A DNA stretch of 64,000 nucleotides, from contig JAJEEV010000024.1 of NCBI GenBank assembly GCA_022820805.1, forward strand, positions 62,001-126,000, in the 5' to 3' direction. The notes under the pieces were generated by a model. That model did no database searches, was not told the origin of the DNA, and saw only the letters and a program-made list of their open reading frames with translations. This document shows, one piece after another, positions 1-64,000 of the stretch (position 1 is the first letter of the stretch; every line of letters starts with the position of its first letter). Source of the DNA: Acidimicrobiia bacterium. Lineage in GTDB: Bacteria > Actinomycetota > Acidimicrobiia > Acidimicrobiales > Aldehydirespiratoraceae. Both the position numbers and the translations under genes were made by a program.

Positions 1-509
1 TCGTGATGGACGTACTTCTCGGTGAGGCGCACGCTGCCGATGTCGAGGGACAGCGCGTCGGTGCAGTGCGCCGTCCCCAACGACAGCTCGGTGGACCCGC
101 CGCCGATGTCGACCACCAGGAACGGCCCGTCAGCCGTGTCCAGCTCGCTGACCGCGCCCCGGAAGGAGAGATCGGCCTCCTCGCGTCCCGACAGGACCTC
201 GGGCGCGGCTCCGAGGATCGCCTCGGCCGGCTCGAGGAAGTCGGCCCGGTTGGCGGCGTCGCGCACCGCGGAGGTGGCGATGACCCTCACCGCGGCCGGA
301 GCGTGGCGGTCGATGGCCTCGCGGTAGTCCCGCAGGCAGCCCAGGGTGCGCTCCACCGCGGCCGGGTCGAGCCGGCCGCTGGCGTCGACGCCCCGGCCCA
401 GGCGGGTTATCTCCGAGCGTCTCTCGACCGCGGGGCCGCGGCCGTCGGTGACGAGGAGCCGGGTGGTGTTGGTGCCGCAGTCCACCACCGCAACCGGGGC
501 ATCGACCAT
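1..509 (-). CDS. ppx: Ppx/GppA family exopolyphosphatase, N-terminal part (runs off left edge)
   Basis: The first 169 codons of a Ppx/GppA phosphatase; the rest lies beyond the left edge. The family hydrolyses terminal phosphates from polyphosphate or pppGpp in the cytoplasm and has an actin-like ATPase fold. The N-terminal phosphate-binding motif VVDCGTNTTRLLV is present, and the second motif VVDIGGGSTELSLG lies near residue 132, both diagnostic. The ATG at 509 follows the DUF501 stop after a single base, so the two genes are co-transcribed and probably translationally coupled. DUF501-ppx is a conserved actinobacterial pair. I cannot tell polyphosphatase from pppGpp hydrolase activity from this fragment. 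Confidence 0.9.
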   Translation of the reverse strand, partial: MVDAPVAVVDCGTNTTRLLVTDGRGPAVERRSEITRLGRGVDASGRLDPAAVERTLGCLRDYREAIDRHAPAAVRVIATSAVRDAANRADFLEPAEAILGAAPEVLSGREEADLSFRGAVSELDTADGPFLVVDIGGGSTELSLGTAHCTDALSLDIGSVRLTEKYVHH

Positions 510-510
510 C

Positions 511-1053
511 TCACTCGCTCCGACCGTGCCCGGTCGCGATCTCGGGCCGCGCCGGTTCGAAAGCGCCGTTCGGATCGCTCACCCGCAGTGACGCATCGGC
601 GTCCGGGCCGAGGCGCTCGGCCACCCAGCGTCCCACCGGGTCGTCGCCACCGGCCAAGTGCCAGGCATAGTGGGCGTGGAGGCACTTCACACCCCGGCGG
701 GTGCCGCCCACGCCGGCCGAGGGCCTCGGTCCCCGATAGCCGTCCTCGATGGCGGCATCCCGCTCGACGGCGTACCGGGCGTGGGCCTCCGCCAGCTCCG
801 CGGCCTCCACTGCCGCCTCCGCAGCCCGCACCCCGCCCTCGGACTCGAGCCGGCCGACCAGTCGCCGCAGCCGGTCGTCGACCAGCCAGTAGCGCGTCGG
901 CATCGGGCGGCCATCATGGAGGATCGGGGCGTTGCGGATGACTACCGGGCTGCCCGATCGGTTGCGCACCACGACATCGAAGTCGCCGCTCGGCTCGCGG
1001 CCCAGAAGCTGTGCCACCTCCTCATAGTCCCCGCCCGAGGCGGCGCGACTCAT
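511..1053 (-). CDS. DUF501 family protein
   Basis: A conserved actinobacterial protein of unknown function, about 180 residues, normally found between ftsB and ppx. Visible family features are an N-terminal VVVRNRSGSPVVIRNAP segment, a central HDGRPMPTRYWL motif, and the C-terminal GGTRRGVKCLHAHYAWHLAGG block with conserved Cys and His residues. That block could bind a metal, but this is not shown. The ATG at 1053 overlaps the upstream mazF stop as TGATG, so translation may be coupled to the toxin gene. Here DUF501 is separated from ftsB by about 6 kb of cox and toxin-antitoxin genes. Confidence 0.85.
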   Translation of the reverse strand: MSRAASGGDYEEVAQLLGREPSGDFDVVVRNRSGSPVVIRNAPILHDGRPMPTRYWLVDDRLRRLVGRLESEGGVRAAEAAVEAAELAEAHARYAVERDAAIEDGYRGPRPSAGVGGTRRGVKCLHAHYAWHLAGGDDPVGRWVAERLGPDADASLRVSDPNGAFEPARPEIATGHGRSE

Positions 1054-1361
1054 CAACAGCCCAGCGCGTAAGACACTGCTCGGCAGACACGCCCCATGAC
1101 ACCATCGTCGAGCTGTCCGGCGCGTTGGCGCAGCGTCGACTGCCGCACGGTGTAGAGGCCGTCGCAGTTGACTACCGACTCCCTGGCGAGGCCCGTGATC
1201 TCGGAATCGAGCGGCACCTCGACAGCGAGTCCCCGGCTGCGGGTGGTGATCTCGGCAACAGTCACCAACTCGCGAATGGCGATCACCTCCGTACGGGTGA
1301 GCACCAACACCGGGCGCCGCTTCGAAGCGACCTCAGTCCACCAGATCTCACCGCGGTTCAC
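1053..1361 (-). CDS. mazF: MazF/PemK-type endoribonuclease toxin
   Basis: A 102-residue toxin of the type II MazF/PemK family, which cleaves mRNA at short single-stranded motifs. The N-terminus MNRGEIWWTEV and the following KRRPVLVLTRTEV strand are the family signature. The C-terminal half contains VNCDGLYTVRQSTL, equivalent to the dimer and active-site region of MazF. The start overlaps the antitoxin stop as ATGA, and the stop overlaps the DUF501 start. Length is normal for the family (about 100-120). The cleavage specificity cannot be read from the sequence. Confidence 0.88.
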   Translation of the reverse strand: MNRGEIWWTEVASKRRPVLVLTRTEVIAIRELVTVAEITTRSRGLAVEVPLDSEITGLARESVVNCDGLYTVRQSTLRQRAGQLDDGVMGRVCRAVSYALGC

Positions 1362-1567
1362 ATACCGCTCCAGGCTTGGGCCTGCTCCCAGAAGTCGTCG
1401 GGCTGCTCGGGACAGCGCAGGTAGGCCTGCCTGTCGGATTCTTCCAGAGCCCGCCGAACCGAGGCGGCGACACCCTCTCGGGCCGCGGCGGAGATGTTCA
1501 CTTTGAGCCGTCGGGCCTGCTCGGCCAGTTCGCTGTCCAACGTGAAGGTGGTGCGTATTGTCTCCAT
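1358..1567 (-). CDS. mazE: Ribbon-helix-helix antitoxin of the MazEF pair
   Basis: A 69-residue antitoxin lying directly upstream of mazF with a 4-nt overlap. The first 45 residues (METIRTTFTLDSELAEQARR and what follows) look like a ribbon-helix-helix DNA-binding domain of the CcdA/MazE type. The last 25 residues, rich in Asp, Gln and aromatics (PDDFWEQAQAW), are typical of the flexible tail that neutralises the toxin. Two direct copies of CTAGCATTA lie just upstream of the start and are the likely autoregulatory operator. Confidence 0.82.
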   Translation of the reverse strand: METIRTTFTLDSELAEQARRLKVNISAAAREGVAASVRRALEESDRQAYLRCPEQPDDFWEQAQAWSGM

Positions 1568-1570
1568 GAG

Positions 1571-1595
1571 CTAATGCTAGCAGATAATGCTAGCT
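1571..1595 (-). promoter_or_regulatory. Putative mazEF operator (direct repeats)
   Basis: Immediately upstream of the antitoxin ATG, the minus strand carries two copies of CTAGCATTA spaced by 12 nt from start to start. Each contains a GCTAGC half-palindrome. The region is AT-rich compared with its surroundings and also overlaps where the promoter should be. Paired repeats at this place fit binding of two RHH antitoxin dimers. This is inference from position and symmetry. Confidence 0.5.
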
Positions 1596-1617
1596 GCAAC
1601 CGATGTGGGCAACGGGT

Positions 1618-2304
1618 CTAGGCGACCACGGCAACGATGATCACGATGACGATCAGAACGACCGCGAGCACCACCGGCACGAGGCGCTTCAGCACCGGAG
1701 ACCCGGCCACGCTCAGCAGGTCCACGGCCTCGACCTCGGCGGGGGGCTCAGGGGCCGCGGCCCCGGTCGGACCGCCGTTGCCGGACCCGCCGGACTCCTC
1801 GGAGTCGTCGGAGTCCTCCGCGCCGTCGGCCGCCTCGGCGGACTCTCCGGAGGTGACGTCGGCGGCGACCAGCGCAGCCAAGTTGTCGGCGAACTGGCCC
1901 ATCAGCTTGCGGCTGACATCGGCCAGCACGCCCCGACCGAACTGCGCGACCTTGCCGGTGATGGTGAGATCGGTGTGGACGCTCACCTGGGTGGACGACT
2001 CCGACACCGACTCGAGCGAGACCGTGATCTCGGCCGAAGCGTTGCCTGCGCCCCGTGTGTCGCGCCCGCTGGCCGACATGAGCAGCCGGTGGGCGGCGTC
2101 GTCACGCTCGGTGAAAGAAGCCTTGCCCTTGTACTGGGAGGTGATGGGACCGACCTTGACCTTGACCAGGCCCTCGTGTGTGTCGCCGTCGCTGCCGGTG
2201 AGCTGCGCGCCGGGCAGGCACGGAGCGATCCGCTCCACGTCGGTGATGACCTCCCACACTGCGCCGATCGGGTGGGCCACCTCGAATGAGTCCTTCAGTT
2301 CCAT
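1618..2304 (-). CDS. coxG: CoxG/SRPBCC family protein with C-terminal membrane anchor
   Basis: A 228-residue CoxG-type protein. Residues 1-145 form the SRPBCC (START-like) domain (MELKDSFEVAHPIGAVWEVI; CLPGAQLTG). An acidic, Ser/Gly-rich linker follows, and the last about 25 residues are a hydrophobic segment (VPVVLAVVLIVIVIIVAVV) that would anchor it to the membrane. In Oligotropha, CoxG helps tether CO dehydrogenase to the membrane. Its start overlaps the end of the upstream nucleotidyltransferase by 10 nt, so the two form an operon within the cox accessory cluster. The target enzyme here is not known. Confidence 0.85.
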   Translation of the reverse strand: MELKDSFEVAHPIGAVWEVITDVERIAPCLPGAQLTGSDGDTHEGLVKVKVGPITSQYKGKASFTERDDAAHRLLMSASGRDTRGAGNASAEITVSLESVSESSTQVSVHTDLTITGKVAQFGRGVLADVSRKLMGQFADNLAALVAADVTSGESAEAADGAEDSDDSEESGGSGNGGPTGAAAPEPPAEVEAVDLLSVAGSPVLKRLVPVVLAVVLIVIVIIVAVVA

Positions 2305-2882
2305 TTTCGCAGGTCCTCCAGCGTGTCGATGTCGTCGGGGTTGCCCTCGCAGGGTATCGCCCGCACCAGCTCCGGTCTGCGGCGCATCAGCACCCGCCCG
2401 CCCTCGTCGCCGGTGAGGGGCAGGTGGCTCCACAGCGCGGCGCCGATCCGCACCGGCGGCCGGCGGGCGCCGCCGAAGTCGGCCACCGCGAGATCGCAGT
2501 CGGCCTCGGCCACCGCGGCCCAGGCCGAGGACGGCACCCCGGGCTGGTCGCCGCACCCGAACACGACCGCCCGGTGGCCCCGCGAGCCCGCGTAGCTCAC
2601 GGCCGCGGCCAGCGACGTGGCCTGGCCCTGCTCCCAGGCCTGGTTGTGCAGCACGGTCACGTCCTCGGGCAGCACCTCCAGCAGGTCGACCGCGCCCATC
2701 ACCACGATCGTCTCGTCAAGATCGGCGGCCGCCGCCGAGTCCACGGCCCGCCTCACCAGCGGCACGCCACCCACCTCGCACAGCAGCTTGTGGCGGTCGC
2801 CGGCGAAGCGCTCGCCGGCACCCGCAGCCAGCACCACCGCCGCCACACCCAGCCGGGGACCGTCGCCGTGCTCGTCCGTCAT
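2295..2882 (-). CDS. MobA-like NTP transferase (molybdenum cofactor nucleotidyltransferase)
   Basis: A 195-residue MobA/MocA-like nucleotidyltransferase. The N-terminal AAVVLAAGAGERFAGDRHKL motif is the nucleotide-binding signature, and the central VFGCGDQPGVPSSAW carries the conserved metal-binding Asp. Members that sit with xdhC and coxDEG cytidylate molybdopterin to the MCD cofactor used by the xanthine oxidase/CO dehydrogenase family. The context supports that role here. The ATG at 2882 was chosen because it directly precedes the nucleotide-binding strand. It overlaps coxG and lies downstream of a large hairpin that separates it from xdhC. Confidence 0.85.
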   Translation of the reverse strand: MTDEHGDGPRLGVAAVVLAAGAGERFAGDRHKLLCEVGGVPLVRRAVDSAAAADLDETIVVMGAVDLLEVLPEDVTVLHNQAWEQGQATSLAAAVSYAGSRGHRAVVFGCGDQPGVPSSAWAAVAEADCDLAVADFGGARRPPVRIGAALWSHLPLTGDEGGRVLMRRRPELVRAIPCEGNPDDIDTLEDLRKWN

Positions 2883-2971
2883 CGCTCCAGTCTGCCCGCC
2901 CTCAGCACAACTACAGTGACATGGCCGCCGGTTGTGCGACCCGACGCGTGAAGTTGCACTAGATGTCGCGT

Positions 2972-3029
2972 AAGTGCCGGAGCACCACGCCACCGGTCTC
3001 CAAACGGTGTGGGCGTGGCTCCGGCACTT
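2972..3029. repeat. Large imperfect inverted repeat between xdhC and the nucleotidyltransferase
   Basis: A 58-nt hairpin with arms of about 26 nt. The left arm begins AAGTGCCGGAGC and the right arm ends GCTCCGGCACTT, with a 6-7 nt loop around CTCCAA. The inner part of the stem contains small mismatches (ACCACGCC against GGGCGTGG). No T-run follows either arm, so it is not a canonical intrinsic terminator. It may act as a processing or attenuation structure, or be a relic palindromic element. Confidence 0.6.
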
Positions 3030-3087
3030 CGCATCAGGACCTATGTCTTGCGCAGCCCAGCACGCGTCGGGCCGCAGCAGGCCGGAG

Positions 3088-4203
3088 TCAGTCGTGGATG
3101 GGGCCGGTGGTGGCGGACAGGGCCCGGGCCTGGCGGCCGGTGCGCAGTGAGATGATCTCCGACACGATCGACACCGCGGTCTCCTCGGGAGTGGCCGCAC
3201 CGATGTCGAGCCCGATCGGCGAGCGCAGACGGCCCAGCTGGTGGTGCGTCACCCCGGCCTCGATCAGGCGGCCGGTGCGGTCCTCATGGGTCCGGCGGCT
3301 GCCCATAACCCCGATGTAGCCGGCGTCGGTGCTCAGCGCCGAGGTGATGGCGGGGACGTCGAATTTGGCGTCGTGGGTGAGCACGCACACCGCGTCGCGG
3401 GGCCCGAGCGCGCCGCCGACCTCGTCGAGCAGCCGGTCGGGCCACGAGACCACGACCTCGTCGGCCATCGGGAACCGCTTGGAGGTGGCGAAGACCGACC
3501 GGGCGTCGCACACCGTGACCCGGTAGCCGAGGACCTTGGCCACGCTGGCCAGCGCCGCGGTGAAGTCGACCGCACCGAAGATCAGCATCCGGGGTGGCGG
3601 CGCGAAGGACTCGACGAACACCGCCACCTCCTCGCCCGCGATCTCGCCCTGCTCGGAGTACTCGCCCTGCTCGGAGTACCGCCGCAGTCCCGAGCGGCCC
3701 GCCACCAGCTCGCCCCGGGCGTCGCGCTGCACGGCCCGGTCGAGACCGGCCGCGCCCAGCGAGCCGACCGTCGGGGATCCCTCGGGCCGGACCAGCATCT
3801 TGGCGCCCACTCCGGGGCCCTGCACCACTGTGGCCAGCGCCGTGGGGGACTCGTCGGCCAGGTCCGAGCCGAGCGCCTCATGGACCGGGCCCCACTCCAG
3901 GGGCTCCACGAACAGATGGATGGTGCCGCCGCAGGTGAGCCCGACCGCGAAGGCCTCGTCGTCGCTGTAGCCGAAGGTCACGATGCGCCGGTCGGCGGCC
4001 GCGATCACCTCCAGCGACTCGGTCACTACCGCGCCCTCCACGCAGCCGCCCGAGACCGATCCGACCACCTCGGCGTCCGCGGTCACCGCCATCGCCGCGC
4101 CGGGCGAGCGCGGCCCCGAGCCCTCGAGATCGATGACGCGGGCCACTGCGGCCTGCTCGCCGGCCCGCTGCCAGCGATCGAGATCGGCCAGGATCTCCTT
4201 CAC
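3088..4203 (-). CDS. coxF: XdhC/CoxF family molybdenum-enzyme maturation protein
   Basis: A 371-residue XdhC/CoxI-type protein, which inserts sulfurated molybdenum cofactor into xanthine dehydrogenase-family enzymes. The N-terminal XdhC domain (GSGPRSPGAAMAVT; GSVSGGCVEGAVV) is followed by a C-terminal Rossmann XdhC_C domain (MLIFGAVDFTAALASVAKVLGY; YIGVMGSRRTHEDR; GLDIGAATPEETAVSI). The GTG at 4203 was chosen because it starts the conserved KEILADLDRW helix and lies 13 nt after the coxE stop. The middle contains an exact 18-bp tandem duplication giving a repeated SEQGEY. Confidence 0.9.
   Translation of the reverse strand: MKEILADLDRWQRAGEQAAVARVIDLEGSGPRSPGAAMAVTADAEVVGSVSGGCVEGAVVTESLEVIAAADRRIVTFGYSDDEAFAVGLTCGGTIHLFVEPLEWGPVHEALGSDLADESPTALATVVQGPGVGAKMLVRPEGSPTVGSLGAAGLDRAVQRDARGELVAGRSGLRRYSEQGEYSEQGEIAGEEVAVFVESFAPPPRMLIFGAVDFTAALASVAKVLGYRVTVCDARSVFATSKRFPMADEVVVSWPDRLLDEVGGALGPRDAVCVLTHDAKFDVPAITSALSTDAGYIGVMGSRRTHEDRTGRLIEAGVTHHQLGRLRSPIGLDIGAATPEETAVSIVSEIISLRTGRQARALSATTGPIHD
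3643..3678 (-). repeat. 18-bp perfect tandem duplication inside coxF
   Basis: Two identical adjacent 18-bp units (beginning CTCGCCCTGCTCGG on the plus strand) encode SEQGEY twice in the linker between the two XdhC domains. The reading frame is kept. This looks like a recent slippage event. Confidence 0.85.
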
Positions 4204-4216
4204 ACCGGGATCCCCG

Positions 4217-5470
4217 TCACGGCGCGGCTCCGGCCCGCGCCGGTCCCGCGGCACCGACGCCGCCCCGCGGCTGCGTGGTCCGGGGCCGCTCGGCGAGCAC
4301 CAGCTCGGCCAGGCGCTCCAGCGACTCCAGGTTGTGCCCCTCGACGAAGTCATCCACCTGAGGCAGGGCGGCCGCCATCCCCCGCGCCAGCGGCGCGTAC
4401 CCGGGCGAGGCCTTCAGCGGGTTGACCCACACCACCCGGTTGGCCACCCTGCGCAGGCGCTGCATCTGCTCGGACATCTCCGCCGGGTCGCCCCGGTCCC
4501 AGCCGTCGGAGAGGATCACCACGATCGCCCCCCTGGCCATCCCCCGGCATCCCCACTCGTCATTGAAGGCTCGCAGGCCGGCGCCGAGCCGGGTCCCGCC
4601 GCTCCAGTCGGGCACCGCGTCCGACGCGGCCCTCATGGCCCGGTCGGGGTCACGCGACGACAGCTCCCGGGTCAGCCGGGTGAGCCGGGTGCCCAGCGCG
4701 AAGGCCTCCACCCGGCTGCGTGCCGCCACCGCGGCATGGACCAGGCGCAGCAGTGCCCTGGCGTAGCGCTCCATCGATCCCGACACGTCCAGCAGCATGA
4801 CCAGCCGTCGGGGTCTGCGGCCGCTCATCCGCCGATGCATCCGCACCGGCTCGCCGCCCGAGCGCATGGCGGCCCGGACGGTCCGGTGCACATCGAGGCC
4901 GCCCCGGCACGACCGGGTCGGCTCCGGGCGGCGGCTCGGACGGGTCGGGCCGCAGAATCGCATCCGCTCCATCAGCCGCCGGGCCTCTTCCAGCTCGGCG
5001 TCGGTGTAGTCGGCGAAGTCCTTGGTGGACAGCGTCTCGGTGGCGCTGTACCGCAGCGTGATCGTCTCCCCGTCGCCCGGGGACTCCTCGCTCTGGTCGC
5101 CGGGAGAATCGGCGCCGTCGACCTGGAGGACCACCGGGACGCTCACGGCGGCCATGGGGGGCATCCCCATCGGCTCGCCCAGCCAGTAGGCGCCGAAGAC
5201 CGCGTCGTAGATGTCGACTTCCTCTATGCGGTGCACCAGCGCGGCCCTCCCCGCCCAGTACAGCGGCGACCGGCTGCCGACATCGCACACCGACAGCGCC
5301 TCCGCGTAGAGAAGGGCCGACGTGAGCGACACCTCGAGCCCGGCCCGGCGCAACGCGCTCGCGAAGCCGACCGCGACGTCGACCGGGTCAGCCTCGGGGT
5401 GCAGTCCGGCCGCGGACCGCGAACCGGAGCGGACGGGAGCCGGCGCGGTGTCGCCCCCCTCCCCCGTCAT
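4217..5470 (-). CDS. coxE: CoxE-like von Willebrand factor A domain protein
   Basis: A 417-residue CoxE-type VWA protein. The N-terminal half is helical. The C-terminal VWA domain begins LVMLLDVSGSMERYA (a MIDAS motif DxSGS), with further MIDAS elements WSGGTRLGAGL and VVILSDGWDRGD. In Oligotropha, CoxD and CoxE together build the CuSMoO2 site of CO dehydrogenase; related MoxR-VWA pairs act as chaperones for other metalloenzymes. The ATG at 5470 overlaps the coxD stop as ATGA, which indicates tight co-translation. Confidence 0.9.
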   Translation of the reverse strand: MTGEGGDTAPAPVRSGSRSAAGLHPEADPVDVAVGFASALRRAGLEVSLTSALLYAEALSVCDVGSRSPLYWAGRAALVHRIEEVDIYDAVFGAYWLGEPMGMPPMAAVSVPVVLQVDGADSPGDQSEESPGDGETITLRYSATETLSTKDFADYTDAELEEARRLMERMRFCGPTRPSRRPEPTRSCRGGLDVHRTVRAAMRSGGEPVRMHRRMSGRRPRRLVMLLDVSGSMERYARALLRLVHAAVAARSRVEAFALGTRLTRLTRELSSRDPDRAMRAASDAVPDWSGGTRLGAGLRAFNDEWGCRGMARGAIVVILSDGWDRGDPAEMSEQMQRLRRVANRVVWVNPLKASPGYAPLARGMAAALPQVDDFVEGHNLESLERLAELVLAERPRTTQPRGGVGAAGPARAGAAP

Positions 5471-6429
5471 GGGCTGGGAGCGGTCGCGGCGTCGGCCACG
5501 ATCGCGGCCAGGTCGTGCTCGATGACCCGGTCGCGGTCCTCGCGGTACTTCAACAGCGCACCCAAGGTGGCCGAGGCGTTGGCGAGGTCGAGCGTCGCTC
5601 CGCCCAGAAGGCTCAGGGCCCGGGCCCAGTCGATGGTCTCGGCCACTCCCGGCGGCTTGTAGAGCCCGACCTCGCGCATGGCGGCCGCGGCGTGCGCGAC
5701 CTGCCGGGCCAGGCTCTCGGTCACCTCCGGGGCCCTTAGACGGATGATCGCCGCCTCCCGCTGCGGGCCGGGATGGGCCACCCAGTGATAGAGGCAGCGG
5801 CGCTTCAAGGCGTCGTGCACGTCGCGGGTGCGGTTGGAGGTGATGACCACCACGGGCGGGTCGACGGCAGCGAAGGTGCCCAGTTCGGGGATGGTGATCG
5901 AGTAGTCCGACAGCACCTCCAGGAGGAACGCCTCGAACTCGTCGTCGGAGCGGTCGACCTCGTCGACCAGCAGCACCGGCGGCGGGCCGTCGGCGGCCTC
6001 GATCGCCTCCAGGAGGGGGCGGCGCACCAGGAAGCGCTCGTTGTAGAGCTCGTCGGCGATCCGGTCCTCGTCCGCGCCGTGGGCCCGCCCGGTGGCCTCC
6101 ATCGTTCGCAGGTGCAGCAGCTGGCGGGCGTAGTCCCATTCGTAGACCGCTTGGGCCGCGTCGATGCCCTCGTAGCACTGCAGCCGTATCAGCCGCCCGC
6201 CGCCCCAGTCGGCGATCACCTTGGCGACCTCGGTCTTGCCCACGCCGGGCTCGCCCTCCAGCAGCAGCGGCCGGCGCAGGCGCAGGGCCAGGTAGACCGC
6301 GGTGGCGAGCGCCGCGTCGGGCAGGTAGGCGTGGTCGCTTAGCCCCTGCGACACCTCTTCCACGCTTGAGACGGAGCGCAGGTCGGCGGCTGCCATCCGG
6401 TCGAGCATAGGCCCCGGCGCCGGAGTCAC
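5467..6429 (-). CDS. coxD: CoxD/MoxR-type AAA+ ATPase
   Basis: A 300-320 residue MoxR-family AAA+ ATPase, partner of CoxE. The Walker A motif is LLLEGEPGVGKTEVA (about residue 60), Walker B is VLLVDEVDRSDDEFE (about 150), sensor 1 is VVITSNRTRDVHDALKRRC, and the CoxD-like lid follows. It heads the coxD-coxE-coxF run. A GTG at 6429, an ATG at 6408 and an ATG at 6396 are possible starts; I give the longest. Its upstream flank is filled by the tandem dispersed repeat at 6433-6712, so its promoter would have to lie in the repeat or further upstream. Confidence 0.9.
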   Translation of the reverse strand: MTPAPGPMLDRMAAADLRSVSSVEEVSQGLSDHAYLPDAALATAVYLALRLRRPLLLEGEPGVGKTEVAKVIADWGGGRLIRLQCYEGIDAAQAVYEWDYARQLLHLRTMEATGRAHGADEDRIADELYNERFLVRRPLLEAIEAADGPPPVLLVDEVDRSDDEFEAFLLEVLSDYSITIPELGTFAAVDPPVVVITSNRTRDVHDALKRRCLYHWVAHPGPQREAAIIRLRAPEVTESLARQVAHAAAAMREVGLYKPPGVAETIDWARALSLLGGATLDLANASATLGALLKYREDRDRVIEHDLAAIVADAATAPSP

Positions 6430-6432
6430 ACT

Positions 6433-6580
6433 AAGAGCGCCCGCAAATAGGTGAGAGCCCGTCGCGCCGCAGCGGGGTCATTCCCGCTCTTGTTCGCTGC
6501 GCTCACGGGCCGCTCGGGCCACGGCCTCGCGCCGTATGAGCCGCGTTGCTCCGCCTATTCGCTCGGCCTCTAAGTAGGGG
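6433..6580 (-). repeat. Dispersed repeat copy R2 (tandem duplicate of thioesterase 3' end)
   Basis: A full copy of the dispersed repeat. The 67-nt conserved arm spans 6477-6543 with one mismatch to R1, the 15-nt variable spacer is 6544-6558, and the left arm follows. On the minus strand it would encode GPYLEAERIG and then REAVARAARERSEQERE and a TGA stop, just like the true end of the thioesterase gene. The period between the two copies is 142 bp. The copy fills the whole gap between the thioesterase stop and the coxD start. Confidence 0.85.
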
Positions 6581-6598
6581 CCGCGCGGATGGGCGAGC

Positions 6599-6712
6599 GC
6601 CCGTCGCGCCGCAGCGGGGTCATTCCCGCTCTTGTTCGCTGCGCTCACGGGCCGCTCGGGCCACGGCCTCGCGCCGTATGGGCCGGATTCGAGTGCCTAT
6701 CCGCTCGGCCTC
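6599..6712 (-). repeat. Dispersed repeat copy R1 (overlaps the thioesterase coding tail)
   Basis: The conserved 67-nt arm is 6619-6685, identical to copy R4 at 38382-38448. The 15-nt variable spacer is 6686-6700 and the left arm CCGCTCGGCCTC is 6701-6712 (plus-strand reading). The copy is translated as the last 29 residues of the thioesterase and its TGA falls at the same position in the repeat as in R2, R3 and R4. Confidence 0.9.
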
Positions 6713-7108
6713 CAGGTAGGGGCCGAGCGCCTCGATCACGTCGGGGGGGACTCGTACCGGCCGGCCCCCGTTGTCGGTGATGGCGGCTCGCAGCTCCTGG
6801 CGGGCCACCACCTCGTCGCCGCGCAGCAGGCGCTGGCGCCACACCGACGAGGCCCGGCGGAACTCGACGACCTCGGTCTCCACCGTGATGGTGTCGCCGG
6901 CGTGCACCGGGCGATCGAACGACGTCTGGATGCGGTTGACCACGAAGCGGTACCCCCGGGCGGCGAACGACTCCAGGTCCACGCCGACCTCGTCCAGCAG
7001 CTCCACCCGGCCCGTCTCGAAGAACTGAACGTAGGCCGAGTGGTTCAGGTGCCCGTAGGGGTCGAGCTCGTAGAAGCGGACCTTCAGATCGAACCGGTGT
7101 GCTGGCAA
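6620..7108 (-). CDS. Acyl-CoA thioesterase, 4HBT hot-dog fold (YbgC/FadM-like)
   Basis: A 162-residue hot-dog fold thioesterase that hydrolyses acyl-CoA esters. The family active-site motif is seen as RFYELDPYGHLNHSAYVQFFE with the catalytic Asp at about residue 16. About 133 residues make up the normal domain. The remaining C-terminal tail (EAER onwards, ending SEQERE) is entirely encoded by repeat copy R1 and is probably not needed for catalysis. The start is a TTG: an in-frame TAG lies 15 nt upstream and AGAGAGGG supplies a ribosome-binding site. It follows ftsB by 12 nt. The substrate is unknown. Confidence 0.85.
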   Translation of the reverse strand: MPAHRFDLKVRFYELDPYGHLNHSAYVQFFETGRVELLDEVGVDLESFAARGYRFVVNRIQTSFDRPVHAGDTITVETEVVEFRRASSVWRQRLLRGDEVVARQELRAAITDNGGRPVRVPPDVIEALGPYLEAERIGTRIRPIRREAVARAARERSEQERE

Positions 7109-7120
7109 CGGACACCCTCT

Positions 7121-8838
<1,718 letters not shown>

Positions 8839-9591
8839 CTAGCCCGGGTCCCGCTCGAGCGCGCGATAGCGGCGCTCGGCCCGCTCGGTCGCCGACCGCA
8901 GGGCGTCCTCGGGATCGATCTTGATGCGGCGGCCCAGCTCCACCGCGGCCAGCAGCAGCTCCCCCAGCGAGTGCTCGCTCGGGTCGGCTCGTAGCCGGGC
9001 CAGCGCGCCCTCGGTGTCGGAGAACGCTTCCGGTCGCGGGTCGCCGGCCTCGAGGCCGGCGGCGGCAGCGCGCTTCTGCACCTTCACGGCCCGCAGCAGG
9101 GCGGGCAGCGTCTGCGGGATGCCGTCCATGACCGAGTCCCGGCCCTTCTCCTCGAGCTTGATGGCGTCCCAGTTCGCCCTCACCGCGTCGGCGTCGGGAG
9201 CGTCGACGTCGCCGTAGACGTGGGGATGGCGGGCCACCAGCTTCTCGCGCACCCCGAGGGCGACGTCAACGATGCCGAACGCGCCGCGCTCAGACGCCAG
9301 ATGGGCCTGGAACCAGACCTGGTAGAGGAGGTCGCCGAGCTCCTCGCACAGGTCCCGGTCGAGGTCCTCGGCGGCGCCGTCGCCGCTGGCCCGGGCGTCG
9401 AGGGCCTCCAGCGTCTCGTAGGTCTCCTCCAGCAGGTACCGGCGCAGGCTGGTGTGGGTCTGCTCGCGGTCCCACGGGCATTGCTCCCGCAGTGTCCGAA
9501 CCAGCTCGTCGAGACGAGCCACCGCGCTGTTCAGGCTCTCGGTGTCACGTCCCGAGCCGTCGGTGTCTTGGGCGGGAGAGGAATCGGGCAT
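8839..9591 (-). CDS. mazG: MazG nucleoside triphosphate pyrophosphohydrolase
   Basis: A 250-residue MazG. The core LRRYLLEETYETLEALD ... EELGDLLYQVWFQAHLA contains the EExxE...ExxD metal-binding pattern of the all-alpha NTP pyrophosphatase fold. The enzyme hydrolyses (d)NTPs, often damaged ones, to monophosphates. A second partial repeat with GIPQTLPALLRAVKVQKRA is also family-typical. It lies between a PPIase lipoprotein gene and eno, the usual actinobacterial order. Confidence 0.92.
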   Translation of the reverse strand: MPDSSPAQDTDGSGRDTESLNSAVARLDELVRTLREQCPWDREQTHTSLRRYLLEETYETLEALDARASGDGAAEDLDRDLCEELGDLLYQVWFQAHLASERGAFGIVDVALGVREKLVARHPHVYGDVDAPDADAVRANWDAIKLEEKGRDSVMDGIPQTLPALLRAVKVQKRAAAAGLEAGDPRPEAFSDTEGALARLRADPSEHSLGELLLAAVELGRRIKIDPEDALRSATERAERRYRALERDPG

Positions 9592-9606
9592 CGCGACCGG
9601 CGCCGG

Positions 9607-10548
9607 TCAGCCGGCCTGCTCCACGACCACCCGGAACTCGACGGGATCCCAGCTCCCGTAGCGGTCGTCGATCCTCACATCCGGCCCGTAGTTGTCGAAG
9701 ACGCTCTGCTGCATCTCGAGCAGCAACTCCTGGCGTTGAGCCTGGGCTCCGGCCTGGGCGGCCCCGAGAGCGGCCTGTGCCGCGTCCTCGGCCATGCGGG
9801 CCAGCGACTCCGCGTCGAGCTGGGGATGGTTCTGCGCGGTCGCGGGCCCCGAGCTGAGAACCTCGATCACATGGAAGCCGAACTGCGACTCGGCCAGCAC
9901 GACCTCACCAGGGTCGGCCGAATAGGCGGCCTCCTCGAAGGGCGCCACGAACGAGCCCTCCAGCACGCAACCCAGGTCGCCACCGAGCGAGCCGCTTCCC
10001 GGATCGAGCGACCGTTCGAGGGCCAGCAGCCCGAAGTCGTCGCCGGCGTCGAGCCGGGCCAGCACCTCATCGGCCTCGGTCTGCGTCTCCACCAGGATGT
10101 GCCTCGAGCAGAGATGGCGCAACGGCTCGCCGACGACCGAGGCGGGCACCTCGAGGTCGACCCACTCGAACGCAGCCAGGGTCGCGGCCCGCTGGCGGAT
10201 CGCGATGTCTCCGCCGGGGGCGCCGGGCACGAAGGACGGATCGGTCTCGGTGAGATCGGCGACGGCCTGAGCCTCGTGCTCATTGGTGACCGCGATGCCC
10301 CGCTGGGCCAGCTCCGCCTCCAGGGCGGTGAAGAACACCCAGTTGGTGAGCCAGGCAGCCGCCTGGCTGCGCGACGCCCGGGCCTCGCTGTCACCGTCGG
10401 TGGTCGCGAGGAATGCGTTCAAGTCATCGACGGTGTACTCCACCCCGGCCACCTCGGCGGCCACCTCGGGCGAGGATCCGCACGCGGACGCCACCAGGGA
10501 CGCCGCCGCTACCGAGCAGGCGACTGCGATGGGGCGGAACCGGCTCAC
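9607..10548 (-). CDS. Parvulin-type peptidylprolyl isomerase lipoprotein (PrsA/SurA-like)
   Basis: A 313-residue extracytoplasmic foldase. A signal peptide with the lipobox LVASAC at residues 18-23 predicts lipid attachment. A SurA_N-like region follows, and a rotamase domain lies at about 140-235 (LCSRHILVETQTEADEVLARL; GSLGGDLGCVLEGSFVAPFE; VVLAESQFGFHVIEV), matching the parvulin core. The GTG start overlaps the mfd stop by 4 nt (GTGA), so it is translated from the same transcript as mfd. A role in folding secreted proteins is inferred from the family. Confidence 0.87.
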   Translation of the reverse strand: MSRFRPIAVACSVAAASLVASACGSSPEVAAEVAGVEYTVDDLNAFLATTDGDSEARASRSQAAAWLTNWVFFTALEAELAQRGIAVTNEHEAQAVADLTETDPSFVPGAPGGDIAIRQRAATLAAFEWVDLEVPASVVGEPLRHLCSRHILVETQTEADEVLARLDAGDDFGLLALERSLDPGSGSLGGDLGCVLEGSFVAPFEEAAYSADPGEVVLAESQFGFHVIEVLSSGPATAQNHPQLDAESLARMAEDAAQAALGAAQAGAQAQRQELLLEMQQSVFDNYGPDVRIDDRYGSWDPVEFRVVVEQAG

Positions 10549-13500
10549 GAAGTCCGAACCCTATCGTCGGACCGGGCGCCGGCAGGGGCTTGGGTTGCGA
10601 CCACCTCGGTGAGCAGGGTCACCAACTGGTCGATCACCGGGCCGCCGTCGGCCCGCAACGGGACGTGCAGCTCCCGGGCCTCCTCCTTGCACACCGCCCG
10701 ATCGCCGTACAGGCGACGGAGCCGCACCCGCCGGCTGGCCGGCAGCTCCACCGGCGCCAGTCGGGCCGCGTAGCGCGCCGACGACAGCGGGCCGCCGCCG
10801 CGGCGGGTGACGACCACCTCGGAGACGCCGTGACACAGGCACTCGACCCGGAGCCTGCCGATGGACAGCAGCGCCTCGGCCGGCTCGGGCACGGGACCGA
10901 ACCGGTCGACCCACTCGGCTCGGATGTCGGCCAGCTCGGACAGCTCCGAGACCGCCGCGAGGCGGCGGTAGGCCTCCAGGCGGGCCGCTTCCCGCCCGAT
11001 GTAGTCGGCCGGGATGTGCGCGTCGACCGGCACCTCGATGCTCACCTCGGGCGGCTCGGAGACGGGCTCGCCCCTCAGCTCCGCCACCGCCTCGTTCACC
11101 AGCCGGCAGTACAGGTCGTACCCGACCGCGGCGATGTGCCCCGACTGGGCCTCGCCCAGCAGGTTGCCCGCGCCCCTGATCTCGAGGTCGCGCATGGCGA
11201 TCCGGTACCCCGATCCCAGCTGGGTCGCCTCCCCGATGGTTTTGAGCCGCTCGTAGGCCTCCTCGCTGAGGACACGGTCGACCGGATGGAACAGGTAGGC
11301 GTAGGCCCTCCGGCCGGCCCGTCCCACCCGGCCGCGGATCTGGTGGAGCTGGCCGAGGCCGAGGCGATCGGCGCGATCCACGACCAGGGTGTTGACGGTG
11401 GGCATGTCGATGCCCGACTCGATGATCGTGGTGCAGACCAGGACGTCGTAGCGGTAGTCAGCGAAGTCGAGGACGACCCGCTCCAGCGTTCCCTCGTCCA
11501 TCTGGCCGTGGGCCACGGCCACGCGAGCCTCGGGCACCAGCAGGCGCACACGCTCGGCGACGTGCTCGATGTCGGCCACCCGGTTGTGGACGTAGAAGAC
11601 CTGGCCCTCCCGCAGCAGCTCCCGCCGGATCGCCTCGGCCGCGGGACGGTCGGCCTGCTCGCCCACGTAGGTGAGGATCGGTTGGCGATCCGCGGGCGGG
11701 GTCTCGAGGAGCGACATGTCCCGGATGCCGGTGAGGCTCATCTCCAGGGTGCGGGGCACGGGAGTGGCCGTCAGGGTCAGGACGTCCACATCGGCCTTCA
11801 GCGACTTGAGCGACTCCTTGTGGCGCACCCCGAAGCGCTGCTCCTCATCGACTATCAGCAGCCCGAGGCGCTTGAAGCTCACATCGCCCGACAGCATGCG
11901 GTGGGTGCCCACGACCACGTCCACCTCGCCGGCCTCCAGTCCTCGCAGCACCTGCCTGGTCTGGCCCGGCGTCAGGAACCGGCTCAGCGTCTCCACCCGC
12001 ACCGGGAACGGTCCGTAGCGGTCACGGAATGTCTGGGTGTGCTGCTGGGCCAGCAGTGTGGTGGGTACCAGCACCGCCACCTGGCGGCCGCTCTGAACCG
12101 CCTTGAAGGCGGCCCTCACCGCGATCTCGGTCTTGCCGAAGCCGACGTCCCCCACCAGGAGCCGGTCCATGGGCACCGGCCGCTCCATGTCGCGCTTGAC
12201 GTCGACGATGGCCTGCTGCTGGTCCCGGGTCTCCTGGTACTCGAAGGAGTCCTCGAGCTCGCTCTGCCAGGGCGTGTCCGGGTCGAAGGCGTGCCCCTCG
12301 GTGGTCATGCGCCTCTGGTAGAGCACCACCAGTTCCTGGGCCACCTCCGCCACCGCCCGCCGCACCCGGTTCTTGGTGGCCGCCCAGTCCGAGCCGCCCA
12401 TCCGCGACAGGGTCGGAGCCTCTCCGCCGGTGTAGTGGCGGATCGAGGTGACCTGGTCGGAGGGCACGTACAGGCGGTCCCGGCCCCGGTAGGCGAGCAG
12501 CAGGTACTCGCGTTCATGGCCGCCGACGGCGCGACGGACCATTCCCTCGAAGCGGGCCACCCCGTGGTGCTGGTGCACCACGAACGCGCCGGGAACGAGG
12601 TCGTCGAGGAAGCGGCGCTGGTCGCGGGAGCGCTCCCTCGGCGGCCGGTGGGCCCGCCGCCGGCCGGTCACGTCCGTCTCGGACAGCAGGGCCAGCTTGA
12701 TGCCCTCCAGGACGGCGCCGCGGCCGAGGTTCGCCTCCACCGCCTCGACGCCGGCGCCGTGGTCGGCCAGCAGAGCGCTCAACCGTCCGGCCGAGCCTCC
12801 GGGTGCGGCCAGCACTGTGCGGTAGCCCCGCTCGGCCAGCCCGCGAAGACGGGCCGCCAGCGGCTCGACGCTGCCGTGCACCCGGTCCCAACCCGACGCG
12901 GCCAGAGCGGACGCACCGGGCGAGTCGGGCGCGGCGGGCAGCTCCCACACCGGTGTGGAGGCTGCCGCCACCAGCTCGTCGAAGGCGGCGTGGAGCCGGG
13001 GCATGCCGGCCGCGTCGGTGTTCCAGGTCTTGGCCAGACCGGCGGCGAGGTCCTCCTCCTCGGCCAGGATCTCGGCGACCCGGTCGGCCAGGCGGCGAGG
13101 CTCCACTACCACGAGGGCGCCGCCGGCACCCAGCAGGTCGGGCACCACCGCGGGCCGCTCGACCAGCCACGGCCACCAGGACTCCATCCCTTCGAAGAAC
13201 TCGCCGCCGGACAGCCGGTCCCACTGCTCGCGGCCCCAGGGCTGGCTCGCCACCAGCGATGCGGCCCGCCGGCGCATCGGCCCGTCCGCGCGCAGTTCCC
13301 GGGCCGGGTACATCTCGACGCGATCCAGAGGGGTCGTCGACCGCTGATCCCCGACCGAGAACTCCACCACCCGGTCGATGTCGTCGCCCCAGAAGTCGAT
13401 GCGAACCGGCGCGGAGGCGGTCGAGGGGTAGACATCGACGATGGAGCCCCGCACAGCCATCTCGCCCCGGTGCTCAACCTGGTGCTCCCGGTGGTAGCCA

Positions 13501-13994
13501 AACTCCGACAGGCGCCGCACCAGCTCCGACTGGTCGACGGAGTCACCGACGCTCAGGCTGATGGGACCGGCGACCCCGGTCGCCGACACGAACTGGGCCA
13601 CGGCCCGCGCCGAGGCCACCACCACCGCCGGCGTTCGTGCCGGATCCGCCATCCGGTGCAGCACCCGGCAGCGCCGACCCATGGTGTGGATCGACGGGCT
13701 GACCCGCTCGAAGGGCAGGGTCTCCCAGGCGGGAAGCTCCTCGACCTCGTCCGATCCCAGGAAGCCGGCCAGGTCGGCGGCCAGCGACTCCGCCTCGGTT
13801 CGAGTCGGCACCGCGACCAGCAGCGGGCGGCGGCTCGACGCTGCGCTCAGCCCGGCCAGGGCCGGGGCCCGGGCCGCCTCGGGCACCGCGAGGGCGGCGG
13901 CCCGGCGCCCCAGCAGCCCGGCCAGGCCGGGATGCTCCGCCAGCAGCGGCAGCAGGCCCCGCAGGCCGTTCTGGGTCTCAGACAGCGGCGCCAC
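10545..13994 (-). CDS. mfd: Transcription-repair coupling factor
   Basis: Mfd, about 1149 residues, the usual size. It removes RNA polymerase stalled at DNA lesions and recruits UvrA. The N-terminal UvrB-like domain includes LPAWETLPFERVSP and RGSIVDVYPSTASAPVRIDFWGDD. The RNA polymerase-interacting domain starts near DLVPGAFVVHQHHGVARFEGM. The helicase motor has Walker A VGDVGFGKTEIAVRAAF, Walker B IVDEEQRFGVRHKE, TLTATPVPRTLEMSL and QIRGRVGRAGRRAYAYL. A C-terminal TRCF domain follows. The GTG at 13994, 5 nt after the pth stop, gives the family-typical N-terminus; a longer frame reaching into pth is possible. Confidence 0.96.
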   Translation of the reverse strand: MAPLSETQNGLRGLLPLLAEHPGLAGLLGRRAAALAVPEAARAPALAGLSAASSRRPLLVAVPTRTEAESLAADLAGFLGSDEVEELPAWETLPFERVSPSIHTMGRRCRVLHRMADPARTPAVVVASARAVAQFVSATGVAGPISLSVGDSVDQSELVRRLSEFGYHREHQVEHRGEMAVRGSIVDVYPSTASAPVRIDFWGDDIDRVVEFSVGDQRSTTPLDRVEMYPARELRADGPMRRRAASLVASQPWGREQWDRLSGGEFFEGMESWWPWLVERPAVVPDLLGAGGALVVVEPRRLADRVAEILAEEEDLAAGLAKTWNTDAAGMPRLHAAFDELVAAASTPVWELPAAPDSPGASALAASGWDRVHGSVEPLAARLRGLAERGYRTVLAAPGGSAGRLSALLADHGAGVEAVEANLGRGAVLEGIKLALLSETDVTGRRRAHRPPRERSRDQRRFLDDLVPGAFVVHQHHGVARFEGMVRRAVGGHEREYLLLAYRGRDRLYVPSDQVTSIRHYTGGEAPTLSRMGGSDWAATKNRVRRAVAEVAQELVVLYQRRMTTEGHAFDPDTPWQSELEDSFEYQETRDQQQAIVDVKRDMERPVPMDRLLVGDVGFGKTEIAVRAAFKAVQSGRQVAVLVPTTLLAQQHTQTFRDRYGPFPVRVETLSRFLTPGQTRQVLRGLEAGEVDVVVGTHRMLSGDVSFKRLGLLIVDEEQRFGVRHKESLKSLKADVDVLTLTATPVPRTLEMSLTGIRDMSLLETPPADRQPILTYVGEQADRPAAEAIRRELLREGQVFYVHNRVADIEHVAERVRLLVPEARVAVAHGQMDEGTLERVVLDFADYRYDVLVCTTIIESGIDMPTVNTLVVDRADRLGLGQLHQIRGRVGRAGRRAYAYLFHPVDRVLSEEAYERLKTIGEATQLGSGYRIAMRDLEIRGAGNLLGEAQSGHIAAVGYDLYCRLVNEAVAELRGEPVSEPPEVSIEVPVDAHIPADYIGREAARLEAYRRLAAVSELSELADIRAEWVDRFGPVPEPAEALLSIGRLRVECLCHGVSEVVVTRRGGGPLSSARYAARLAPVELPASRRVRLRRLYGDRAVCKEEARELHVPLRADGGPVIDQLVTLLTEVVATQAPAGARSDDRVRTS

Positions 13995-13999
13995 GGGGC

Positions 14000-14602
14000 T
14001 CAGGCCGTGTTGAATCGGTTCATGGTGGCGTCGAGACCGTGCACGAGGAAGCACTCCACCGCGTCGGCGGCCCGGTCCACCACCCGATCCAGTTCGGCGC
14101 GCTCGGACCGGGAGGGCCGCTTTAGGACGTACTGGCCTCCCCGGGGGGTCGAGTCAGGCTTGCCGACACCGACGCGCACCCGGGTGAAGGCGTCGCTTCG
14201 CAGATGCGACCGGATGGACGCCAGGCCCTTGTGGCCGGCGATCCCGCCCCCGGTCTTGACCTTGAGGCGGCCCACGGGCAGGTCCAGCTCGTCGTGCACC
14301 ACCACCAGGCGACCCAGGTCGCCGATGCCGAAGCGGCGCACGAGAGGGGCCACCGCCCTACCGGACTCGTTCATCCAAGTGACCGGGGCGGCGACCGCCA
14401 CACGCTGCTGGAGGACGCGAAGCTCGCACACCATCGCCTGCTGGCGGCGGGCCCGTCGCAGCCGCCCGTCGTGGCGGCGCACCAGCTCGTCCACCACCCA
14501 CCTGCCGGCGTTGTGGCGGGTCCGGGCGTACTCCTCGCCGGGGTTGCCCAGCCCCACTACCAGCAGATCGGCCGCAGTGCCGGTACGCGAGCCGATTCCC
14601 AT
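14000..14602 (-). CDS. pth: Peptidyl-tRNA hydrolase
   Basis: A 200-residue Pth, which releases tRNA from prematurely dropped peptidyl-tRNAs. LLVVGLGNPGEEYARTRHNAGRWVV contains the catalytic His and substrate-binding Asn. Further signatures are VTWMNESGRAV, VVVHDELDLPVGRLKVKTGGGIAGHKGL and VGVGKPDS. It lies between rplY and mfd, in keeping with the common rplY-pth-mfd order. Its upstream flank is completely occupied by dispersed repeat R3. Confidence 0.96.
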   Translation of the reverse strand: MGIGSRTGTAADLLVVGLGNPGEEYARTRHNAGRWVVDELVRRHDGRLRRARRQQAMVCELRVLQQRVAVAAPVTWMNESGRAVAPLVRRFGIGDLGRLVVVHDELDLPVGRLKVKTGGGIAGHKGLASIRSHLRSDAFTRVRVGVGKPDSTPRGGQYVLKRPSRSERAELDRVVDRAADAVECFLVHGLDATMNRFNTA

Positions 14603-14628
14603 AGCGACGGACCGACCCGCTCGACCTC

Positions 14629-14766
14629 AGAGTGCCCGCGAATAGCTCAGAGCCGTCCGCGTCGCAGTGTTGTCATCCCCGCTCATGTTCGCTGCGCTCA
14701 CGGGCCGCTCGGGCCACGGCCTCGCGCCGTATGGGCCGCGCTGTCCCGCCCATCCGCTCGGCCTCT
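14629..14766 (-). repeat. Dispersed repeat copy R3 between rplY and pth
   Basis: A full copy: conserved arm 14672-14738 with two mismatches to R1, 15-nt variable spacer 14739-14753, left arm 14754-14766 ending exactly at the rplY stop codon. Beyond the arm it shares the outer segment AGAGTGCCCGCGAATAG with copy R2 (14629 onwards). It fills nearly all of the intergenic gap. Confidence 0.88.
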
Positions 14767-15435
14767 TCAGGACTCCTCGGCCTCGTCTGTCTCGTCGGCG
14801 TCCTCGGCCTCGGCCATGACGATGAGCGCCTCCGCCTCCTCCTCCAGAGCCTTCTGCTGGCGCAGGTACTCCTTGGTGGAACGGGTGATGAGGCCCACTG
14901 CGAAGGTGGCGTCGGGATCGCCGGCCGGCGTGACGCCGCCAGGAAGGTCGATGTCGCTCACCCGCAGGGACGACCCGACCTCCAGGTCGCTCACGTCGGC
15001 GGTGACCTCGACGGGGATGTCCGACGGCCTGGCCCGGAGCAGCACCCGGTGCATCACCTGGTCGACCATCCCGCTGGCCTGGGTGACCTTCTTGGCCTCT
15101 CCGGTGAGCACCAGTGGCACCTCGACCTCCACCTCACTGTCGGGGTCGATGCGCAGGAAGTCCACGTGGAGCACGTCCCGGCGGACCGGGTGCCGCTGTA
15201 GGTCCTTGACGATGGAGAGATGCTGGGCGCCGTCTATGTCGAGGGTGATGAGGGCGTTGAGCCCCGCCTCGGTGGACAGCGCGCCCCGCAGGTCGGCCCT
15301 GTCGACGGACACCGCCACCGCGTTCTCTCCCAAGCCGTAGACCACTGCCGGGATACGTCCAGTACGGCGCAGGCGGCGGCTCGGCCGGGTGCCGCGCGTC
15401 CTCCCCGTCTCGGCGGTCAGAAGGTTCGTAGCCAT
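14767..15435 (-). CDS. rplY: Large ribosomal subunit protein bL25 (general stress protein Ctc type)
   Basis: A 222-residue bL25 of the two-domain CTC type, which binds 5S rRNA. The N-terminal 5S-binding domain has the motif RRLRRTGRIPAVVYGLGENAV, and HLSIVKDLQRHPVRRDVLHVDF lies near residue 80. The C-terminal beta domain follows, ending in an acidic tail (AEAEDADETDEAEES). The ATG at 15435 was preferred over earlier codons because it begins the conserved TNLLTAETGRTRG strand. The stop codon directly abuts repeat R3. Confidence 0.95.
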   Translation of the reverse strand: MATNLLTAETGRTRGTRPSRRLRRTGRIPAVVYGLGENAVAVSVDRADLRGALSTEAGLNALITLDIDGAQHLSIVKDLQRHPVRRDVLHVDFLRIDPDSEVEVEVPLVLTGEAKKVTQASGMVDQVMHRVLLRARPSDIPVEVTADVSDLEVGSSLRVSDIDLPGGVTPAGDPDATFAVGLITRSTKEYLRQQKALEEEAEALIVMAEAEDADETDEAEES

Positions 15436-15496
15436 TCGCCCGAGGCTACTGCCGCCCCCGGCCTGCTCCACTGCCAACCGGGGCGGATGCGTGCCG

Positions 15497-16477
15497 TCAG
15501 ACCAGGTTGTTGCCGCCGAAGATCTCGCTGACCGAAGTGTCCTCGAACACCGCCGAGATGGCCCGGGCCACGATGGGCGCCACCGACACGACCTGCAGCT
15601 TCGAGAACTGCTTGCGGGGTGTCAGCGGCAGCGTGTCGGTGCACACGACCACATCGATCACCGAGTCCCTGAGCCGCTCCACGGCCGGTCCGGAGAACAC
15701 CGCGTGGGTGGTGGCCGCGATCACCTGGCTGGCCCCGCTGGCGGCCAGCAGCTCGGCGGCGGCGACGATGGTGCCGCCGGTGTCGATCATGTCGTCGACG
15801 ATGACGCAGGTGCGGCCGCGGACATCACCGACGATCTCCTTGGCCGACACCTCGTTCTTGCCGTTCTGGCGGCGCTTGTGGACGATGGCCAGATCGGCGT
15901 GCAGCAGGTTGGTGTAGCGCTCGGCCACCTTCACCCGTCCGGCGTCGGGCGACACGATCACCAGGTCCTCGCCCTTTAGGGACTGCAGGTACTCGAGCAG
16001 CACCGGCATGGCGGTGAGATGGTCGACGGGGCCGTCGAAGAATCCCTGGATCTGGCCCGAGTGCAGGTCCACCGACAGCAGCCGCTTGGCCCCGGCGGCC
16101 AGGAACAGGTCGGCCAGCAGCCGGGCCGAGATGGGCTCGCGCCCGGAGGCCTTGCGGTCCTGGCGGGCGTAGCCGTAGAAGGGCGCCACCACCGTGATGC
16201 GCTTGGCCGAGGCCCGCTTGGCCGCGTCGACCATCACAAGGTGCTCCACGATGGCGTCGTTGATGGAGCCGCCCTCCCACTCGGCGTGGGTGCCGACGAT
16301 GAAGGCGTCGCAGCCCCGGATCGACTCGCCGTAGCGGACGTGGATCTCGCCGTTGGCGAAGTTCTCGATGTGGGAGGTGCCCAGCTCGACACCCAGCTCC
16401 GAGCAGACGCTGGAGGCGAAGTCCTGGCTGGACCGCCCCGACACGATGCGGAGCGTCTTGTGGGTCTGCTGCTTCAT
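15497..16477 (-). CDS. prs: Ribose-phosphate pyrophosphokinase
   Basis: PRPP synthetase, 326 residues, making PRPP from ribose 5-phosphate and ATP for nucleotide, His and Trp synthesis. Motifs include ANGEIHVRYGESIRGCDAFIV, the flexible loop VVAPFYGYARQDRKASGREP, the signature SVDLHSGQIQGFFDGPVDHL, and the PRPP-binding loop CVIVDDMIDTGGTI. The ATG at 16477 was chosen because a TACAAT -10-like element at 16488-16493 overlaps the earlier ATG (16489); the message may have almost no leader. The longer form would add four residues. Confidence 0.95.
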   Translation of the reverse strand: MKQQTHKTLRIVSGRSSQDFASSVCSELGVELGTSHIENFANGEIHVRYGESIRGCDAFIVGTHAEWEGGSINDAIVEHLVMVDAAKRASAKRITVVAPFYGYARQDRKASGREPISARLLADLFLAAGAKRLLSVDLHSGQIQGFFDGPVDHLTAMPVLLEYLQSLKGEDLVIVSPDAGRVKVAERYTNLLHADLAIVHKRRQNGKNEVSAKEIVGDVRGRTCVIVDDMIDTGGTIVAAAELLAASGASQVIAATTHAVFSGPAVERLRDSVIDVVVCTDTLPLTPRKQFSKLQVVSVAPIVARAISAVFEDTSVSEIFGGNNLV

Positions 16478-16573
16478 GGCGCCCGGCATTGTAGGACGGC
16501 GCCGACGCCGCGAGACGACGCCGGTCGCCCGGACACCGACGCAGCTCGATTACCGACGGAAGGAAGCTGCGCC

Positions 16574-16589
16574 ATCGGCTCGGCCTCTA
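16574..16589 (-). repeat. Solitary left arm of the dispersed repeat (R6)
   Basis: ATCGGCTCGGCCTCTA on the plus strand matches the left-arm end of the repeat family (ATCCGCTCGGCCTCTA in R3) with one difference. No conserved 67-nt arm follows. The stop codon of the possible PIN remnant overlaps its edge. Confidence 0.45.
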
Positions 16590-16781
16590 GGGGCCGAACA
16601 GGGCCGCAGGGACTACGGCGATGCCGTCTCGCCGTCGGTAGGCGTGCTGGCCCGTTGTGACGATGACCGCGTCAGGATGGACAGCATCAACGCACCAGAC
16701 GCCAGCAGATCCGGCAAAACCGAGTCGACTTGTGCTTGCTCCGTTCGCCAGGGTACAGGCCCGCAACCCTCTAGGGTACAA
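16587..16781 (-). pseudogene. Possible remnant of a PIN-domain (VapC-like) gene
   Basis: A 64-codon open frame whose second half (VDAVHPDAVIVTTGQHAYRR then GIAVVPAAL) resembles the C-terminal strands of PIN-domain toxins, where a conserved Asp is followed by a VTSD-like strand. The catalytic N-terminal acidic residues are absent, and the first half is encoded partly by the 23-bp repeat. I regard it as at best a truncated relic; it may be chance. Confidence 0.25.
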
Positions 16782-16841
16782 GCCATCATCCTTCTAGGGT
16801 ACAGATTCTTACAGCACTAGGGTTCAAGATCTCATCCCGTT
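16750..16841. repeat. Four-unit 23-bp tandem repeat
   Basis: The 8-mer AGGGTACA starts at 16750, 16773 and 16796, and AGGGTTCA starts at 16819. The spacing is exactly 23 nt each time. The start of each unit is conserved (AGGGTACARG) and the rest has diverged. It lies about 75 nt from the tRNA-Gln gene. The period is close to two turns of the helix, which would suit phased protein binding; this is speculative. Confidence 0.75.
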
Positions 16842-16917
16842 CCGCCCCACCCTCTGGCCACCCTTAGGGCGGTTGGTGTTAGGGGTCAGGGCATCTAGGT
16901 GCGACCCATCCAATCCG

Positions 16918-16990
16918 CTGGCCGGGCAGGACTCGAACCTGCAACATCCGGAGCCAAAGTCCGACGTTCTGCCAGTTGAACTACCGGCCA
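16918..16990 (-). tRNA. tRNA-Gln (anticodon UUG)
   Basis: A 73-nt cloverleaf on the minus strand. The acceptor stem is TGGCCGG paired with CCGGCCA, followed by discriminator G. The anticodon loop ACTTTGGCT has TTG at the centre. The T-loop GGTTCGAGTCC is canonical. The 3' CCA is not encoded. Confidence 0.93.
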
Positions 16991-17115
16991 CCGCCGCCCG
17001 CCCAGGGACGGACGCCGCACTTCACCCTAGCCCCCACCAAGCCAACGTCGACGGTCCTACGACGGACCGCCTCCGCCTCCCGTTCATCACACTGCGCGAA
17101 CTAGATTCCTGGAAC

Positions 17116-17445
17116 ATGGCCTGGCTGATGGTCGGGGACCGGGTGGTGGCATCCCTCGAGATCGCCTCAACCCGGCGCGAGCGCCGCCGGGGCCTGATAG
17201 GGCGCGACGGGCTCGAGGGGGCGCTGCTGCTGGAACGGACCCGCTCGGTGCACTCCCTCGGCATGAGGTTCCCGATCGATGTGGCCCACTGCGACGCCGG
17301 GATGCGGGTGCTGCGGGTCACGACGATGCGAGCCAACCGCATCGGGCGCGTCGTGCCCAGGGCCAGGGCGGTGATCGAGGCCGAGGCGGGCAGCTTCCGG
17401 CGCTGGGGCGTGGCTCCCGGCACGGAACTGGAGATCCGGCGGTGA
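17116..17445 (+). CDS. DUF192 family protein
   Basis: A 109-residue DUF192 protein of unknown function; the family is a small beta-barrel often secreted or cytosolic. Recognisable segments are ASTRRERRRGLIGRDGLEGA, the motif SVHSLGMRFPIDVAHCD (family HTxxMxFPIDVxF), and VIEAEAGSFRRWGVAPG. The ATG at 17116 is chosen because the tRNA gene lies upstream on the other strand and this start begins the family domain. It precedes rsmI by 22 nt. Confidence 0.85.
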   Translation: MAWLMVGDRVVASLEIASTRRERRRGLIGRDGLEGALLLERTRSVHSLGMRFPIDVAHCDAGMRVLRVTTMRANRIGRVVPRARAVIEAEAGSFRRWGVAPGTELEIRR

Positions 17446-17467
17446 GCGGTTCCGCCCGCGAGCTGGG

Positions 17468-18322
17468 GTGCCGGTCGTGACCGGCACCCTGGTCCTAGTC
17501 GGAACCCCCATCGGCAACCTCGGAGACCTGAGCGCGAGGGCTGCGGAGGCGCTGGCATCGGCCGACCTCATCTGCTGCGAGGACACCCGGCGCACCGGGC
17601 GCCTGCTGGAGCACGCCGGCGTGAACGGCTCCCGCCTGCGCCGCGTGGACGAGCACACCGAGGCCGAAGCCTGCGATGAGGTGTGCGAGCTGCTCGGGGC
17701 CGGGGCGACGGTGGCGATGGTGAGCGACGCCGGGATGCCGGCGGTGACCGACCCGGGGGTCCGGCTCGTGGCCGCAGCCGCCGCGGCCGGGCACACCGTG
17801 ACGGTCGTGCCCGGCCCCTCGGCCGGCCTGGCCGCGCTGGCGGTCAGCGGCCTGCCCACCACGCGGTTCTGTTTCGAGGGGTTCCTGCCCCGCAAGGGCC
17901 GGGCGCGCGCCGAGCGCTTGGAGCAGATCGCCCGTGAGCGCCGCACGACCGTCGTCTACGAGTCGCCCCACCGCTTGCGGGCCTGCCTCGAGGATCTGGC
18001 CGAGGCCTGCGGGCCCCTCAGGGCGGCGGTGGTGGCCCGCGAGCTCACCAAGCTGCACGAGGAGGTGGTGAGGGGCACTCTCGCCGAGCTGTGCGAGTGG
18101 TCCCACGGCCCGGTGAAGGGCGAGGTCGTGGTGGTGATCGAGGGGGCTGCGGTCTCCGGCAGCGAGGTCACCGACGACGAGCTCCGGGCCGCGGCCGACG
18201 CCCTCGTGGCCGGTGGCGCGAGCCGCCGAGACGCGGCCGCGTCGGCCGCAGCGGCTCACGGGGTGTCGCGCCGCCGCGTCTACAACCTCGTGGTCGACGA
18301 TCTAAGACCGGCGTCGAAATAG
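17468..18322 (+). CDS. rsmI: 16S rRNA (cytidine-1402-2'-O)-methyltransferase
   Basis: RsmI, about 284 residues, which 2'-O-methylates C1402 in the decoding centre with SAM. It has the SAM-dependent tetrapyrrole methylase fold: LVLVGTPIGNLGDLSARA at the start, CCEDTRRTGRLL, VAMVSDAGMPAVTDPGVRLV, VVPGPSAGLAALAVSGL, FEGFLPRKGRARAERL and VYESPHRLRACLEDL. A GTG at 17468 or 17477 could be the start. It lies just upstream of metG. Confidence 0.95.
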   Translation: MPVVTGTLVLVGTPIGNLGDLSARAAEALASADLICCEDTRRTGRLLEHAGVNGSRLRRVDEHTEAEACDEVCELLGAGATVAMVSDAGMPAVTDPGVRLVAAAAAAGHTVTVVPGPSAGLAALAVSGLPTTRFCFEGFLPRKGRARAERLEQIARERRTTVVYESPHRLRACLEDLAEACGPLRAAVVARELTKLHEEVVRGTLAELCEWSHGPVKGEVVVVIEGAAVSGSEVTDDELRAAADALVAGGASRRDAAASAAAAHGVSRRRVYNLVVDDLRPASK

Positions 18323-18408
18323 GAAAAGGCCGGTCCTGCCGGGTCCGGGCAGAAAACAGGCATCTCGGCTGGGGACGACGTTGGCATCTGGGGATAATGT
18401 GGCTCGCC

Positions 18409-20070
18409 ATGGCGGTGCGGGTGCCTGTGCTTGTCGCGGTTGCGTGGCCCTACGCGTCCGGGAGCCGGCATCTCGGCCACATCGCCGGCGCCTACCTGCC
18501 CGCCGACATCTACGCCCGCTACCAGCGGCTGGCGGGAAACGACGTCCTGATGGTGAGCGGGTCCGACGTGCACGGCACGCCGATCACGGTCCGGGCCGAC
18601 GCCGAGGGGGTCACACCCGCTGAGATAGTCGACCGCTATCACGCCGAGTTCTGCCGTCAGTGGGAAACGCTCGGCATCTCGTGGGATCTGTACACCACGA
18701 CCGGGACCGCCAACCACGCCGCTGTCACCCAGGACATGTTCCTGGTCCAGCTCGAGAACGGCTTCATCGACAAGCGGATGTCGGAGCAGTACTACGACCC
18801 CGTCGGCCAGCGGTTCCTGCCCGACCGGTACATCGAGGGAACCTGCCCGCACTGCGGTTTCGAGGCGGCCCGCGGGGACCAGTGCGAGCACTGCAGCACC
18901 ACCCTCGACGCCACCGACCTGATCGAGCCCCGGTCGAAGATCAGCGGGGCCGCCCCCGAGCTGCGGCCGACCGAGCACTTCTACTTCCGCTACTCGGACT
19001 TCACCGAACGGCTCGAGGCCTGGCTCAAGACCCGGGCGGGCTGGCGGCCCCACGTGCTCAACTTCAGCTTCGGATGGACCGCCGAGGGGCTCCAGGACCG
19101 GGCCATCACCCGCGATCTGGACTGGGGGGTGGAACTGCCCGTCGACGACCTGGGGGAGGGCAAGCGGATATACGTCTGGTACGACGCGGTGATCGGCTAC
19201 CTGTCGGCGTCCAAGGAATGGGCGTCCCGCAACGGAGACGCCGACGCCTGGAAGCGGTGGTGGCACAACGACGACGCCCGCCATCTGTACTTCGTCGGCA
19301 AGGACAACATTCCGTTCCACGCCTTGTTCTGGCCTGCCCAGCTCATGGCCTACGGCGGCTTGCACCTGCCCGACAACGTTCCCGCCAACCAGTATGTGAC
19401 GTTCTCGGGGGCGAAGATGGCCTCGGGTCGCGGCGTCGGTCTGACCATCGATGAGGGTCTGGCGCTGTTCGAGCCCGACGCACTGCGCTTCGCCCTGGCC
19501 GCGGCCCTGCCCGAGCACGCCGACACCGAGGTCTCGATCACCGAGATCGCCCGGCGGATCAACGACGAGCTGGTCGCCACCTGGGGCAACCTCGTCCACC
19601 GGGTGTTCTCGATGGCCCATTCGAAGCTGGGGGGCAGGGTTCCCCACGCCACCGATCGTCTGCCCTCCGACACTGAACTGCTGGATGCGGTCGACGACGC
19701 CCTGAGCCAGGGGGCCGACTGCATCGAGCGGGTGGAGCTGCGGGCGGGACTGCGTGCCGCCATGGAGGCGGCGGCCAGGGTGAACGCCTACCTCAACTCC
19801 ACCGAGCCGTGGAAGCTCGCGTCGACCGATCCGGAACGGGCCGAGACGGTGCTGGTCACGGCGCTGGAGGCGGTGGCCGGCGTGCGGACCGGCCTGGCCC
19901 CGTATCTTCCGTTCTCCACCGCCGCGCTCGATGACGTGTTCGGACCGGTCAAGAGCTGGGAACGTCCGGCCGTTCCGCCCGGAACGGCTGTGCGCAAGCC
20001 CTCACCGCTGTTCGCCAAAGTCGACCTGGATGCGCTCGGTCTCGCCGACCGGGGCGATCCACAGGGTTGA
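18409..20070 (+). CDS. metG: Methionyl-tRNA synthetase with atypical KMSKS loop
   Basis: A 553-residue class I MetRS charging tRNA-Met. The HIGH-type motif is HLGH in WPYASGSRHLGHIAGAYL, the zinc knuckle is CPHCGFEAARGDQCEHC (about residue 145), and the catalytic core has YFVGKDNIPFHALFWPAQLM. The KMSKS loop is unusual: TFSGAKMASGRGVGLTIDEG, where the second Lys and the Ser of KMSKS are replaced. An anticodon-binding helical domain follows. An ATG at 18397 would add four residues. A GATAAT element at 18393-18398 hints at a nearly leaderless message from 18409. Confidence 0.93.
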   Translation: MAVRVPVLVAVAWPYASGSRHLGHIAGAYLPADIYARYQRLAGNDVLMVSGSDVHGTPITVRADAEGVTPAEIVDRYHAEFCRQWETLGISWDLYTTTGTANHAAVTQDMFLVQLENGFIDKRMSEQYYDPVGQRFLPDRYIEGTCPHCGFEAARGDQCEHCSTTLDATDLIEPRSKISGAAPELRPTEHFYFRYSDFTERLEAWLKTRAGWRPHVLNFSFGWTAEGLQDRAITRDLDWGVELPVDDLGEGKRIYVWYDAVIGYLSASKEWASRNGDADAWKRWWHNDDARHLYFVGKDNIPFHALFWPAQLMAYGGLHLPDNVPANQYVTFSGAKMASGRGVGLTIDEGLALFEPDALRFALAAALPEHADTEVSITEIARRINDELVATWGNLVHRVFSMAHSKLGGRVPHATDRLPSDTELLDAVDDALSQGADCIERVELRAGLRAAMEAAARVNAYLNSTEPWKLASTDPERAETVLVTALEAVAGVRTGLAPYLPFSTAALDDVFGPVKSWERPAVPPGTAVRKPSPLFAKVDLDALGLADRGDPQG

Positions 20071-20076
20071 GGAGGC

Positions 20077-20859
20077 GTGACTGACGTGCCCTGGGCTGAT
20101 CACCACTGCCACCTCCCGGCCGGCGACGCGGCCAACGAGGTGATCGCCGATGCTCGCTCGGCCGGCGTCGGCGTGCTCATCAACATCGGCACCGACGTCG
20201 ACGACTCCCGTCAGGCGATCTCGGTGGCCGGATCCCACGACGGGGTGTGGGCCACCGCGGGAGTGCATCCCCATGAGGCGTCCGGCGGAATGGTGGGGCT
20301 CGAGGCGCTGTTGGGGCACAATGAGGTCGTGGCCGTGGGGGAGACGGGCCTCGACTATCACTATGACCATTCGCCGCGACAGGTGCAGCGGCGGGTGTTT
20401 GCCGCGCAGGTTGAACTGGCCAACCGGCGCGATATGCCGCTGGTGGTCCACTCCCGGTCCGCGTGGGAGGACACGTTCTCGGTGCTCGACCGCGAGGGGG
20501 TGCCGTCGCGCACGGTGATGCACTGCTTCACGGGCGGACCCGACGAGGCTGAGGAGTGCCTGCGCCGGGGCGCGTTGTTGTCGTTCTCGGGGATCGTCAC
20601 CTTCCCCAACGCCGACGAGGTGCGCGATGCGGCCCGCGCATGCCCGCTCGAGCGCCTGCTGGTCGAGACCGACAGCCCGTACCTGGCGCCGGTGCCGCAC
20701 CGCGGCCGCAAGAACCGCCCGGCGCTGGTGGAGGTGGTCGGCGCCGCGGTGGCCGACGCCAAGGGCCTCGATGTGTCGGAGGTGGAGGACGCGACCTGGG
20801 CGACGACCCGGGCGTTCTACGGACTCGATCGGGAGGCTGGTGCCGATGGCGGGTCGTAG
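20077..20859 (+). CDS. tatD: TatD family metal-dependent hydrolase
   Basis: A 260-residue TatD-type TIM-barrel nuclease. The N-terminal metal ligands are in WADHHCHLPAG, the catalytic Glu is in VVAVGETGLDYHYDHSP, later His ligands are in MPLVVHSRSAWEDT and TVMHCFTGG, and the last Asp is in LLVETDSPYLAPVPHRGRKN. The GTG at 20077 has GGAGG just upstream. It follows metG by 6 nt, the classical metG-tatD-(rpf)-rsmA order of actinobacteria. Members act as 3'-5' DNA exonucleases. Confidence 0.93.
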   Translation: MTDVPWADHHCHLPAGDAANEVIADARSAGVGVLINIGTDVDDSRQAISVAGSHDGVWATAGVHPHEASGGMVGLEALLGHNEVVAVGETGLDYHYDHSPRQVQRRVFAAQVELANRRDMPLVVHSRSAWEDTFSVLDREGVPSRTVMHCFTGGPDEAEECLRRGALLSFSGIVTFPNADEVRDAARACPLERLLVETDSPYLAPVPHRGRKNRPALVEVVGAAVADAKGLDVSEVEDATWATTRAFYGLDREAGADGGS

Positions 20860-21463
20860 CTGTCGCGTCCGGTTCGTCCTGGTCGGGGTGGCCGCGCTCC
20901 TCGCGGCGACCGCCGTGGCCGCGCCCGCGTGGGCCCAGCCCTCCGCGCCGAACAACGGTGCCGGCGCCTCAGAGGTGGATGTCGGAGACTTCGAGGATCG
21001 GGCCGAGCAGTATGCCGAGGCCCGTCGCCGGGCCCGGGAGGAGGCCCTCAAGAAGGCTGAGGAACTGGCGAATCAGGCCCGGACCACGACGTCGACCACG
21101 ACGACCACGACGACTACTGCGACGACCGCGCCGTCGACCACGACCACCGAGCCGTCGACCACGAGCACCGAGGCCGTCAGGCACTCGATCCCGGCCGGCA
21201 CCACCGAGGAGCAGTGGCACGCGCTGCGGCAGTGCGAGTCCACGCAGAACTACCGGGCCATCAGCTCCAGCGGGCGGTACCGGGGCGCCTACCAGTTCTC
21301 CATCCGCACCTGGAACTGGGTGGCGGAGATGCACTACCCCGATCTGGTAGGGGTCGATCCGATCGACGCGTCGCCCCCGGACCAGGACAAGATGGCCTAC
21401 AAGCTCTACGAGATCAACGGCTGGGATCCCTGGCCCACCTGCAAGAAGAGGCTGCCCTCCTGA
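20846..21463 (+). CDS. Secreted resuscitation-promoting-factor-like transglycosylase
   Basis: A 205-residue secreted protein. A signal peptide (about residues 1-32, ending AAPAWA) precedes a charged helical stretch (YAEARRRAREEALKKAEELA) and a long Thr-rich linker (21083-21175). The C-terminal domain resembles Rpf/transglycosylase: WHALRQCESTQNYRAISSSG carries the catalytic Glu, and YRGAYQFSIRTWNWV follows. The family cleaves peptidoglycan. The gene overlaps tatD by 14 nt, and GGGAGG lies 9 nt before the ATG. The position between tatD and rsmA is where rpfB sits in mycobacteria. Confidence 0.85.
   Translation: MAGRSCRVRFVLVGVAALLAATAVAAPAWAQPSAPNNGAGASEVDVGDFEDRAEQYAEARRRAREEALKKAEELANQARTTTSTTTTTTTTATTAPSTTTTEPSTTSTEAVRHSIPAGTTEEQWHALRQCESTQNYRAISSSGRYRGAYQFSIRTWNWVAEMHYPDLVGVDPIDASPPDQDKMAYKLYEINGWDPWPTCKKRLPS
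21083..21175 (+). repeat. Thr-rich low-complexity linker repeat
   Basis: Repeated ACG/ACC Thr codons interrupted by Ser, Pro and Glu (TTTSTTT, then two TTTEPSTT-like units). It encodes the flexible wall-spanning linker of the Rpf-like protein and is prone to slippage. Confidence 0.75.
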
Positions 21464-22293
21464 CCCATACCCAGTCGGAGTTGCAAGCGCTCATGGACCG
21501 GTTCGACGTGTCCCCGCGCCGGTCCTTCGGACAGCACTTCGTGGCCGATCCCAACACGGTGCGACGCATCGCCCGCCTCAGCGGCGCAGGTCCGGCCGAC
21601 AACGTGCTGGAGATCGGTGCCGGTCTGGGCTCGCTTACCCTCGCGCTGGCCGAGACCGGTGCGGCGGTGCGGGCGGTGGAGGTCGACTCCGGTCTGGCGG
21701 CGGCCCTGCGGGCGGTGCTGGCCGAGGCGGGAGCGCGACGTGTCGACGTGCTGGAGGGGGACGCTGCGAAGCTGGAGTTCGACGAGGTCCTGAGGGGCGG
21801 GGACCGGTGGATGCTGGTTGCCAACCTGCCCTACAACATCGCCACGCCGCTGGTGTTGGATCTGCTGCGCGACGTCGAAGCCATCGAGACGATGGTGGTG
21901 ATGGTGCAGCGCGAGGTGGGAGAGAGACTGGCCGCGCCGCCGGGGTCGAGGGTCCGCGGCATTCCCAGCGTCCTGGTCGAGCGGCGAGGGACGGCGCGGG
22001 TGCTGGGGAGGGTGGCGGCCTCAGTGTTCCGGCCGCAGCCGAGGGTCGAGTCGGTGGTGGTGCGCATCGAGCGGCGGACGGACTCGGATGCGCCGGCGCT
22101 GCAGCCCGAGGCCGATGCGCGCTTCGAGCTGCTGGTGCGGACCGGATTCGGTCAGCGGCGCAAGATGCTGCGCCGCTCCCTAGCCGGGATCGTCGGGCCC
22201 GAGGGCTTCACCGCCGCGGGCGTGGACCCCTCGTCCCGGCCCGAGTCGCTGACCGTTCACCAGTGGATCGGCCTCGCCACGGCATCGGTATAG
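21460..22293 (+). CDS. rsmA: 16S rRNA dimethyladenosine transferase (KsgA)
   Basis: RsmA dimethylates A1518 and A1519 of 16S rRNA in late 30S assembly. Motifs are RRSFGQHFVADPNTVRRIA, the SAM site LEIGAGLGSLTLALAETGA, the catalytic NLPYNIATPLVLDLL, and FGQRRKMLRRSLAGI. The start is uncertain. The homologous N-terminus (THTQSELQALMDRF) implies a CTG at 21460 that overlaps the upstream TGA (CTGA) with AAGAGG 8 nt before it. A TTG at 21481 and an ATG at 21493 are alternatives that would remove family-conserved residues. Confidence 0.92.
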   Translation: MTHTQSELQALMDRFDVSPRRSFGQHFVADPNTVRRIARLSGAGPADNVLEIGAGLGSLTLALAETGAAVRAVEVDSGLAAALRAVLAEAGARRVDVLEGDAAKLEFDEVLRGGDRWMLVANLPYNIATPLVLDLLRDVEAIETMVVMVQREVGERLAAPPGSRVRGIPSVLVERRGTARVLGRVAASVFRPQPRVESVVVRIERRTDSDAPALQPEADARFELLVRTGFGQRRKMLRRSLAGIVGPEGFTAAGVDPSSRPESLTVHQWIGLATASV

Positions 22294-22296
22294 ACG

Positions 22297-24597
22297 TCAG
22301 GATGCGGTCGCCTCGGCCGCCGCGATGGCACGCCACACCCGCTGAGGGGTGTAAGGCATGTCGAGATGCGAGATCCCGAGCGGCGCCAGCGCGTCGAGAA
22401 CGGCCGACTGCACCGCCGGAGTCGATCCGATCGTCCCCGACTCCCCGACGCCCTTGGCGCTGAGCGGGTTGAGCGGGGTGGGCGTCTCGGTGTGGGCCGT
22501 CTCGAAGCGGGGCAGCTCCGAGGCGGCCGGGATGGCGTAGTCGGCGAAGTTGGTGTTGCGGGGGTTGCCGTAGTCGTCGTAGGTCGTCTCCTCGTAGAGG
22601 GCCTGCGAGATGCCGGTGGCCACCCCGCCGTGCACCTGCCCCTCCACGAGCATGGGGTTGAGGATCCGCCCGCAGTCGTCCACCGCCACGTGGCGCACCA
22701 CCCGGGTGTCTCCGGTGCCGGGATCGATCTCGACCACCGAGACGTGGGCGCCGAACGGGTAGCTGGCCTCGCCCTGGTTGAAGTCGGTCTCGGCTGCGAG
22801 CCCGCCGGGGCTCACCCCGTCGGGCAGGTCCTCGGCCTCGGCGGCCGCGGCCAGCTCGGCCCACGAGACCGTCCTGGCCGGCACACCCGCCACGGCCAGT
22901 CCTCCCGGCGCCACCACCACGTCGCCCGGATCGGCCTCCAGCAGGCTGGATGCCAGATGTCGCGCCTTGTCTAGGACCTCGTTGGCGGCGGTCCACACCG
23001 CGCTGCCTCCGGTCTGCAGCGACCGCGACGCCACCGTGCCGGTGCCGCGCGGCACCTCGCCGGTGTCGCTGTGGATGACCCGGACGCGTTCGGCGGGCAC
23101 GCCGAGCACCTCCCCCAGAACCTGGGAGAAGGCCGTGGCGTGACCCTGGCCGTGGGAGGCGGTCCCCACCCGGGCGGTGACGGTGCCGTCGAGTTCGACG
23201 GTCACCGCGCCGAACTCCTGGAAGAGGCCGACCGCGGTCACCTCCACATACGTCGACACGCCGATGCCGAACAGCCTCCGGTCGCCGGCGGCGCGGCGGC
23301 GGGCCTGCTCCTCGCGCAGCTCCCGGTACCCGGCCGTCTCCAGGGCCAGGTCCAGGGCTCGGGCGTACTCGCCGCAGTCCATGCTGGCGCCGGTGGGGGT
23401 CGTCAGGGGGAAGGCGTCGGGCGCCAGCAGGTTGCGGCGCCGCAGCTCGGCCGGGTCCATGGCGAGTTCGGCTGCGGCGAGATCGATGATGCGTTCCAGA
23501 GCCATCGTCGCCTCGGGCCGTCCCGCCCCCCGGAACGCGGCCACCGGTGTGGTGTTGGTGAGGGCCGCGACCGCCTCGTAGTGCACAACGGGAATCCGGT
23601 ACGGACCCGATGCCATCATCATCGTGAAGAAGGGCAGGAAGGCACCGATGCCCGGGTAGGCGCCGGCGTTGGAGGTCACCTCGAGCTTGATCCATCGGAA
23701 GGTTCCGTCCCGGCTCAAGCCGAGCTCGACGTCAGTGACGTAGTCGCGGCCCTGACTCATGTTGACGAGGTTCTCGCTGCGGGTCTCCACCCACTTGACC
23801 GGCCGGCGCAGTCGCCCGGCCAGCCAGGCGGCCACGACGAACTCCGGGAACACGGTGGCCTTGGGGCCGAAGCCGCCGCCGACGGCCGGCGCGATCACCC
23901 TCACGGCCTCGGGTGCCATCTCGAGGGCTGCTGCCACCTGGTCGCGTACCTCGTGGGGCCGCTGCGACGAGCACCACACGGTCAGGTCGTGGTCGCCGCC
24001 GGTGCCGGGGGCAGCCAGGACAGCCGAGGGTTCGATGGGAGCACCCGACATGCGGTGGTTGACGATGCGGGTCTTCACCGTCAGGTCGTGGCTGCTCATC
24101 GCTTCGGGGTCGCCCGGTGTCGAGAACTGCATCGCCTGGTTCGATCCGTGGGCCTCGATCACGACGGGAGCTTCGGGCTCCAACGCCTCGAACGGGTCCG
24201 TCACCGCCGGGAGCGGGTCGTAGTCGACCTCCACAAGCTCCGCCGCGTCGACCGCCGCGGCCCGGGACTCGGCGGCCACCACCGCGATCGGGTCGCCGAC
24301 GTAGCGGGCCTTGTCGGCCAGCGGCAGCCGGCTCAGCTCCGGGGGGAGCATGATGAACAGATGCTGGGGCCCCATGGGCAGGTCGGCCGCGGTGAACACA
24401 CCGAGCACGCCGGGAGCGGCCCCGGCCGCCTCGGTGTCGACCGATGTGATCCCGGCGTGGGCCATCACCGACCGCACGAAGGCCAGATGGACCGTTCCCG
24501 GCGGCGACATGTCGCCCACGTACTGAGCGGCGCCGGAGAGCAGGTCAGGGTCCTCCCGCCTGAGCACGGCGTTGCCCATGAACGATCCTGAGGCCAC
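22297..24597 (-). CDS. Form II CoxL-type molybdopterin-binding subunit (xanthine dehydrogenase family)
   Basis: A 766-residue large subunit of a molybdenum hydroxylase. Seen motifs: VGGGFGPKATVFPEFVVAAW (about residue 240), the active-site loop AFRGAGRPEATMALERI (about 350), HGQGHATAFSQVLGEVLG (about 490) and AKGVGESGTIGSTPAV with the catalytic Glu (about 720). True form I CO dehydrogenase has AYxCSFR in the active loop; AFRGAGR marks form II, whose substrates are mostly unknown. The GTG at 24597 follows AAGGAG. No FAD (CoxM) or iron-sulfur (CoxS) subunit gene is next to it. Maturation genes lie near 1.6-6.4 kb. It is convergent with rsmA. Confidence 0.9.
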   Translation of the reverse strand: MASGSFMGNAVLRREDPDLLSGAAQYVGDMSPPGTVHLAFVRSVMAHAGITSVDTEAAGAAPGVLGVFTAADLPMGPQHLFIMLPPELSRLPLADKARYVGDPIAVVAAESRAAAVDAAELVEVDYDPLPAVTDPFEALEPEAPVVIEAHGSNQAMQFSTPGDPEAMSSHDLTVKTRIVNHRMSGAPIEPSAVLAAPGTGGDHDLTVWCSSQRPHEVRDQVAAALEMAPEAVRVIAPAVGGGFGPKATVFPEFVVAAWLAGRLRRPVKWVETRSENLVNMSQGRDYVTDVELGLSRDGTFRWIKLEVTSNAGAYPGIGAFLPFFTMMMASGPYRIPVVHYEAVAALTNTTPVAAFRGAGRPEATMALERIIDLAAAELAMDPAELRRRNLLAPDAFPLTTPTGASMDCGEYARALDLALETAGYRELREEQARRRAAGDRRLFGIGVSTYVEVTAVGLFQEFGAVTVELDGTVTARVGTASHGQGHATAFSQVLGEVLGVPAERVRVIHSDTGEVPRGTGTVASRSLQTGGSAVWTAANEVLDKARHLASSLLEADPGDVVVAPGGLAVAGVPARTVSWAELAAAAEAEDLPDGVSPGGLAAETDFNQGEASYPFGAHVSVVEIDPGTGDTRVVRHVAVDDCGRILNPMLVEGQVHGGVATGISQALYEETTYDDYGNPRNTNFADYAIPAASELPRFETAHTETPTPLNPLSAKGVGESGTIGSTPAVQSAVLDALAPLGISHLDMPYTPQRVWRAIAAAEATAS

Positions 24598-24656
24598 GGC
24601 GATCTCCTTGTTCGGCTGCGACCCGTGGACTGTAGCCACGGCTGCGGCCCGATTCT

Positions 24657-24674
24657 GCCTCTCGGCCTCTTAGA
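24657..24674 (-). repeat. Possible solitary left arm of the dispersed repeat (R7)
   Basis: In the gap between the divergent CoxL-type gene and ispE, the minus strand reads TAAGAGGCCGAGAGGC, matching the left edge seen after the CapA gene (TAAGAGGCCGAGCGG) with one change. No conserved arm follows. A short GC-rich match, so it may be chance. Confidence 0.35.
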
Positions 24675-24726
24675 CCCGATCGAGGGCACCGTGCGCCGCG
24701 GGCCGCTGCGGAAGTAGCGTCGCGGC

Positions 24727-25455
24727 GTGATCGAGGCCCTGGCGCCGGCCAAGCTGACCCTGAGCCTGCGAATCACCGGCGTGCGGGCGGACGGCTACCA
24801 CGAGATCGACGCCGAGATGGCGACGCTGGACTTCTTTGATCGGCTGGAGATCCTCCCGAGCCCCGACGACGCCGTGGCGGTCCGGATGCTCGACGCCGCC
24901 GGCGACGACTACGGGGCCGTGCTGCCGGCGGCCGACAACCTGGTCGTGCGGGCTCTGGCCCTGGCCGAGCGGGCCGCCCGGGTGACCGTGCACAAGGCGA
25001 TCCCGGCCGGTGCCGGCCTGGGCGGCGGCTCGGCCGACGCGGCCGCCGTGCTGCGCTGGGCCGGGTTCACCGACGCTGTGCGGGCCGCCTCGATAGGCGC
25101 GGACGTGGCCTTCTGCCTGGCCGGCGGCCGGGCCCGGGTGCGCGGCATCGGAGAGATCGTCGAGCCGCTGGAGTACGTGCCGGAGCAGTACACCCTGCTG
25201 CTGGTGCCGCTCTCGTGCAGCACCGAAGCGGTCTACGCGGCCTGGGACGAACTTGGAGGCCCGGCAGGCGACAACGGCAACGACCTGGAGCCCGCCGCTC
25301 TTCGGGTATCGCCGGATCTGGCGGCGTGGCGCGACGAGTTCGGCGACTCCACCGGCCAGACCCCCCGGCTGGCGGGAAGCGGCAGCACCTGGTTCGTGGC
25401 AGGCGTCCACCCCGGCCCGAACCGCGTGGTGGTCACCACGACCGGGCCGCTGTAA
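24727..25455 (+). CDS. ispE: 4-diphosphocytidyl-2-C-methyl-D-erythritol kinase
   Basis: IspE phosphorylates CDP-methylerythritol in the MEP isoprenoid pathway. The N-terminal PAKLTLSLRITGVRADGYHEI and the GHMP ATP-binding motif IPAGAGLGGGSADAAAVLRW are diagnostic; IGADVAFCLAGG and LAGSGSTWFV complete the fold. At 242 residues it is clearly shorter than the usual 280-310, with losses around the substrate-capping helices and the C-terminus, yet all catalytic motifs are present. The position after rsmA fits the rsmA-ispE actinobacterial order, interrupted here by the CoxL-type gene. Confidence 0.92.
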   Translation: MIEALAPAKLTLSLRITGVRADGYHEIDAEMATLDFFDRLEILPSPDDAVAVRMLDAAGDDYGAVLPAADNLVVRALALAERAARVTVHKAIPAGAGLGGGSADAAAVLRWAGFTDAVRAASIGADVAFCLAGGRARVRGIGEIVEPLEYVPEQYTLLLVPLSCSTEAVYAAWDELGGPAGDNGNDLEPAALRVSPDLAAWRDEFGDSTGQTPRLAGSGSTWFVAGVHPGPNRVVVTTTGPL

Positions 25456-25514
25456 CCCCGGCGTGAGAGCGCGGGGAGGGCCTGCTCAGAGCGTCCGCTG
25501 ACGGGTGGGAGCTG

Positions 25515-25607
25515 CTACTTGCGCCGCTGATGGCGGGTGCGTCGAAGCATCTTCTTGTGCTTCTTCTTGCGCATGCGCTTGCGGCGCTTCTTGATGAGCG
25601 ATCCCAC
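25515..25607 (-). CDS. Small ribosomal protein bS22 (AURKAIP1/COX24-like)
   Basis: A 30-residue, extremely basic protein: it starts GSLIKKRRKRMRKKKHKKML and ends RRTRHQRRK. This matches the actinobacterial small-subunit protein bS22, related to mitochondrial mS38 (AURKAIP1). Such proteins sit near the decoding centre in mycobacterial ribosomes. The GTG at 25607 corresponds to the start seen in relatives. It is easily missed because of its size. Confidence 0.82.
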   Translation of the reverse strand: MGSLIKKRRKRMRKKKHKKMLRRTRHQRRK

Positions 25608-25781
25608 GAGGGGAGAACGCTACCGGCCCCGCCGCCCGAACACGCATCGCGATTATCGGAAGCCCTGGATCGGGCAGGGATCTGAAGCCGGCGTCAAGTG
25701 GTCAAGCAGCGGCAGCCGCTGCCGGACGGCTCGCCCGGATGGCGATGCCCCACCCTAGGGTCACTGGCGGGCGCCCACCGT
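25608..25781. other. Intergenic region downstream of the desaturase and upstream of bS22
   Basis: About 170 nt that should contain the bS22 promoter (minus strand) and the end of the desaturase transcript. I see no clear -10/-35 pair, terminator or repeat in it. Confidence 0.3.
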
Positions 25782-26720
25782 CTAGAGCTCGACGCCGGCT
25801 CTGTCCTCCCGGAGCGACCGGCGCTCGGTACGCCGCTCCAGCATGATCCGGGCGACCCGCCCGATCCGCTCGATCAGGCTCATGAGCCGATCCCGGGCCG
25901 CCTCGGCCACACCCGAGAGACCGGCGAGGCTGGCAAGGTTCCAGTCGCGCAACACCACCGGCTGCAGTATCTGATCGTGGTGGATGGCGAGGTCGTAGAT
26001 GCCGGCGTCGGCGATGGTGCGGGCGTGGGCGTCGAAGTCGGTGATGCCGACGCCGGGCATGGCGAAGCCCTTCACCTGGTTGGCGATGGCCACCACCGCC
26101 TTGGACGGCTCGACCTTGAGCGCCGCGCACATGGCGTCGCGGTAGAAGAGGAAGTGGAGGTTCTCGTCGTAGGCCACCCGGCGCATGATGGCCCTCCCGG
26201 CCGGGTCATCGATGTGCCGTCCCGTGTTGTAATGCGAGATCCGGGTGGCCAGCTCCTGGAGGGCGACGTAGGCGAGACCCTCCAGCGCGTTGGGCGGCTC
26301 GGGGACCTGCCCGCACTGCACCTGGGCCATCCGAGCCCTCTCCAGGCTGACCGGATCGACCGACCGGGTCACCGCGAGATAGTCGTGGATCACCTGCCCG
26401 TGGCGACCCTCCTCGGCCGTCCAGCGCCGCACCCAATGGCCCCACGCGCCGTCGCGGCCGAACATGCGCTCGATGTCGCGGAAGTAGTAGGGCAGGTTGT
26501 CCTCGGTCAGGACGTTGACGAACAACGCGCTGCGGGCCTCGGCGCTGAGGTCGGCCTCCTCGGGGCACCACTCGTAGTCGTCGGGAAAGTCCCGGCCCCT
26601 GCTCCAGGGGACCAGCTTGTGGGGATGCCACTCCTTGGCCTGACGGAGGTGGCGCTCGTAGAGCCTCTCGACGCTGGGCTCGAGTTCGGCCAGCAGACGC
26701 TGCTCAGAGTCGATCGGCAT
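25782..26720 (-). CDS. Acyl-ACP desaturase
   Basis: A 312-residue soluble diiron fatty acid desaturase of the stearoyl-ACP (mycobacterial DesA) family, which inserts a cis double bond in acyl carrier protein-bound chains with O2 and ferredoxin. Iron-binding segments are visible: LTEDNLPYYFRDIERMFG, WTAEEGRHGQVIHDYL (E-ExxRH) and VAYDENLHFLFYRDAM (DExxH). The ATG at 26720 starts the family-typical SEQRLLAELEPSVERLYERH. It lies downstream of ychF. Confidence 0.9.
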   Translation of the reverse strand: MPIDSEQRLLAELEPSVERLYERHLRQAKEWHPHKLVPWSRGRDFPDDYEWCPEEADLSAEARSALFVNVLTEDNLPYYFRDIERMFGRDGAWGHWVRRWTAEEGRHGQVIHDYLAVTRSVDPVSLERARMAQVQCGQVPEPPNALEGLAYVALQELATRISHYNTGRHIDDPAGRAIMRRVAYDENLHFLFYRDAMCAALKVEPSKAVVAIANQVKGFAMPGVGITDFDAHARTIADAGIYDLAIHHDQILQPVVLRDWNLASLAGLSGVAEAARDRLMSLIERIGRVARIMLERRTERRSLREDRAGVEL

Positions 26721-26770
26721 GAGGCAGGCTAACTCGCCCGTTTCGGGAGCGTCGCGAAGGCGCTGGAGGG

Positions 26771-27844
26771 TCACACATTGAACCGGAACTCCATCACGTC
26801 GCCGTCGGCCACGGGATAGTCCTTCCCCTCGGAGCGGAGCCGCCCCTGCTCCCGGGCCGCCACCCATGAGCCGGCGTCGAGCAGGTGGTCCCATCTGATG
26901 GTCTCGGCCCGGATGAAGCCCCGTTGGATGTCCGAATGGACCGCTCCCGCGCACTCGACCGCGGTGGCGCCCGCCCGGAAGGTCCAGGCCCGGCTCTCCT
27001 TCGGCCCCGTGGTCAGGAATGTTCTCAGCCCCAGCAGGTGGTAGGCGCTGGCCAGGAACCGGTCGAGGGCGCCGCTGCCGAGACCCAGGGCGGCCAGCAG
27101 CTCGGGGCGCTCCGACTCGTCGAGCTGGGCGGCCTCGGCCTCCAGCTGCACGCACAGCGGCACCACCTCGGCGTCGCCCAGCTCCTCGCGCACGGGCGCC
27201 GCGACCTCCTGCGCGTCCGCGATCTGGCCCTCACCGACGTTGACCACCGCCAGCACCGGCTTGTTCGTGAGCATGAAGAACGGGCGCAGGCCGGCCCTCG
27301 CCGAACTGTCGAGGCCGGCCCGGTACAGGGGCAGGCCCTCCTCGAGGACCGCGACCGCCCCGGCCAGCAGGTCGTGCGAGGCCCTCAGCGACGGGTCTCC
27401 CTTGAGGGCCCGCGAGAGCTTGTCGAGCTGCCGGGTGGCGCTGTCGAGGTCGGCCAGCGCCAGCTCGGTCTCGAGCACCCGGAGACTGTCGAGGGGATCG
27501 TCGACGCCTCCGATGTCGGGATCGACGAAGGCTCTGAGCACGTAGACGATGGCGTCGGTGTCGCGGACATGGCCCAGGAAGGCGTTGCCCAAGCCCTCGC
27601 CCCGGCTCGAACCCGCCACCAGGCCACCGATGTCGGTGAACTGCACCGAGGCATTCACGGCCCGGCGGCTGGAGCTCATCTCGGCCAGCTGCCGCAGCCG
27701 GTCGTCGGGGACCTTGGCCACTCCCACGTTCGCGGACTTCGTCGAGAACGCATGGCGGGCGGCCACCGCGTCACCGCCGGCCAGGGCGTTGTGCAGCGAG
27801 GTCTTCCCGGAGTTGGGAAGTCCGACGAATCCGAACCGTTCCAA
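26771..27844 (-). CDS. ychF: YchF/Obg-like ATPase
   Basis: A 357-residue OLA1/YchF translation-associated P-loop NTPase, which prefers ATP. The G1 loop reads GLPNSGKTSLHNAL (family: GLPNVGKS), G3 is DIGGLVAGSSRGEGLGNAFL, and the TGS domain at the end carries GFIRAETIRWDHLLDAGSW and KDYPVADGDVMEFRFNV. The TTG at 27844 preceded by GGGAG is the best start. Length is normal. Confidence 0.95.
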   Translation of the reverse strand: MERFGFVGLPNSGKTSLHNALAGGDAVAARHAFSTKSANVGVAKVPDDRLRQLAEMSSSRRAVNASVQFTDIGGLVAGSSRGEGLGNAFLGHVRDTDAIVYVLRAFVDPDIGGVDDPLDSLRVLETELALADLDSATRQLDKLSRALKGDPSLRASHDLLAGAVAVLEEGLPLYRAGLDSSARAGLRPFFMLTNKPVLAVVNVGEGQIADAQEVAAPVREELGDAEVVPLCVQLEAEAAQLDESERPELLAALGLGSGALDRFLASAYHLLGLRTFLTTGPKESRAWTFRAGATAVECAGAVHSDIQRGFIRAETIRWDHLLDAGSWVAAREQGRLRSEGKDYPVADGDVMEFRFNV

Positions 27845-27891
27845 GTAGGGCTCCCAGTTGCGCGGCCGGCCGTCGCCGGCCGGGAGTCAGG

Positions 27892-27981
27892 TCAGCTGTT
27901 GCGGCCTGCGTTGGGCTTGCGACCGTGGTTCGCCTTGGAGCGGCGAGCCTTGGCACGGCGCTTGCTGGTGCGCTTGGACAT
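27892..27981 (-). CDS. Large ribosomal protein bL37-like
   Basis: A 29-residue basic protein beginning MSKRTSKRRAKARRSKANHG and ending RKPNAGRNS. The KANHG-(K/R)-PNA signature matches mycobacterial bL37, a small 50S protein. The region was otherwise empty between ychF and the DCC gene. The assignment rests on this short motif, length and charge. Confidence 0.75.
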   Translation of the reverse strand: MSKRTSKRRAKARRSKANHGRKPNAGRNS

Positions 27982-28051
27982 GGACCCCTACGCTACCGGC
28001 CGCGCTCACCGAACCCGCCCGCCGCCCCGCTGCCGCTGGCACACTGTCGGC

Positions 28052-28393
28052 GTGCTGCTGGTCTACGACGGGGAGTGCGGCTTCTGCGTGCGCTCGGCCC
28101 GCTGGCTCGAAGACCGCTTGCCGGCGGAGGCCCGGGTGGAGCCCTGGCAGTCGCTCGACCTGAGGGACCTCGGCCTCTCGCAGCCGGACGCCGAGTCTGC
28201 GGTGTGGTGGATCGAGGACCGCGGAAGAGGGCAGCGGCGCTGTCGCGGAGCCGAGGCCGTCGGGCGATCCCTCGTCGCCTCGGGCGGAGCCTGGCGGGTC
28301 ATCGGGCACCTGATGGCGCACCCGCCCGTGCTCTGGCTGGCCCGGCCGGTCTACGCGCTGGTGGCCGCCAACCGGCACCGGATCCGGCTCTGA
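28052..28393 (+). CDS. DCC family thiol-disulfide oxidoreductase (DUF393)
   Basis: A 113-residue DUF393/DCC protein. The name-giving motif is present as LLVYDGECGFCVRSARWLED (DG-x-CxxC), a thioredoxin-like redox pair. GAEAVGRSLVASGGAW and the C-terminal RPVYALVAANRHRIR match the family. The GTG at 28052 begins directly at the first strand. Redox partner and substrate are unknown. The stop codon is immediately followed by a left arm of the dispersed repeat. Confidence 0.88.
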   Translation: MLLVYDGECGFCVRSARWLEDRLPAEARVEPWQSLDLRDLGLSQPDAESAVWWIEDRGRGQRRCRGAEAVGRSLVASGGAWRVIGHLMAHPPVLWLARPVYALVAANRHRIRL

Positions 28394-28405
28394 GTGGCCG
28401 AGCGG
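28391..28405 (+). repeat. Solitary left arm of the dispersed repeat (R9) after a stop codon
   Basis: TGAGTGGCCGAGCGG: the TGA is the DCC stop codon and the following bases match the repeat left arm with one change. No 67-nt arm follows. Short, so only suggestive. Confidence 0.4.
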
Positions 28406-28462
28406 ACGGCCAGGAGGCGTCCCGGGAGGCCCGGCGCTCACCGGCAGCGCTAGCTTCGAGTC

Positions 28463-29479
28463 GTGCGGCCCTCGGTGGCGTTGTCGCTCGCCATTCACTA
28501 CCTCGACCGGGAGCTTGCCGCGGCACCCAAGGTCAGGGCCTTCCAGCGGGCCTTGAAGGTCGCTGACGACCTCGGCGAGGGCGAGCTCGCCGAACGGGCC
28601 GCGGCGGGCACTCTCACCGACCTCGACGGCGTGGGGCCCAGCACGGCGCGGGTCATCGCCGAGGCCCTCGCCGGCGTCGAAGACGGGTACCTGGCCGGGC
28701 TCGAGCAGCGCAGCCGGGTGCCTGTCGGAGCCGGGGGGCCCGTGCTCGAGAGCTTGCGGGGCGACTGCCACTGCCACACCGACTGGTCGGACGGCGGCGC
28801 CCCGTTGCGGGCCATGGCGGAGACGGCTGCCGCGCTGGGCCACGAGTGGGTGGCGATCACCGACCACTCGGCCCGCCTGACCGTGGCCCACGGCCTGGAC
28901 GAGCGCCGCCTGCGCCGGCAGATGGAGGAGATCGCGCTGCTCAACGAGGAGATGGCCCCGTTCCGGATCCTCACCGGCATGGAGGTGGACATCCTCGAGG
29001 ACGGATCCCTGGACCTCAGCGACGGAGTGCTCGCCGAACTGGACGTGGTGGTGGCCTCGGTCCATTCGAAGCTGCGCATGCCATCGGCGGAGATGACGCC
29101 GCGGATGGTGGCCGCCATCGCCAACCCGAACACCGACATTCTCGGCCACTGCACCAACCGCAAGGTCGTCGGCGGGGGCCGGCCCCCATCGGCCTTCGAC
29201 GCCGACATCGTGTTCGCAGCCTGCGCCCGCTTCGACAAGGCGGTGGAGATCAACTGCCGTCCCGAGCGCCAGGACCCGCCCGCCGAACTGCTGGAGCTGG
29301 CCGTGCAGTGGGGATGCAAGGTGTCCGTCGACAGTGACGCCCACGCCACCGGGCAGCTCGAGTGGCAGCCGTACGGTGCCGACAAGGCCGTGCGCTGCAA
29401 CGTTCCCGTCGCCAGCATCGTGAACACCTGGCCGGCCGGGGCGCTGCTGGAGTGGACCGCGAGCCACTCGCGGAACTGA
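28463..29479 (+). CDS. PHP domain metal-dependent hydrolase with helix-hairpin-helix (PolX C-terminal-like)
   Basis: A 338-residue protein. An N-terminal helical region contains a helix-hairpin-helix motif (LTDLDGVGPSTARVIAEAL, about residues 50-70), suggesting DNA binding. A PHP domain follows with GDCHCHTDWSDGGAP, WVAITDHSARL, LTGMEVDILEDGSLDL, GHCTNRK and SVDSDAHATGQLE, all standard metal-binding motifs. The whole resembles the C-terminal part of bacterial DNA polymerase X without the polymerase. A nuclease or phosphoesterase role is inferred. Confidence 0.85.
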   Translation: MRPSVALSLAIHYLDRELAAAPKVRAFQRALKVADDLGEGELAERAAAGTLTDLDGVGPSTARVIAEALAGVEDGYLAGLEQRSRVPVGAGGPVLESLRGDCHCHTDWSDGGAPLRAMAETAAALGHEWVAITDHSARLTVAHGLDERRLRRQMEEIALLNEEMAPFRILTGMEVDILEDGSLDLSDGVLAELDVVVASVHSKLRMPSAEMTPRMVAAIANPNTDILGHCTNRKVVGGGRPPSAFDADIVFAACARFDKAVEINCRPERQDPPAELLELAVQWGCKVSVDSDAHATGQLEWQPYGADKAVRCNVPVASIVNTWPAGALLEWTASHSRN

Positions 29480-29534
29480 CACGGCGGCCACTAGCATCGG
29501 CTTGCACAAGCCTGATCAAACCCTGGAGGCAAAC

Positions 29535-30725
29535 ATGAATAAGCGCTTGCTAGCGCTGATCGCGCTGCTGCTCTCGTTCACCATGCTCGCCGCGGCGTGC
29601 GGTGACGACGACGATGCAGAGACCGTCGCCGAACCGGCACCCGCCGAGCCCGAGCCCGCGGCCGAACCCGAGCCCGAGCCAGCGACCGAGCCTGACCCCG
29701 AGCCCGAGCCCGAGCCTGAGACCACTGAGGCGCCCGCGCCCGAGCCCGAGATGACCGACATCTCGGTCGGCCTGGTGTTCGACATCGGAGGCCGCGGCGA
29801 CCAGTCGTTCAACGACTCGGCCGCTGCCGGCATCGAGCGAGCCGCCGCTGAGCTCGGCATCACCTTCACCGAGGCCTCGCCCGAGCCCGACGGCTCCAAC
29901 CGGGGCGAGCTGCTCCAGCTCGCGGCCGACGCCCACGACATCGTCGTCGGCGTCGGGTTCCTGTTCGAGGGCGACGCGGCCGCGGTCGGCGCCGAGAACC
30001 CCGACACGAAGTTCGGCGTGGTCGACTCGGCCATGCTCAACTTCGGCGCCGATCCCATCGCGCCCTACGGCGACAACATCGCCGGCCTGGTGTTCGCGGA
30101 GCACGAGGGCTCGTTCCTGGTGGGAGCGGCCGCCGCGCTCAAGAGCGAGACCGGCACCATCGGCTTCATCGGCGGCGTGGCCAACGTCGGCGGCCTGATC
30201 GAGCGGTTCGAGGCCGGCTTCAACGCCGGCGCCCGGGCCGTCAACCCCGACATCGAGATCATCGGCGACTACATCACCGAGGCTCCCGACTTCGACGGCT
30301 TCAACGCCCCGGACCGGGCCAAGGAGATCGCGCTGGCCATGTACGAGAGCGGCGCCGACATCGTGTACCACGCGGCGGGCGGCTCCGGTGCGGGCCTGTT
30401 CCAGGCCGCCCTGGAGCAGAGCGAGGCCACCGGGTCCAAGGTGTGGGCCATCGGCGTCGACTCCGACCAGTACAACACCGCCGACGCCGGGGTGCGCGAC
30501 TACATCCTCACCTCGATGCTCAAGCGGGTGGACGTGTCGATCTTCGAGATGATCAGGTCCGTCATCGACGGCACCATGCAGCCCGGCCCGACCACCTACG
30601 ACCTGTCGGTCGACGGCGTCGGCTACAGCACCTCCGGCGGTTTCGTGGACGACATCGCCGACCAGCTCGACGCGTTCAAGGCTCAGATCGTGTCCGGCGA
30701 GATCTCGGTGCCGACCGAGCCCTAG
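29535..30725 (+). CDS. BMP family ABC transporter substrate-binding lipoprotein
   Basis: A 396-residue lipoprotein. The signal peptide ends in the lipobox LAAAC (residues 17-21). A long acidic Glu-Pro linker of about 50 residues follows, then a BMP/Med (PnrA-like) periplasmic-binding domain: GLVFDIGGRGDQSFNDSAAAG, VGFLFEGDAAAVG, GFIGGVANVGGLIERFEAGF, VYHAAGGSGAGLFQAA and WAIGVDSDQ. Relatives bind purine nucleosides. The ATG at 29535 has GGAGG 5 nt upstream. Two hairpins separate it from the ATPase gene, as expected for a binding protein made in excess. Confidence 0.93.
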   Translation: MNKRLLALIALLLSFTMLAAACGDDDDAETVAEPAPAEPEPAAEPEPEPATEPDPEPEPEPETTEAPAPEPEMTDISVGLVFDIGGRGDQSFNDSAAAGIERAAAELGITFTEASPEPDGSNRGELLQLAADAHDIVVGVGFLFEGDAAAVGAENPDTKFGVVDSAMLNFGADPIAPYGDNIAGLVFAEHEGSFLVGAAAALKSETGTIGFIGGVANVGGLIERFEAGFNAGARAVNPDIEIIGDYITEAPDFDGFNAPDRAKEIALAMYESGADIVYHAAGGSGAGLFQAALEQSEATGSKVWAIGVDSDQYNTADAGVRDYILTSMLKRVDVSIFEMIRSVIDGTMQPGPTTYDLSVDGVGYSTSGGFVDDIADQLDAFKAQIVSGEISVPTEP

Positions 30726-30731
30726 AACACT

Positions 30732-30766
30732 GACCGCCGGCGCAGCCGGTTCGCTGCGGGCGGTTC
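30732..30766 (+). terminator. First hairpin after the BMP gene
   Basis: ACCGCC-GG-CGCAGC pairs with GCTGCGGGCGGT around the loop CGGTTC, starting 6 nt after the stop codon. There is no T-tract. It may stabilise the upstream mRNA end. Confidence 0.5.
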
Positions 30767-30779
30767 ACATTCGTGTTGA

Positions 30780-30819
30780 GACGACCGGGTCGGGCTAACG
30801 TCCGGCCCGGTCGTCGTTT
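30780..30819 (+). terminator. Intrinsic terminator/attenuator between binding protein and ATPase genes
   Basis: A 14-bp stem (GACGACCGGGTCGG against CCGGCCCGGTCGTC, one G-T pair) with an 8-nt loop, followed by GTTTC. It should cause partial termination so that the binding protein is made in excess over the importer. Confidence 0.7.
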
Positions 30820-30833
30820 CTGAGGGAGGCTGC

Positions 30834-32360
30834 GTGTCGCCGGCCATCGAGCTCACTGGCATCACCAAGCGCTTCCCGGGTGTGGTGGCCAACGACGACA
30901 TCCACCTCGAGGTGGCCGAGGGCGAGATCCACGCCATCTGCGGCGAGAACGGGGCCGGCAAGTCGACCCTGATGAAGATCCTCTACGGCATGCAGCCCCC
31001 CGACGCGGGAACCATCAAGATCCAGGGTGAGGAGGTGGACCTGCACTCGCCGGCCCAAGCCATCGAGCTGGGCATAGGCATGGTCCACCAGCACTTCATG
31101 CTGGCCGACCAGCTCACGGTTCTGGAGAACGTGATCCTGGGAGCCGAGCCGATGCGCTCGTTCGGCAGGATCGACTTCGACGCCGGCCAGGAGCACCTCG
31201 ACGAGGTCGGCCGGGCCTACGGGCTCGACATCAACGCCAACGACCTGGTCGAGACCCTGGAGGTCGGCGAGCGCCAGCGGGTCGAGATCATCAAGGTCCT
31301 CTACCGCGGCGCCAAGATCCTCATCCTCGATGAGCCGACCGCGGTTCTGGTCCCCCAGGAGGTCGACGAGCTGTTCCGCAACATCCGCGAGCTCAAGGCC
31401 AGCGGGACCACCATCCTGTTCATCGACCACAAGCTCGACGAGGTCCTCGAGATCGCCGACACCATCACCGTGCTGCGCCAGGGCCGCACGGTGGGGACGG
31501 TGAAGCCCGATCAGGTGACGGCCCACGACCTGGCCGAGATGATGATCGGATCGGAACTGCCCGTGCCTGATGCGGGGGCCTCCACCGTCACCGACGAGGT
31601 CGCCCTCGAGATCGCGGCCCTGCGCGTCGCCGGCGAGGGCGACCGCGCCGTGGTCGACGACGTGAGCCTGCGGGTTCATCGCGGCGAGATCATCGGCATC
31701 GCGGGGGTGGAGGGCAACGGGCAGGCCGAACTGGTCAACGCCATCGTCGGGATCGACGACCCCGACGAGGGCAGCATCACCCTCCTGGGACAGGAGATCA
31801 CCCACCAGTCGGTGCGCCACCGCCGGGAGATGGGACTGGGCTACGTGCCCCAGGACCGTCACCGGGACGGCCTGCTACTGGGCTTCACCCTGTGGGAGAA
31901 CACGGCGCTCGGCCACCAGACGGAGGAGCCGTACTCGCGGGGTCCCTGGCTGAGCCGGGCCGGCATGAGGGATCGAGCGAGCCGGATCAAGACCGACTTC
32001 GACGTCCGCACACCCAACATCGAGGTCTCCGCCCACGCCCTGTCGGGCGGCAACCAGCAGAAGCTCATAGTCGGGCGGGAGATGGTGGCCGGACCGGCCG
32101 TGCTCATCGCCAACCACCCCACCCGGGGAATCGATGTCGGGGCTCAGGCCGCGGTGTGGGACGACATTCGCGAGGCGCGGTCTCAGGGACTGGCCACCCT
32201 GCTCGTCTCCGCCGACCTCGATGAGCTGATCGGCCTGTCGGACACGATCGTAGTGATGCTGAGGGGGCGCCTGGTCGCCCGACTCGACCCCAACGAGATC
32301 ACCCCCCGGGATCTTGGCGCCTACATGACCGGCGCGGCTCTCGGGACCGGGACGCCGTGA
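30834..32360 (+). CDS. Double ABC ATPase of a BMP/nucleoside-type importer
   Basis: A 508-residue ATPase with two nucleotide-binding domains. Domain 1 has Walker A GENGAGKSTLMKILYGM, signature LEVGERQRVEIIKVL and Walker B ILILDEPTAVL. Domain 2 has a degenerate Walker A (GVEGNGQAELVNAI) and LSGGNQQKLIVGREM with NHPTRGIDVGA in place of a standard Walker B. This is the sugar/nucleoside importer arrangement (YufO/NupO-like). The GTG start has GAGGGAGG upstream. Its stop overlaps the next gene by 4 nt. Confidence 0.94.
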   Translation: MSPAIELTGITKRFPGVVANDDIHLEVAEGEIHAICGENGAGKSTLMKILYGMQPPDAGTIKIQGEEVDLHSPAQAIELGIGMVHQHFMLADQLTVLENVILGAEPMRSFGRIDFDAGQEHLDEVGRAYGLDINANDLVETLEVGERQRVEIIKVLYRGAKILILDEPTAVLVPQEVDELFRNIRELKASGTTILFIDHKLDEVLEIADTITVLRQGRTVGTVKPDQVTAHDLAEMMIGSELPVPDAGASTVTDEVALEIAALRVAGEGDRAVVDDVSLRVHRGEIIGIAGVEGNGQAELVNAIVGIDDPDEGSITLLGQEITHQSVRHRREMGLGYVPQDRHRDGLLLGFTLWENTALGHQTEEPYSRGPWLSRAGMRDRASRIKTDFDVRTPNIEVSAHALSGGNQQKLIVGREMVAGPAVLIANHPTRGIDVGAQAAVWDDIREARSQGLATLLVSADLDELIGLSDTIVVMLRGRLVARLDPNEITPRDLGAYMTGAALGTGTP

Positions 32361-33487
32361 CCGACCGGCTGTCGCACCGCGTCCTGCTGGCCTCGGCCGC
32401 GCCGGTGGCGGCCGTGGTCATCGCGGTCGTGCTCTCCTCGATCGTCCTGCTGATCTCGGGCAGCAATCCCCTGGCGGCCTACTGGGACATGGTCGAGCAC
32501 GCCAGCAAGCTCGAGACCCAGGTGGACATTTTCAACCGGGCCACTCCCCTGTACCTGTCGGGGGTCGCCGCGGCCATCGGGTTCCGGATGAACCTGTTCA
32601 ACATCGGCGTGGAGGGCCAGTACCTGCTGGCCTTCATCGTCGCGGCCCACCTGGGCGCCCAGGTCGAGCTGCCGTCGGTTCTGCACGTGGCGTTCATCCT
32701 GGTGGTGGCCATGGCGGTCGGCGGGGCATTCTCGGGTGCGGCCGGCGTCCTGAAGGTGACTCGCGGTGTCAACGAGGTGATCTCCACCATCATGCTGAAC
32801 GCGGTGGTCATCTCGGGACTGGCCGCGTGGTGGATCGTGGAATGGCAGGCGGGCGGCGAGATCTCGGCCACCGGCGGCCGGGTCGGCACCGAGCCGATCG
32901 CCGACAGCGGCCTGCTGCCCGACATCAACGGCCTGCTGGAGCTGTTCACCCGGGAGGTGGGCCAGGGCAAGAAGCTCACCGGCGTCCTGATCGTCGCGCT
33001 GGCGGTGGGGATCGTCTATCACGTGATCCTCAACCGGACGGTCTTCGGCTTCGACCTGCGAGCCAGCGGCGCCAACCCGACGGCATCGCACGTGGGCGGC
33101 ATCCCGCCCAAGCGCATGGTGGTGATCGCCATGACGCTCTCGGGCACCGTCGCCGGTCTGGTCGGGATGACCGAACTGATGGACACCGGCTACTACCCGT
33201 CCAACCCCATCAGCCTGCTCGGCTTCACCGGGATCGCGGTGGCTCTGCTGGGACGCAACCATCCGGCCGGGGTGGCCGTGGCCGCACTGGTCTTCGCCTT
33301 CCTGGACGTGTCCTCGGGGATCCTGCAGATCTCGGGAGCAGCGTCCCGCGAGATCGTCGAGATCATGAAGGGCGTCATCATCCTCACCGCGGTGATCGCC
33401 TACGAGGTCGTGCGACGCATCCGCGAGCGTGAGGAGGCCGCCGCCGCGGCCGCGGCGATGGCGGCCGGCCCGGCGGCGGACTCATGA
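32357..33487 (+). CDS. ABC transporter permease 1 (NupP/YufP-like)
   Basis: A 376-residue multi-pass permease of the BPD_transp_2 family. The start has a TM segment followed by YWDMVEHASKL. RMNLFNIGVEGQYLLAFIVA is the characteristic motif, and GFDLRASGANPTASHVGGI and SLLGFTGIAVALLGRNHPAG occur later. About 8-9 hydrophobic segments are visible. It overlaps the ATPase at its start and the second permease at its end. With the BMP protein it would import a nucleoside-like solute. Confidence 0.92.
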   Translation: MTDRLSHRVLLASAAPVAAVVIAVVLSSIVLLISGSNPLAAYWDMVEHASKLETQVDIFNRATPLYLSGVAAAIGFRMNLFNIGVEGQYLLAFIVAAHLGAQVELPSVLHVAFILVVAMAVGGAFSGAAGVLKVTRGVNEVISTIMLNAVVISGLAAWWIVEWQAGGEISATGGRVGTEPIADSGLLPDINGLLELFTREVGQGKKLTGVLIVALAVGIVYHVILNRTVFGFDLRASGANPTASHVGGIPPKRMVVIAMTLSGTVAGLVGMTELMDTGYYPSNPISLLGFTGIAVALLGRNHPAGVAVAALVFAFLDVSSGILQISGAASREIVEIMKGVIILTAVIAYEVVRRIREREEAAAAAAAMAAGPAADS

Positions 33488-34743
33488 TGGCCGTGCTCGA
33501 CCGCCTGCCCGCCTGGGCCCGGTGGATGCTCTACGCCGCGGTCGGTGTGCTCATTCTCACGGTCGTGCAGGGCTTCGACGACACCGAGAGGCTCACTGCG
33601 GTCACCTCCTCGCAGGCCATGCTGCGCTGGGCGGTGCCCATCATGCTGGCCGGTCTCGGCGGGCTGTTCTCGGAGCGGGCCGGGGTGGTCAACATCGGCC
33701 TGGAGGGGATGCTGATTCTGGGCACCTGGTTCGGAGCCTGGGGCGCGATCAACTACGGAGGCTGGGCCGGCCTGCTCATCGGAATGGTCGGCGGGGGCAT
33801 CGGGGGCCTGATCCATGCCATCGCCACCGTGTCATTCGGCGTCGACCACATCATCTCGGGCGTGGCCATCAATGTGACCGCTCCGGGACTGGCCCGGTTC
33901 CTGTCCTCGGAGATACTCACCAACCACGAGGGGGGCTCGATCACCCAGTCGCCTCGCACCCCGGGAGTGGGGAGGTTCACCTTCCCGTTCCTGGCCGGCG
34001 GCGACCTGTTCGGCTGGGACACGCCCGACGTACTGGGCTGGTTCACCCGTAAGGACTGGTTCTTCGTGTCCGATCTCACCGGGCTGGCCCGGGGCCTGGT
34101 GGCCCAACTGTCGCTGGCCACGATGATCGCCTTCGCCCTGGTCCCGTTCAGCGCCTGGCTGATCTGGCGGACCCGCTTCGGGCTGCGACTGCGCATCTGC
34201 GGCGAGCACCCCACCGGCGGCGAGACCCAGGGCATCAACATCTACCTCTACAAGTACTACGGCGTGGTCATCAGCGGGGCCCTCGCCGGACTCGGCGGGG
34301 CGTTCATCGCCAGCCCGGAGCTGTCGGGCATCTACCTGGAGGGCCAGACCAACGGCCGGGGATTCATCGGCCTGGCGGCACTCATATTCGGCAACTGGCG
34401 CCCCGGCGGGATCATGGCCGGAGCCCTGCTGTTCGGCTACCCGTTCGGGGTGGGCCTGCGGGACCTCGACGGCTCGGCGTCGCACGCCCTGCTGCTGGTG
34501 AACACCATCGCCCTGGTGGCCGTGCTGGTGTGGGCGCTGAACCGCAAACGCCGCATCGACGCCGGGCTGGCCGCCGGGCTGGGGCTGGGCGCGGCGGTGT
34601 GGTACTTCCTGTCCACGACCGTGCCCGACTGGTGGATCTCGATCCTGCCGTTCGTGATCGTGCTGGTGGTGCTGGTGTTCTTCTCCCAGCGGCTCCGGAT
34701 GCCCCGAGCCGACGGGCTCCCCTACCGCAAGGGCGAGGCCTAG
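33484..34743 (+). CDS. ABC transporter permease 2 (NupQ/YufQ-like)
   Basis: A 419-residue permease, paralogous partner of the preceding one. LGGLFSERAGVVNIGLEGMLILGTW is the family motif (about residue 60), and GLRLRICGEHPTGGETQGIN and RGFIGLAALIFGNWRPGGIM lie in the C-terminal half. It is longer than the usual about 310 residues because of a roughly 40-residue insertion in the middle (around ITQSPRTPGVGRF to GWFTRKDWFF) and an extra hydrophobic C-terminal stretch. The stop is followed without any gap by the PhyH gene. Confidence 0.92.
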   Translation: MMAVLDRLPAWARWMLYAAVGVLILTVVQGFDDTERLTAVTSSQAMLRWAVPIMLAGLGGLFSERAGVVNIGLEGMLILGTWFGAWGAINYGGWAGLLIGMVGGGIGGLIHAIATVSFGVDHIISGVAINVTAPGLARFLSSEILTNHEGGSITQSPRTPGVGRFTFPFLAGGDLFGWDTPDVLGWFTRKDWFFVSDLTGLARGLVAQLSLATMIAFALVPFSAWLIWRTRFGLRLRICGEHPTGGETQGINIYLYKYYGVVISGALAGLGGAFIASPELSGIYLEGQTNGRGFIGLAALIFGNWRPGGIMAGALLFGYPFGVGLRDLDGSASHALLLVNTIALVAVLVWALNRKRRIDAGLAAGLGLGAAVWYFLSTTVPDWWISILPFVIVLVVLVFFSQRLRMPRADGLPYRKGEA

Positions 34744-35610
34744 ATGGACCTGTCGATCCTCTCCACCGACCAGGTGAGGGACTGGGAGCGAGACGGCTTC
34801 CTGGTGCTGCCCGACTTCGTGCCGCGCCGGCGATGCGACGACCTCAAGGCCCACGTCAACTCCATGCTGGCCGCCATCGACCCGAAGCAGGACGGCACCC
34901 TGACGGTGTTCTCCACCACCGAGCAGAGCCACGCCTCCGACGAGTGGTTCCTGGGCTCGGGCGACACGGTGCGCTGGTTCTTCGAGGACGGGGCCATCAT
35001 CGACGGGCGCCTGGCGAGGCCGATGGCGCTCGCGGTCAACAAGATCGGCCACGCCATGCACGACCTCGACCCGGCCTTCGACGCCTTCTCACGGGCTCCC
35101 GAGCTGGACGCGCTGACGTCGGACCTCGGGCTCCGGGATCCCCGCCTGCTGCAGTCGATGTACATCTTCAAGCAGCCCGGCATCGGCGGCGAGGTCATCT
35201 GCCACTGCGACCACACCTTCCTGTGGACCGAGCCCCAGAGCGTGATCGGGCTGTGGTTCGCCATCGAGGACGCCACCGTGGCCAACGGCTGCATGTGGGC
35301 GGTGCCCGGGGGCCACCGGATCCCGGCGAAGACCCGCTTCCGCCTCGCGGACCCCGGCGACCGCAGCCGGGGCACCGTTACCGACGTCCTCGACGACACC
35401 CCCTATCCCGTCGAGGACCTCGTGCCGCTGGAGGCCGCCGCTGGCACCCTGATCGCGCTGCACGGCACGCTGCCGCACTGGAGCGCGGCCAACACATCGG
35501 ACCGCAGCCGCCACGCCTACACGATGCACCTGATCGACGGGACCGCCGACTACCTGGCCGACAACTGGCTCCAGCGCGGGCCGGACCTGCCGCTGCGCGG
35601 CTTCAGCTAG
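34744..35610 (+). CDS. Phytanoyl-CoA dioxygenase (PhyH) family protein
   Basis: A 288-residue Fe(II)/2-oxoglutarate oxygenase of the PhyH family. The facial triad is visible as HCDHTFLW (His-x-Asp, about residue 156) and the distal His in HGTLPHWSAANTSDRSRHAY with the 2-oxoglutarate-binding Arg. QVRDWERDGFLVLPDFVP is the usual N-terminus. The ATG directly follows the permease stop, so it belongs to the importer operon. The likely job is oxidation of the imported compound or a derivative; the substrate is not known. Confidence 0.88.
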   Translation: MDLSILSTDQVRDWERDGFLVLPDFVPRRRCDDLKAHVNSMLAAIDPKQDGTLTVFSTTEQSHASDEWFLGSGDTVRWFFEDGAIIDGRLARPMALAVNKIGHAMHDLDPAFDAFSRAPELDALTSDLGLRDPRLLQSMYIFKQPGIGGEVICHCDHTFLWTEPQSVIGLWFAIEDATVANGCMWAVPGGHRIPAKTRFRLADPGDRSRGTVTDVLDDTPYPVEDLVPLEAAAGTLIALHGTLPHWSAANTSDRSRHAYTMHLIDGTADYLADNWLQRGPDLPLRGFS

Positions 35611-35648
35611 CCCAGTTCACCGGGCGCCGGACCAGGCGGCCGGCGCCG

Positions 35649-36527
35649 TCAGATCGGCATCATCGGGCGTCGGCTGCCGGGACTGCGCCGGCGGAGCCCC
35701 ACCAGGTACGCCACCGAGCCCGCGATGAGCACGAGGCTCATCCAGATGTTGACCCGCACCCCCAGGATCAGGCTGGCCGGGTCGATCCGCACCGCCTCGA
35801 TCCACAGGCGTCCGAGCCCGTAGCCAAGGACGTAGACGGCCAGCAGAGAGCCGGGGCGGCTCACGCGGCGCGGGTTGGTGACCAGCGTCGGGACGTCGAG
35901 CATCCTGCGCTGGCGGTCGAGGAACAGCAGCAGACCGCAGAGCAGGAGGTTCCACACCCCCTCGTACAGGAACGTCGGATGGAAGGTCTCCACATCGATG
36001 TACTGCGCCGGCCGGTGAGCCTCGTCTATCTCCAGGCCCCAGGGGAGGTCGGTGGGCCGGCCGAACAGCTCCTGGTTGAACCAGTTGCCGAGACGGCCGA
36101 TGGCCTGGGCCAGCGGCAGCGTGGGAATGATCGCGGCTATGGCCTCGCCCTGGTTCATGTGCTGGCGCCGCACCATCCACAGCCCTACGAGGATGCCGGC
36201 CGTCATGCCTCCGGGTATGCCCAGGCCGCCCTTCCAGATGGCCAGCGCGTCCAGCCAGCCGTCGGACTGGAACTTCTTCCAGTCGGTGATCACGTGATAG
36301 AGGCGGGCGCCGATCAGGCCTGCGATCACTGCCCAGACGGCGACGCGGCTGATCTCGTCGGGGTTGCCTCCCCGTGCCGCCCAGCGCCGCCTCGACAACC
36401 ACACCGAGGCCAGCACGCCCAGCGCGATCATCACCCCGTAGGCCCGCAGGTTCAGCGGCCCGAGCTCGAGTCCGTTGCGGGGCGGACTGGGGATCGACGA
36501 GATCAGGAGCCCGGTCACGGCGATCAC
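35649..36527 (-). CDS. lgt: Prolipoprotein diacylglyceryl transferase
   Basis: A 292-residue Lgt, an integral membrane enzyme that adds diacylglyceryl to the lipobox Cys of prolipoproteins. The first motif LRAYGVMIALGVLASVWL and the signature QAIGRLGNWFNQELFGRPTDLPWG (with the catalytic Arg) are clear, as are IWKGGLGIPGGM and a C-terminal LGYGLGRLWIEAVRIDPA. Seven hydrophobic segments fit. It is convergent with PhyH, and several lipoproteins in this window need it. Confidence 0.95.
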   Translation of the reverse strand: MIAVTGLLISSIPSPPRNGLELGPLNLRAYGVMIALGVLASVWLSRRRWAARGGNPDEISRVAVWAVIAGLIGARLYHVITDWKKFQSDGWLDALAIWKGGLGIPGGMTAGILVGLWMVRRQHMNQGEAIAAIIPTLPLAQAIGRLGNWFNQELFGRPTDLPWGLEIDEAHRPAQYIDVETFHPTFLYEGVWNLLLCGLLLFLDRQRRMLDVPTLVTNPRRVSRPGSLLAVYVLGYGLGRLWIEAVRIDPASLILGVRVNIWMSLVLIAGSVAYLVGLRRRSPGSRRPMMPI

Positions 36528-36541
36528 CAGGTCGCTGCTCC

Positions 36542-38317
36542 CTAGCCCGCCAGGATCCGCTGTGCCGCTGCCGCGAGGTCGTCCGCGGGCTCGGTGACCG
36601 CGGCCAGCAGCCCCGAGACCGCCGACAGCCGGTTGGCCGCGAAGAATCGGGCCAGGACGGCCCGGTCGGCGGCCGTCTCAGGGTCCCCCAAGCCGGCTGC
36701 GGCCAGGGCCCCGTCCACCAGGGCTGCGCCGCCGGTGGTGGTGGCCAGCATCCTGAGGTAGGCGCCGGCGCCCGCGAGCCGCTGGAAGGGCTCGGCCGCC
36801 AGCAGCCACTCGGTGGCCTCGCCGGTGGCCTCGACCGCGGCGTCGAGGTGCTGCCGAGCCGACTTCAGCTCCACGGAGCCGTCGATGGACCGGGCGGTCG
36901 CTGCGATCTCGTCGAGGTGGTCGCGCACCGCGCCGCCGCCTCGCATCGACAGCTTGCGGCCGACCAGATCGGCCGACTGGATCCCGTTGGTGCCCTCGTA
37001 GATGGGCGCGATCCGGGCGTCCCGGTAGTGCTGGGCCGAGCCGGTCTCCTCGATGAAGCCCATCCCGCCGTGTACCTGCAGGCCGACGCTGGTGAGTTCG
37101 CAGCCCAGATCGGTGGCCCACGCCTTGGTGAGCGGCGTCAGCAGAGCGGCCCGCTCCGAGCCGGCCTGACGCTGGGCCCCGTCAGCGGAGTGCGAGGCGC
37201 GGTCGATGGCCTCGGCATTGCGATAGGCGAGGCCTCTCATCGCGCTGATGGCGGAGCGCATGTCGAGCAGCATCCGCCGCACGTCGGGGTGGTCGATGAT
37301 GGCCGAGGACTCACCGGCGGGCGCTCCGGGCGCCCGGCCCTGACGGCGTTCGTGGGCGTAGGCCAGGGCCTGCTGGTAGGACCGCTCCGCGATGGCCACG
37401 CCCTCCAGGCCCACGCTCAGGCGGGCGTGGTTCATCATCGTGAACATGGCCTGCATGCCGCCGTTCTCCTCGCCGACCAGGAACCCGACCGCACCGTCGT
37501 CGTCGCCGTAGGCCATCACGCAGGTGGGGCTGGCGTGGATTCCCAGCTTGTGCTCGATCGACACGCAGCGCACGTCGTTGCGCAGGCCGGGCGACCCGTC
37601 GGCCGCGGGGAGGTGCTTGGGAACCAGGAAGCAGCTGATGCCCCGGGTCCCCGGCGGCGCGCCGGGAGTGCGGGCCAGGACCAGGTGGACGATGTTGTCG
37701 GCGAGGTCGTGCTCGCCGTAGGTGATGAAGATCTTGGTGCCGACCAGCCGGTACGAGCCGTCGGGCTGGGGGACGGCCCGGGCGGTGACCGCCCCCAGGT
37801 CCGAACCGGCCTGGGGCTCGGTCAGGTTCATGGTGCCGGTCCACACGCCGGTGGCCATCTGCGGGAGGTAGAGCGCCTTCTGCTCGTCGGTGCCGTAGGC
37901 GCCCAGAAGGTTGATGGCCCCCTGGGTGAGCAGCGGGCACAGCGACCAGGACATGCAGGCGGTGGTGAACATCTCCTCGATGGCCAGCCCGACGAGGTGG
38001 GGGAAGCCCCCGCCGCCGTAGTCGGGATCCATCGAGACCGCCCCCCATCCGGCGTCGACGTAAGCCTGGTAGGCCTCCCGGAAGCCGGTGGGCGTCACCA
38101 CCGAGCCGTCGTCGAGACGGCGCGAGCCCTCGGTGTCTCCGACCCGGTTGAGGGGCGCGATCACCTCCTCCGCGAAGCGGGCGGCCTCGGCGAGCAGCTG
38201 GTCCACCATCTCGGGCTCGGCATGCTCGAAACCGTCGAGCGTCGCCAGCCCATCGAGATCGGCCACATGGCGCAGGTTGAAGGCGATCTCGTCGAGGTCG
38301 ACCCGGAAGTCACTCAT
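36542..38317 (-). CDS. Acyl-CoA dehydrogenase (AidB/C-terminal-extended type)
   Basis: A 591-residue flavoenzyme, longer than classical 380-residue members. Seen: the extended N-terminus, MSWSLCPLLTQGAINLL, MNLTEPQAGSDLGAVTARA (FAD-binding, substrate loop), KIFITYGEHDLADNIVHLV, VSIEHKLGIHASPTC, LQVHGGMGFIEETGSAQHYRDARI and IYEGTNGIQSADLVGRKL with the catalytic Glu. A C-terminal domain of about 120 residues follows. Such long enzymes act on 3-methylmercaptopropionyl-CoA or medium- to long-chain acyl-CoAs; the substrate is not deducible. Repeat R4 lies directly upstream. Confidence 0.93.
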   Translation of the reverse strand: MSDFRVDLDEIAFNLRHVADLDGLATLDGFEHAEPEMVDQLLAEAARFAEEVIAPLNRVGDTEGSRRLDDGSVVTPTGFREAYQAYVDAGWGAVSMDPDYGGGGFPHLVGLAIEEMFTTACMSWSLCPLLTQGAINLLGAYGTDEQKALYLPQMATGVWTGTMNLTEPQAGSDLGAVTARAVPQPDGSYRLVGTKIFITYGEHDLADNIVHLVLARTPGAPPGTRGISCFLVPKHLPAADGSPGLRNDVRCVSIEHKLGIHASPTCVMAYGDDDGAVGFLVGEENGGMQAMFTMMNHARLSVGLEGVAIAERSYQQALAYAHERRQGRAPGAPAGESSAIIDHPDVRRMLLDMRSAISAMRGLAYRNAEAIDRASHSADGAQRQAGSERAALLTPLTKAWATDLGCELTSVGLQVHGGMGFIEETGSAQHYRDARIAPIYEGTNGIQSADLVGRKLSMRGGGAVRDHLDEIAATARSIDGSVELKSARQHLDAAVEATGEATEWLLAAEPFQRLAGAGAYLRMLATTTGGAALVDGALAAAGLGDPETAADRAVLARFFAANRLSAVSGLLAAVTEPADDLAAAAQRILAG

Positions 38318-38353
38318 CGCTGCGAGAGTATCGCTGGAGAGGCAGCTCTGTTG

Positions 38354-38467
38354 AGAGGCCGAGCGGATAGATGCACGACTCCGGCCCATACGGCGCGAGG
38401 CCGTGGCCCGAGCGGCCCGTGAGCGCAGCGAACAAGAGCGGGAATGACACCGCTGCGACACGATGGG
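38354..38467 (+). repeat. Dispersed repeat copy R4
   Basis: A full copy in the opposite orientation to the others. Left arm GAGGCCGAGCGG 38355-38366, 15-nt spacer 38367-38381, conserved arm 38382-38448 identical to R1 over all 67 nt, outer segment to 38467. It begins 37 nt upstream of the acyl-CoA dehydrogenase start and ends next to the YihY stop codon. The would-be reading frame on the plus strand ends in TGA at 38445-38447. Confidence 0.9.
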
Positions 38468-39382
38468 TCAGGCATCAACTCGCGCTCTCTCTGAGGTGTG
38501 CAGGTCGCGGCGGCCGTTGAGTATGTGGTTGATCTCCGCCCCGACCAGCAGTCCCATCGCCAGCAGGTACAGCCAGATGAGCAGGCTGAGGGCACCGCCG
38601 AGCAGGCCGAACACCGCGTTCACGCCGCTGGAGGCCACGTCGAGATAGACGCGGAATCCCATCGACACCGCCAGCCACCAGACGGTGCCCACGACCGCGC
38701 CGGGCAGGTCGGTCCGCCAGGGAGTCCGGCGGCGAGGGGCAAAGTGGTAGATCGACGCCCCCCAGCAGACCACCACCACGAACACCACCGGCCAGCGGAA
38801 CCACACCCAGGCGGTGGTGAACGCCGAACCGGCCCCCAGGCGGTCGGCCAACTCCTCACCCCCGCCGAGCAGGGGTCCCACCACCACCATGGCGGCCACC
38901 AGCGCGGCCACCACCAGGGTGAACAGGGTCAGCACGAGGCCCATCACCCGGGTGGAGACCCAGTTCCTGCGGTTCTCATGGCCGTAGGTGACGTCGAGGG
39001 CGCCGACCACCGCGGTGAACCCCCGGGACGAGGCGTAGAGGGTCAGCACGACGCCGGCGGTGATCAGGCCCGCGTTGGACCGGTCGAAGAGCTCCTCGAT
39101 CGTCTGCCCCAGAGTGTTGTCGCGGCCGAAGGTCTCGACGACGCGGTCCAGCAGCCATTGCTCGGTGTCGGCTGCGGCACCGGCGCCGATCACCACGTCG
39201 AGCGAGCCCAGCGCGGCCGCGAACACCAGCACCGCGGGAAACAGCCCCAGGAGGCCGAAGAAGGCGATCTCGGCCGACAGGCCACCGACGCGGGCCCGGG
39301 ACCACTCGTCGCGGAAGTCGCCGATGAGTGTGAGGATGCCGCGCCACAGCGCGGGCAGCGAGGGCATCGATGGGCGCGCCAT
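38468..39382 (-). CDS. YihY/virulence factor BrkB family membrane protein
   Basis: A 304-residue integral membrane protein with about six TM segments and a cytosolic N-terminus (GDFRDEWSRARVGGLSAEIAFFGLLGLFP, the family start). GAAADTEQWLLDRV, LTLYASSRGFTAVVGALDVTYG and YHFAPRRRTPWRTDLPGAVVG are conserved BrkB features. The family was once mis-called RNase BN; its function is unclear, possibly a transporter. The stop abuts repeat R4. Confidence 0.9.
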   Translation of the reverse strand: MARPSMPSLPALWRGILTLIGDFRDEWSRARVGGLSAEIAFFGLLGLFPAVLVFAAALGSLDVVIGAGAAADTEQWLLDRVVETFGRDNTLGQTIEELFDRSNAGLITAGVVLTLYASSRGFTAVVGALDVTYGHENRRNWVSTRVMGLVLTLFTLVVAALVAAMVVVGPLLGGGEELADRLGAGSAFTTAWVWFRWPVVFVVVVCWGASIYHFAPRRRTPWRTDLPGAVVGTVWWLAVSMGFRVYLDVASSGVNAVFGLLGGALSLLIWLYLLAMGLLVGAEINHILNGRRDLHTSERARVDA

Positions 39383-39403
39383 GCTCAGCCGATACTACGG
39401 TCG

Positions 39404-39853
39404 ATGACGATGGTCCCCGACGAAGCCACCGCCATCGCCAACGAGCTCTACCGCTACGCGGAGCTCGTCGACGCGGGACGCTTCGACGAGGTCGGCGAAC
39501 TCATGGAGCACTGCACCTTCCGCTACGGCCCCGACGGGGTCGACGGCCCGTCCGGGGCGCGGGCCATCGAGGCCAGCTACCGCGACACGGTGATCACCTA
39601 CGCCGACGGCACCCCTCGCACCCGGCACATCACCGCCAACCCGATCATCGAACTCGACGGCGACACCGCCCGCGTCCGGTCGGTCTACACCGTCTTCCAG
39701 CAGGCTCCGGACTCCGGGACCGAGACCATCATCAGCGGCCGCTACCACGACACCCTGCGGCGCATCGACGGGAGGTGGCGCTTCGTCGAGCGCTGCTTCC
39801 TCGTCGACCTCGTGGGCGACTTGAGCCGTCACCTACGCTTCAAGCTGCCCTAG
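39404..39853 (+). CDS. NTF2-like (SnoaL) family protein 1
   Basis: A 149-residue alpha+beta barrel protein of the NTF2/SnoaL group. Typical opening helix (ANELYRYAELVDAGRFDEVGELM) and strands (HCTFRYGPDGVDGPSG; RHITANPIIELDGD; ISGRYHDTLRRIDGRWRFVERC). Such proteins act as isomerases, dehydratases or hydroxylase small subunits. It is followed after 46 nt by a second NTF2-like gene. The function is unknown. Confidence 0.8.
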   Translation: MTMVPDEATAIANELYRYAELVDAGRFDEVGELMEHCTFRYGPDGVDGPSGARAIEASYRDTVITYADGTPRTRHITANPIIELDGDTARVRSVYTVFQQAPDSGTETIISGRYHDTLRRIDGRWRFVERCFLVDLVGDLSRHLRFKLP

Positions 39854-39899
39854 TCGCCCCGCCCTGCAAGCCGACACCCAGGATCAAGGAGCATCAGCC

Positions 39900-40376
39900 A
39901 TGAGCCGTTGGAGCCGCGACGAGATCGAGGAGGCGTTCGCCCGCTACCAGGAAGTGGCCCGGCGAGCCGGCACGACCGGCGATTGGCGCGAGTGGGCCGA
40001 CCAGTTCACCGAGGACGCCACCTACATCGAGCACCACTTCGGCACCATGGGCGGGCGCGAGGCCATCTACAACTGGATCCAGTCCACGATGAGCCAGTGG
40101 CCCAACAACGAGATGATCCACTTCCCCATCGAGTGGTACATCATCGACGAGGCCCGGGGGTGGGTGGTCTGCAAGGTCTGGAACCGCATGGCCGATCCCG
40201 GTGACGGCTCGCTGCACCAGGAGTACAACTTCACCCTGCTGAAGTACGCCGGCAACGGGTTGTGGAGCTATGAGGAGGACATCTACAACCCGGCCCCGTT
40301 CGGCGAGATGGTGGCCGGCTACCTGCGCCACAAGAAGGGCCTGGCCGCAACGAGCGAAGCTCCCGCCGGCGACTAG
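39900..40376 (+). CDS. NTF2-like (SnoaL) family protein 2
   Basis: A 158-residue NTF2-like protein that differs clearly from its neighbour. WSRDEIEEAFARYQEVARRAG opens the domain, and EWADQFTEDATYIEHHFG holds an Asp-Glu-His pattern common in the pocket. WPNNEMIHFPIEWYIIDEARG and WSYEEDIYNP follow. The ATG at 39900 is preceded by AAGGAG. The two genes are likely co-transcribed and may form a heteromer. The function is unknown. Confidence 0.8.
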   Translation: MSRWSRDEIEEAFARYQEVARRAGTTGDWREWADQFTEDATYIEHHFGTMGGREAIYNWIQSTMSQWPNNEMIHFPIEWYIIDEARGWVVCKVWNRMADPGDGSLHQEYNFTLLKYAGNGLWSYEEDIYNPAPFGEMVAGYLRHKKGLAATSEAPAGD

Positions 40377-40388
40377 CTCAGCTGTGGC

Positions 40389-43253
40389 TCAACTGCAGCC
40401 GCTGGTGGCGCCGCAGTCGGCGCACACGTAGCACGACCCGGCGCGGCGCATGGGGACGCCGCAGGTCATGCAGAAGGGCGCGTCCAGGGAGCTCACGGCC
40501 GGGCCCGCGGCGTGTCCGCCGCTCATGCCCGCTGCTCTCACGCGCCGCTCGGGCCCGGGCGCCTCGGGTGGCGCCGAGGCCGCGGAGAAGTCCAATTGGG
40601 CCATCAGCTGGGCCGGTGAGGGGACCGAGGGCGGATCGGGCGGGAGATCGTGGCCCTGCTCGGTCTCGGCGACCTGCTCCTCCACGCCGGGAAGCGTCGG
40701 CTGGGTCCGCTCGCCGGTGGTGTACACGCCGAGCGAGGCCCGCTCGGCCGGCGTCAGGTACATCACCGCCAGCTTGCGGAACAGGTAGTCCATGAGGCTG
40801 GTGGCGATGCGGATGTCGGGATCGTCGGTGATGCCGGCGGGCTCGAAGCGCACGCCCACGAACGTCTCGACGAAGGCGGCCAGCGGGACGCCGTACTGCA
40901 GGCCGTGGCTCAGCGAAATCGCGAAGGCGTCCATGATCCCGGCCAGGGTGGAGCCCTGCTTTGAGACCTTCACGAAGATCTCGCCCGGCCGGCCGTCGGG
41001 GTACTCCCCCACCGTGACGAACCCCTTGCAGTCGGCCACCCGGAACTCGAAGGTGCGCGACCGGCGAGACTTGGGAAGCCGCCGGCGCACTGGCTCCGGC
41101 GGGGCCTCGCCGGCCGACGGGCGCTCGGTGCCGGATCCGTCGGGACTGCCGCTGTCGCGGGAGCCCTCGGAGGCGCCGACGGTGAGCGGTTGACCGACCT
41201 TCGAGCTGTCGCGGTACACAGCCACCGACTTGAGGCCGAGGCGCCAGGCGTCGATGAACAGCTGCTCCACGCCATCGACTGTCGTCTCGGCTGGCATGTT
41301 CACGGTCTTGGAGATGGCCCCGGACAGGAACGGTTGGACGGCCGCCATCATCTCGATGTGTCCTGACGGGCTGATGGCGTCGTCACCCAGCGAGCAGGCG
41401 AACACCTCGAGGTGCTCGGGATCGATGGGCGCTCCGGCCACACGGTGGTGCTCGGCGATGTGATCGGTGATGCGCTCGATCCGCTCATCGTCATAGCCGA
41501 GGCGGCGCAGCGCCCTGGGCACGGTGTTGTTCACGATCTCCATGGTTCCGCCGCCCACCAGGCGCTTGGACTTCACCAGCCCGAGATCGGGCTCGATGCC
41601 GGTGGTGTCGCAGTCCATGAGCAGCCCGATCGTGCCGGTGGGAGCCAGCACCGTGGCCTGGCTGTTGCGCACACCGTGGCGGTCGGCCCGGTCGCAGGCC
41701 TCGTCCCACGCCAACTGGGCAGCCTCCAGCAGGCTGGGCGGCGCCATGTCCTCGTCGATGGACGCGGTGGCGGTGCGGTGCTGGTCCAACACCCGCAGCA
41801 TGGGGTCGCGGTTGGTGTGGAAGCCGGCGAAGGGACCCATCCGCTCCGCCAGCCGGGTGGACGTGAGGTAGGCCTCGCCGGTCATCACAGCGGTGACGGC
41901 GGCAGCCACCGCCCGGCCCTCGTCGGAGTCGTAGGGAAGGCCCATGGCCATCAGCAGCGCGCCTAGGTTGGCGTAGCCCAGCCCGAGCTGGCGGAACGCC
42001 CGGGTGACCTCCGCGATGGCCTCGGTCGGGTAGTCGGCGTGGCCCACCAGGATCTCCTGGGCGGTGAACAGCACCTGCACCGCCCTTCGGAAGCCGCTGA
42101 CGTCGAAGGAGCCGTCGTCGTCGAGGAAGCTCAACAGGTTGATCGAGGCCAGGTTGCAGGCGCTGTCGTCGAGGTGGACGTACTCCGAGCACGGGTTGCT
42201 GGCAGTGATGGGGCCAGTGGCCGGGGCCGTGTGCCAGCGGTTGATGGTCGTCGCGAACTGCACGCCCGGGTCGGCGCACTCCCACGCGGCCTCCGCCATC
42301 TGGCGCAGGATCGAGCGGGCCGGCACCCGATCGAGCACGGTGCCGTCGGTTCGGGCCGTCAGGTCCCAGTCATCGCCCGACGTGGCGGCCCGCATGAACT
42401 CGTCGGTCACCCGCACGGAGTTGTTGGCGTTCTGGTACTGGACCGAGTCGCTGTCGGCGCCGTCCACACCCATGTCGAACCCGGCCTCGGCCAGCACTCT
42501 CGACTTGCGCTCCTCGCGGGCCTTGCACCAGATGAAGTCCTCGATGTCGGGATGGTCGGCGTCGAGCACCACCATCTTCGCCGCCCGGCGGGTCTTGCCG
42601 CCGGACTTGATGGTGCCGGCCGAGGCGTCCGCCCCCCGCATGAAGCTCACCGGTCCCGAGGCGGTGCCGCCGCCGCTGAGCGGTTCGGAGCTGGCCCGGA
42701 TGCGCGACAGGTTCACCCCGGCGCCGGAGCCGCCCTTGAAGATCCGGCCCTCCTCCGCGTACCACTCCAGGATCGACTCCATCGTGTCGTCCACCGACAG
42801 GATGAAGCACGCCGACGCCTGCTGGGGCACGCCGGCCACGCCGATGTTGAACCAGACCGGCGAGTTGAAGGCGGCCCGCTGCGTGTACAGCAAGTGCGAG
42901 AGCTCGGCCCGGAACTGGGACGCCTCGGACGCGTCGGCGAAGTATCCGTCGGCGTCTCCCCAGTCGGTGATGGCGCCCACGACGCGGTTCACCACCTGCT
43001 TGAGCGACCACTCGCGCTCGGGAGTTCCCAGCGAGCCGCGGAAGTACTTCTGGGCCAGGATGTTGGTGGCGTTCTGAGACCAGGTGGACGGCACCTCGAC
43101 ATCGGGCTGCTCGAAGGCGACCGAGCCGTCCCTGTGGTCGAGCAGGCGCGCGTCGCGACGCTCCCACGCGATCCGGTCGGCCGGATCCTCCAGACCCGCG
43201 GGCACAGGGTGGCTGCCGGAGATCAGAGCGGTCTGCTCGGGGGCCATGGTCAT
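40389..43253 (-). CDS. nrdJ: Adenosylcobalamin-dependent (class II) ribonucleotide reductase
   Basis: A 954-residue class II RNR, which reduces nucleotides using a B12-derived thiyl radical. Motifs: SACFILSVDDTMESI, GGSGAGVNLSRIRASSEPLSGG, ITASNPCSEYVHLDDSACNLAS (active-site N-C-E), LAPTGTIGLLMDCDTTGIEP, and a C-terminal Cys cluster (CMTCGVPMRRAGSCYVCADC) that re-reduces the active site. The ATG at 43253 has AGGAGGG upstream. Near the C-terminus, residues encoded by 40519-40555 match the dispersed repeat in a different frame. Confidence 0.96.
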   Translation of the reverse strand: MTMAPEQTALISGSHPVPAGLEDPADRIAWERRDARLLDHRDGSVAFEQPDVEVPSTWSQNATNILAQKYFRGSLGTPEREWSLKQVVNRVVGAITDWGDADGYFADASEASQFRAELSHLLYTQRAAFNSPVWFNIGVAGVPQQASACFILSVDDTMESILEWYAEEGRIFKGGSGAGVNLSRIRASSEPLSGGGTASGPVSFMRGADASAGTIKSGGKTRRAAKMVVLDADHPDIEDFIWCKAREERKSRVLAEAGFDMGVDGADSDSVQYQNANNSVRVTDEFMRAATSGDDWDLTARTDGTVLDRVPARSILRQMAEAAWECADPGVQFATTINRWHTAPATGPITASNPCSEYVHLDDSACNLASINLLSFLDDDGSFDVSGFRRAVQVLFTAQEILVGHADYPTEAIAEVTRAFRQLGLGYANLGALLMAMGLPYDSDEGRAVAAAVTAVMTGEAYLTSTRLAERMGPFAGFHTNRDPMLRVLDQHRTATASIDEDMAPPSLLEAAQLAWDEACDRADRHGVRNSQATVLAPTGTIGLLMDCDTTGIEPDLGLVKSKRLVGGGTMEIVNNTVPRALRRLGYDDERIERITDHIAEHHRVAGAPIDPEHLEVFACSLGDDAISPSGHIEMMAAVQPFLSGAISKTVNMPAETTVDGVEQLFIDAWRLGLKSVAVYRDSSKVGQPLTVGASEGSRDSGSPDGSGTERPSAGEAPPEPVRRRLPKSRRSRTFEFRVADCKGFVTVGEYPDGRPGEIFVKVSKQGSTLAGIMDAFAISLSHGLQYGVPLAAFVETFVGVRFEPAGITDDPDIRIATSLMDYLFRKLAVMYLTPAERASLGVYTTGERTQPTLPGVEEQVAETEQGHDLPPDPPSVPSPAQLMAQLDFSAASAPPEAPGPERRVRAAGMSGGHAAGPAVSSLDAPFCMTCGVPMRRAGSCYVCADCGATSGCS
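40519..40555 (-). repeat. Diverged fragment of the dispersed repeat inside nrdJ (R8)
   Basis: From the bases CCGCTCATG to CTCGGGCC on the plus strand this stretch matches the conserved arm of R3 at about 32 of 36 positions without gaps. In nrdJ it is read in another frame (PERRVRAAGMS) than in the thioesterase tail. It lies in the linker between the catalytic core and the C-terminal Cys motif. Confidence 0.6.
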
Positions 43254-43445
43254 GAGAATTACCCTCCTGAGATTCTACCGGGCCGCGCTCCTGAGCACCC
43301 GCCCCGCGACCCTAGAACGCGGCACCTGTGGACCCGTGGGCACGACCTCGGGATTGCTGTGCACGGCGGCTCCCGTCGTCCAGAGATACTGCCGGGAACC
43401 TGTAGAGAACCTCCCCACCGGCACTGCCGCGGTACCGTCGCGGGC

Positions 43446-44204
43446 GTGCGGAGACTGCTGCCGGGCCCGGTTGCCGACGTCGACCCCATGGAGCTCTACC
43501 CGGCGCTGGCGAGGCCCAAGCCGGCGGGGCGGCCGTGGCTTATGGTCAACATGATCGCCTCCGCCGACGGCGCCGTCGCGGTCGAGGGCACCAGCGGAGC
43601 CCTCGGCAACCCGGCCGACGAGGCGGTCTTCTCGGCGGTGCGGGCCAGCGCCGACTGGATCGTGGCCGCCGCCGGGACGGTGCGGGCCGAGCGCTACGGC
43701 CTGCCCCGGCCCGCCGCGGCCTCCAGACGAGCCCGGCTGGCCGCGGGACGGACCGAGCGACCCCGGCTCGCCGTGGTGAGCGCCAGCCTCGACCTCGACC
43801 TGGGCCTGCCGCTGTTCTCCGACCGGCGCCCGGGCGACACCCCGCCGGTGGTCCTCACCGGAAGCGCGGCCGCGACCGAGGCCGTGAAGCGCCTCGAGCC
43901 CTTCTCCGAGGTGGTGCGGCTGCGATCGCCGCGGCCCCAGCCCGCCGAGATCCTCGCGGAGCTCGACCACCGCGGCGCCGGCGTGGTCCTCTCGGAGGGA
44001 GGCCCCTCGTTCAACGGGCAGCTGGCCGACGCCGGCGTGATCGACGAGCTGTGCCTGTCGGTCGCGGCCCTGCTGGTCGGCGGGGCCAGCTCCAGGATCG
44101 TGCACGGATCGGTGCGCAGCGTGCCGTCGAGAATGCGCATCGACCATCTGCTCGAAGCCTCCGACACCCTGTTCATCCGCTACGTCGCGGCTCCGACCGG
44201 CTGA
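43446..44204 (+). CDS. RibD C-terminal-like pyrimidine reductase
   Basis: A 252-residue dihydrofolate reductase-like fold protein of the RibD_C family. Core motifs are RPWLMVNMIASADGAVAVEG, SADWIVAAAGTVRAERYGLP, RPRLAVVSASLDLDL, GVVLSEGGPSFNGQLADAGVIDEL and CLSVAALLVGG. Stand-alone members with this pattern reduce a pyrimidine-like substrate with NADPH, sometimes in riboflavin synthesis, but the deaminase half of RibD is absent here. It is divergent from nrdJ. The end overlaps the LysM gene by 25 nt. Confidence 0.85.
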   Translation: MRRLLPGPVADVDPMELYPALARPKPAGRPWLMVNMIASADGAVAVEGTSGALGNPADEAVFSAVRASADWIVAAAGTVRAERYGLPRPAAASRRARLAAGRTERPRLAVVSASLDLDLGLPLFSDRRPGDTPPVVLTGSAAATEAVKRLEPFSEVVRLRSPRPQPAEILAELDHRGAGVVLSEGGPSFNGQLADAGVIDELCLSVAALLVGGASSRIVHGSVRSVPSRMRIDHLLEASDTLFIRYVAAPTG

Positions 44205-44644
44205 CTCGAATCGGGCCCGCGGCTCCCGTAGAGAGCCAGCCCGCCGGCCTCGTCGATCACGATCCTCTGGCCCGGCTCCAACTCGGCTCCGCCCGCGGTG
44301 CCGGCCAGCTCGCTGACCAGGACGCGGGGGTCGTCGCCGGGCGCGAGGGCGCGGGCGATGTCCCAGAGCGTGTCGCCCGGCTGCACCACGTAGACGCCCG
44401 GCAAGTCCGCTGACAGCGACGCCCGGCCCGTCGAGGGCCACGGGTTGGCCTCGCCCAGCGGGACGCGGTCGGGCCGGCCGACCACCAGCAGCAACGTCAC
44501 CGCTGCGGCCGCTGCCAGCGCCGCCATCGCCCGGCGGCGGCGATACACCGACTCCGGCAGGCGAGCCGCCCGGGCTGCCGACGGAGGAGCGCCGCCGGAG
44601 GGAGCCGCGCCCGGGACGAGAACATGGGTGGAAGCGAGGGCCAT
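44180..44644 (-). CDS. LysM-domain protein, likely SOS-regulated cell-division/wall protein (ChiZ/DivS-like position)
   Basis: A 154-residue protein with a central TM segment (about residues 41-58) and a C-terminal LysM domain (VYVVQPGDTLWDIARAL; LVSELAGTAGGAELEPGQRIVI) that binds peptidoglycan. The start at 44644 has GGAGG 8 nt upstream. In M. tuberculosis the gene next to lexA, Rv2719c (chiZ), has the same shape and is SOS-induced, as is C. glutamicum divS. Four LexA-like boxes lie in the shared upstream region. A role in halting division during DNA damage is inferred. Confidence 0.8.
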   Translation of the reverse strand: MALASTHVLVPGAAPSGGAPPSAARAARLPESVYRRRRAMAALAAAAAVTLLLVVGRPDRVPLGEANPWPSTGRASLSADLPGVYVVQPGDTLWDIARALAPGDDPRVLVSELAGTAGGAELEPGQRIVIDEAGGLALYGSRGPDSSQPVGAAT

Positions 44645-44713
44645 GGACACATCCTCCCGCGGGGGTGTGACAAGCCGGCTCGGGCTCACCGACCGAGCGA
44701 GATCCTTGACATC

Positions 44714-44725
44714 GAACGCGTGTTC
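44714..44725. promoter_or_regulatory. LexA box A, GAACGCGTGTTC
   Basis: A perfect GAAC-N4-GTTC palindrome, on the LysM-gene side of the intergenic region. Confidence 0.75.
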
Positions 44726-44728
44726 CGC

Positions 44729-44740
44729 AAACATTTGTAC
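44729..44740. promoter_or_regulatory. Degenerate LexA-like box B
   Basis: AAACATTTGTAC shares the core of boxes C and D but has one wrong base in each half-site. It may be a weak site. Confidence 0.4.
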
Positions 44741-44757
44741 GGATATCCTCCTGATGA

Positions 44758-44769
44758 GAACATTTGTTC
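44758..44769. promoter_or_regulatory. LexA box C, GAACATTTGTTC
   Basis: A perfect GAAC-N4-GTTC box, identical to the one in front of recA. It directly precedes a TACAAT -10 candidate (44773-44778) for lexA. Confidence 0.85.
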
Positions 44770-44783
44770 GGTTACAATGTAGC

Positions 44784-44795
44784 GAACATCCGTTC
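44784..44795. promoter_or_regulatory. LexA box D, GAACATCCGTTC
   Basis: A third perfect box, 14 nt after box C, located just downstream of the likely lexA -10 element. Confidence 0.8.
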
Positions 44796-44830
44796 GGATT
44801 CACAACCCGCTCGCAAGATCGGAGACAGAC

Positions 44831-45475
44831 ATGACGCCCCCCGCCCATCGCAAGCCGCTGACCGCCCGCCGCCGCCAGATCCTCGACGTGATCGTCGAGC
44901 ACCAGCGCGAGCGCGGCTACCCGCCGTCCATCCGGGAGATCGCGGCCGAGGTCGGGCTGAGGTCGCCGGCCTCGGTGAAGGCCCACCTCGACGTGCTCGA
45001 CTCAGCCGGGTACCTGCGGGTAGACCCGACCCGGCCCCGGGCCATCGAGGTCTGCTACGACGAGAACTCGGGCGCAGCCGTCGAGCGCCGGCCCGTGCGC
45101 CACGTCCCGCTGGTGGGCGACGTGGCGGCCGGCTCCGGAGTGCTGGCCACCGAGAACGTCGAGGAGCTGGTGCCGATGCCGGCCGACCTCACCGGTGAGG
45201 GCGACCTGTTCATGCTGCGGGTGCGGGGCGACTCCATGATCGACGCCGGGATCCTCGACGGCGACTACGTGGTGTGCCGGGCCCAGAGCGTCGCCGAGGA
45301 CGGCGAGGTGGTGGTGGCTGGGATTCCCGGAGACGAGGCCACCGTCAAGACGCTGCGGCGCAGCGGGGGCCGGGTCGTGCTGGAGCCGGCCAACGAGTAC
45401 ATGGAGCCCATGGAGTTCGGGGCCGACGAGGTGGCCGTCTACGGCAAGGTGGTCACCATGATGCGCAGGTACTGA
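44831..45475 (+). CDS. lexA: LexA SOS repressor
   Basis: A 214-residue LexA. The N-terminal winged helix (LTARRRQILDVIVEHQRERG; PPSIREIAAEVGLRSPASVK) binds the GAAC-N4-GTTC boxes seen upstream, and the C-terminal protease domain has the cleavage site Ala-Gly in GDVAAGSGV, the nucleophile in VRGDSMIDAGIL and the catalytic Lys in ATVKTLRR. RecA filaments stimulate self-cleavage. Autoregulation is expected from the boxes at 44714-44795. It is divergent from the LysM gene. Confidence 0.96.
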   Translation: MTPPAHRKPLTARRRQILDVIVEHQRERGYPPSIREIAAEVGLRSPASVKAHLDVLDSAGYLRVDPTRPRAIEVCYDENSGAAVERRPVRHVPLVGDVAAGSGVLATENVEELVPMPADLTGEGDLFMLRVRGDSMIDAGILDGDYVVCRAQSVAEDGEVVVAGIPGDEATVKTLRRSGGRVVLEPANEYMEPMEFGADEVAVYGKVVTMMRRY

Positions 45476-45502
45476 TCCCGCCCCGCCCGCCGCGGCGCCG
45501 GC

Positions 45503-46588
45503 TCAGGCGCCTTTGACGAGCAGGTCATTCAGAGCGGCGTGCACCGACACGAGTTCATCCCTGTGGACGCGCTCGTCCGCGGTATGAGCCAGCAGCGGAT
45601 CGCCGGGCCCGAAGTTCGAGGCCGGAACCCCGCGGGCCGCGAAGAACGCCGCGTCGGTCCAGCCCAGCTTGGCTCGCACCGGTGCGCCGCTGCGCTCGAT
45701 CAGCGCGGCCAGCAGTGGATCGTCAAGACCGGGCGCGGCCGCCGGAGCCACGTCGGTCAACTCGACGGTGTCCCCCTCACCGAGCACATCTCCCAGCACG
45801 GACCGGATGTGGTCCTCGGCCTGGTCCGGCGAGCGGTCCGGAGCGAACCGATGGTTCACAGTCAGCGTGGCCCGGTCGGGCACGACGTTTCCCGCCACCC
45901 CTCCGTCCACCGACACCGCCTGAAGCGCCTCGCGGTACTCGCATCCCTCCACCACGGGCCGGCGGGCCTCATAGGTCGAGACGACGGCCAGCACGTCGGC
46001 GAGCCGGTGGATGGCGTTGCGGCCCATCCATGGCCTTGCGGTGTGGGCCCGCTCCCCCGCCAGCGTCACCCGTAGCCGCATGGTGCCCTGGCAGCCGGCC
46101 TCCACCGCGGCCGCGGTCGGCTCTCCGAGCAGGGCTACGTCCGCTTCTAGCAGGTCGGGCCGGGCTGCGGCCACCTCCAGCAGGCCGTTGTCGGCCGCGG
46201 CGACCTCCTCACGGGCGTAGAAGACGTAGGTGACGTCGGCGGCCGGAGCGTCGACGGATCTGGCCAAAGCCAGCATCACTGCGATCCCGCCCTTCATGTC
46301 GGCCGCGCCCAGACCCCACAGCACGTCACCGTCGATCCGGGCGCCCGCATTGCCGTTGGCCGGCACGGTGTCGGTGTGGCCCGCCAGCACGATGCGCCGG
46401 GCCTTCCCGAGGTGTGTGCGGGCCACCAGGTTGTCGCCCACCCGATCAACGCTGAGATGCGCCAGCGGGCGCAACTCGGCCTCGATGAGATCGGTGATCG
46501 GCCCCTCTGCGCAGCTCTCGGAGGGCACGTCCACCAGAGCGGCCGCGAGGGCCAGCAGGTCGCCTGCCGGCAACGCCCCGGCGGGCAT
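45503..46588 (-). CDS. dapE: Succinyl-diaminopimelate desuccinylase
   Basis: DapE, 361 residues, an M20-family zinc hydrolase that releases succinate and L,L-diaminopimelate. Zinc-binding motifs are LAGHTDTVPANGNAGARI, LWGLGAADMKGGIAVML with the bridging Asp, and FYAREEVAAADNGLL with the catalytic Glu. GERAHTARPWMGRNAIHRL and VPASNFGPGDPLLAHTADERV support the assignment. It follows dapD by 1 nt, completing dapC-dapD-dapE on one transcript. Confidence 0.93.
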   Translation of the reverse strand: MPAGALPAGDLLALAAALVDVPSESCAEGPITDLIEAELRPLAHLSVDRVGDNLVARTHLGKARRIVLAGHTDTVPANGNAGARIDGDVLWGLGAADMKGGIAVMLALARSVDAPAADVTYVFYAREEVAAADNGLLEVAAARPDLLEADVALLGEPTAAAVEAGCQGTMRLRVTLAGERAHTARPWMGRNAIHRLADVLAVVSTYEARRPVVEGCEYREALQAVSVDGGVAGNVVPDRATLTVNHRFAPDRSPDQAEDHIRSVLGDVLGEGDTVELTDVAPAAAPGLDDPLLAALIERSGAPVRAKLGWTDAAFFAARGVPASNFGPGDPLLAHTADERVHRDELVSVHAALNDLLVKGA

Positions 46589-46589
46589 G

Positions 46590-47414
46590 TCAGGTGGTGG
46601 CGCCGTGGTCGCGCAGGATCTCGTTGAGGGCCGACTTGTCGTGGCGCTCGCCCTCGGTCAGGCGCTTGATCACCAGCACCGCGGGCAGGCCGAACTCGCC
46701 GCCGCCGAACTGGCGGGCGCGGGTGCCCAGCACCGCCACCGACCACGGCGGGATCTCACCCCGTCCGAGCTCGGTGCCAGTCTCGGCGTCGATCACCGGG
46801 ATCGAACCGGTGAGGATCGCCCCGGCTCCCAGCACCGTGCCCCGGCCGACGCGGGCACCGTCGGCCACGATGCAGCGGCTGCCGATCAGGCAGTCGTCCT
46901 CCACGATCACCGGCTGGGCCACCGGGGGCTCGAGCACCCCGCCGATGCCGACCCCGCCCGAGAGGTGCACGTTGGCGCCGATCTGTGCGCAGGATCCCAC
47001 CGTCGCCCAGGTGTCGACCATGGTGTTGGCCCCGACGTAGGCACCGATATTGGTGTAGCTGGGCATCATGATCACGCCGGGCGCCTGGTAGCTGCCCCAC
47101 CGGGCCGAGGCCCCCGGCACCACCCGAACGCCCCGGGCCGCGTAGTCGGTCTTGAGTGGAAGCTTGTCGGCGAACTCGAACGGGCCGAGCTCCATGGTGC
47201 TCATCCTGGAGATGGAGAACAGCAGCAGGATCGCCTGCTTGCACCACTGATTGACCCGCACGGCGCCGTCGTCGAGCACTTCCGCGACGCGGACCTCGCC
47301 CGCGTCTAGGGCGTTGATCGCCTCGTGCACGGTGGCGATCACGTCGGGATCGTCGCCGTCGAGGTCGGGGCGGGCGGCCCAGAGATCGCTTATTCGGGTT
47401 TCAAGATCGGACAT
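46590..47414 (-). CDS. dapD: Tetrahydrodipicolinate N-succinyltransferase
   Basis: DapD, 274 residues, a left-handed beta-helix acyltransferase that adds succinyl from succinyl-CoA. The sequence is of the E. coli-like type: SDLETRISDLW start, WCKQAILLLFSI, and hexapeptide-repeat coil GVIMMPSYTNIGAYVGANTM, SGGVGIGGVLEP and LIGSRCIVADGARVG. It is preceded by dapC and followed by dapE. Many actinobacteria have a divergent DapD, so this type is of note. Confidence 0.93.
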   Translation of the reverse strand: MSDLETRISDLWAARPDLDGDDPDVIATVHEAINALDAGEVRVAEVLDDGAVRVNQWCKQAILLLFSISRMSTMELGPFEFADKLPLKTDYAARGVRVVPGASARWGSYQAPGVIMMPSYTNIGAYVGANTMVDTWATVGSCAQIGANVHLSGGVGIGGVLEPPVAQPVIVEDDCLIGSRCIVADGARVGRGTVLGAGAILTGSIPVIDAETGTELGRGEIPPWSVAVLGTRARQFGGGEFGLPAVLVIKRLTEGERHDKSALNEILRDHGATT

Positions 47415-47424
47415 GCCGGTGAGG

Positions 47425-48573
47425 CTAACGGTGTCTCCACCCCTGGAGCCGTTCCAGAGCCAACATCAGGCGGTCTTCGGGCTGAACGGCTGCGATGCGT
47501 ACGTAGCGGCGCGGATCGACCGGGCCGGCTGCGCCGGGTGCGGTGCAATAGAACTCGCCCGGGCTGACGATCAACCCGGCCCGGCGGGCGAGCAGGTCGG
47601 CGAAGGCCCAGGCGTCGCCGTCGGGGGCCGGTGCCCAAAGGTAGAAGGCTCCGGCGGGGAGGTCCGCTCGCGATCCGGCCTCCGACGCCAACGAGGCCAG
47701 GATCTCCAGCCGCTGGCGGTAGTGGCTGCGCTGCTCGTCCACGTGGGCCTGATCGGCCCAGGCCGCGACCGCGGCCGCCTGCACGGGGCCGGGCACCATG
47801 CAGCCTGCGTGCTTGCGGCACTCCCGCAGGTAGTGGACCAGGTCCGGGTCGCCGGCGTAGAACCCGGCCCGCACGCCGGCCATGTTCGAGCGCTTGGACA
47901 GCGAGTGCACGGCCAGCACCCCGTCAATGCCGTGCTCCAGGATCGTTCGGGGCGGGCCGTCGAAGGTGAACTCGGCGTAGCACTCGTCGCTGGCCACCAG
48001 CACGCCGTTGGCCCTGCCCCAGGCCGCGGCGGCCCCCAGGTCGTCGAGACCGCCGGCCGGGTTGCCAGGGGTGTTGACCCATAGGCACACGGCCCGCGCC
48101 GCGTCGCGGCCGTCGATCGAGTCGAGGTCGATGCGGAAGTCGCCGTCCACGGCCACCGGCACGGCCCGGCACCCGGCCAGGGTCGCTCCCATCTCGTAGG
48201 ACGGGTACGACACCGCCGGATACAGCACGGTGTCACGATCGGGATGTCGCAGTTGCAGGTAACGGGGCAGCGAGACCACGAACTCCTTGGTGCCGATGCA
48301 CGCCGCCACCTGCGAGTCGGGATCCAGGCCCACCCCGAAGCGGCGCTGCGTCCAACCGGCCGCGGCCTGCCGGAACGGCGCCGAGCCGATCGACGCCGGG
48401 TAGCCGCGCTCGGTGCCCGAGCCGGCCAGCGCGGCCACGACCGCAGCCGGGGGCGGGTCACAGGGCGTCCCGACCGAGCAGTCGACCGCACCGCCGTCCT
48501 GCGCGGCGGCCGCGGCCCGCAGCCCGTCCAACCTCTCGTAGGGATAGACGGGCGGCACGAAGCCCGAATTCAC
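47425..48573 (-). CDS. dapC: Succinyl-diaminopimelate aminotransferase DapC
   Basis: A 382-residue PLP-dependent fold-type I aminotransferase of the actinobacterial DapC group. Motifs include ACIGTKEFVVSLPRYL, CLWVNTPGNPAGGL, VLVASDECYAEFTFDG and the PLP-Lys segment HSLSKRSNMAGVRAGFYAG. The GTG at 48573 follows GGGAG and begins the family-typical VPPVYPYERLDGLR; a longer frame exists upstream. Gene order dapC-dapD-dapE explains the role in lysine/peptidoglycan precursor synthesis. Confidence 0.9.
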   Translation of the reverse strand: MNSGFVPPVYPYERLDGLRAAAAAQDGGAVDCSVGTPCDPPPAAVVAALAGSGTERGYPASIGSAPFRQAAAGWTQRRFGVGLDPDSQVAACIGTKEFVVSLPRYLQLRHPDRDTVLYPAVSYPSYEMGATLAGCRAVPVAVDGDFRIDLDSIDGRDAARAVCLWVNTPGNPAGGLDDLGAAAAWGRANGVLVASDECYAEFTFDGPPRTILEHGIDGVLAVHSLSKRSNMAGVRAGFYAGDPDLVHYLRECRKHAGCMVPGPVQAAAVAAWADQAHVDEQRSHYRQRLEILASLASEAGSRADLPAGAFYLWAPAPDGDAWAFADLLARRAGLIVSPGEFYCTAPGAAGPVDPRRYVRIAAVQPEDRLMLALERLQGWRHR

Positions 48574-48640
48574 GACCGCTCCCGCCCGTGCATCGGACCG
48601 GCAGTGAGATCGGAGCCGCATCGCTCGGGGCGGTGCAACG

Positions 48641-50041
48641 TCACTCCGGGTCCCAGCCGTTGACCACGTAGCGGCTCAGCGCGCCCACCGAGGCGGGCTC
48701 CAGCCGGGCCTTGACCCTCATCCCCTCCTCGGTGGCGGTGGTGTCGAGTACCTGGCCCTCGCGGTGCACGCCTGCCAGCACGTCGCCCCGGTCCCACGGC
48801 ACCACCAACTCGACCTCGCGAGCGACCCGGCGCATCCTGTCGCCGATGGCGCCCAGCAGCTCCTCCACGCCCTCGCCGGTGGCGGCCGACACCGCCACCG
48901 AGCCCTCGGTGTGCTCGGCCAGGCGGGCCGCGGCCGGGCCCAGATCGCTCTTGTTGTAGACCACCAGCTCGGGGACGCCGTCGGCGTCGATCTCACCCAG
49001 CACCTCGCGCACCGCAGCCATCGAGCCGCCGGGGTCGCTGTCGGCGCTGTCCACGACGTGGACCAGCAGGTCGGCGTCGCGCACCACGTCGAGCGTGGTC
49101 TTGAACGCCTCCACCAGCTGGTGGGGCAGCTTTCGCACGAAGCCCACCGTGTCGGTGAGGAACACCGACTCGCCGCCCGGCAGCCCCAGCCGCCGGGTGG
49201 TGGGGTCGAGGGTGGCGAACAGGCGGTCCTCCACTGCCACCGATGCCGAGGTGAGCCGGTTGAGCAGCGACGACTTGCCCGCGTTGGTGTAGCCGACGAT
49301 GGCCACCGCCCGGTTGCGGGTCCGGGTCCGGGCCTTGGACTGGGTGCGGCGATGGCCGGAGATGCGGCGGAGATCGGCCTCGAGCTTGTGGATGCGCCGC
49401 TCCAGGCGCCGGCGGTCGACCTCGAGCTGGGTCTCGCCGGGGCCCCGCGTTCCGATGCCGCCGGCCTGCTGGGACAGCCGCCGACCCGCGCCCCGCAGGC
49501 GGGGCAGCCGGTAGCGGAGCTGGGCCAGCTCCACCTGGGCCTTGCCCTCGGGAGTGCTGGCGTTCTGGGCGAAGATGTCGAGGATCACCGCGGTGCGGTC
49601 CAGAGCGGTGCGTCCCAGCAGCTTCTCGAGGTTGAACTGCTGGGCGGGGCTGAGCTCGTCGTCGAACACCACGGTGTCGCAGTCCACCTGCTCGGCCACC
49701 GCTCTGATCTCACGGGCCTTGCCGGAGCCGACGAAGGTGGCCGGATCGGGTGCGGATCGGCGCTGGCAGACCCTCTCGACGGCGTCCGCGCCCGCGGTGT
49801 CCACCAGCAGGCTCAGTTCGTCGAGGGAGGCTTCGGTAGCGGCCGCGTTCCGGTCCGGCCGGGTCACGCCTACCAGGACGATCCGCTCCCGGAAGGCCCG
49901 GTCGATGAGTCCGGGACCGTCGCCGCCGAACTCGCCGAACCCGCCCCGATGCGTGTCGTCGGCCTCGGCCTGCGTCTCGCTGCCATCGAGATCAGTCCCT
50001 GGCTCGTGGTCGTCCCGCAGGGCCTCTCCGGCGTCAGACAT
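48641..50041 (-). CDS. hflX: GTPase HflX
   Basis: HflX, 466 residues, a ribosome-associated GTPase that splits stalled 70S ribosomes. N-terminal domain: RSAPDPATFVGSGKAREI and VVFDDELSPAQQFNLEKLLG. The Gly-rich coiled-coil part contains LRGAGRRLSQQAGGIGTRGPGETQ. The GTPase domain has G1 IVGYTNAGKSSLLNRLT, G3 LTDTVGFVRKLPHQLVEAF and G4 VYNKSD. The ATG at 50041 overlaps dapF by 8 nt. dapF-hflX is a frequent actinobacterial pair. Confidence 0.95.
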   Translation of the reverse strand: MSDAGEALRDDHEPGTDLDGSETQAEADDTHRGGFGEFGGDGPGLIDRAFRERIVLVGVTRPDRNAAATEASLDELSLLVDTAGADAVERVCQRRSAPDPATFVGSGKAREIRAVAEQVDCDTVVFDDELSPAQQFNLEKLLGRTALDRTAVILDIFAQNASTPEGKAQVELAQLRYRLPRLRGAGRRLSQQAGGIGTRGPGETQLEVDRRRLERRIHKLEADLRRISGHRRTQSKARTRTRNRAVAIVGYTNAGKSSLLNRLTSASVAVEDRLFATLDPTTRRLGLPGGESVFLTDTVGFVRKLPHQLVEAFKTTLDVVRDADLLVHVVDSADSDPGGSMAAVREVLGEIDADGVPELVVYNKSDLGPAAARLAEHTEGSVAVSAATGEGVEELLGAIGDRMRRVAREVELVVPWDRGDVLAGVHREGQVLDTTATEEGMRVKARLEPASVGALSRYVVNGWDPE

Positions 50042-50873
50042 CCGGGACTTCCACCGCAGCCACGTACACCGACGCACCAGTTAGCGTCACCGGCGCGGAC
50101 AGGTCGACCCGGGCCTCGCCGCCCACCATGCGCACGGTCACATTCTGGCCCACCTCGCCCCAGCCGTGGAAAGCCGACGCCGCGGCCACTGCGCCGGTCC
50201 CACAGGCTGCGGTCGATCCGGATCCCCGTTCCCACACTGCCAGCGTCAGCTCGTCGGGTCCGGTCACCGCACCGAAATGGACGTTGATTCCTCCGCTGAA
50301 GATGGCCTCCACCGCGGGTCCGGCGGGATACAGCGGAACCTCGGCCGGGTCGTCCACGGACAGCACGACGTGGGGGTTGCCCACGTCCAGGGTGGCCCAC
50401 CGCCTGATCGCGCCCGGTTCGAGAACGAGTCGCAGGGCGGCTTCCGGGCTGCGGCTGAGCCGATCTGGCTCGGGTCCGGGGCGGGGAACTCCGATCTCCG
50501 CCGTACCGGTAACGGTCCCGGGCGTGGCGGTCGGGCGGATCGAGCACCGGCGGGGACCGGCCACGGTGTGCACGATGATGTCGAGTTCGGCTGATCCAAG
50601 GGTGACAGCGATGGCGTGGGCCAGGCATCTGAGGCCGTTACCGGAGATCTCGGCCGGTGAGCCGTCGGAGTTCCGCAGCCGCATGGCCGCCGAGCGGTCT
50701 CTGGAGCCGCCGGCCGCGTCCAGCACGGCATGGATCAGCCCGTCCGCGCCCACTCCCTGGCGACGATCGCACAGCCGAGCGGCGGTACGGGCGGCGTCGG
50801 CTTCGGCAGGCAGTTCGTCGACGAGCGCGACCAGGAAGTCGTTTCCCAGCCCGTGGAGCTTGTGGAGTCGCAT
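50034..50873 (-). CDS. dapF: Diaminopimelate epimerase
   Basis: DapF, 279 residues, which converts L,L- to meso-diaminopimelate. The N-terminus MRLHKLHGLGNDFLVAL, the first catalytic region MRLRNSDGSPAEISGNGLRC and the second catalytic Cys in GSTAACGTGAVAAAS are present. In the first active-site motif the usual NADGS-x-AEMCGNG Cys appears as ISGNG, so the first catalytic Cys is replaced by Ser. The ATG at 50873 is preferred; a GTG at 50885 would add four residues. It follows miaA and precedes hflX. Confidence 0.9.
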   Translation of the reverse strand: MRLHKLHGLGNDFLVALVDELPAEADAARTAARLCDRRQGVGADGLIHAVLDAAGGSRDRSAAMRLRNSDGSPAEISGNGLRCLAHAIAVTLGSAELDIIVHTVAGPRRCSIRPTATPGTVTGTAEIGVPRPGPEPDRLSRSPEAALRLVLEPGAIRRWATLDVGNPHVVLSVDDPAEVPLYPAGPAVEAIFSGGINVHFGAVTGPDELTLAVWERGSGSTAACGTGAVAAASAFHGWGEVGQNVTVRMVGGEARVDLSAPVTLTGASVYVAAVEVPDV

Positions 50874-50902
50874 CCCGCCGGTCACCCCTGCATTCTCTCG
50901 GA

Positions 50903-51841
50903 CTACGGGCGTATCGACACAGCACCGCAGACGGACAGCACATCGCCGGGGTTGGCCGGGGCGTCGAGCCAACCGATGCGGGGGTCGCGGCGGAACCAGC
51001 GCTCCTGGCGGCGGGCGAAGCGCCGGGTGCGCACCACGGCCAGTTCCAAGGCCTCGTCAAGGGTCAGCTCGCCCCGCAGGTGGGCGAGCAACTCCTTGTA
51101 GCCGAGAGCTTGCGATGCGGTCCGGGAGATCGGGCCGGCAGCCAGGTCTCGCACCTCGTCGAGGAACCCGCCAGCCACCTGTTGCCGGTAGCGAGCGGCG
51201 ATGCGCTCGTCGAGCCGGTCGCGATCCCAGCGCAGTCCGACCTGCACGAAGGGCGTGGCCGGGTAGTTCGCCAGGCCGGGGCCGTACGACGAGAACGGCC
51301 GGCCGCTGCCGATGGTGACTTCGAGGGCCCGGACGACTCGGCGCCGATTGGTCGACTCCATGCGGCCGGCAGCGAGCGGGTCGAGCGCAGCCAGGCGCCG
51401 GTGCAGGGCCTTGGTGTCGGGCTCGGCTTCGATTTCGCGCCTGGCCTCCGGGTAGCGCCCCGGGATCCGGAGGTCGTCGATCACGGCGCGCACATAGAGG
51501 CCGGTGCCGCCGACCAGCACCGGCACGGCATCCCGGCTGCGGATGTCGTCGATCGCGGCGACGGCCCGGGCCTGGAGCTCGGCCACCGCGAACTCTTCGG
51601 AGGGGTCCACCAGATCGATGAGGTGATGGCGCACCTCGGCTTGCTCGGCCGAGGTCGGGGTGGCCGTGCCGATGTCCATGCCCCGGTAGACCTGCATGGA
51701 GTCGAGGGCGACGATCTCGGCTTCGCCGATGGACCGAGCCAAGCTCATCGCGAGATCCGACTTGCCGGAGGCAGTCGGCCCCACGATCACCGGTGGCCGC
51801 TCCACGAGCCTCGCCCGGTCAACCGTCACGCGGCCCCGCAT
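50903..51841 (-). CDS. miaA: tRNA dimethylallyltransferase
   Basis: MiaA, 312 residues, isopentenylates A37 in tRNAs that read UNN codons. The P-loop VIVGPTASGKSDLAMSLA, DSMQVYRGMDIGTATPT and VLVGGTGLYVRAVIDDL are characteristic. TNRRRVVRALEVTIGSGRPFSS carries the conserved Arg residues. The ATG at 51841 is chosen; codons upstream give no conserved sequence. miaB, which acts after it on the same base, is the neighbour upstream. Confidence 0.94.
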   Translation of the reverse strand: MRGRVTVDRARLVERPPVIVGPTASGKSDLAMSLARSIGEAEIVALDSMQVYRGMDIGTATPTSAEQAEVRHHLIDLVDPSEEFAVAELQARAVAAIDDIRSRDAVPVLVGGTGLYVRAVIDDLRIPGRYPEARREIEAEPDTKALHRRLAALDPLAAGRMESTNRRRVVRALEVTIGSGRPFSSYGPGLANYPATPFVQVGLRWDRDRLDERIAARYRQQVAGGFLDEVRDLAAGPISRTASQALGYKELLAHLRGELTLDEALELAVVRTRRFARRQERWFRRDPRIGWLDAPANPGDVLSVCGAVSIRP

Positions 51842-51947
51842 GCTGCCGTCGGGCGTCTGCAGACAGGTGGTTGCGCCGAGCAGCAATGAATCGAGTCGCG
51901 CCGCTCATTGCCCCCGGGCGCTGCCTGGCTCGGGTTCACCGCTCCGT

Positions 51948-53459
51948 TCAGCTTGCGGCGACGGCAACGGGGATGCGCCGACGGCCCGGGGACGAGTCCG
52001 AACCGGCAAGGGCGGGCCGCGACTCGATGTCTACCAGGGCGCCCTGCAGGAAGTTGGCGGCGGCCGCGGTGACCTCGACCCGGGCGTAGGTGCCGGGCTG
52101 CGGGGCTCCGCCGGGCGGAGACGGGAAGTGCACCAGGGTGTTGCGCCGGCTGCGGCCGGTGGTGACCGCGGGGTCCTTCTTGCTGGGCCCCTCCACCACG
52201 ACCTCCTCGATCCTGCCGATGCGGGCCTCGTTGGCGAGGCGGCTGGAGCGCTCGATCACACGCCGCAGGCGCTCGTAGCGGTCCACCGAGACGTCGTGAG
52301 GGACGAACCGGTCGCCCATCTCGGCGGCCGCGGTGCCGGGCCGGGGCGAGAAGATGAACGTGAAGGCGCTGTCGTAGCGGGCCTCGGCGGCCACTTCGAG
52401 GGTCTGAACGAAGTCGGCCTCGGTCTCGCCGGGGAAGCCGACGATGATGTCGGTGGACACGGCCAGGTCCTCCACCGCAGCCCGAGCCGATCTGAGGCGC
52501 TCCAGGTAGCGCTCGGACGTGTAGCCCCGGCGCATGGCCCGCAGCACGGCGTCGCTGCCGGACTGCAGCGGCAGGTGCAGGTGCTCGCACACCGCCGGGA
52601 CCTCGGCCATGGCCGCGATCGTCTCGGGCCTCAGGTCCTTGGGGTGAGGGCTGGTGAATCGCACCCGCCGGATGCCGTCGAGGGCCCCCACCGCGCGGAG
52701 CAGGTCGGCGAACAGCGGGCGGGCCCGCCGGTCGGCCGTCCATCCCGACCCGCACCACCACTCGTCGTCCCCGGCCGAAGCTGCGTCGCTGCCGTTGGTG
52801 CTTCCCCGGCGTGACAGGGCCAGGTCGCGGCCGTAGCTGTTGACGTTCTGGCCGAGGAGCGTGACCTCGGTCACGCCGGTCGCGGCCAGAGCCCTCACCT
52901 CGTCCACCAACTCGCCGAACGGTCGGCTGATCTCGGGTCCGCGTACCGCGGGCACGATGCAGAAGGTGCAGCTGTTGTCGCAGCCGATCTGGATGGTCAC
53001 CCAGGCGGAGTGCTCCGCCTCGCGACGGGCCGGAAGGGCCGACGGGAAGGCCTCGGCGTCCTCACGGACCGTCTCGGCGAGGATCTCCACCACCGGCCCG
53101 TGCCGCCGGGCGTGGTCGATGAGCTCGGCGGCACGGTGCACGTTATGAGTGCCGAACACCACGTCGACGTGGCCGGCCCGCTCCCGGACCAGCTCCCGGT
53201 CCTTCTGGGCGAGGCAGCCGGCCACCGCGATCAGCGCGTCGGGCCGCTTCGCCTTCACCGCCTTGAGCCGTCCCAAGGCGCCGTACAACTTGTTGTCGGC
53301 GTTCTCGCGGATGCAGCAGGTGTTGAGCACCATCACATCGGCCTGCTCCAGGACCGAGGCTCGCTGGTAGCCGTCACCCTCGAGCAGGCCCGCGATCCGT
53401 TCGGAGTCGTGCTCGTTCATCTGGCACCCGAAGGTGCGGATGGCATAGGTCCGGGCCAC
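51948..53459 (-). CDS. miaB: tRNA-2-methylthio-N6-isopentenyladenosine synthase MiaB
   Basis: MiaB, 503 residues, a radical-SAM methylthiotransferase acting on i6A37. The N-terminal cluster domain has FGCQMNEHDSERIAGLL, VLNTCCIRENADNK and AVAGCLAQKD; the radical-SAM motif is CDNSCTFCIVPAVRG (CxxxCxxC). A TRAM domain lies at the end. A stretch of about 25 polar residues (around STNGSDAASAGDDEWW) is inserted in the radical-SAM domain and is unusual. In actinobacteria this gene usually lies near recA-recX, as here. Confidence 0.95.
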   Translation of the reverse strand: MARTYAIRTFGCQMNEHDSERIAGLLEGDGYQRASVLEQADVMVLNTCCIRENADNKLYGALGRLKAVKAKRPDALIAVAGCLAQKDRELVRERAGHVDVVFGTHNVHRAAELIDHARRHGPVVEILAETVREDAEAFPSALPARREAEHSAWVTIQIGCDNSCTFCIVPAVRGPEISRPFGELVDEVRALAATGVTEVTLLGQNVNSYGRDLALSRRGSTNGSDAASAGDDEWWCGSGWTADRRARPLFADLLRAVGALDGIRRVRFTSPHPKDLRPETIAAMAEVPAVCEHLHLPLQSGSDAVLRAMRRGYTSERYLERLRSARAAVEDLAVSTDIIVGFPGETEADFVQTLEVAAEARYDSAFTFIFSPRPGTAAAEMGDRFVPHDVSVDRYERLRRVIERSSRLANEARIGRIEEVVVEGPSKKDPAVTTGRSRRNTLVHFPSPPGGAPQPGTYARVEVTAAAANFLQGALVDIESRPALAGSDSSPGRRRIPVAVAAS

Positions 53460-53487
53460 GACCCCAGGCTACGGCCACCAACTTGCG

Positions 53488-53706
53488 CTAGGCGGCCGTG
53501 GCCACCTCCACCACAGCCGCAGTGCACAGAGGGTCCGGGATCGACTCGCCGTGGTCGCGCAGGCTCGCTATATGGAACTCGATGGCCGCTCGGATCTCCG
53601 CCAGCAACTCGTCAAGGTTGTCGCCCGTGGCTACGCAGCCAGGCAGGTCCGGCACGTAGGCGGCGAGATTGCCGGGTGCCCTCTCGATGACAACTGTGTA
53701 CCTCAC
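53488..53706 (-). CDS. hicB: HicB-type antitoxin
   Basis: A 72-residue antitoxin with the HicB partial RNase H-like fold: RYTVVIERAPGNLAAYVPDL, LPGCVATGDNLDELLAEIRAAIEFHI. The DNA-binding C-terminal domain found in longer HicB proteins is missing, so operator binding may be absent or supplied elsewhere. Its start overlaps the hicA stop as ATGA, so the toxin is encoded first, the standard hicAB order. Confidence 0.85.
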   Translation of the reverse strand: MRYTVVIERAPGNLAAYVPDLPGCVATGDNLDELLAEIRAAIEFHIASLRDHGESIPDPLCTAAVVEVATAA

Positions 53707-53906
53707 CGCGACCCTTGCTCCTTCAAGCCCGACTGTCTCATGATACTCGCCCAGGTGCGTGGCGGAAGATCGTCACTTGCCCTTCCCGCAATCGTGACAG
53801 TTCCCGGCTTGGAGGGATGGCGGTATTGGCGATGACTGCCCCTGGTACGGACACACCGCCATCCGTCCGCCTCAATCAGACCGATGGCATCTCGCACCTT
53901 GGGCAT
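53703..53906 (-). CDS. hicA: HicA-type mRNA interferase toxin
   Basis: A 67-residue HicA toxin. The dsRNA-binding-like fold is recognisable: VRDAIGLIEADGWRCVRTRGSH contains the catalytic His in the GSH motif, followed by RQYRHPSKPGTVTIAG and IMRQSGL. HicA cleaves mRNA until bound by HicB. It lies upstream of hicB, between recA and miaB, where recX is usually found. Confidence 0.86.
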   Translation of the reverse strand: MPKVRDAIGLIEADGWRCVRTRGSHRQYRHPSKPGTVTIAGRASDDLPPRTWASIMRQSGLKEQGSR

Positions 53907-53945
53907 GGCTTCCCCGAAGCACGCCGACGATGCCCTGCGATCGGG

Positions 53946-55010
53946 CTATGCGGCCGAGCGTGCGGTGTCGCCTGGACCGTCGTAGGCAGCAGCCGCGGCG
54001 GCCGCTTCGATCTCCTCGGGGTCGGGTTGGGGCATGACGGCCTTCCACACCAGGTCGGCGATCTCCACCATCAGCTCCGGGTTGTCCTGCAGGAACGTCT
54101 TGGCGTTCTCGCGGCCCTGGCCGAGTTGCTCGCCGTCGTAGGTGTACCAGGCGCCGGACTTCTTCACGATGGACTCCGTGACGGCCAGGTCCAGCACCGA
54201 GCCCTCACGGGAGATGCCCTGCCCGTACATGATGTCGAACTCGGCCTGCTTGAACGGTGGGGCGCACTTGTTCTTCACCACCTTCACCCGGGTGCGGTTG
54301 CCCACCACCTCCATGCCGTTCTTGATCGACTCGATGCGGCGGATGTCGAGCCGCACCGACGAGTAGAACTTCAGGGCCCGGCCGCCCGGGGTGGTCTCGG
54401 GAGAGCCGAACATCACCCCGATCTTCTCGCGCAGCTGGTTGATGAAGATGCAGATGGTGTTGGACTTGTTGAGGTTGGAGGTGAGCTTGCGCAGCGCCTG
54501 CGACATGAGCCGGGCCTGCAGGCCGACATGGGTGTCTCCCATGTCGCCCTCGAGCTCGGCCCGGGGGGTGAGCGCGGCCACCGAGTCGATCACCACCACG
54601 TCGAGCGCACCGGAGCGTATGAGCATGTCGGTGATCTCCAGGGCCTGCTCGCCGGTGTCGGGCTGGGAGATGAGCAACTCGTCGATGTCCACGCCGATGG
54701 CCTTGGCGTAGACCGGGTCCATGGCGTGCTCGGCGTCGACGTAGGCGCAGATGCCGCCGTTGCGCTGGGCCTCGGCCACCACATGGGTGGCGAGGGTCGT
54801 CTTGCCCGAGGACTCCGGTCCGTATATCTCGGTGACCCGGCCCCGGGGCAGGCCCCCGATGCCGAGGGCGAGGTCGAGCGACAGCGCCCCGGTGGGGACC
54901 GCCTCGATGCTCATGGTCGCCTTCTCGCCCATCTTCATGACCGAGCCCTGGCCGAACTGCTTGTCTATCTGGCTCATGGCCATGTCCAGAGCCTTGTGTC
55001 GATCGTCCAC
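53946..55010 (-). CDS. recA: Recombinase RecA
   Basis: RecA, 354 residues, promotes strand exchange and LexA cleavage. Walker [16 protein letters not shown], Walker [11 protein letters not shown], the L2-flanking [20 protein letters not shown] and [16 protein letters not shown] are typical. The C-terminal tail is shorter and less acidic ([16 protein letters not shown]) than usual. The GTG at 55010 has GGAGAAGGAA upstream. A LexA box and a promoter are present at 55159-55188. recX is missing downstream; hicAB occupies that site. Confidence 0.97.
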
Positions 55011-55356
55011 TTCCTTCTCCTGTGTCTGGTGCGCCCCTTGGGCGCTGGGGTTGGATTTCAGTTGGCCATAAGGCGAGTCGGGGATGCTTGTCGAAGCTAC
55101 GAGGGGGGTGTGACAAGCCCGGCTTGCCGGGCCGCCGTCCCATCGAGCATATCACATAAGTGTAGTTCCGAACATTTGTTCAGGTCAAGCATCACGCGAG
55201 GCCGCGACAAGCGCAGTCAGCGCTCTGCGGGGCACGGATGGAGCAGACCGGCATTGCTCGCATCGAGGCGCCGCGGGATTCGACTCGCCGGTCGGGAACC
55301 AAACGAACCCCGCGTGCGTTGCCTACCGTAGAGCAGTACAGGAGAAAGGCAACACC
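55011..55356. other. recA-msrB divergent intergenic region
   Basis: About 345 nt. It contains the recA promoter and LexA box, and further right the msrB leader with AGGAG at the start. There is no sign of another gene. Confidence 0.6.
55159..55188 (-). promoter_or_regulatory. recA promoter with embedded LexA box
   Basis: On the minus strand, TTGACC (55188-55183) and TACACT (55164-55159) form a -35/-10 pair with an 18-nt spacer. GAACAAATGTTC lies within the spacer (55170-55181), so LexA binding would block RNA polymerase. It is the same palindrome as box C near lexA. Confidence 0.82.
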
Positions 55357-55845
55357 ATGGCCCTGCGAATGTTCCGCAAACCGCGCCAGCCGTCCGGAAC
55401 CGAGCCCAACAGAAAGGCGTCCCCCATGACCTCGCAAGCCTCCCCCGCCCGCCAGACCTTCGACGACTCCGAGCTGCGGGACCGCCTCACGCCGGCGCAG
55501 TACCAGGTGACCCAGCAGGCCGGCACCGAGCGGGCCTTCACCGGCGAGTACTGGAACTGCCACGACGACGGCACCTACCACTGCATCGTGTGCGACGTGC
55601 CCCTGTTCTCCAGCGACACCAAGTACGAGTCCGGCACCGGTTGGCCCAGCTTCTGGGAGGCGGTCGACCCCGACGCGGTGGAGATCCACACCGACCGCAG
55701 CTTCGGCATGGTCCGCGAGGAGGCCCTCTGCGCCAACTGCGGCGCCCACCTCGGCCACCGATTCCCGGACGGACCCCGCCCCACCGGCGAGCGCTACTGC
55801 ATGAACTCCGCCTCCCTGCGCCTCGAGCGCGGCGACGACGGCTGA
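55357..55845 (+). CDS. msrB: Peptide methionine (R)-S-oxide reductase
   Basis: MsrB, 162 residues, repairs methionine-R-sulfoxide. Zinc-binding pairs CIVCDVPLF and CANCGAHLGH, the substrate region YESGTGWPSFWEAVD, and RYCMNSASLRL with the catalytic Cys are visible. The ATG at 55357 has AGGAGAAAGG upstream; an ATG at 55426 would remove a basic 23-residue extension. The gene is divergent from recA and shares its upstream region, so LexA control cannot be excluded. Confidence 0.93.
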   Translation: MALRMFRKPRQPSGTEPNRKASPMTSQASPARQTFDDSELRDRLTPAQYQVTQQAGTERAFTGEYWNCHDDGTYHCIVCDVPLFSSDTKYESGTGWPSFWEAVDPDAVEIHTDRSFGMVREEALCANCGAHLGHRFPDGPRPTGERYCMNSASLRLERGDDG

Positions 55846-55875
55846 CGAACCGCCAACAGCGGGACCGAGCCTCGG

Positions 55876-56667
55876 CTAGGGCACGGCGAGGGTGAGCGAC
55901 TCGGCGCCGTTGACCTCCACGGTGTAGGTCTCGCCGGGGGCGAGGGTGTCGCCCGCATCGCCGAGATGCACCCAGGCGTCGAGCTCGAGGGTCCGGTCGG
56001 AGCAGTCGATCGCCCACGGCGTGGGGCGCGGAACCCAGGCGGTGACGTCCACGACGATGCGCCTGCCGTCCCTCGTGGCCTCCTCGCGGCCGATCCGGTA
56101 GCAGCCGTCGACGTCGGACACCGCGAAGAGGACATGGACGAAGGCCTGCTGGCCCTCCCAGACGATCTCGGTGCCGGTGACGTGGACCGGCGCCTCCACC
56201 GGCCGGCGGTCCTCGGCACTCCAATCGCCGTCCACCATCTCCGGCGGCGGCTCGACCAGCACCAGCACCATGTCCACCTTGCTGGGATTGCCCCTGGTGA
56301 TCACGTCGTAGGCGGTGTCGTTGATGAAGGCCAGCCGGCCGTCGGACTCCTCGATCCGGGCCGACACCGAGTAGGTGTTGCGCGAGTCGATGTCGTCGCG
56401 GTCGTACTCGACCCTGAAGGAGATCGGGACCTGGCCCGGATCGGAGATGACCTGCTCGGCGATCAACTCCGCGGAAGCGTCCGCGTACGACGTGTCGCGT
56501 ACCTGGACCGTCAACGTCGCGCCCGGGGTGAGCGCGATCCGCTCGGAGTAGGTCACCGTCCCGCTGACCGACGAGCCGCCGAACACTGACACCGAGCCGC
56601 CGCACCCGGTCACCACTGCCATCAGCGCCGCAGCGACGAGCAGGGCCACCCTGCGGCTGTGGCTCAT
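55876..56667 (-). CDS. YbaY family lipoprotein
   Basis: A 263-residue lipoprotein with the lipobox VVTGC (residues 19-23). A YbaY domain follows: SGTVTYSERIALTPGATLTV and PISFRVEYDRDDIDSRNTYS. The C-terminal third (from about residue 150) is a separate beta-rich segment (ETYTVEVNGAESLTLAVP). The function is unknown; similar domains are found in stress-related lipoproteins. AAGGAGG precedes the ATG. It is convergent with msrB and divergent from the GNAT gene. Confidence 0.82.
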   Translation of the reverse strand: MSHSRRVALLVAAALMAVVTGCGGSVSVFGGSSVSGTVTYSERIALTPGATLTVQVRDTSYADASAELIAEQVISDPGQVPISFRVEYDRDDIDSRNTYSVSARIEESDGRLAFINDTAYDVITRGNPSKVDMVLVLVEPPPEMVDGDWSAEDRRPVEAPVHVTGTEIVWEGQQAFVHVLFAVSDVDGCYRIGREEATRDGRRIVVDVTAWVPRPTPWAIDCSDRTLELDAWVHLGDAGDTLAPGETYTVEVNGAESLTLAVP

Positions 56668-56782
56668 GGGCAGACCTCCTTGCTCCGGCAAGGACCAGGC
56701 TCTCTGGACCTGCTCACCGGGTACGACGCTGCCGCGGCGGCGCTGGTTCCCCGATTCATCTTGTCGCCCGTACGCTCCCGTC

Positions 56783-57817
56783 GTGCGGATCGTCAACGCC
56801 CGGTCTCTGGACTCAGCCGGCTTCGCCGCGGCACTGGAGCGCCAGCAGGCGGTGGACCGCGACCGCGACCCCGGCCTGCCGGTCACCCCTGCGGCCGAAC
56901 TGCGGGCCGTCTTCGCCGACGACGCCACCGACCATTGCCGGCACCAGCGGGTGATCGCCTTCGCAGGCGACCGCGCCGCCGCCATCGGGCACGTGGAGTT
57001 CAACACCGACGCGGCCAACGCCAACCTGGCCGGGGTCGAGATCACCCCCACCGACGACCGCACCGCAGCCCTGGTGCTGGCCGAGCTGCTGCGGCTGGCC
57101 CGCGACGACGGGCGGACCTCGGTGATCGCGTGGGGCGACCACACCCCGGCCGCCGATGCCTTCTGGACCGGCCTCGGGGCCGAGCTGCGCTACACCGAGC
57201 AGGAGTCCAGACTCGACCTGGCCGCGGTGGACCCCGAGCTCATGGCGCGCTGGATCGACGCCGGTCCGGCCGACCTGGAGCTGGTGCACTGGGCCCGCCG
57301 CTGCCCCGAGGACCGGATCGACGCCCTGGTGGCCACAGGCAACGCTATGAACGACGCCCCCACCGAGGACCTCGAGGTGGCCGACACCGTCGTCGACGCA
57401 GCCATGGTGCGGGCCGAGATCGAAGCCCGAGCAGCCCGCGGGCTGGAGTACCGGGGTGTCCTGGCGGTCACCGCCGAGGGCGAGGCCGCCGGCACCACCG
57501 AGGTGTTCGTCAACCGCCACCGCCCGGCGGCGTCCTGGCAGTGGAGCACGGTGGTGCTGCCCGCCCACCGGGGCCGGCGAATCGGGCGCTGGATGAAGGC
57601 CGCCATGTGGCAGCGCCTGCGAGCCACCGAGCCCGAGGTGACCACCCTCCAGACCGGCAACGCGGCCAGCAACTCCCACATGCTGGCCATCAACGTCGAG
57701 ATGGGATTCAAGCCCACCCACCTGATGGGCTGCTGGCAGGCCGAACTCGACACCCTCGAGTCCGGAATCAGCCGCCTCGCGCCAGCAGGCGGGTCCGCAG
57801 CAGGTTCAACGCGGTGA
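56783..57817 (+). CDS. Tandem GNAT-family acetyltransferase
   Basis: A 344-residue protein with two GNAT-like halves. The N-terminal half lacks a clear acetyl-CoA loop, while the C-terminal half has the P-loop-like VVLPAHRGRRIGRWMKAAMW and NAASNSHMLAINVEMGFKP. Tandem GNATs with one active half are common in actinobacteria (mycothiol synthase is one such), but I see no specific marker. The GTG at 56783 is chosen because it begins the first fold. It overlaps cinA by 50 nt, convergently. Confidence 0.82.
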   Translation: MRIVNARSLDSAGFAAALERQQAVDRDRDPGLPVTPAAELRAVFADDATDHCRHQRVIAFAGDRAAAIGHVEFNTDAANANLAGVEITPTDDRTAALVLAELLRLARDDGRTSVIAWGDHTPAADAFWTGLGAELRYTEQESRLDLAAVDPELMARWIDAGPADLELVHWARRCPEDRIDALVATGNAMNDAPTEDLEVADTVVDAAMVRAEIEARAARGLEYRGVLAVTAEGEAAGTTEVFVNRHRPAASWQWSTVVLPAHRGRRIGRWMKAAMWQRLRATEPEVTTLQTGNAASNSHMLAINVEMGFKPTHLMGCWQAELDTLESGISRLAPAGGSAAGSTR

Positions 57818-59054
57818 TCGTGCCGAGCTGACGCACCATCGTCCGGGCCATGTTGAAGCGCACCCGGGAGGCTTCGCCCCCGCCGTCGAGGTGCAGCCCG
57901 ATCCAGACCGTGCCCGCGTCGGCGCCCTCGTGGGGATCGGGACCGGCCGCGCCGGTGGTGGCCAGCCCCACGTCGGCTCCCAGCACCCGGCAGGCGCCCT
58001 CGGCCATGGCCAGCGCCATGTCCGAACTGACCGCGTTCACGTCGGGCGCGCCCAGGACATCCGTCTTGATCTCCCGGTCGTAGGGCACCACCGCACCCCG
58101 CAGCACCCTGCTCGCTCCGGGGACATCGGTGAGGCGAGCCGCGATGAGCCCGCCGGTGACCGACTCGGCCAACCCCAGCGTGAGGCCCTGCGACTGCATC
58201 AGGGCGACGATCACCGACTCCATGGTGTCGTCGTCGGCGCCGAACACGGCCTCGCCGATCACGGCGCGCGCCCTTGACTCCACCGCCGACAGCACCGCAC
58301 CGGCGGTCTCGTCGTCGGCGGCCTTGGCGGTGATGCGGACCTTGAGTCCCTCCATGCCGCTGGCCAGGAAGGCGATGGTGGCCTCACCGGTGGTGTCGAG
58401 CCGGCGCATCTCCGGCTCCAGAAGCTCGGCCAGACCGGACTCCGAGTACCCCCAGGTTCGCAGGGTCCGGCTGCGGATCACGTGACGCTCGCCGGCGCGG
58501 GCCTGCAGATCGGGCAGCACGCACTCGCTGACCATCTTCTGCATCTCCCACGGCACCCCGGGAACCGCGTAGATCACCTTCTCACCGTCCGCGGGCGGGT
58601 CCGCGGTCGCCGGCCCCGGCTCCCCTCGCCTTACCGGGCAGATCAGGCCGGGCGCCGTGCCGGGCTGGACGTCCATCACCCGGGCACCCACCGGCACGTC
58701 GGCCTGCTGCAGGTTGTTGGCCGGCATCTGGCGGTCGCGGCGGTAGAACATGGCCCGGATCCGCTCGACCACCGCCTCGTCGCGGCGCAACTCGACACCC
58801 ATCACGGCCGCGATGGCGGCACGGGTGATGTCGTCGGGGGTGGGGCCGAGGCCCCCGCAGACGATGACCGCGTCGCTGCGGTCCAGCGCCTGCTCGAAGG
58901 CGGCCACCATCCGGTCGAGGTTGTCGCCGACCTTGGTCTGGAAGTGGCTGTCGATCCCGGCCAGCGCGAGCTGCTCCCCGATCCAGGACGAGTTGGTGTC
59001 GACGATCTGGCCGAGCAGCAGCTCGGTCCCGACCGCCACGACCTCACATCTCAC
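57768..59054 (-). CDS. cinA: CinA-family protein (nicotinamide nucleotide/competence-damage protein)
   Basis: CinA, 428 residues, with the N-terminal MoaB/MogA-like COG1058 domain (AVGTELLLGQIVDTNSSWIG; VIVCGGLGPTPDDITRAA) and the C-terminal PncC-like amidase (GLAESVTGGLIAARLTDVPGASRVLRGAVVPYD). The conserved AESCTGG here reads AESVTGG. The enzyme acts on ADP-ribose and NMN. Located between pgsA and recA, as in other actinobacteria. Confidence 0.92.
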   Translation of the reverse strand: MRCEVVAVGTELLLGQIVDTNSSWIGEQLALAGIDSHFQTKVGDNLDRMVAAFEQALDRSDAVIVCGGLGPTPDDITRAAIAAVMGVELRRDEAVVERIRAMFYRRDRQMPANNLQQADVPVGARVMDVQPGTAPGLICPVRRGEPGPATADPPADGEKVIYAVPGVPWEMQKMVSECVLPDLQARAGERHVIRSRTLRTWGYSESGLAELLEPEMRRLDTTGEATIAFLASGMEGLKVRITAKAADDETAGAVLSAVESRARAVIGEAVFGADDDTMESVIVALMQSQGLTLGLAESVTGGLIAARLTDVPGASRVLRGAVVPYDREIKTDVLGAPDVNAVSSDMALAMAEGACRVLGADVGLATTGAAGPDPHEGADAGTVWIGLHLDGGGEASRVRFNMARTMVRQLGTITALNLLRTRLLARGG

Positions 59055-59124
59055 GACACCGGCACCGATCGGGTTCGCTCGCAGCCGCCGCGGCCCGGCA
59101 CCGGTACAGCTTCCATGGGGGCCG

Positions 59125-59724
59125 CTACGACCGCTCGCGGCTGCGGCCGGCCGCCAGAGCGGAGCGACCGTCGATCAGGTACTGCAGTCCCGTCACGACG
59201 GTGAACGCCACCGCCACCCACAGCGCGGCCGTCAGCACCGCACCGGCGTCCTCCAGGGTGGGCATGACCGCCATCGCCAGCGCCAGCCCCTGAACGGAGG
59301 TCTTGTACTTGGCGGAACGGCGAGCCGGAATGGACACCCCCGCGCCGGCCCATCGAGCCCTCCAGGCCGTTATTCCAAGCTCCCGGAAGGCGATGACGGT
59401 CACCGGCATCCACCAGTACCGCTCCACCGCCACCAGGCAGAAGGCAGCACCGAGCACGACGACCTTGTCGGCGAGCGGGTCGAGGAAGGCGCCGCTGCGA
59501 CTGGTGACGTTGGCCCACCGGGCCACGCGGCCGTCGAAGAAGTCGGTGCCCGCCATGGCCAGGCCCAGCCCGAACGCCGCCCACGACGCGCCCTTGGTGT
59601 CGTCGGCCTGCAGGATCAGCAGGAACAGGACCGGCGACAGCAGCAGCCGGGCGAGGGTCAGCAGGTTGGCGGGGTGCAGCAGGCTGGCCTGCGCGGGCGC
59701 TTCGGCGCCGCTCGCGGAGCTCAT
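59125..59724 (-). CDS. pgsA: CDP-diacylglycerol-glycerol-3-phosphate 3-phosphatidyltransferase
   Basis: PgsA, 199 residues, an integral membrane CDP-alcohol transferase making phosphatidylglycerophosphate. The motif is complete: GTDFFDGRVARWANVTSRSG followed by AFLDPLADK (D-x2-DG-x2-AR...G-x3-D-x3-D). Several TM segments flank it. The ATG overlaps the rimO stop as ATGA. The rimO-pgsA-cinA order is normal for actinobacteria. Confidence 0.93.
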   Translation of the reverse strand: MSSASGAEAPAQASLLHPANLLTLARLLLSPVLFLLILQADDTKGASWAAFGLGLAMAGTDFFDGRVARWANVTSRSGAFLDPLADKVVVLGAAFCLVAVERYWWMPVTVIAFRELGITAWRARWAGAGVSIPARRSAKYKTSVQGLALAMAVMPTLEDAGAVLTAALWVAVAFTVVTGLQYLIDGRSALAAGRSRERS

Positions 59725-61019
59725 GCCGCCACCAGATCGCAGCCCACAGCCGCAGTAACCGTCACATCGGCGAAGGTACCCGGTACCAGAGCGCCGGGCA
59801 CGTCGACGACGCCGTCGATCTCCGGGGCCTCGCGGTGGGTACGGCCCACGCCGGGCTCGTCGACCAGAACCGAGACCCGGCGGCCGACCAGGAGGTCGCG
59901 GCGGCGGGCCGTGATGGCGTCCTGAAGCTCGGTCAGTTCGGCCAGGCGCTCCGACCGCAGACCCTCCTCGACCTTGCCGCCCAGGGTCGCCGAGTAGGTC
60001 CCGTCCTCCTCGGAGTAGGCGAAGAACCCGCACCAGTCGAGCTGGGCCTCCTCCACGAAGCGCAGCAGCCGGTCGTGATCGTCCTCGGTCTCGCCCGGGT
60101 AGCCGACGATGAAGTTGGATCGGAATGCGGCATCGGGCTCGCGGCGGCGGATGTCCTCGATGCGGGCCAGGAACCGCGGGCCGTCGCCCCAGCGCCTCAT
60201 ACGGCGCAACAGCGGCCGGGACACGTGCTGCAGCGACAGGTCGAAGTAGGGCACGCCGGTGGCGCAGATGGCGTCGATCAGGCGGTCGTTGAGATCCGAC
60301 GGGTACAGGTAGAGCAGCCGGGTGCGGGGCGTCCGGGCCGCCACGGCCTCCACCAGCGCCACGATGCGGCGCTCGCCCCGACCCTGGTCGCGGCCGTAGG
60401 AGGCGAGGTCCTGGGCCACCAGCACGATCTCGGCCGCGTCGAGCTGCTCCACCTCGGTGAGGATCTGCTCGACCGAGCGGCTGCGCTGCGGGCCCCGGAA
60501 GCTGGGGATGGCGCAGAAGCCGCAGGCCCGGTCGCATCCCTCGGCGATCTTGACGTAGGCCCACGGACGGGGCGACCGGGGACGGGGCAGGTTCAGGAGG
60601 TCGAAGGCCGGAACGGAGCGCGCCTCCGGCCGCCCGAGCTCCACCGGAACCGGGGCGGGCCCCGACCCGGCTGCGGCCTCCAGGGACGCGGTCAGCGTCG
60701 TGCCGAACCCTGCGACCCGGTCGACCTCGGGCAGGGCCTCGGCCAGCTCGTCGCCGTAGCGCTCCGCGAGGCAGCCGGTCACCACCAGCGAGGAGCCGGG
60801 CGCCTTGGCCTCCGCGACCGCCAGGATCGTGTCGATCGACTCCTGGCGGGCCTCCTCCACGAAGGCGCACGTGTTGACTACGACCAGGTCGGCCTCGGAG
60901 GGGTCGCGGGCCTCCGACAGGCCGTCGGAGACCAGCAGGCCGGTCAGCTTGTCGGAGTCGACCTGGTTCTTGGGACACCCCAGGGTGTGCACAACGAAGG
61001 ACTTGGGACGGTCGGGCAT
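59721..61019 (-). CDS. rimO: Ribosomal protein uS12 methylthiotransferase RimO
   Basis: RimO, 432 residues, methylthiolates Asp in uS12. The N-terminal part has HTLGCPKNQVDSDKLTGLL and VVNTCAFVEEARQESID, the radical-SAM motif is CDRACGFCAIPSFRG, and a TRAM domain ends the protein. FDLSLQHVSRPLLRRMRRWG (usually DxPxQH) distinguishes RimO from MiaB. The ATG at 61019 is chosen; a TTG at 61034 adds five residues. It is translationally coupled to pgsA. Confidence 0.93.
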   Translation of the reverse strand: MPDRPKSFVVHTLGCPKNQVDSDKLTGLLVSDGLSEARDPSEADLVVVNTCAFVEEARQESIDTILAVAEAKAPGSSLVVTGCLAERYGDELAEALPEVDRVAGFGTTLTASLEAAAGSGPAPVPVELGRPEARSVPAFDLLNLPRPRSPRPWAYVKIAEGCDRACGFCAIPSFRGPQRSRSVEQILTEVEQLDAAEIVLVAQDLASYGRDQGRGERRIVALVEAVAARTPRTRLLYLYPSDLNDRLIDAICATGVPYFDLSLQHVSRPLLRRMRRWGDGPRFLARIEDIRRREPDAAFRSNFIVGYPGETEDDHDRLLRFVEEAQLDWCGFFAYSEEDGTYSATLGGKVEEGLRSERLAELTELQDAITARRRDLLVGRRVSVLVDEPGVGRTHREAPEIDGVVDVPGALVPGTFADVTVTAAVGCDLVAA

Positions 61020-61113
61020 AGCGGGCGTGACCAAGGTACCCCGGCCGCTCGGCCGTCAGATCAACCCTGAGGAGCGTGCCCGGGAAGGCGCAGGCCCATC
61101 GCCTAGAGACGGG

Positions 61114-61207
61114 GTCTTTCCCGCTCTTGTTCGCTGCGCTCACGGGCCGCTCGGGCCACGGCCTCGCGCCGTATGGGCCGCGTTGTCCTGGCTGGCCGCT
61201 CGGCCTC
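61114..61207 (-). repeat. Dispersed repeat copy R5 between CapA and rimO genes
   Basis: Conserved arm 61114-61180 with one mismatch to R1 (TCATT becomes TCTTT, which removes the TGA), 15-nt spacer 61181-61195, left arm 61196-61207. GAG of the left arm directly follows the CapA stop codon TAA, in frame with CapA. The outer segment seen in R2 and R3 is absent. Confidence 0.88.
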
Positions 61208-62371
61208 TTAGCCAGCGGTGCCCGTCGGAGGGGGCAGAGTCGTGGTGGTCGTGGTGGTCCGATCCGGCGGCGGGGGGTCATGGGGCGCGCAATTGCCGGC
61301 GATGATGTCGCGGATGCGCTCGAAGCGCTCGCCGGACCCGGTCGGGGTCGGCGCGCCGTTGGTGTCGAGAACGTGCGGGTGGAAGTCCCAGGTCACGACC
61401 CCGTCGCCGTCGAAGTCGATCTGAAGGACGCCGGTCTCGCCGAGGATGCCCGAGCGGGGGTGCCAGACGAAGTTCCCCAGCGAGTACGCCACCAGCTTGG
61501 TGCCGACCAGCTCCACGGGCTGAAGCACATGGGGGTGGTGCCCGATGACGGCGTCGGCGCCGGCGTCGAGCAGCTGCCGGGCGAAGAGGCGCTGGTCGTT
61601 GCTGGGACAGGTGTCTCGCTCGATGCCCCAGTGGACCGCGACTATCACCGCGTCGGCGTCGGCCCCCGAGGCCCGTACCGTGTCGAGGACGCGGGCACGG
61701 GCGGGCGAGTGCGCCGAGGCGATCCCCGGCGTGGAAGCGCCGGCCGTGAAACCGGAGGGCACGATCATCGAGGCACCCACGAACGCCACCCGAACACCGT
61801 TGCCGGTGGTCAGGATCCGGGACTGGTAGGCCTCATCGGTGTTGCGGCCCGCCCCGATCGTGACAACGCCGGCCGCTTCCAGGAGGTCGACGGTGTCCGT
61901 CAGCGCGTCGGGTCCGTAATCGTCGGCGTGGTTGTTGGCCAGGTTGGCCACGCTGACGCCACCGGCCGCGATTCGCTCCGCGGCTGACGGCGGCGCCCGG
62001 AACACGAACTCCTTCCAGTGGGGCTCCCCGCGGTCGCTGATGGCCATCTCCACGTTCACCAGCGACAGGTCCGACGAGCCCAACGACGGGTCCAGGGACT
62101 CGAAGGGGTCGATCCCCGCGGGCTCGGTGCGGGTCATCAGCACGTCGCCGCCGGCCAGCAGCGTCCAGGACCGGTCGGGCTCGGGCGCGGTGGTCTCGGC
62201 CGGCGCCGTGACTGCGCCCGTCGATTCGGGCACCCAGGTCGTGGTGGTGGCTGGGGGCAGGGTGGGCGACGCCCCGTCGGAGGAGCGCAGCACCGAGCCG
62301 CCCGTGCACGCCGAAGCCATCAGCACGGCAGCCACCAGTACCGCCCGCAGCGCGCCAGTCCTCAATACCAC
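61208..62371 (-). CDS. CapA family lipoprotein (poly-gamma-glutamate synthesis-like phosphoesterase)
   Basis: A 387-residue lipoprotein with lipobox LMASAC (residues 17-22). A Pro/Thr-rich linker precedes a CapA/PgsA-type calcineurin-like fold: LLAGGDVLMTRTEPAG, VNVEMAISDRG, NLANNHADDYGPDALTDTVD, VAVHWGIERD and GHHPHVLQPVEL hold Asp, Asn and His ligands. A Thr-Pro tail follows. Despite the name its substrate is unknown; a link with poly-glutamate is not supported here. It is followed by repeat R5. Confidence 0.88.
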   Translation of the reverse strand: MVLRTGALRAVLVAAVLMASACTGGSVLRSSDGASPTLPPATTTTWVPESTGAVTAPAETTAPEPDRSWTLLAGGDVLMTRTEPAGIDPFESLDPSLGSSDLSLVNVEMAISDRGEPHWKEFVFRAPPSAAERIAAGGVSVANLANNHADDYGPDALTDTVDLLEAAGVVTIGAGRNTDEAYQSRILTTGNGVRVAFVGASMIVPSGFTAGASTPGIASAHSPARARVLDTVRASGADADAVIVAVHWGIERDTCPSNDQRLFARQLLDAGADAVIGHHPHVLQPVELVGTKLVAYSLGNFVWHPRSGILGETGVLQIDFDGDGVVTWDFHPHVLDTNGAPTPTGSGERFERIRDIIAGNCAPHDPPPPDRTTTTTTTLPPPTGTAG

Positions 62372-62372
62372 G

Positions 62373-63428
62373 CTAGGGCACCTCCACTATGCGAACCCGG
62401 TAGAGCCGGGGCCACAGCTTTCCGGTCATCCACAGGGTGGCGGTATCGGGGTCGAATGCCACCCCGTTGAGGACGTCTATGTCGTGTGGGGAGTTCCGGC
62501 TCGCATCGCCGACGAGCGGTCCGGCGTCGATGGCCGCCACCAGCCGGCCCGATTCCGGGTCGATCACCAGCAGCCCGTCGGTCTGCCAGACGTTGGCGAT
62601 CACCAGACCCTCGACGCACTCGAGCTCGTTCAGGTAGTCGAGCCGGCCGCCGTAGCCCGGAGCCGTCACCGTGACAGTGCCGAGCAGTTCGAAGTTCTGC
62701 GGATCCCGGCGGGCGAGTCGGCTCGAGCCGTCCGACATGATCAGCACGTCGCCCGACAAGCACAGGCCCCAGCCTTCGCCCTGATAGGTGTGCTCCCCCG
62801 TCAACTCGAGTGTCGAGCGGTCATAGACGAGGGCGGTGCCGCTCCGCCAGGTGAGCTGGACGACCTCGTCACCGATCACGGTGAGCCCCTCGCCGAACAG
62901 GTCGCCGGCCAGGTCCACCTGGGTGACGACCTCGCCTGTGGCCGTGCTCACGGCCCGCAGCGAGGACTGCCCCCAGAGCCCGGTGCTCTCATACATGGTG
63001 CCCCCGGCGACTTCGAGCCCCTGGGTGAAGGCCTCCGGATCGTGCGGCAGCCATTCGATGATCTCGACGGTCCAGCGGGCTGCGCCTCCCTCGTCGCCCA
63101 CGGCCGGGAACACCGAAGGCTCCGCCGGCTTTGAGAGCTCGCCGGGATCTGGGGCCCCACCCGACGGTGCAGGCTCGTCGGTGGCTGCGACCGCTCGTTC
63201 CCGAGGCTCAGAGGTCGTCGGCGCCGGCGCGTCCGGTTCCGGAGCCGGCTCATCGGGGCGTGGCGGGTCGTCCACCGGCATCGGGGGATCCCCGGCGGTG
63301 ACCACCGGTTCGCCCAGACCCGAGGGGCCCGGGTCGGAGGGGTGTGCGCCGCCCGAGTCCGGCGCGCAGCCGGCACCGAGCAACCCGGCGCACACCAGGA
63401 CGCACAGGAGGGGGCCGGGCCGCCTCAC
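62373..63428 (-). CDS. Glutaminyl-peptide cyclotransferase, secreted lipoprotein
   Basis: A 351-residue protein. Signal peptide and lipobox LLGAGC (residues 15-20), an acidic, Pro-rich linker, then a five-bladed propeller of the plant-type glutaminyl cyclase family: DPEAFTQGLEVAGGTMYEST, LNELECVEGLVIANVWQTDG and NGVAFDPDTATLWMTGKLWP. It cyclises N-terminal Gln to pyroglutamate. The GTG at 63428 was chosen because it starts directly before a proper signal peptide; a longer frame lacks one. It precedes the CapA gene by one base. Confidence 0.87.
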   Translation of the reverse strand: MRRPGPLLCVLVCAGLLGAGCAPDSGGAHPSDPGPSGLGEPVVTAGDPPMPVDDPPRPDEPAPEPDAPAPTTSEPRERAVAATDEPAPSGGAPDPGELSKPAEPSVFPAVGDEGGAARWTVEIIEWLPHDPEAFTQGLEVAGGTMYESTGLWGQSSLRAVSTATGEVVTQVDLAGDLFGEGLTVIGDEVVQLTWRSGTALVYDRSTLELTGEHTYQGEGWGLCLSGDVLIMSDGSSRLARRDPQNFELLGTVTVTAPGYGGRLDYLNELECVEGLVIANVWQTDGLLVIDPESGRLVAAIDAGPLVGDASRNSPHDIDVLNGVAFDPDTATLWMTGKLWPRLYRVRIVEVP

Positions 63429-63541
63429 GGTCGGACCCCGGTGTTCAGCGCCACACCAGTCAGACGTGCTGTCGCCCGGCGGGGTTCCCGGGCTCGCCGG
63501 CTCGCGCACCCGCCGGACTCTACGGCGCGCCCTCGCGCCAG

Positions 63542-64000
63542 TCAGCGGGCGAGCAGCACAATGCTCACGATCCAGAGTCCTAGCAGAGCGATGCCGTCGA
63601 TGCGGGTGACCCGGCGGCCGGCCGCCATGGCCACCCAGCTCACCGCGCAGATCACCACCATCATCACCGAGCCCAGCGTCTGGAGTGTGAGGTCGCCGAC
63701 GGGACCGGGTCCGACCAGGCCGATGACGCCGCCCACCGCCAGGGAGTTGAACACGTTGCTCCCCAGAAGGTTGCCCACGAGGAGCTCGGTCTCCCGCTGG
63801 CGGGCCGCGGCCACCGCAGTGACCAGCTCAGGTGCCGAGGTGCCGACGGCCACCATCGTGTAGCCGACGAAGCCGCCCGACAGGTCGAGCGCGTCAGCGA
63901 CCCGTTCGGCGCCCTCGACGAGGACGTAGGCCGAGCCGGCCACCAGGGCGAGCGACACCACCGTGCGCAGCGTCTCGATCCCGAGGGCGGGAGGATCCTC
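63542..64000 (-). CDS. Calcium/cation antiporter (CaCA family), C-terminal part, runs off right edge
   Basis: The C-terminal half of a K-dependent Na/Ca exchanger-like antiporter (YrbG family). The second alpha-repeat VAVGTSAPELVTAVAAAR is followed by LLVGNLLGSNVFNSLAVGGV, the ion-binding motifs, and three TM segments. The 5' part is beyond the right edge; the visible frame is open to base 64000. Confidence 0.88.
   Translation of the reverse strand, partial: EDPPALGIETLRTVVSLALVAGSAYVLVEGAERVADALDLSGGFVGYTMVAVGTSAPELVTAVAAARQRETELLVGNLLGSNVFNSLAVGGVIGLVGPGPVGDLTLQTLGSVMMVVICAVSWVAMAAGRRVTRIDGIALLGLWIVSIVLLAR

Follow-up and report, generated by a model that had tools for sequence, protein, structure and literature searches.

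A putative IS5-family MITE as the source of the predicted end of an actinobacterial thioesterase-superfamily gene

Introduction

When the last codons of a conserved gene lie inside a repeat, which came first, the repeat or the gene end? The question is raised by a 64,000-nucleotide stretch of actinobacterial DNA (the window), in which a thioesterase-superfamily gene runs in frame into one copy of a short repeat and a second copy adjoins the first. A sequence-only reading of this locus offered two histories: either the repeat inserted in the 3' end of the gene and the joint was then duplicated, or the gene end itself gave rise to the repeat family.

Results

The thioesterase matches the profile PF13279 over residues 10–128 (E 9.8e-22), and its open reading frame (ORF) ends in GPYL followed by EAERIGTRIRPIRREAVARAARERSEQERE and a stop. 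In the comparison that the sequence-only reading had proposed, orthologous proteins end at about residues 128–152, and within the genus at 133–134. The tail occurs in none of the orthologues at the genus, family and order loci that cover the 3' end of the gene, 13 of them from the same genus, with complete loci added from further genome contigs. The closest sisters end in GGCCCCTACTTCGTGTGA (GPYFV and a stop), and this sequence is split in the window: the proximal repeat copy is preceded by GGCCCCTACCTG, and the distal one is followed by TTAGTGTGA (Table 1). Because orthologues stop near residue 133 and the old GTG-TGA end survives past the distal copy, the predicted last 30 residues of the thioesterase and their TGA stop are, on this comparison, supplied by a mobile repeat. 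Insertion in the 3' end of the gene, as had been proposed, is thus borne out. The positions given in the sequence-only reading hold, and its figure of 29 repeat-encoded residues is right as to their source and one short as to their number: the tail comprises residues 133–162, and the first base of residue 133 (position 6712) is the first base of the 136-bp proximal repeat (6577–6712, minus strand). The tailed thioesterase is known from one genome, and the tail is probably an accidental, tolerated extension.

Table 1. Positions of the thioesterase gene, its tail and putative miniature inverted-repeat transposable element (MITE) copies in the window; TSD, target-site duplication
Feature	Position	Strand	Basis or remarks
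Thioesterase-superfamily gene (4HBT_2), 162 aa	6620..7108	-	ORF; residues 1–132 are the native protein
Predicted element-derived coding tail EAERIGTRIRPIRREAVARAARERSEQERE and stop	6620..6712	-	Translation, orthologue comparison
Proximal MITE copy, 136 bp; residues 133–162 and TGA stop	6577..6712	-	Alignment, subfamily tree; left end GAGGCCGAGCGGATAGG, right end CCCATCCGCGCGGCCCC
Target duplication TTA left of distal copy	6571..6573	-	Sequence
Distal MITE copy, 136 bp, probable recent independent insertion, non-coding	6435..6570	-	135/136 match to copies L022, L026 and L027
Target duplication TTA right of distal copy	6432..6434	-	Sequence
Displaced ancestral stop codon TGA	6426..6428	-	TTA GTG TGA vs TTC GTG TGA in sisters (G006, G008, G010)
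MITE copy at stop codon of ribosomal protein L25-like gene	14630..14765	-
MITE copy, TSD TGA...TGA	38355..38491	+
Decayed core fragment	40519..40555	-
MITE copy, left TSD (TAA) is stop codon of adjoining PGA_cap gene	61072..61207	-

What kind of repeat is this? Full copies, studied on stretches of genomes, are mostly 135–136 bp long and have no transposase gene. They carry imperfect 17-bp terminal inverted repeats (TIRs; GAGGCCGAGCGRATAGG at one end, GAGCGAGCGCAAATAGG or GGGGCCACGCGGATAGG at the other), which gives the family pattern GAGGCCGAGCGRATAGG...CCTATYYGCG(CTCGCTC or TGGCCCC), and are flanked by 3-bp duplications, mostly TNA. Among 39 TIR–TIR pairs chosen without regard to the interior core sequence, 16 have identical 3-bp flanks (~0.6 expected), and TNA stands on one or both sides in 31. 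Orthologous sites are empty in sister species, for example, GGCTAGGGATCC vs GGCTA-element-TCATCC in G015. With its inverted ends, target duplications and empty sites, in addition to its shortness and many copies, the repeat is therefore best described as a MITE.

The family is abundant. The window genome, G000, is a 3.4-Mb draft of 53 contigs that is 94.8% complete, with contigs breaking at repeats. A 142-bp query has at least 41 matches in it, and a 35-nt piece of the core has 148 copies (≤3 mismatches; reversed control pattern, 0), far more than chance would give. Most other genomes of the genus have 57–280 copies of this piece (one has 0 and one has 5). In a second genus of the family the count reaches 30, and beyond that the piece is nearly absent, with 1 or 2 matches in two further genomes (reversed control, 0). 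Known phages and plasmids have no match to the repeat, and spread by such carriers was rejected. No Rfam family covers the repeat and no description of the family was found in the literature searched; it seems that neither the element family nor its strongly conserved inner segment has been described before. Left ends (GAGGCCGAGCGGATAGG) also occur alone, with no core beside them (G000:C23:201273, G000:C23:249692, G013:C86:4921 and G010:C5 near 76200), often near start codons or −10-like boxes; CTAGGCTC ahead of a MoxR-like gene is an example. The same intergenic gaps are occupied in different species, as at G003:C21 ~62820 and G007:C13 ~31156; at G003:C21 ~59246 and G007:C13 ~27716, the copies in the two species have opposite orientations. 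These gaps are probable insertion hot spots.

Which autonomous element could move such a MITE? DDE transposases were collected across the genus and order, and the ends of their elements inspected. IS5-family elements of 945–969 bp (~0.95 kb) in sister genomes have similar ends and 3-bp duplications; the IS5-family transposase in G001 matches NF033580 (E 2.5e-41) as well as PF13340 and PF01609. Ends are shared between the MITE and four of these elements (L232, L211, L207 and L208). One end of L232 (G012:C53), GAGCGAGCGCAAATAGG, is identical to the MITE right end at 17 of 17 positions. Most complete elements are flanked by TTA or TAA (TTA...TTA for L211 in G041 and for L210 and L222 in G030, the latter two beginning GGG/GGA; TAA...TAA for L208 in G012:C42), and one, L232, by TTG...TTG. 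A 945-bp IS5-family element whose ends are related is present eight times in G026 (L213, L223, L231 and others), and the copies examined have CAG or CGG duplications in place of TNA. IS1031-like members of the IS5 family have a TNA target and GAG ends. The MITE resembles them in its 3-bp TNA duplications and GAG ends, and its candidate parents in the NF033580 match of their transposase, but it differs in lacking a transposase gene and in its unrelated interior; given the CAG or CGG flanks in G026 and the GGG/GGA starts of L210 and L222, a place in the IS1031 subgroup is tentative. Its ends and duplications put the MITE in an IS5-family group that targets TNA and duplicates 3 bp. The candidate parents match it at the ends only: their best match to the MITE core has 14–18 mismatches of 38, as in random DNA, whereas many MITEs, though not all, have an interior left by deletion within the parent IS. 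A related transposase was not found in G000, a ~95% complete draft with contigs broken at repeats; the parent transposase may sit in the ~5% of the genome that is absent or in gaps caused by repeats. An active family would be expected to have an autonomous partner in its own genome, although this is no strict requirement.

Where do the elements insert? Upstream genes were called with a simple custom gene caller. Among 47 elements on contiguous stretches, 11 have a left duplication that overlaps the stop codon of the upstream gene; the corresponding rate is 9.3% at non-coding TNA sites (p = 0.003 against this null) and 1.5% when all TNA sites are counted. When the set is widened to 78 elements, stop codons are overlapped at 22 left and 8 right junctions. 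Read-through into the element is 16 nt to a TAG in four genes, 20 nt in two and 48 nt in one, and the thioesterase is the only gene with the 93-nt read to the internal TGA that makes a full tail. The stop-codon pattern recurs in the window at the L25-like and PGA_cap genes. Because TNA covers TAA and TGA, many insertions land on stop codons and leave the genes intact. The excess over the null rates may come from target choice or from the survival of harmless insertions.

Did the two copies at the thioesterase arise together? The second copy is present, as the sequence-only reading had it, in a 142-bp register, and the two are 87–89% identical (86.8% when the distal copy is set against the proximal one and its other relatives). 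A single insertion, followed by tandem duplication of the gene–repeat joint and then by divergence or gene conversion, would account for this register, for the TAC ahead of both copies and for a patch, CCCCGCTGCGGCGCGACGGGC, that both contain. Within this patch lies the single mismatch of the distal copy to its three near-identical relatives; the proximal copy has the same base there, which points to local conversion. However, the distal copy is 99.3% identical to those three unlinked copies elsewhere in the genome and sits in a clean TTA...TTA of its own, whereas the proximal copy groups in the subfamily tree with another subfamily (best identity 92.6%) with differently matched ends, and tandem neighbors are seen again elsewhere in the genus. 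The insertion account is weaker for the proximal copy, which lacks a clean duplication (CTG to its left, TAC to its right). The GPYL residues said to precede the second copy are mostly not thioesterase sequence: GGCCCC ahead of the distal copy is how elements of the proximal copy's subfamily terminate on the right, and is found also in copies at unrelated loci. Once it is so assigned only TAC remains, perhaps a trace of conversion acting locally between both GGCCCC runs. Because the two copies fall in different subfamilies and the distal one has a TSD of its own, duplication of the joint was set aside, and we regard it as improbable; two separate insertions are the most likely history. The converse proposal, that the gene's own 3' end was the origin of the family, draws on GGCCCCTA, a sequence common to the gene end and to the right end of one subfamily. 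It is at odds with the reach of the family, which numbers dozens to hundreds of copies per genome across most of the genus and recurs in a second genus, where the gene ends without repeat sequence, and with repeat ends that match an IS family. Tail-less orthologues in repeat-bearing species refute it, and we give it virtually no weight.

Does the shared reading frame reflect selection on the peptide? The copies do keep a common frame, as noted earlier, and REAVARAARERSEQERE is open in most of them; the tail could thus be a functional C-terminal peptide spread by the family, as proposed for Rickettsia palindromic elements (RPEs). However, changes among 44 distinct cores fall evenly over codon positions (28/27/33), with 34% synonymous vs 28% expected, in line with the earlier caution that frame conservation may reflect recency alone. 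Many gene-proximal insertions are at stop codons, and a full tail is made in 1 of 78. Peptide-level selection was dropped for want of a codon-position signal, and we consider it very unlikely. The frame is shared because the core is conserved, and is a by-product of that conservation with no sign of coding selection. Across the 39 end-pairs, mean identity is 95.5% in the 49-nt core vs 91% in the left end, 71% in the right end and 67%–72% in the arms, and a perfect 38-nt core is found in 27 pairs.

What, then, keeps the core constant? RNA structure was rejected, as folding gives the core no stability beyond that of shuffles (z 0.46 and 1.42). Host selection after insertion was first hinted at by the G003/G007 pair and was likewise set aside: decay of the core goes with decay of the left end (rho 0.70, n = 72), and the pair may be independent insertions because other sister species have empty sites there. 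The conservation pattern fits a requirement for mobility better than a host function, and recombination may homogenize the core. A tentative proposal, to which we give rather less than even weight, is that the 49-nt core is an essential site for mobility or for a host factor and entered the element from elsewhere than the parent IS, in a MITE design that is most conserved internally. Tandem arrays of the 38–49-nt core alone, spaced 43–46 bp and mostly without clear inverted ends, occur in several species (L147, G010:C4:18208-18395; L183, G005:C125:4115-4194; G002:C6:26207-26332), a hint that the core may spread by itself.

Discussion

We consider it highly probable that insertion of an IS5-family MITE at TNA gave the thioesterase its tail. 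A transposase supplied in trans would have moved the element, and one copy would have landed in the last codons of the gene, in frame through the element to its internal TGA. The native end would thereby have given way to a tail of 30 residues, many of them charged, and a copy of another subfamily would have landed beside this one, earlier or later. Many TNA insertions near genes would regenerate a stop codon and leave the protein unchanged, the thioesterase being the exception.

MITE-supplied protein ends are already known in other bacteria. For example, QMITE2 supplies the last 33 residues and stop of EnhC in one Coxiella strain (PMC5896051), likewise by in-frame insertion at a gene 3' end. 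Coxiella QMITEs affect functional genes at their 3' ends, a preference whose cause was called unknown (PMC5896051). QMITE2 has 7–11-bp duplications and a REP, whereas the present MITE has 3-bp TNA duplications, which offer a reason for the 3'-end bias; its ~148 core copies compare with ~50–80 for QMITE2. Correia elements and RPEs also contribute coding sequence (PMC2229807). The Correia elements of Neisseria are similarly short, non-autonomous and high in copy number, with inverted ends and one size class often fused to ORFs, but have TA termini and a sequence unrelated to that of the present MITE (PMC2229807). RPEs are repeats of 105–146 bp that can likewise become coding sequence. They lie in frame inside many genes, whereas the present elements show no regular in-frame insertion and full fusion is exceptional (1 of 78).

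The relatives of the thioesterase are from Acidimicrobiaceae/Acidimicrobiia metagenome-assembled genomes (MAGs), and several MAG series among them (SB06xx, RHO) are, we presume, from marine sponges. From these series we infer a sponge-associated host. Elsewhere in the window, positions 26344–26411 (+) match the Rfam ASdes sRNA at 43 bits (threshold, 40), outside Mycobacterium and possibly spuriously, and 29644–29749 is a low-complexity repeat of CCCGAGCCCGAG-type units that probably encodes a stretch rich in Pro and Glu.

What does the locus mean for the spread of such elements? Here, on sequence evidence, mobile DNA serves as the predicted end of a conserved protein, and the state before insertion can still be read. 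More broadly, a TNA target that covers stop codons, together with a 3-bp duplication that regenerates them, would be a simple reason for elements to build up at the 3' ends of genes.
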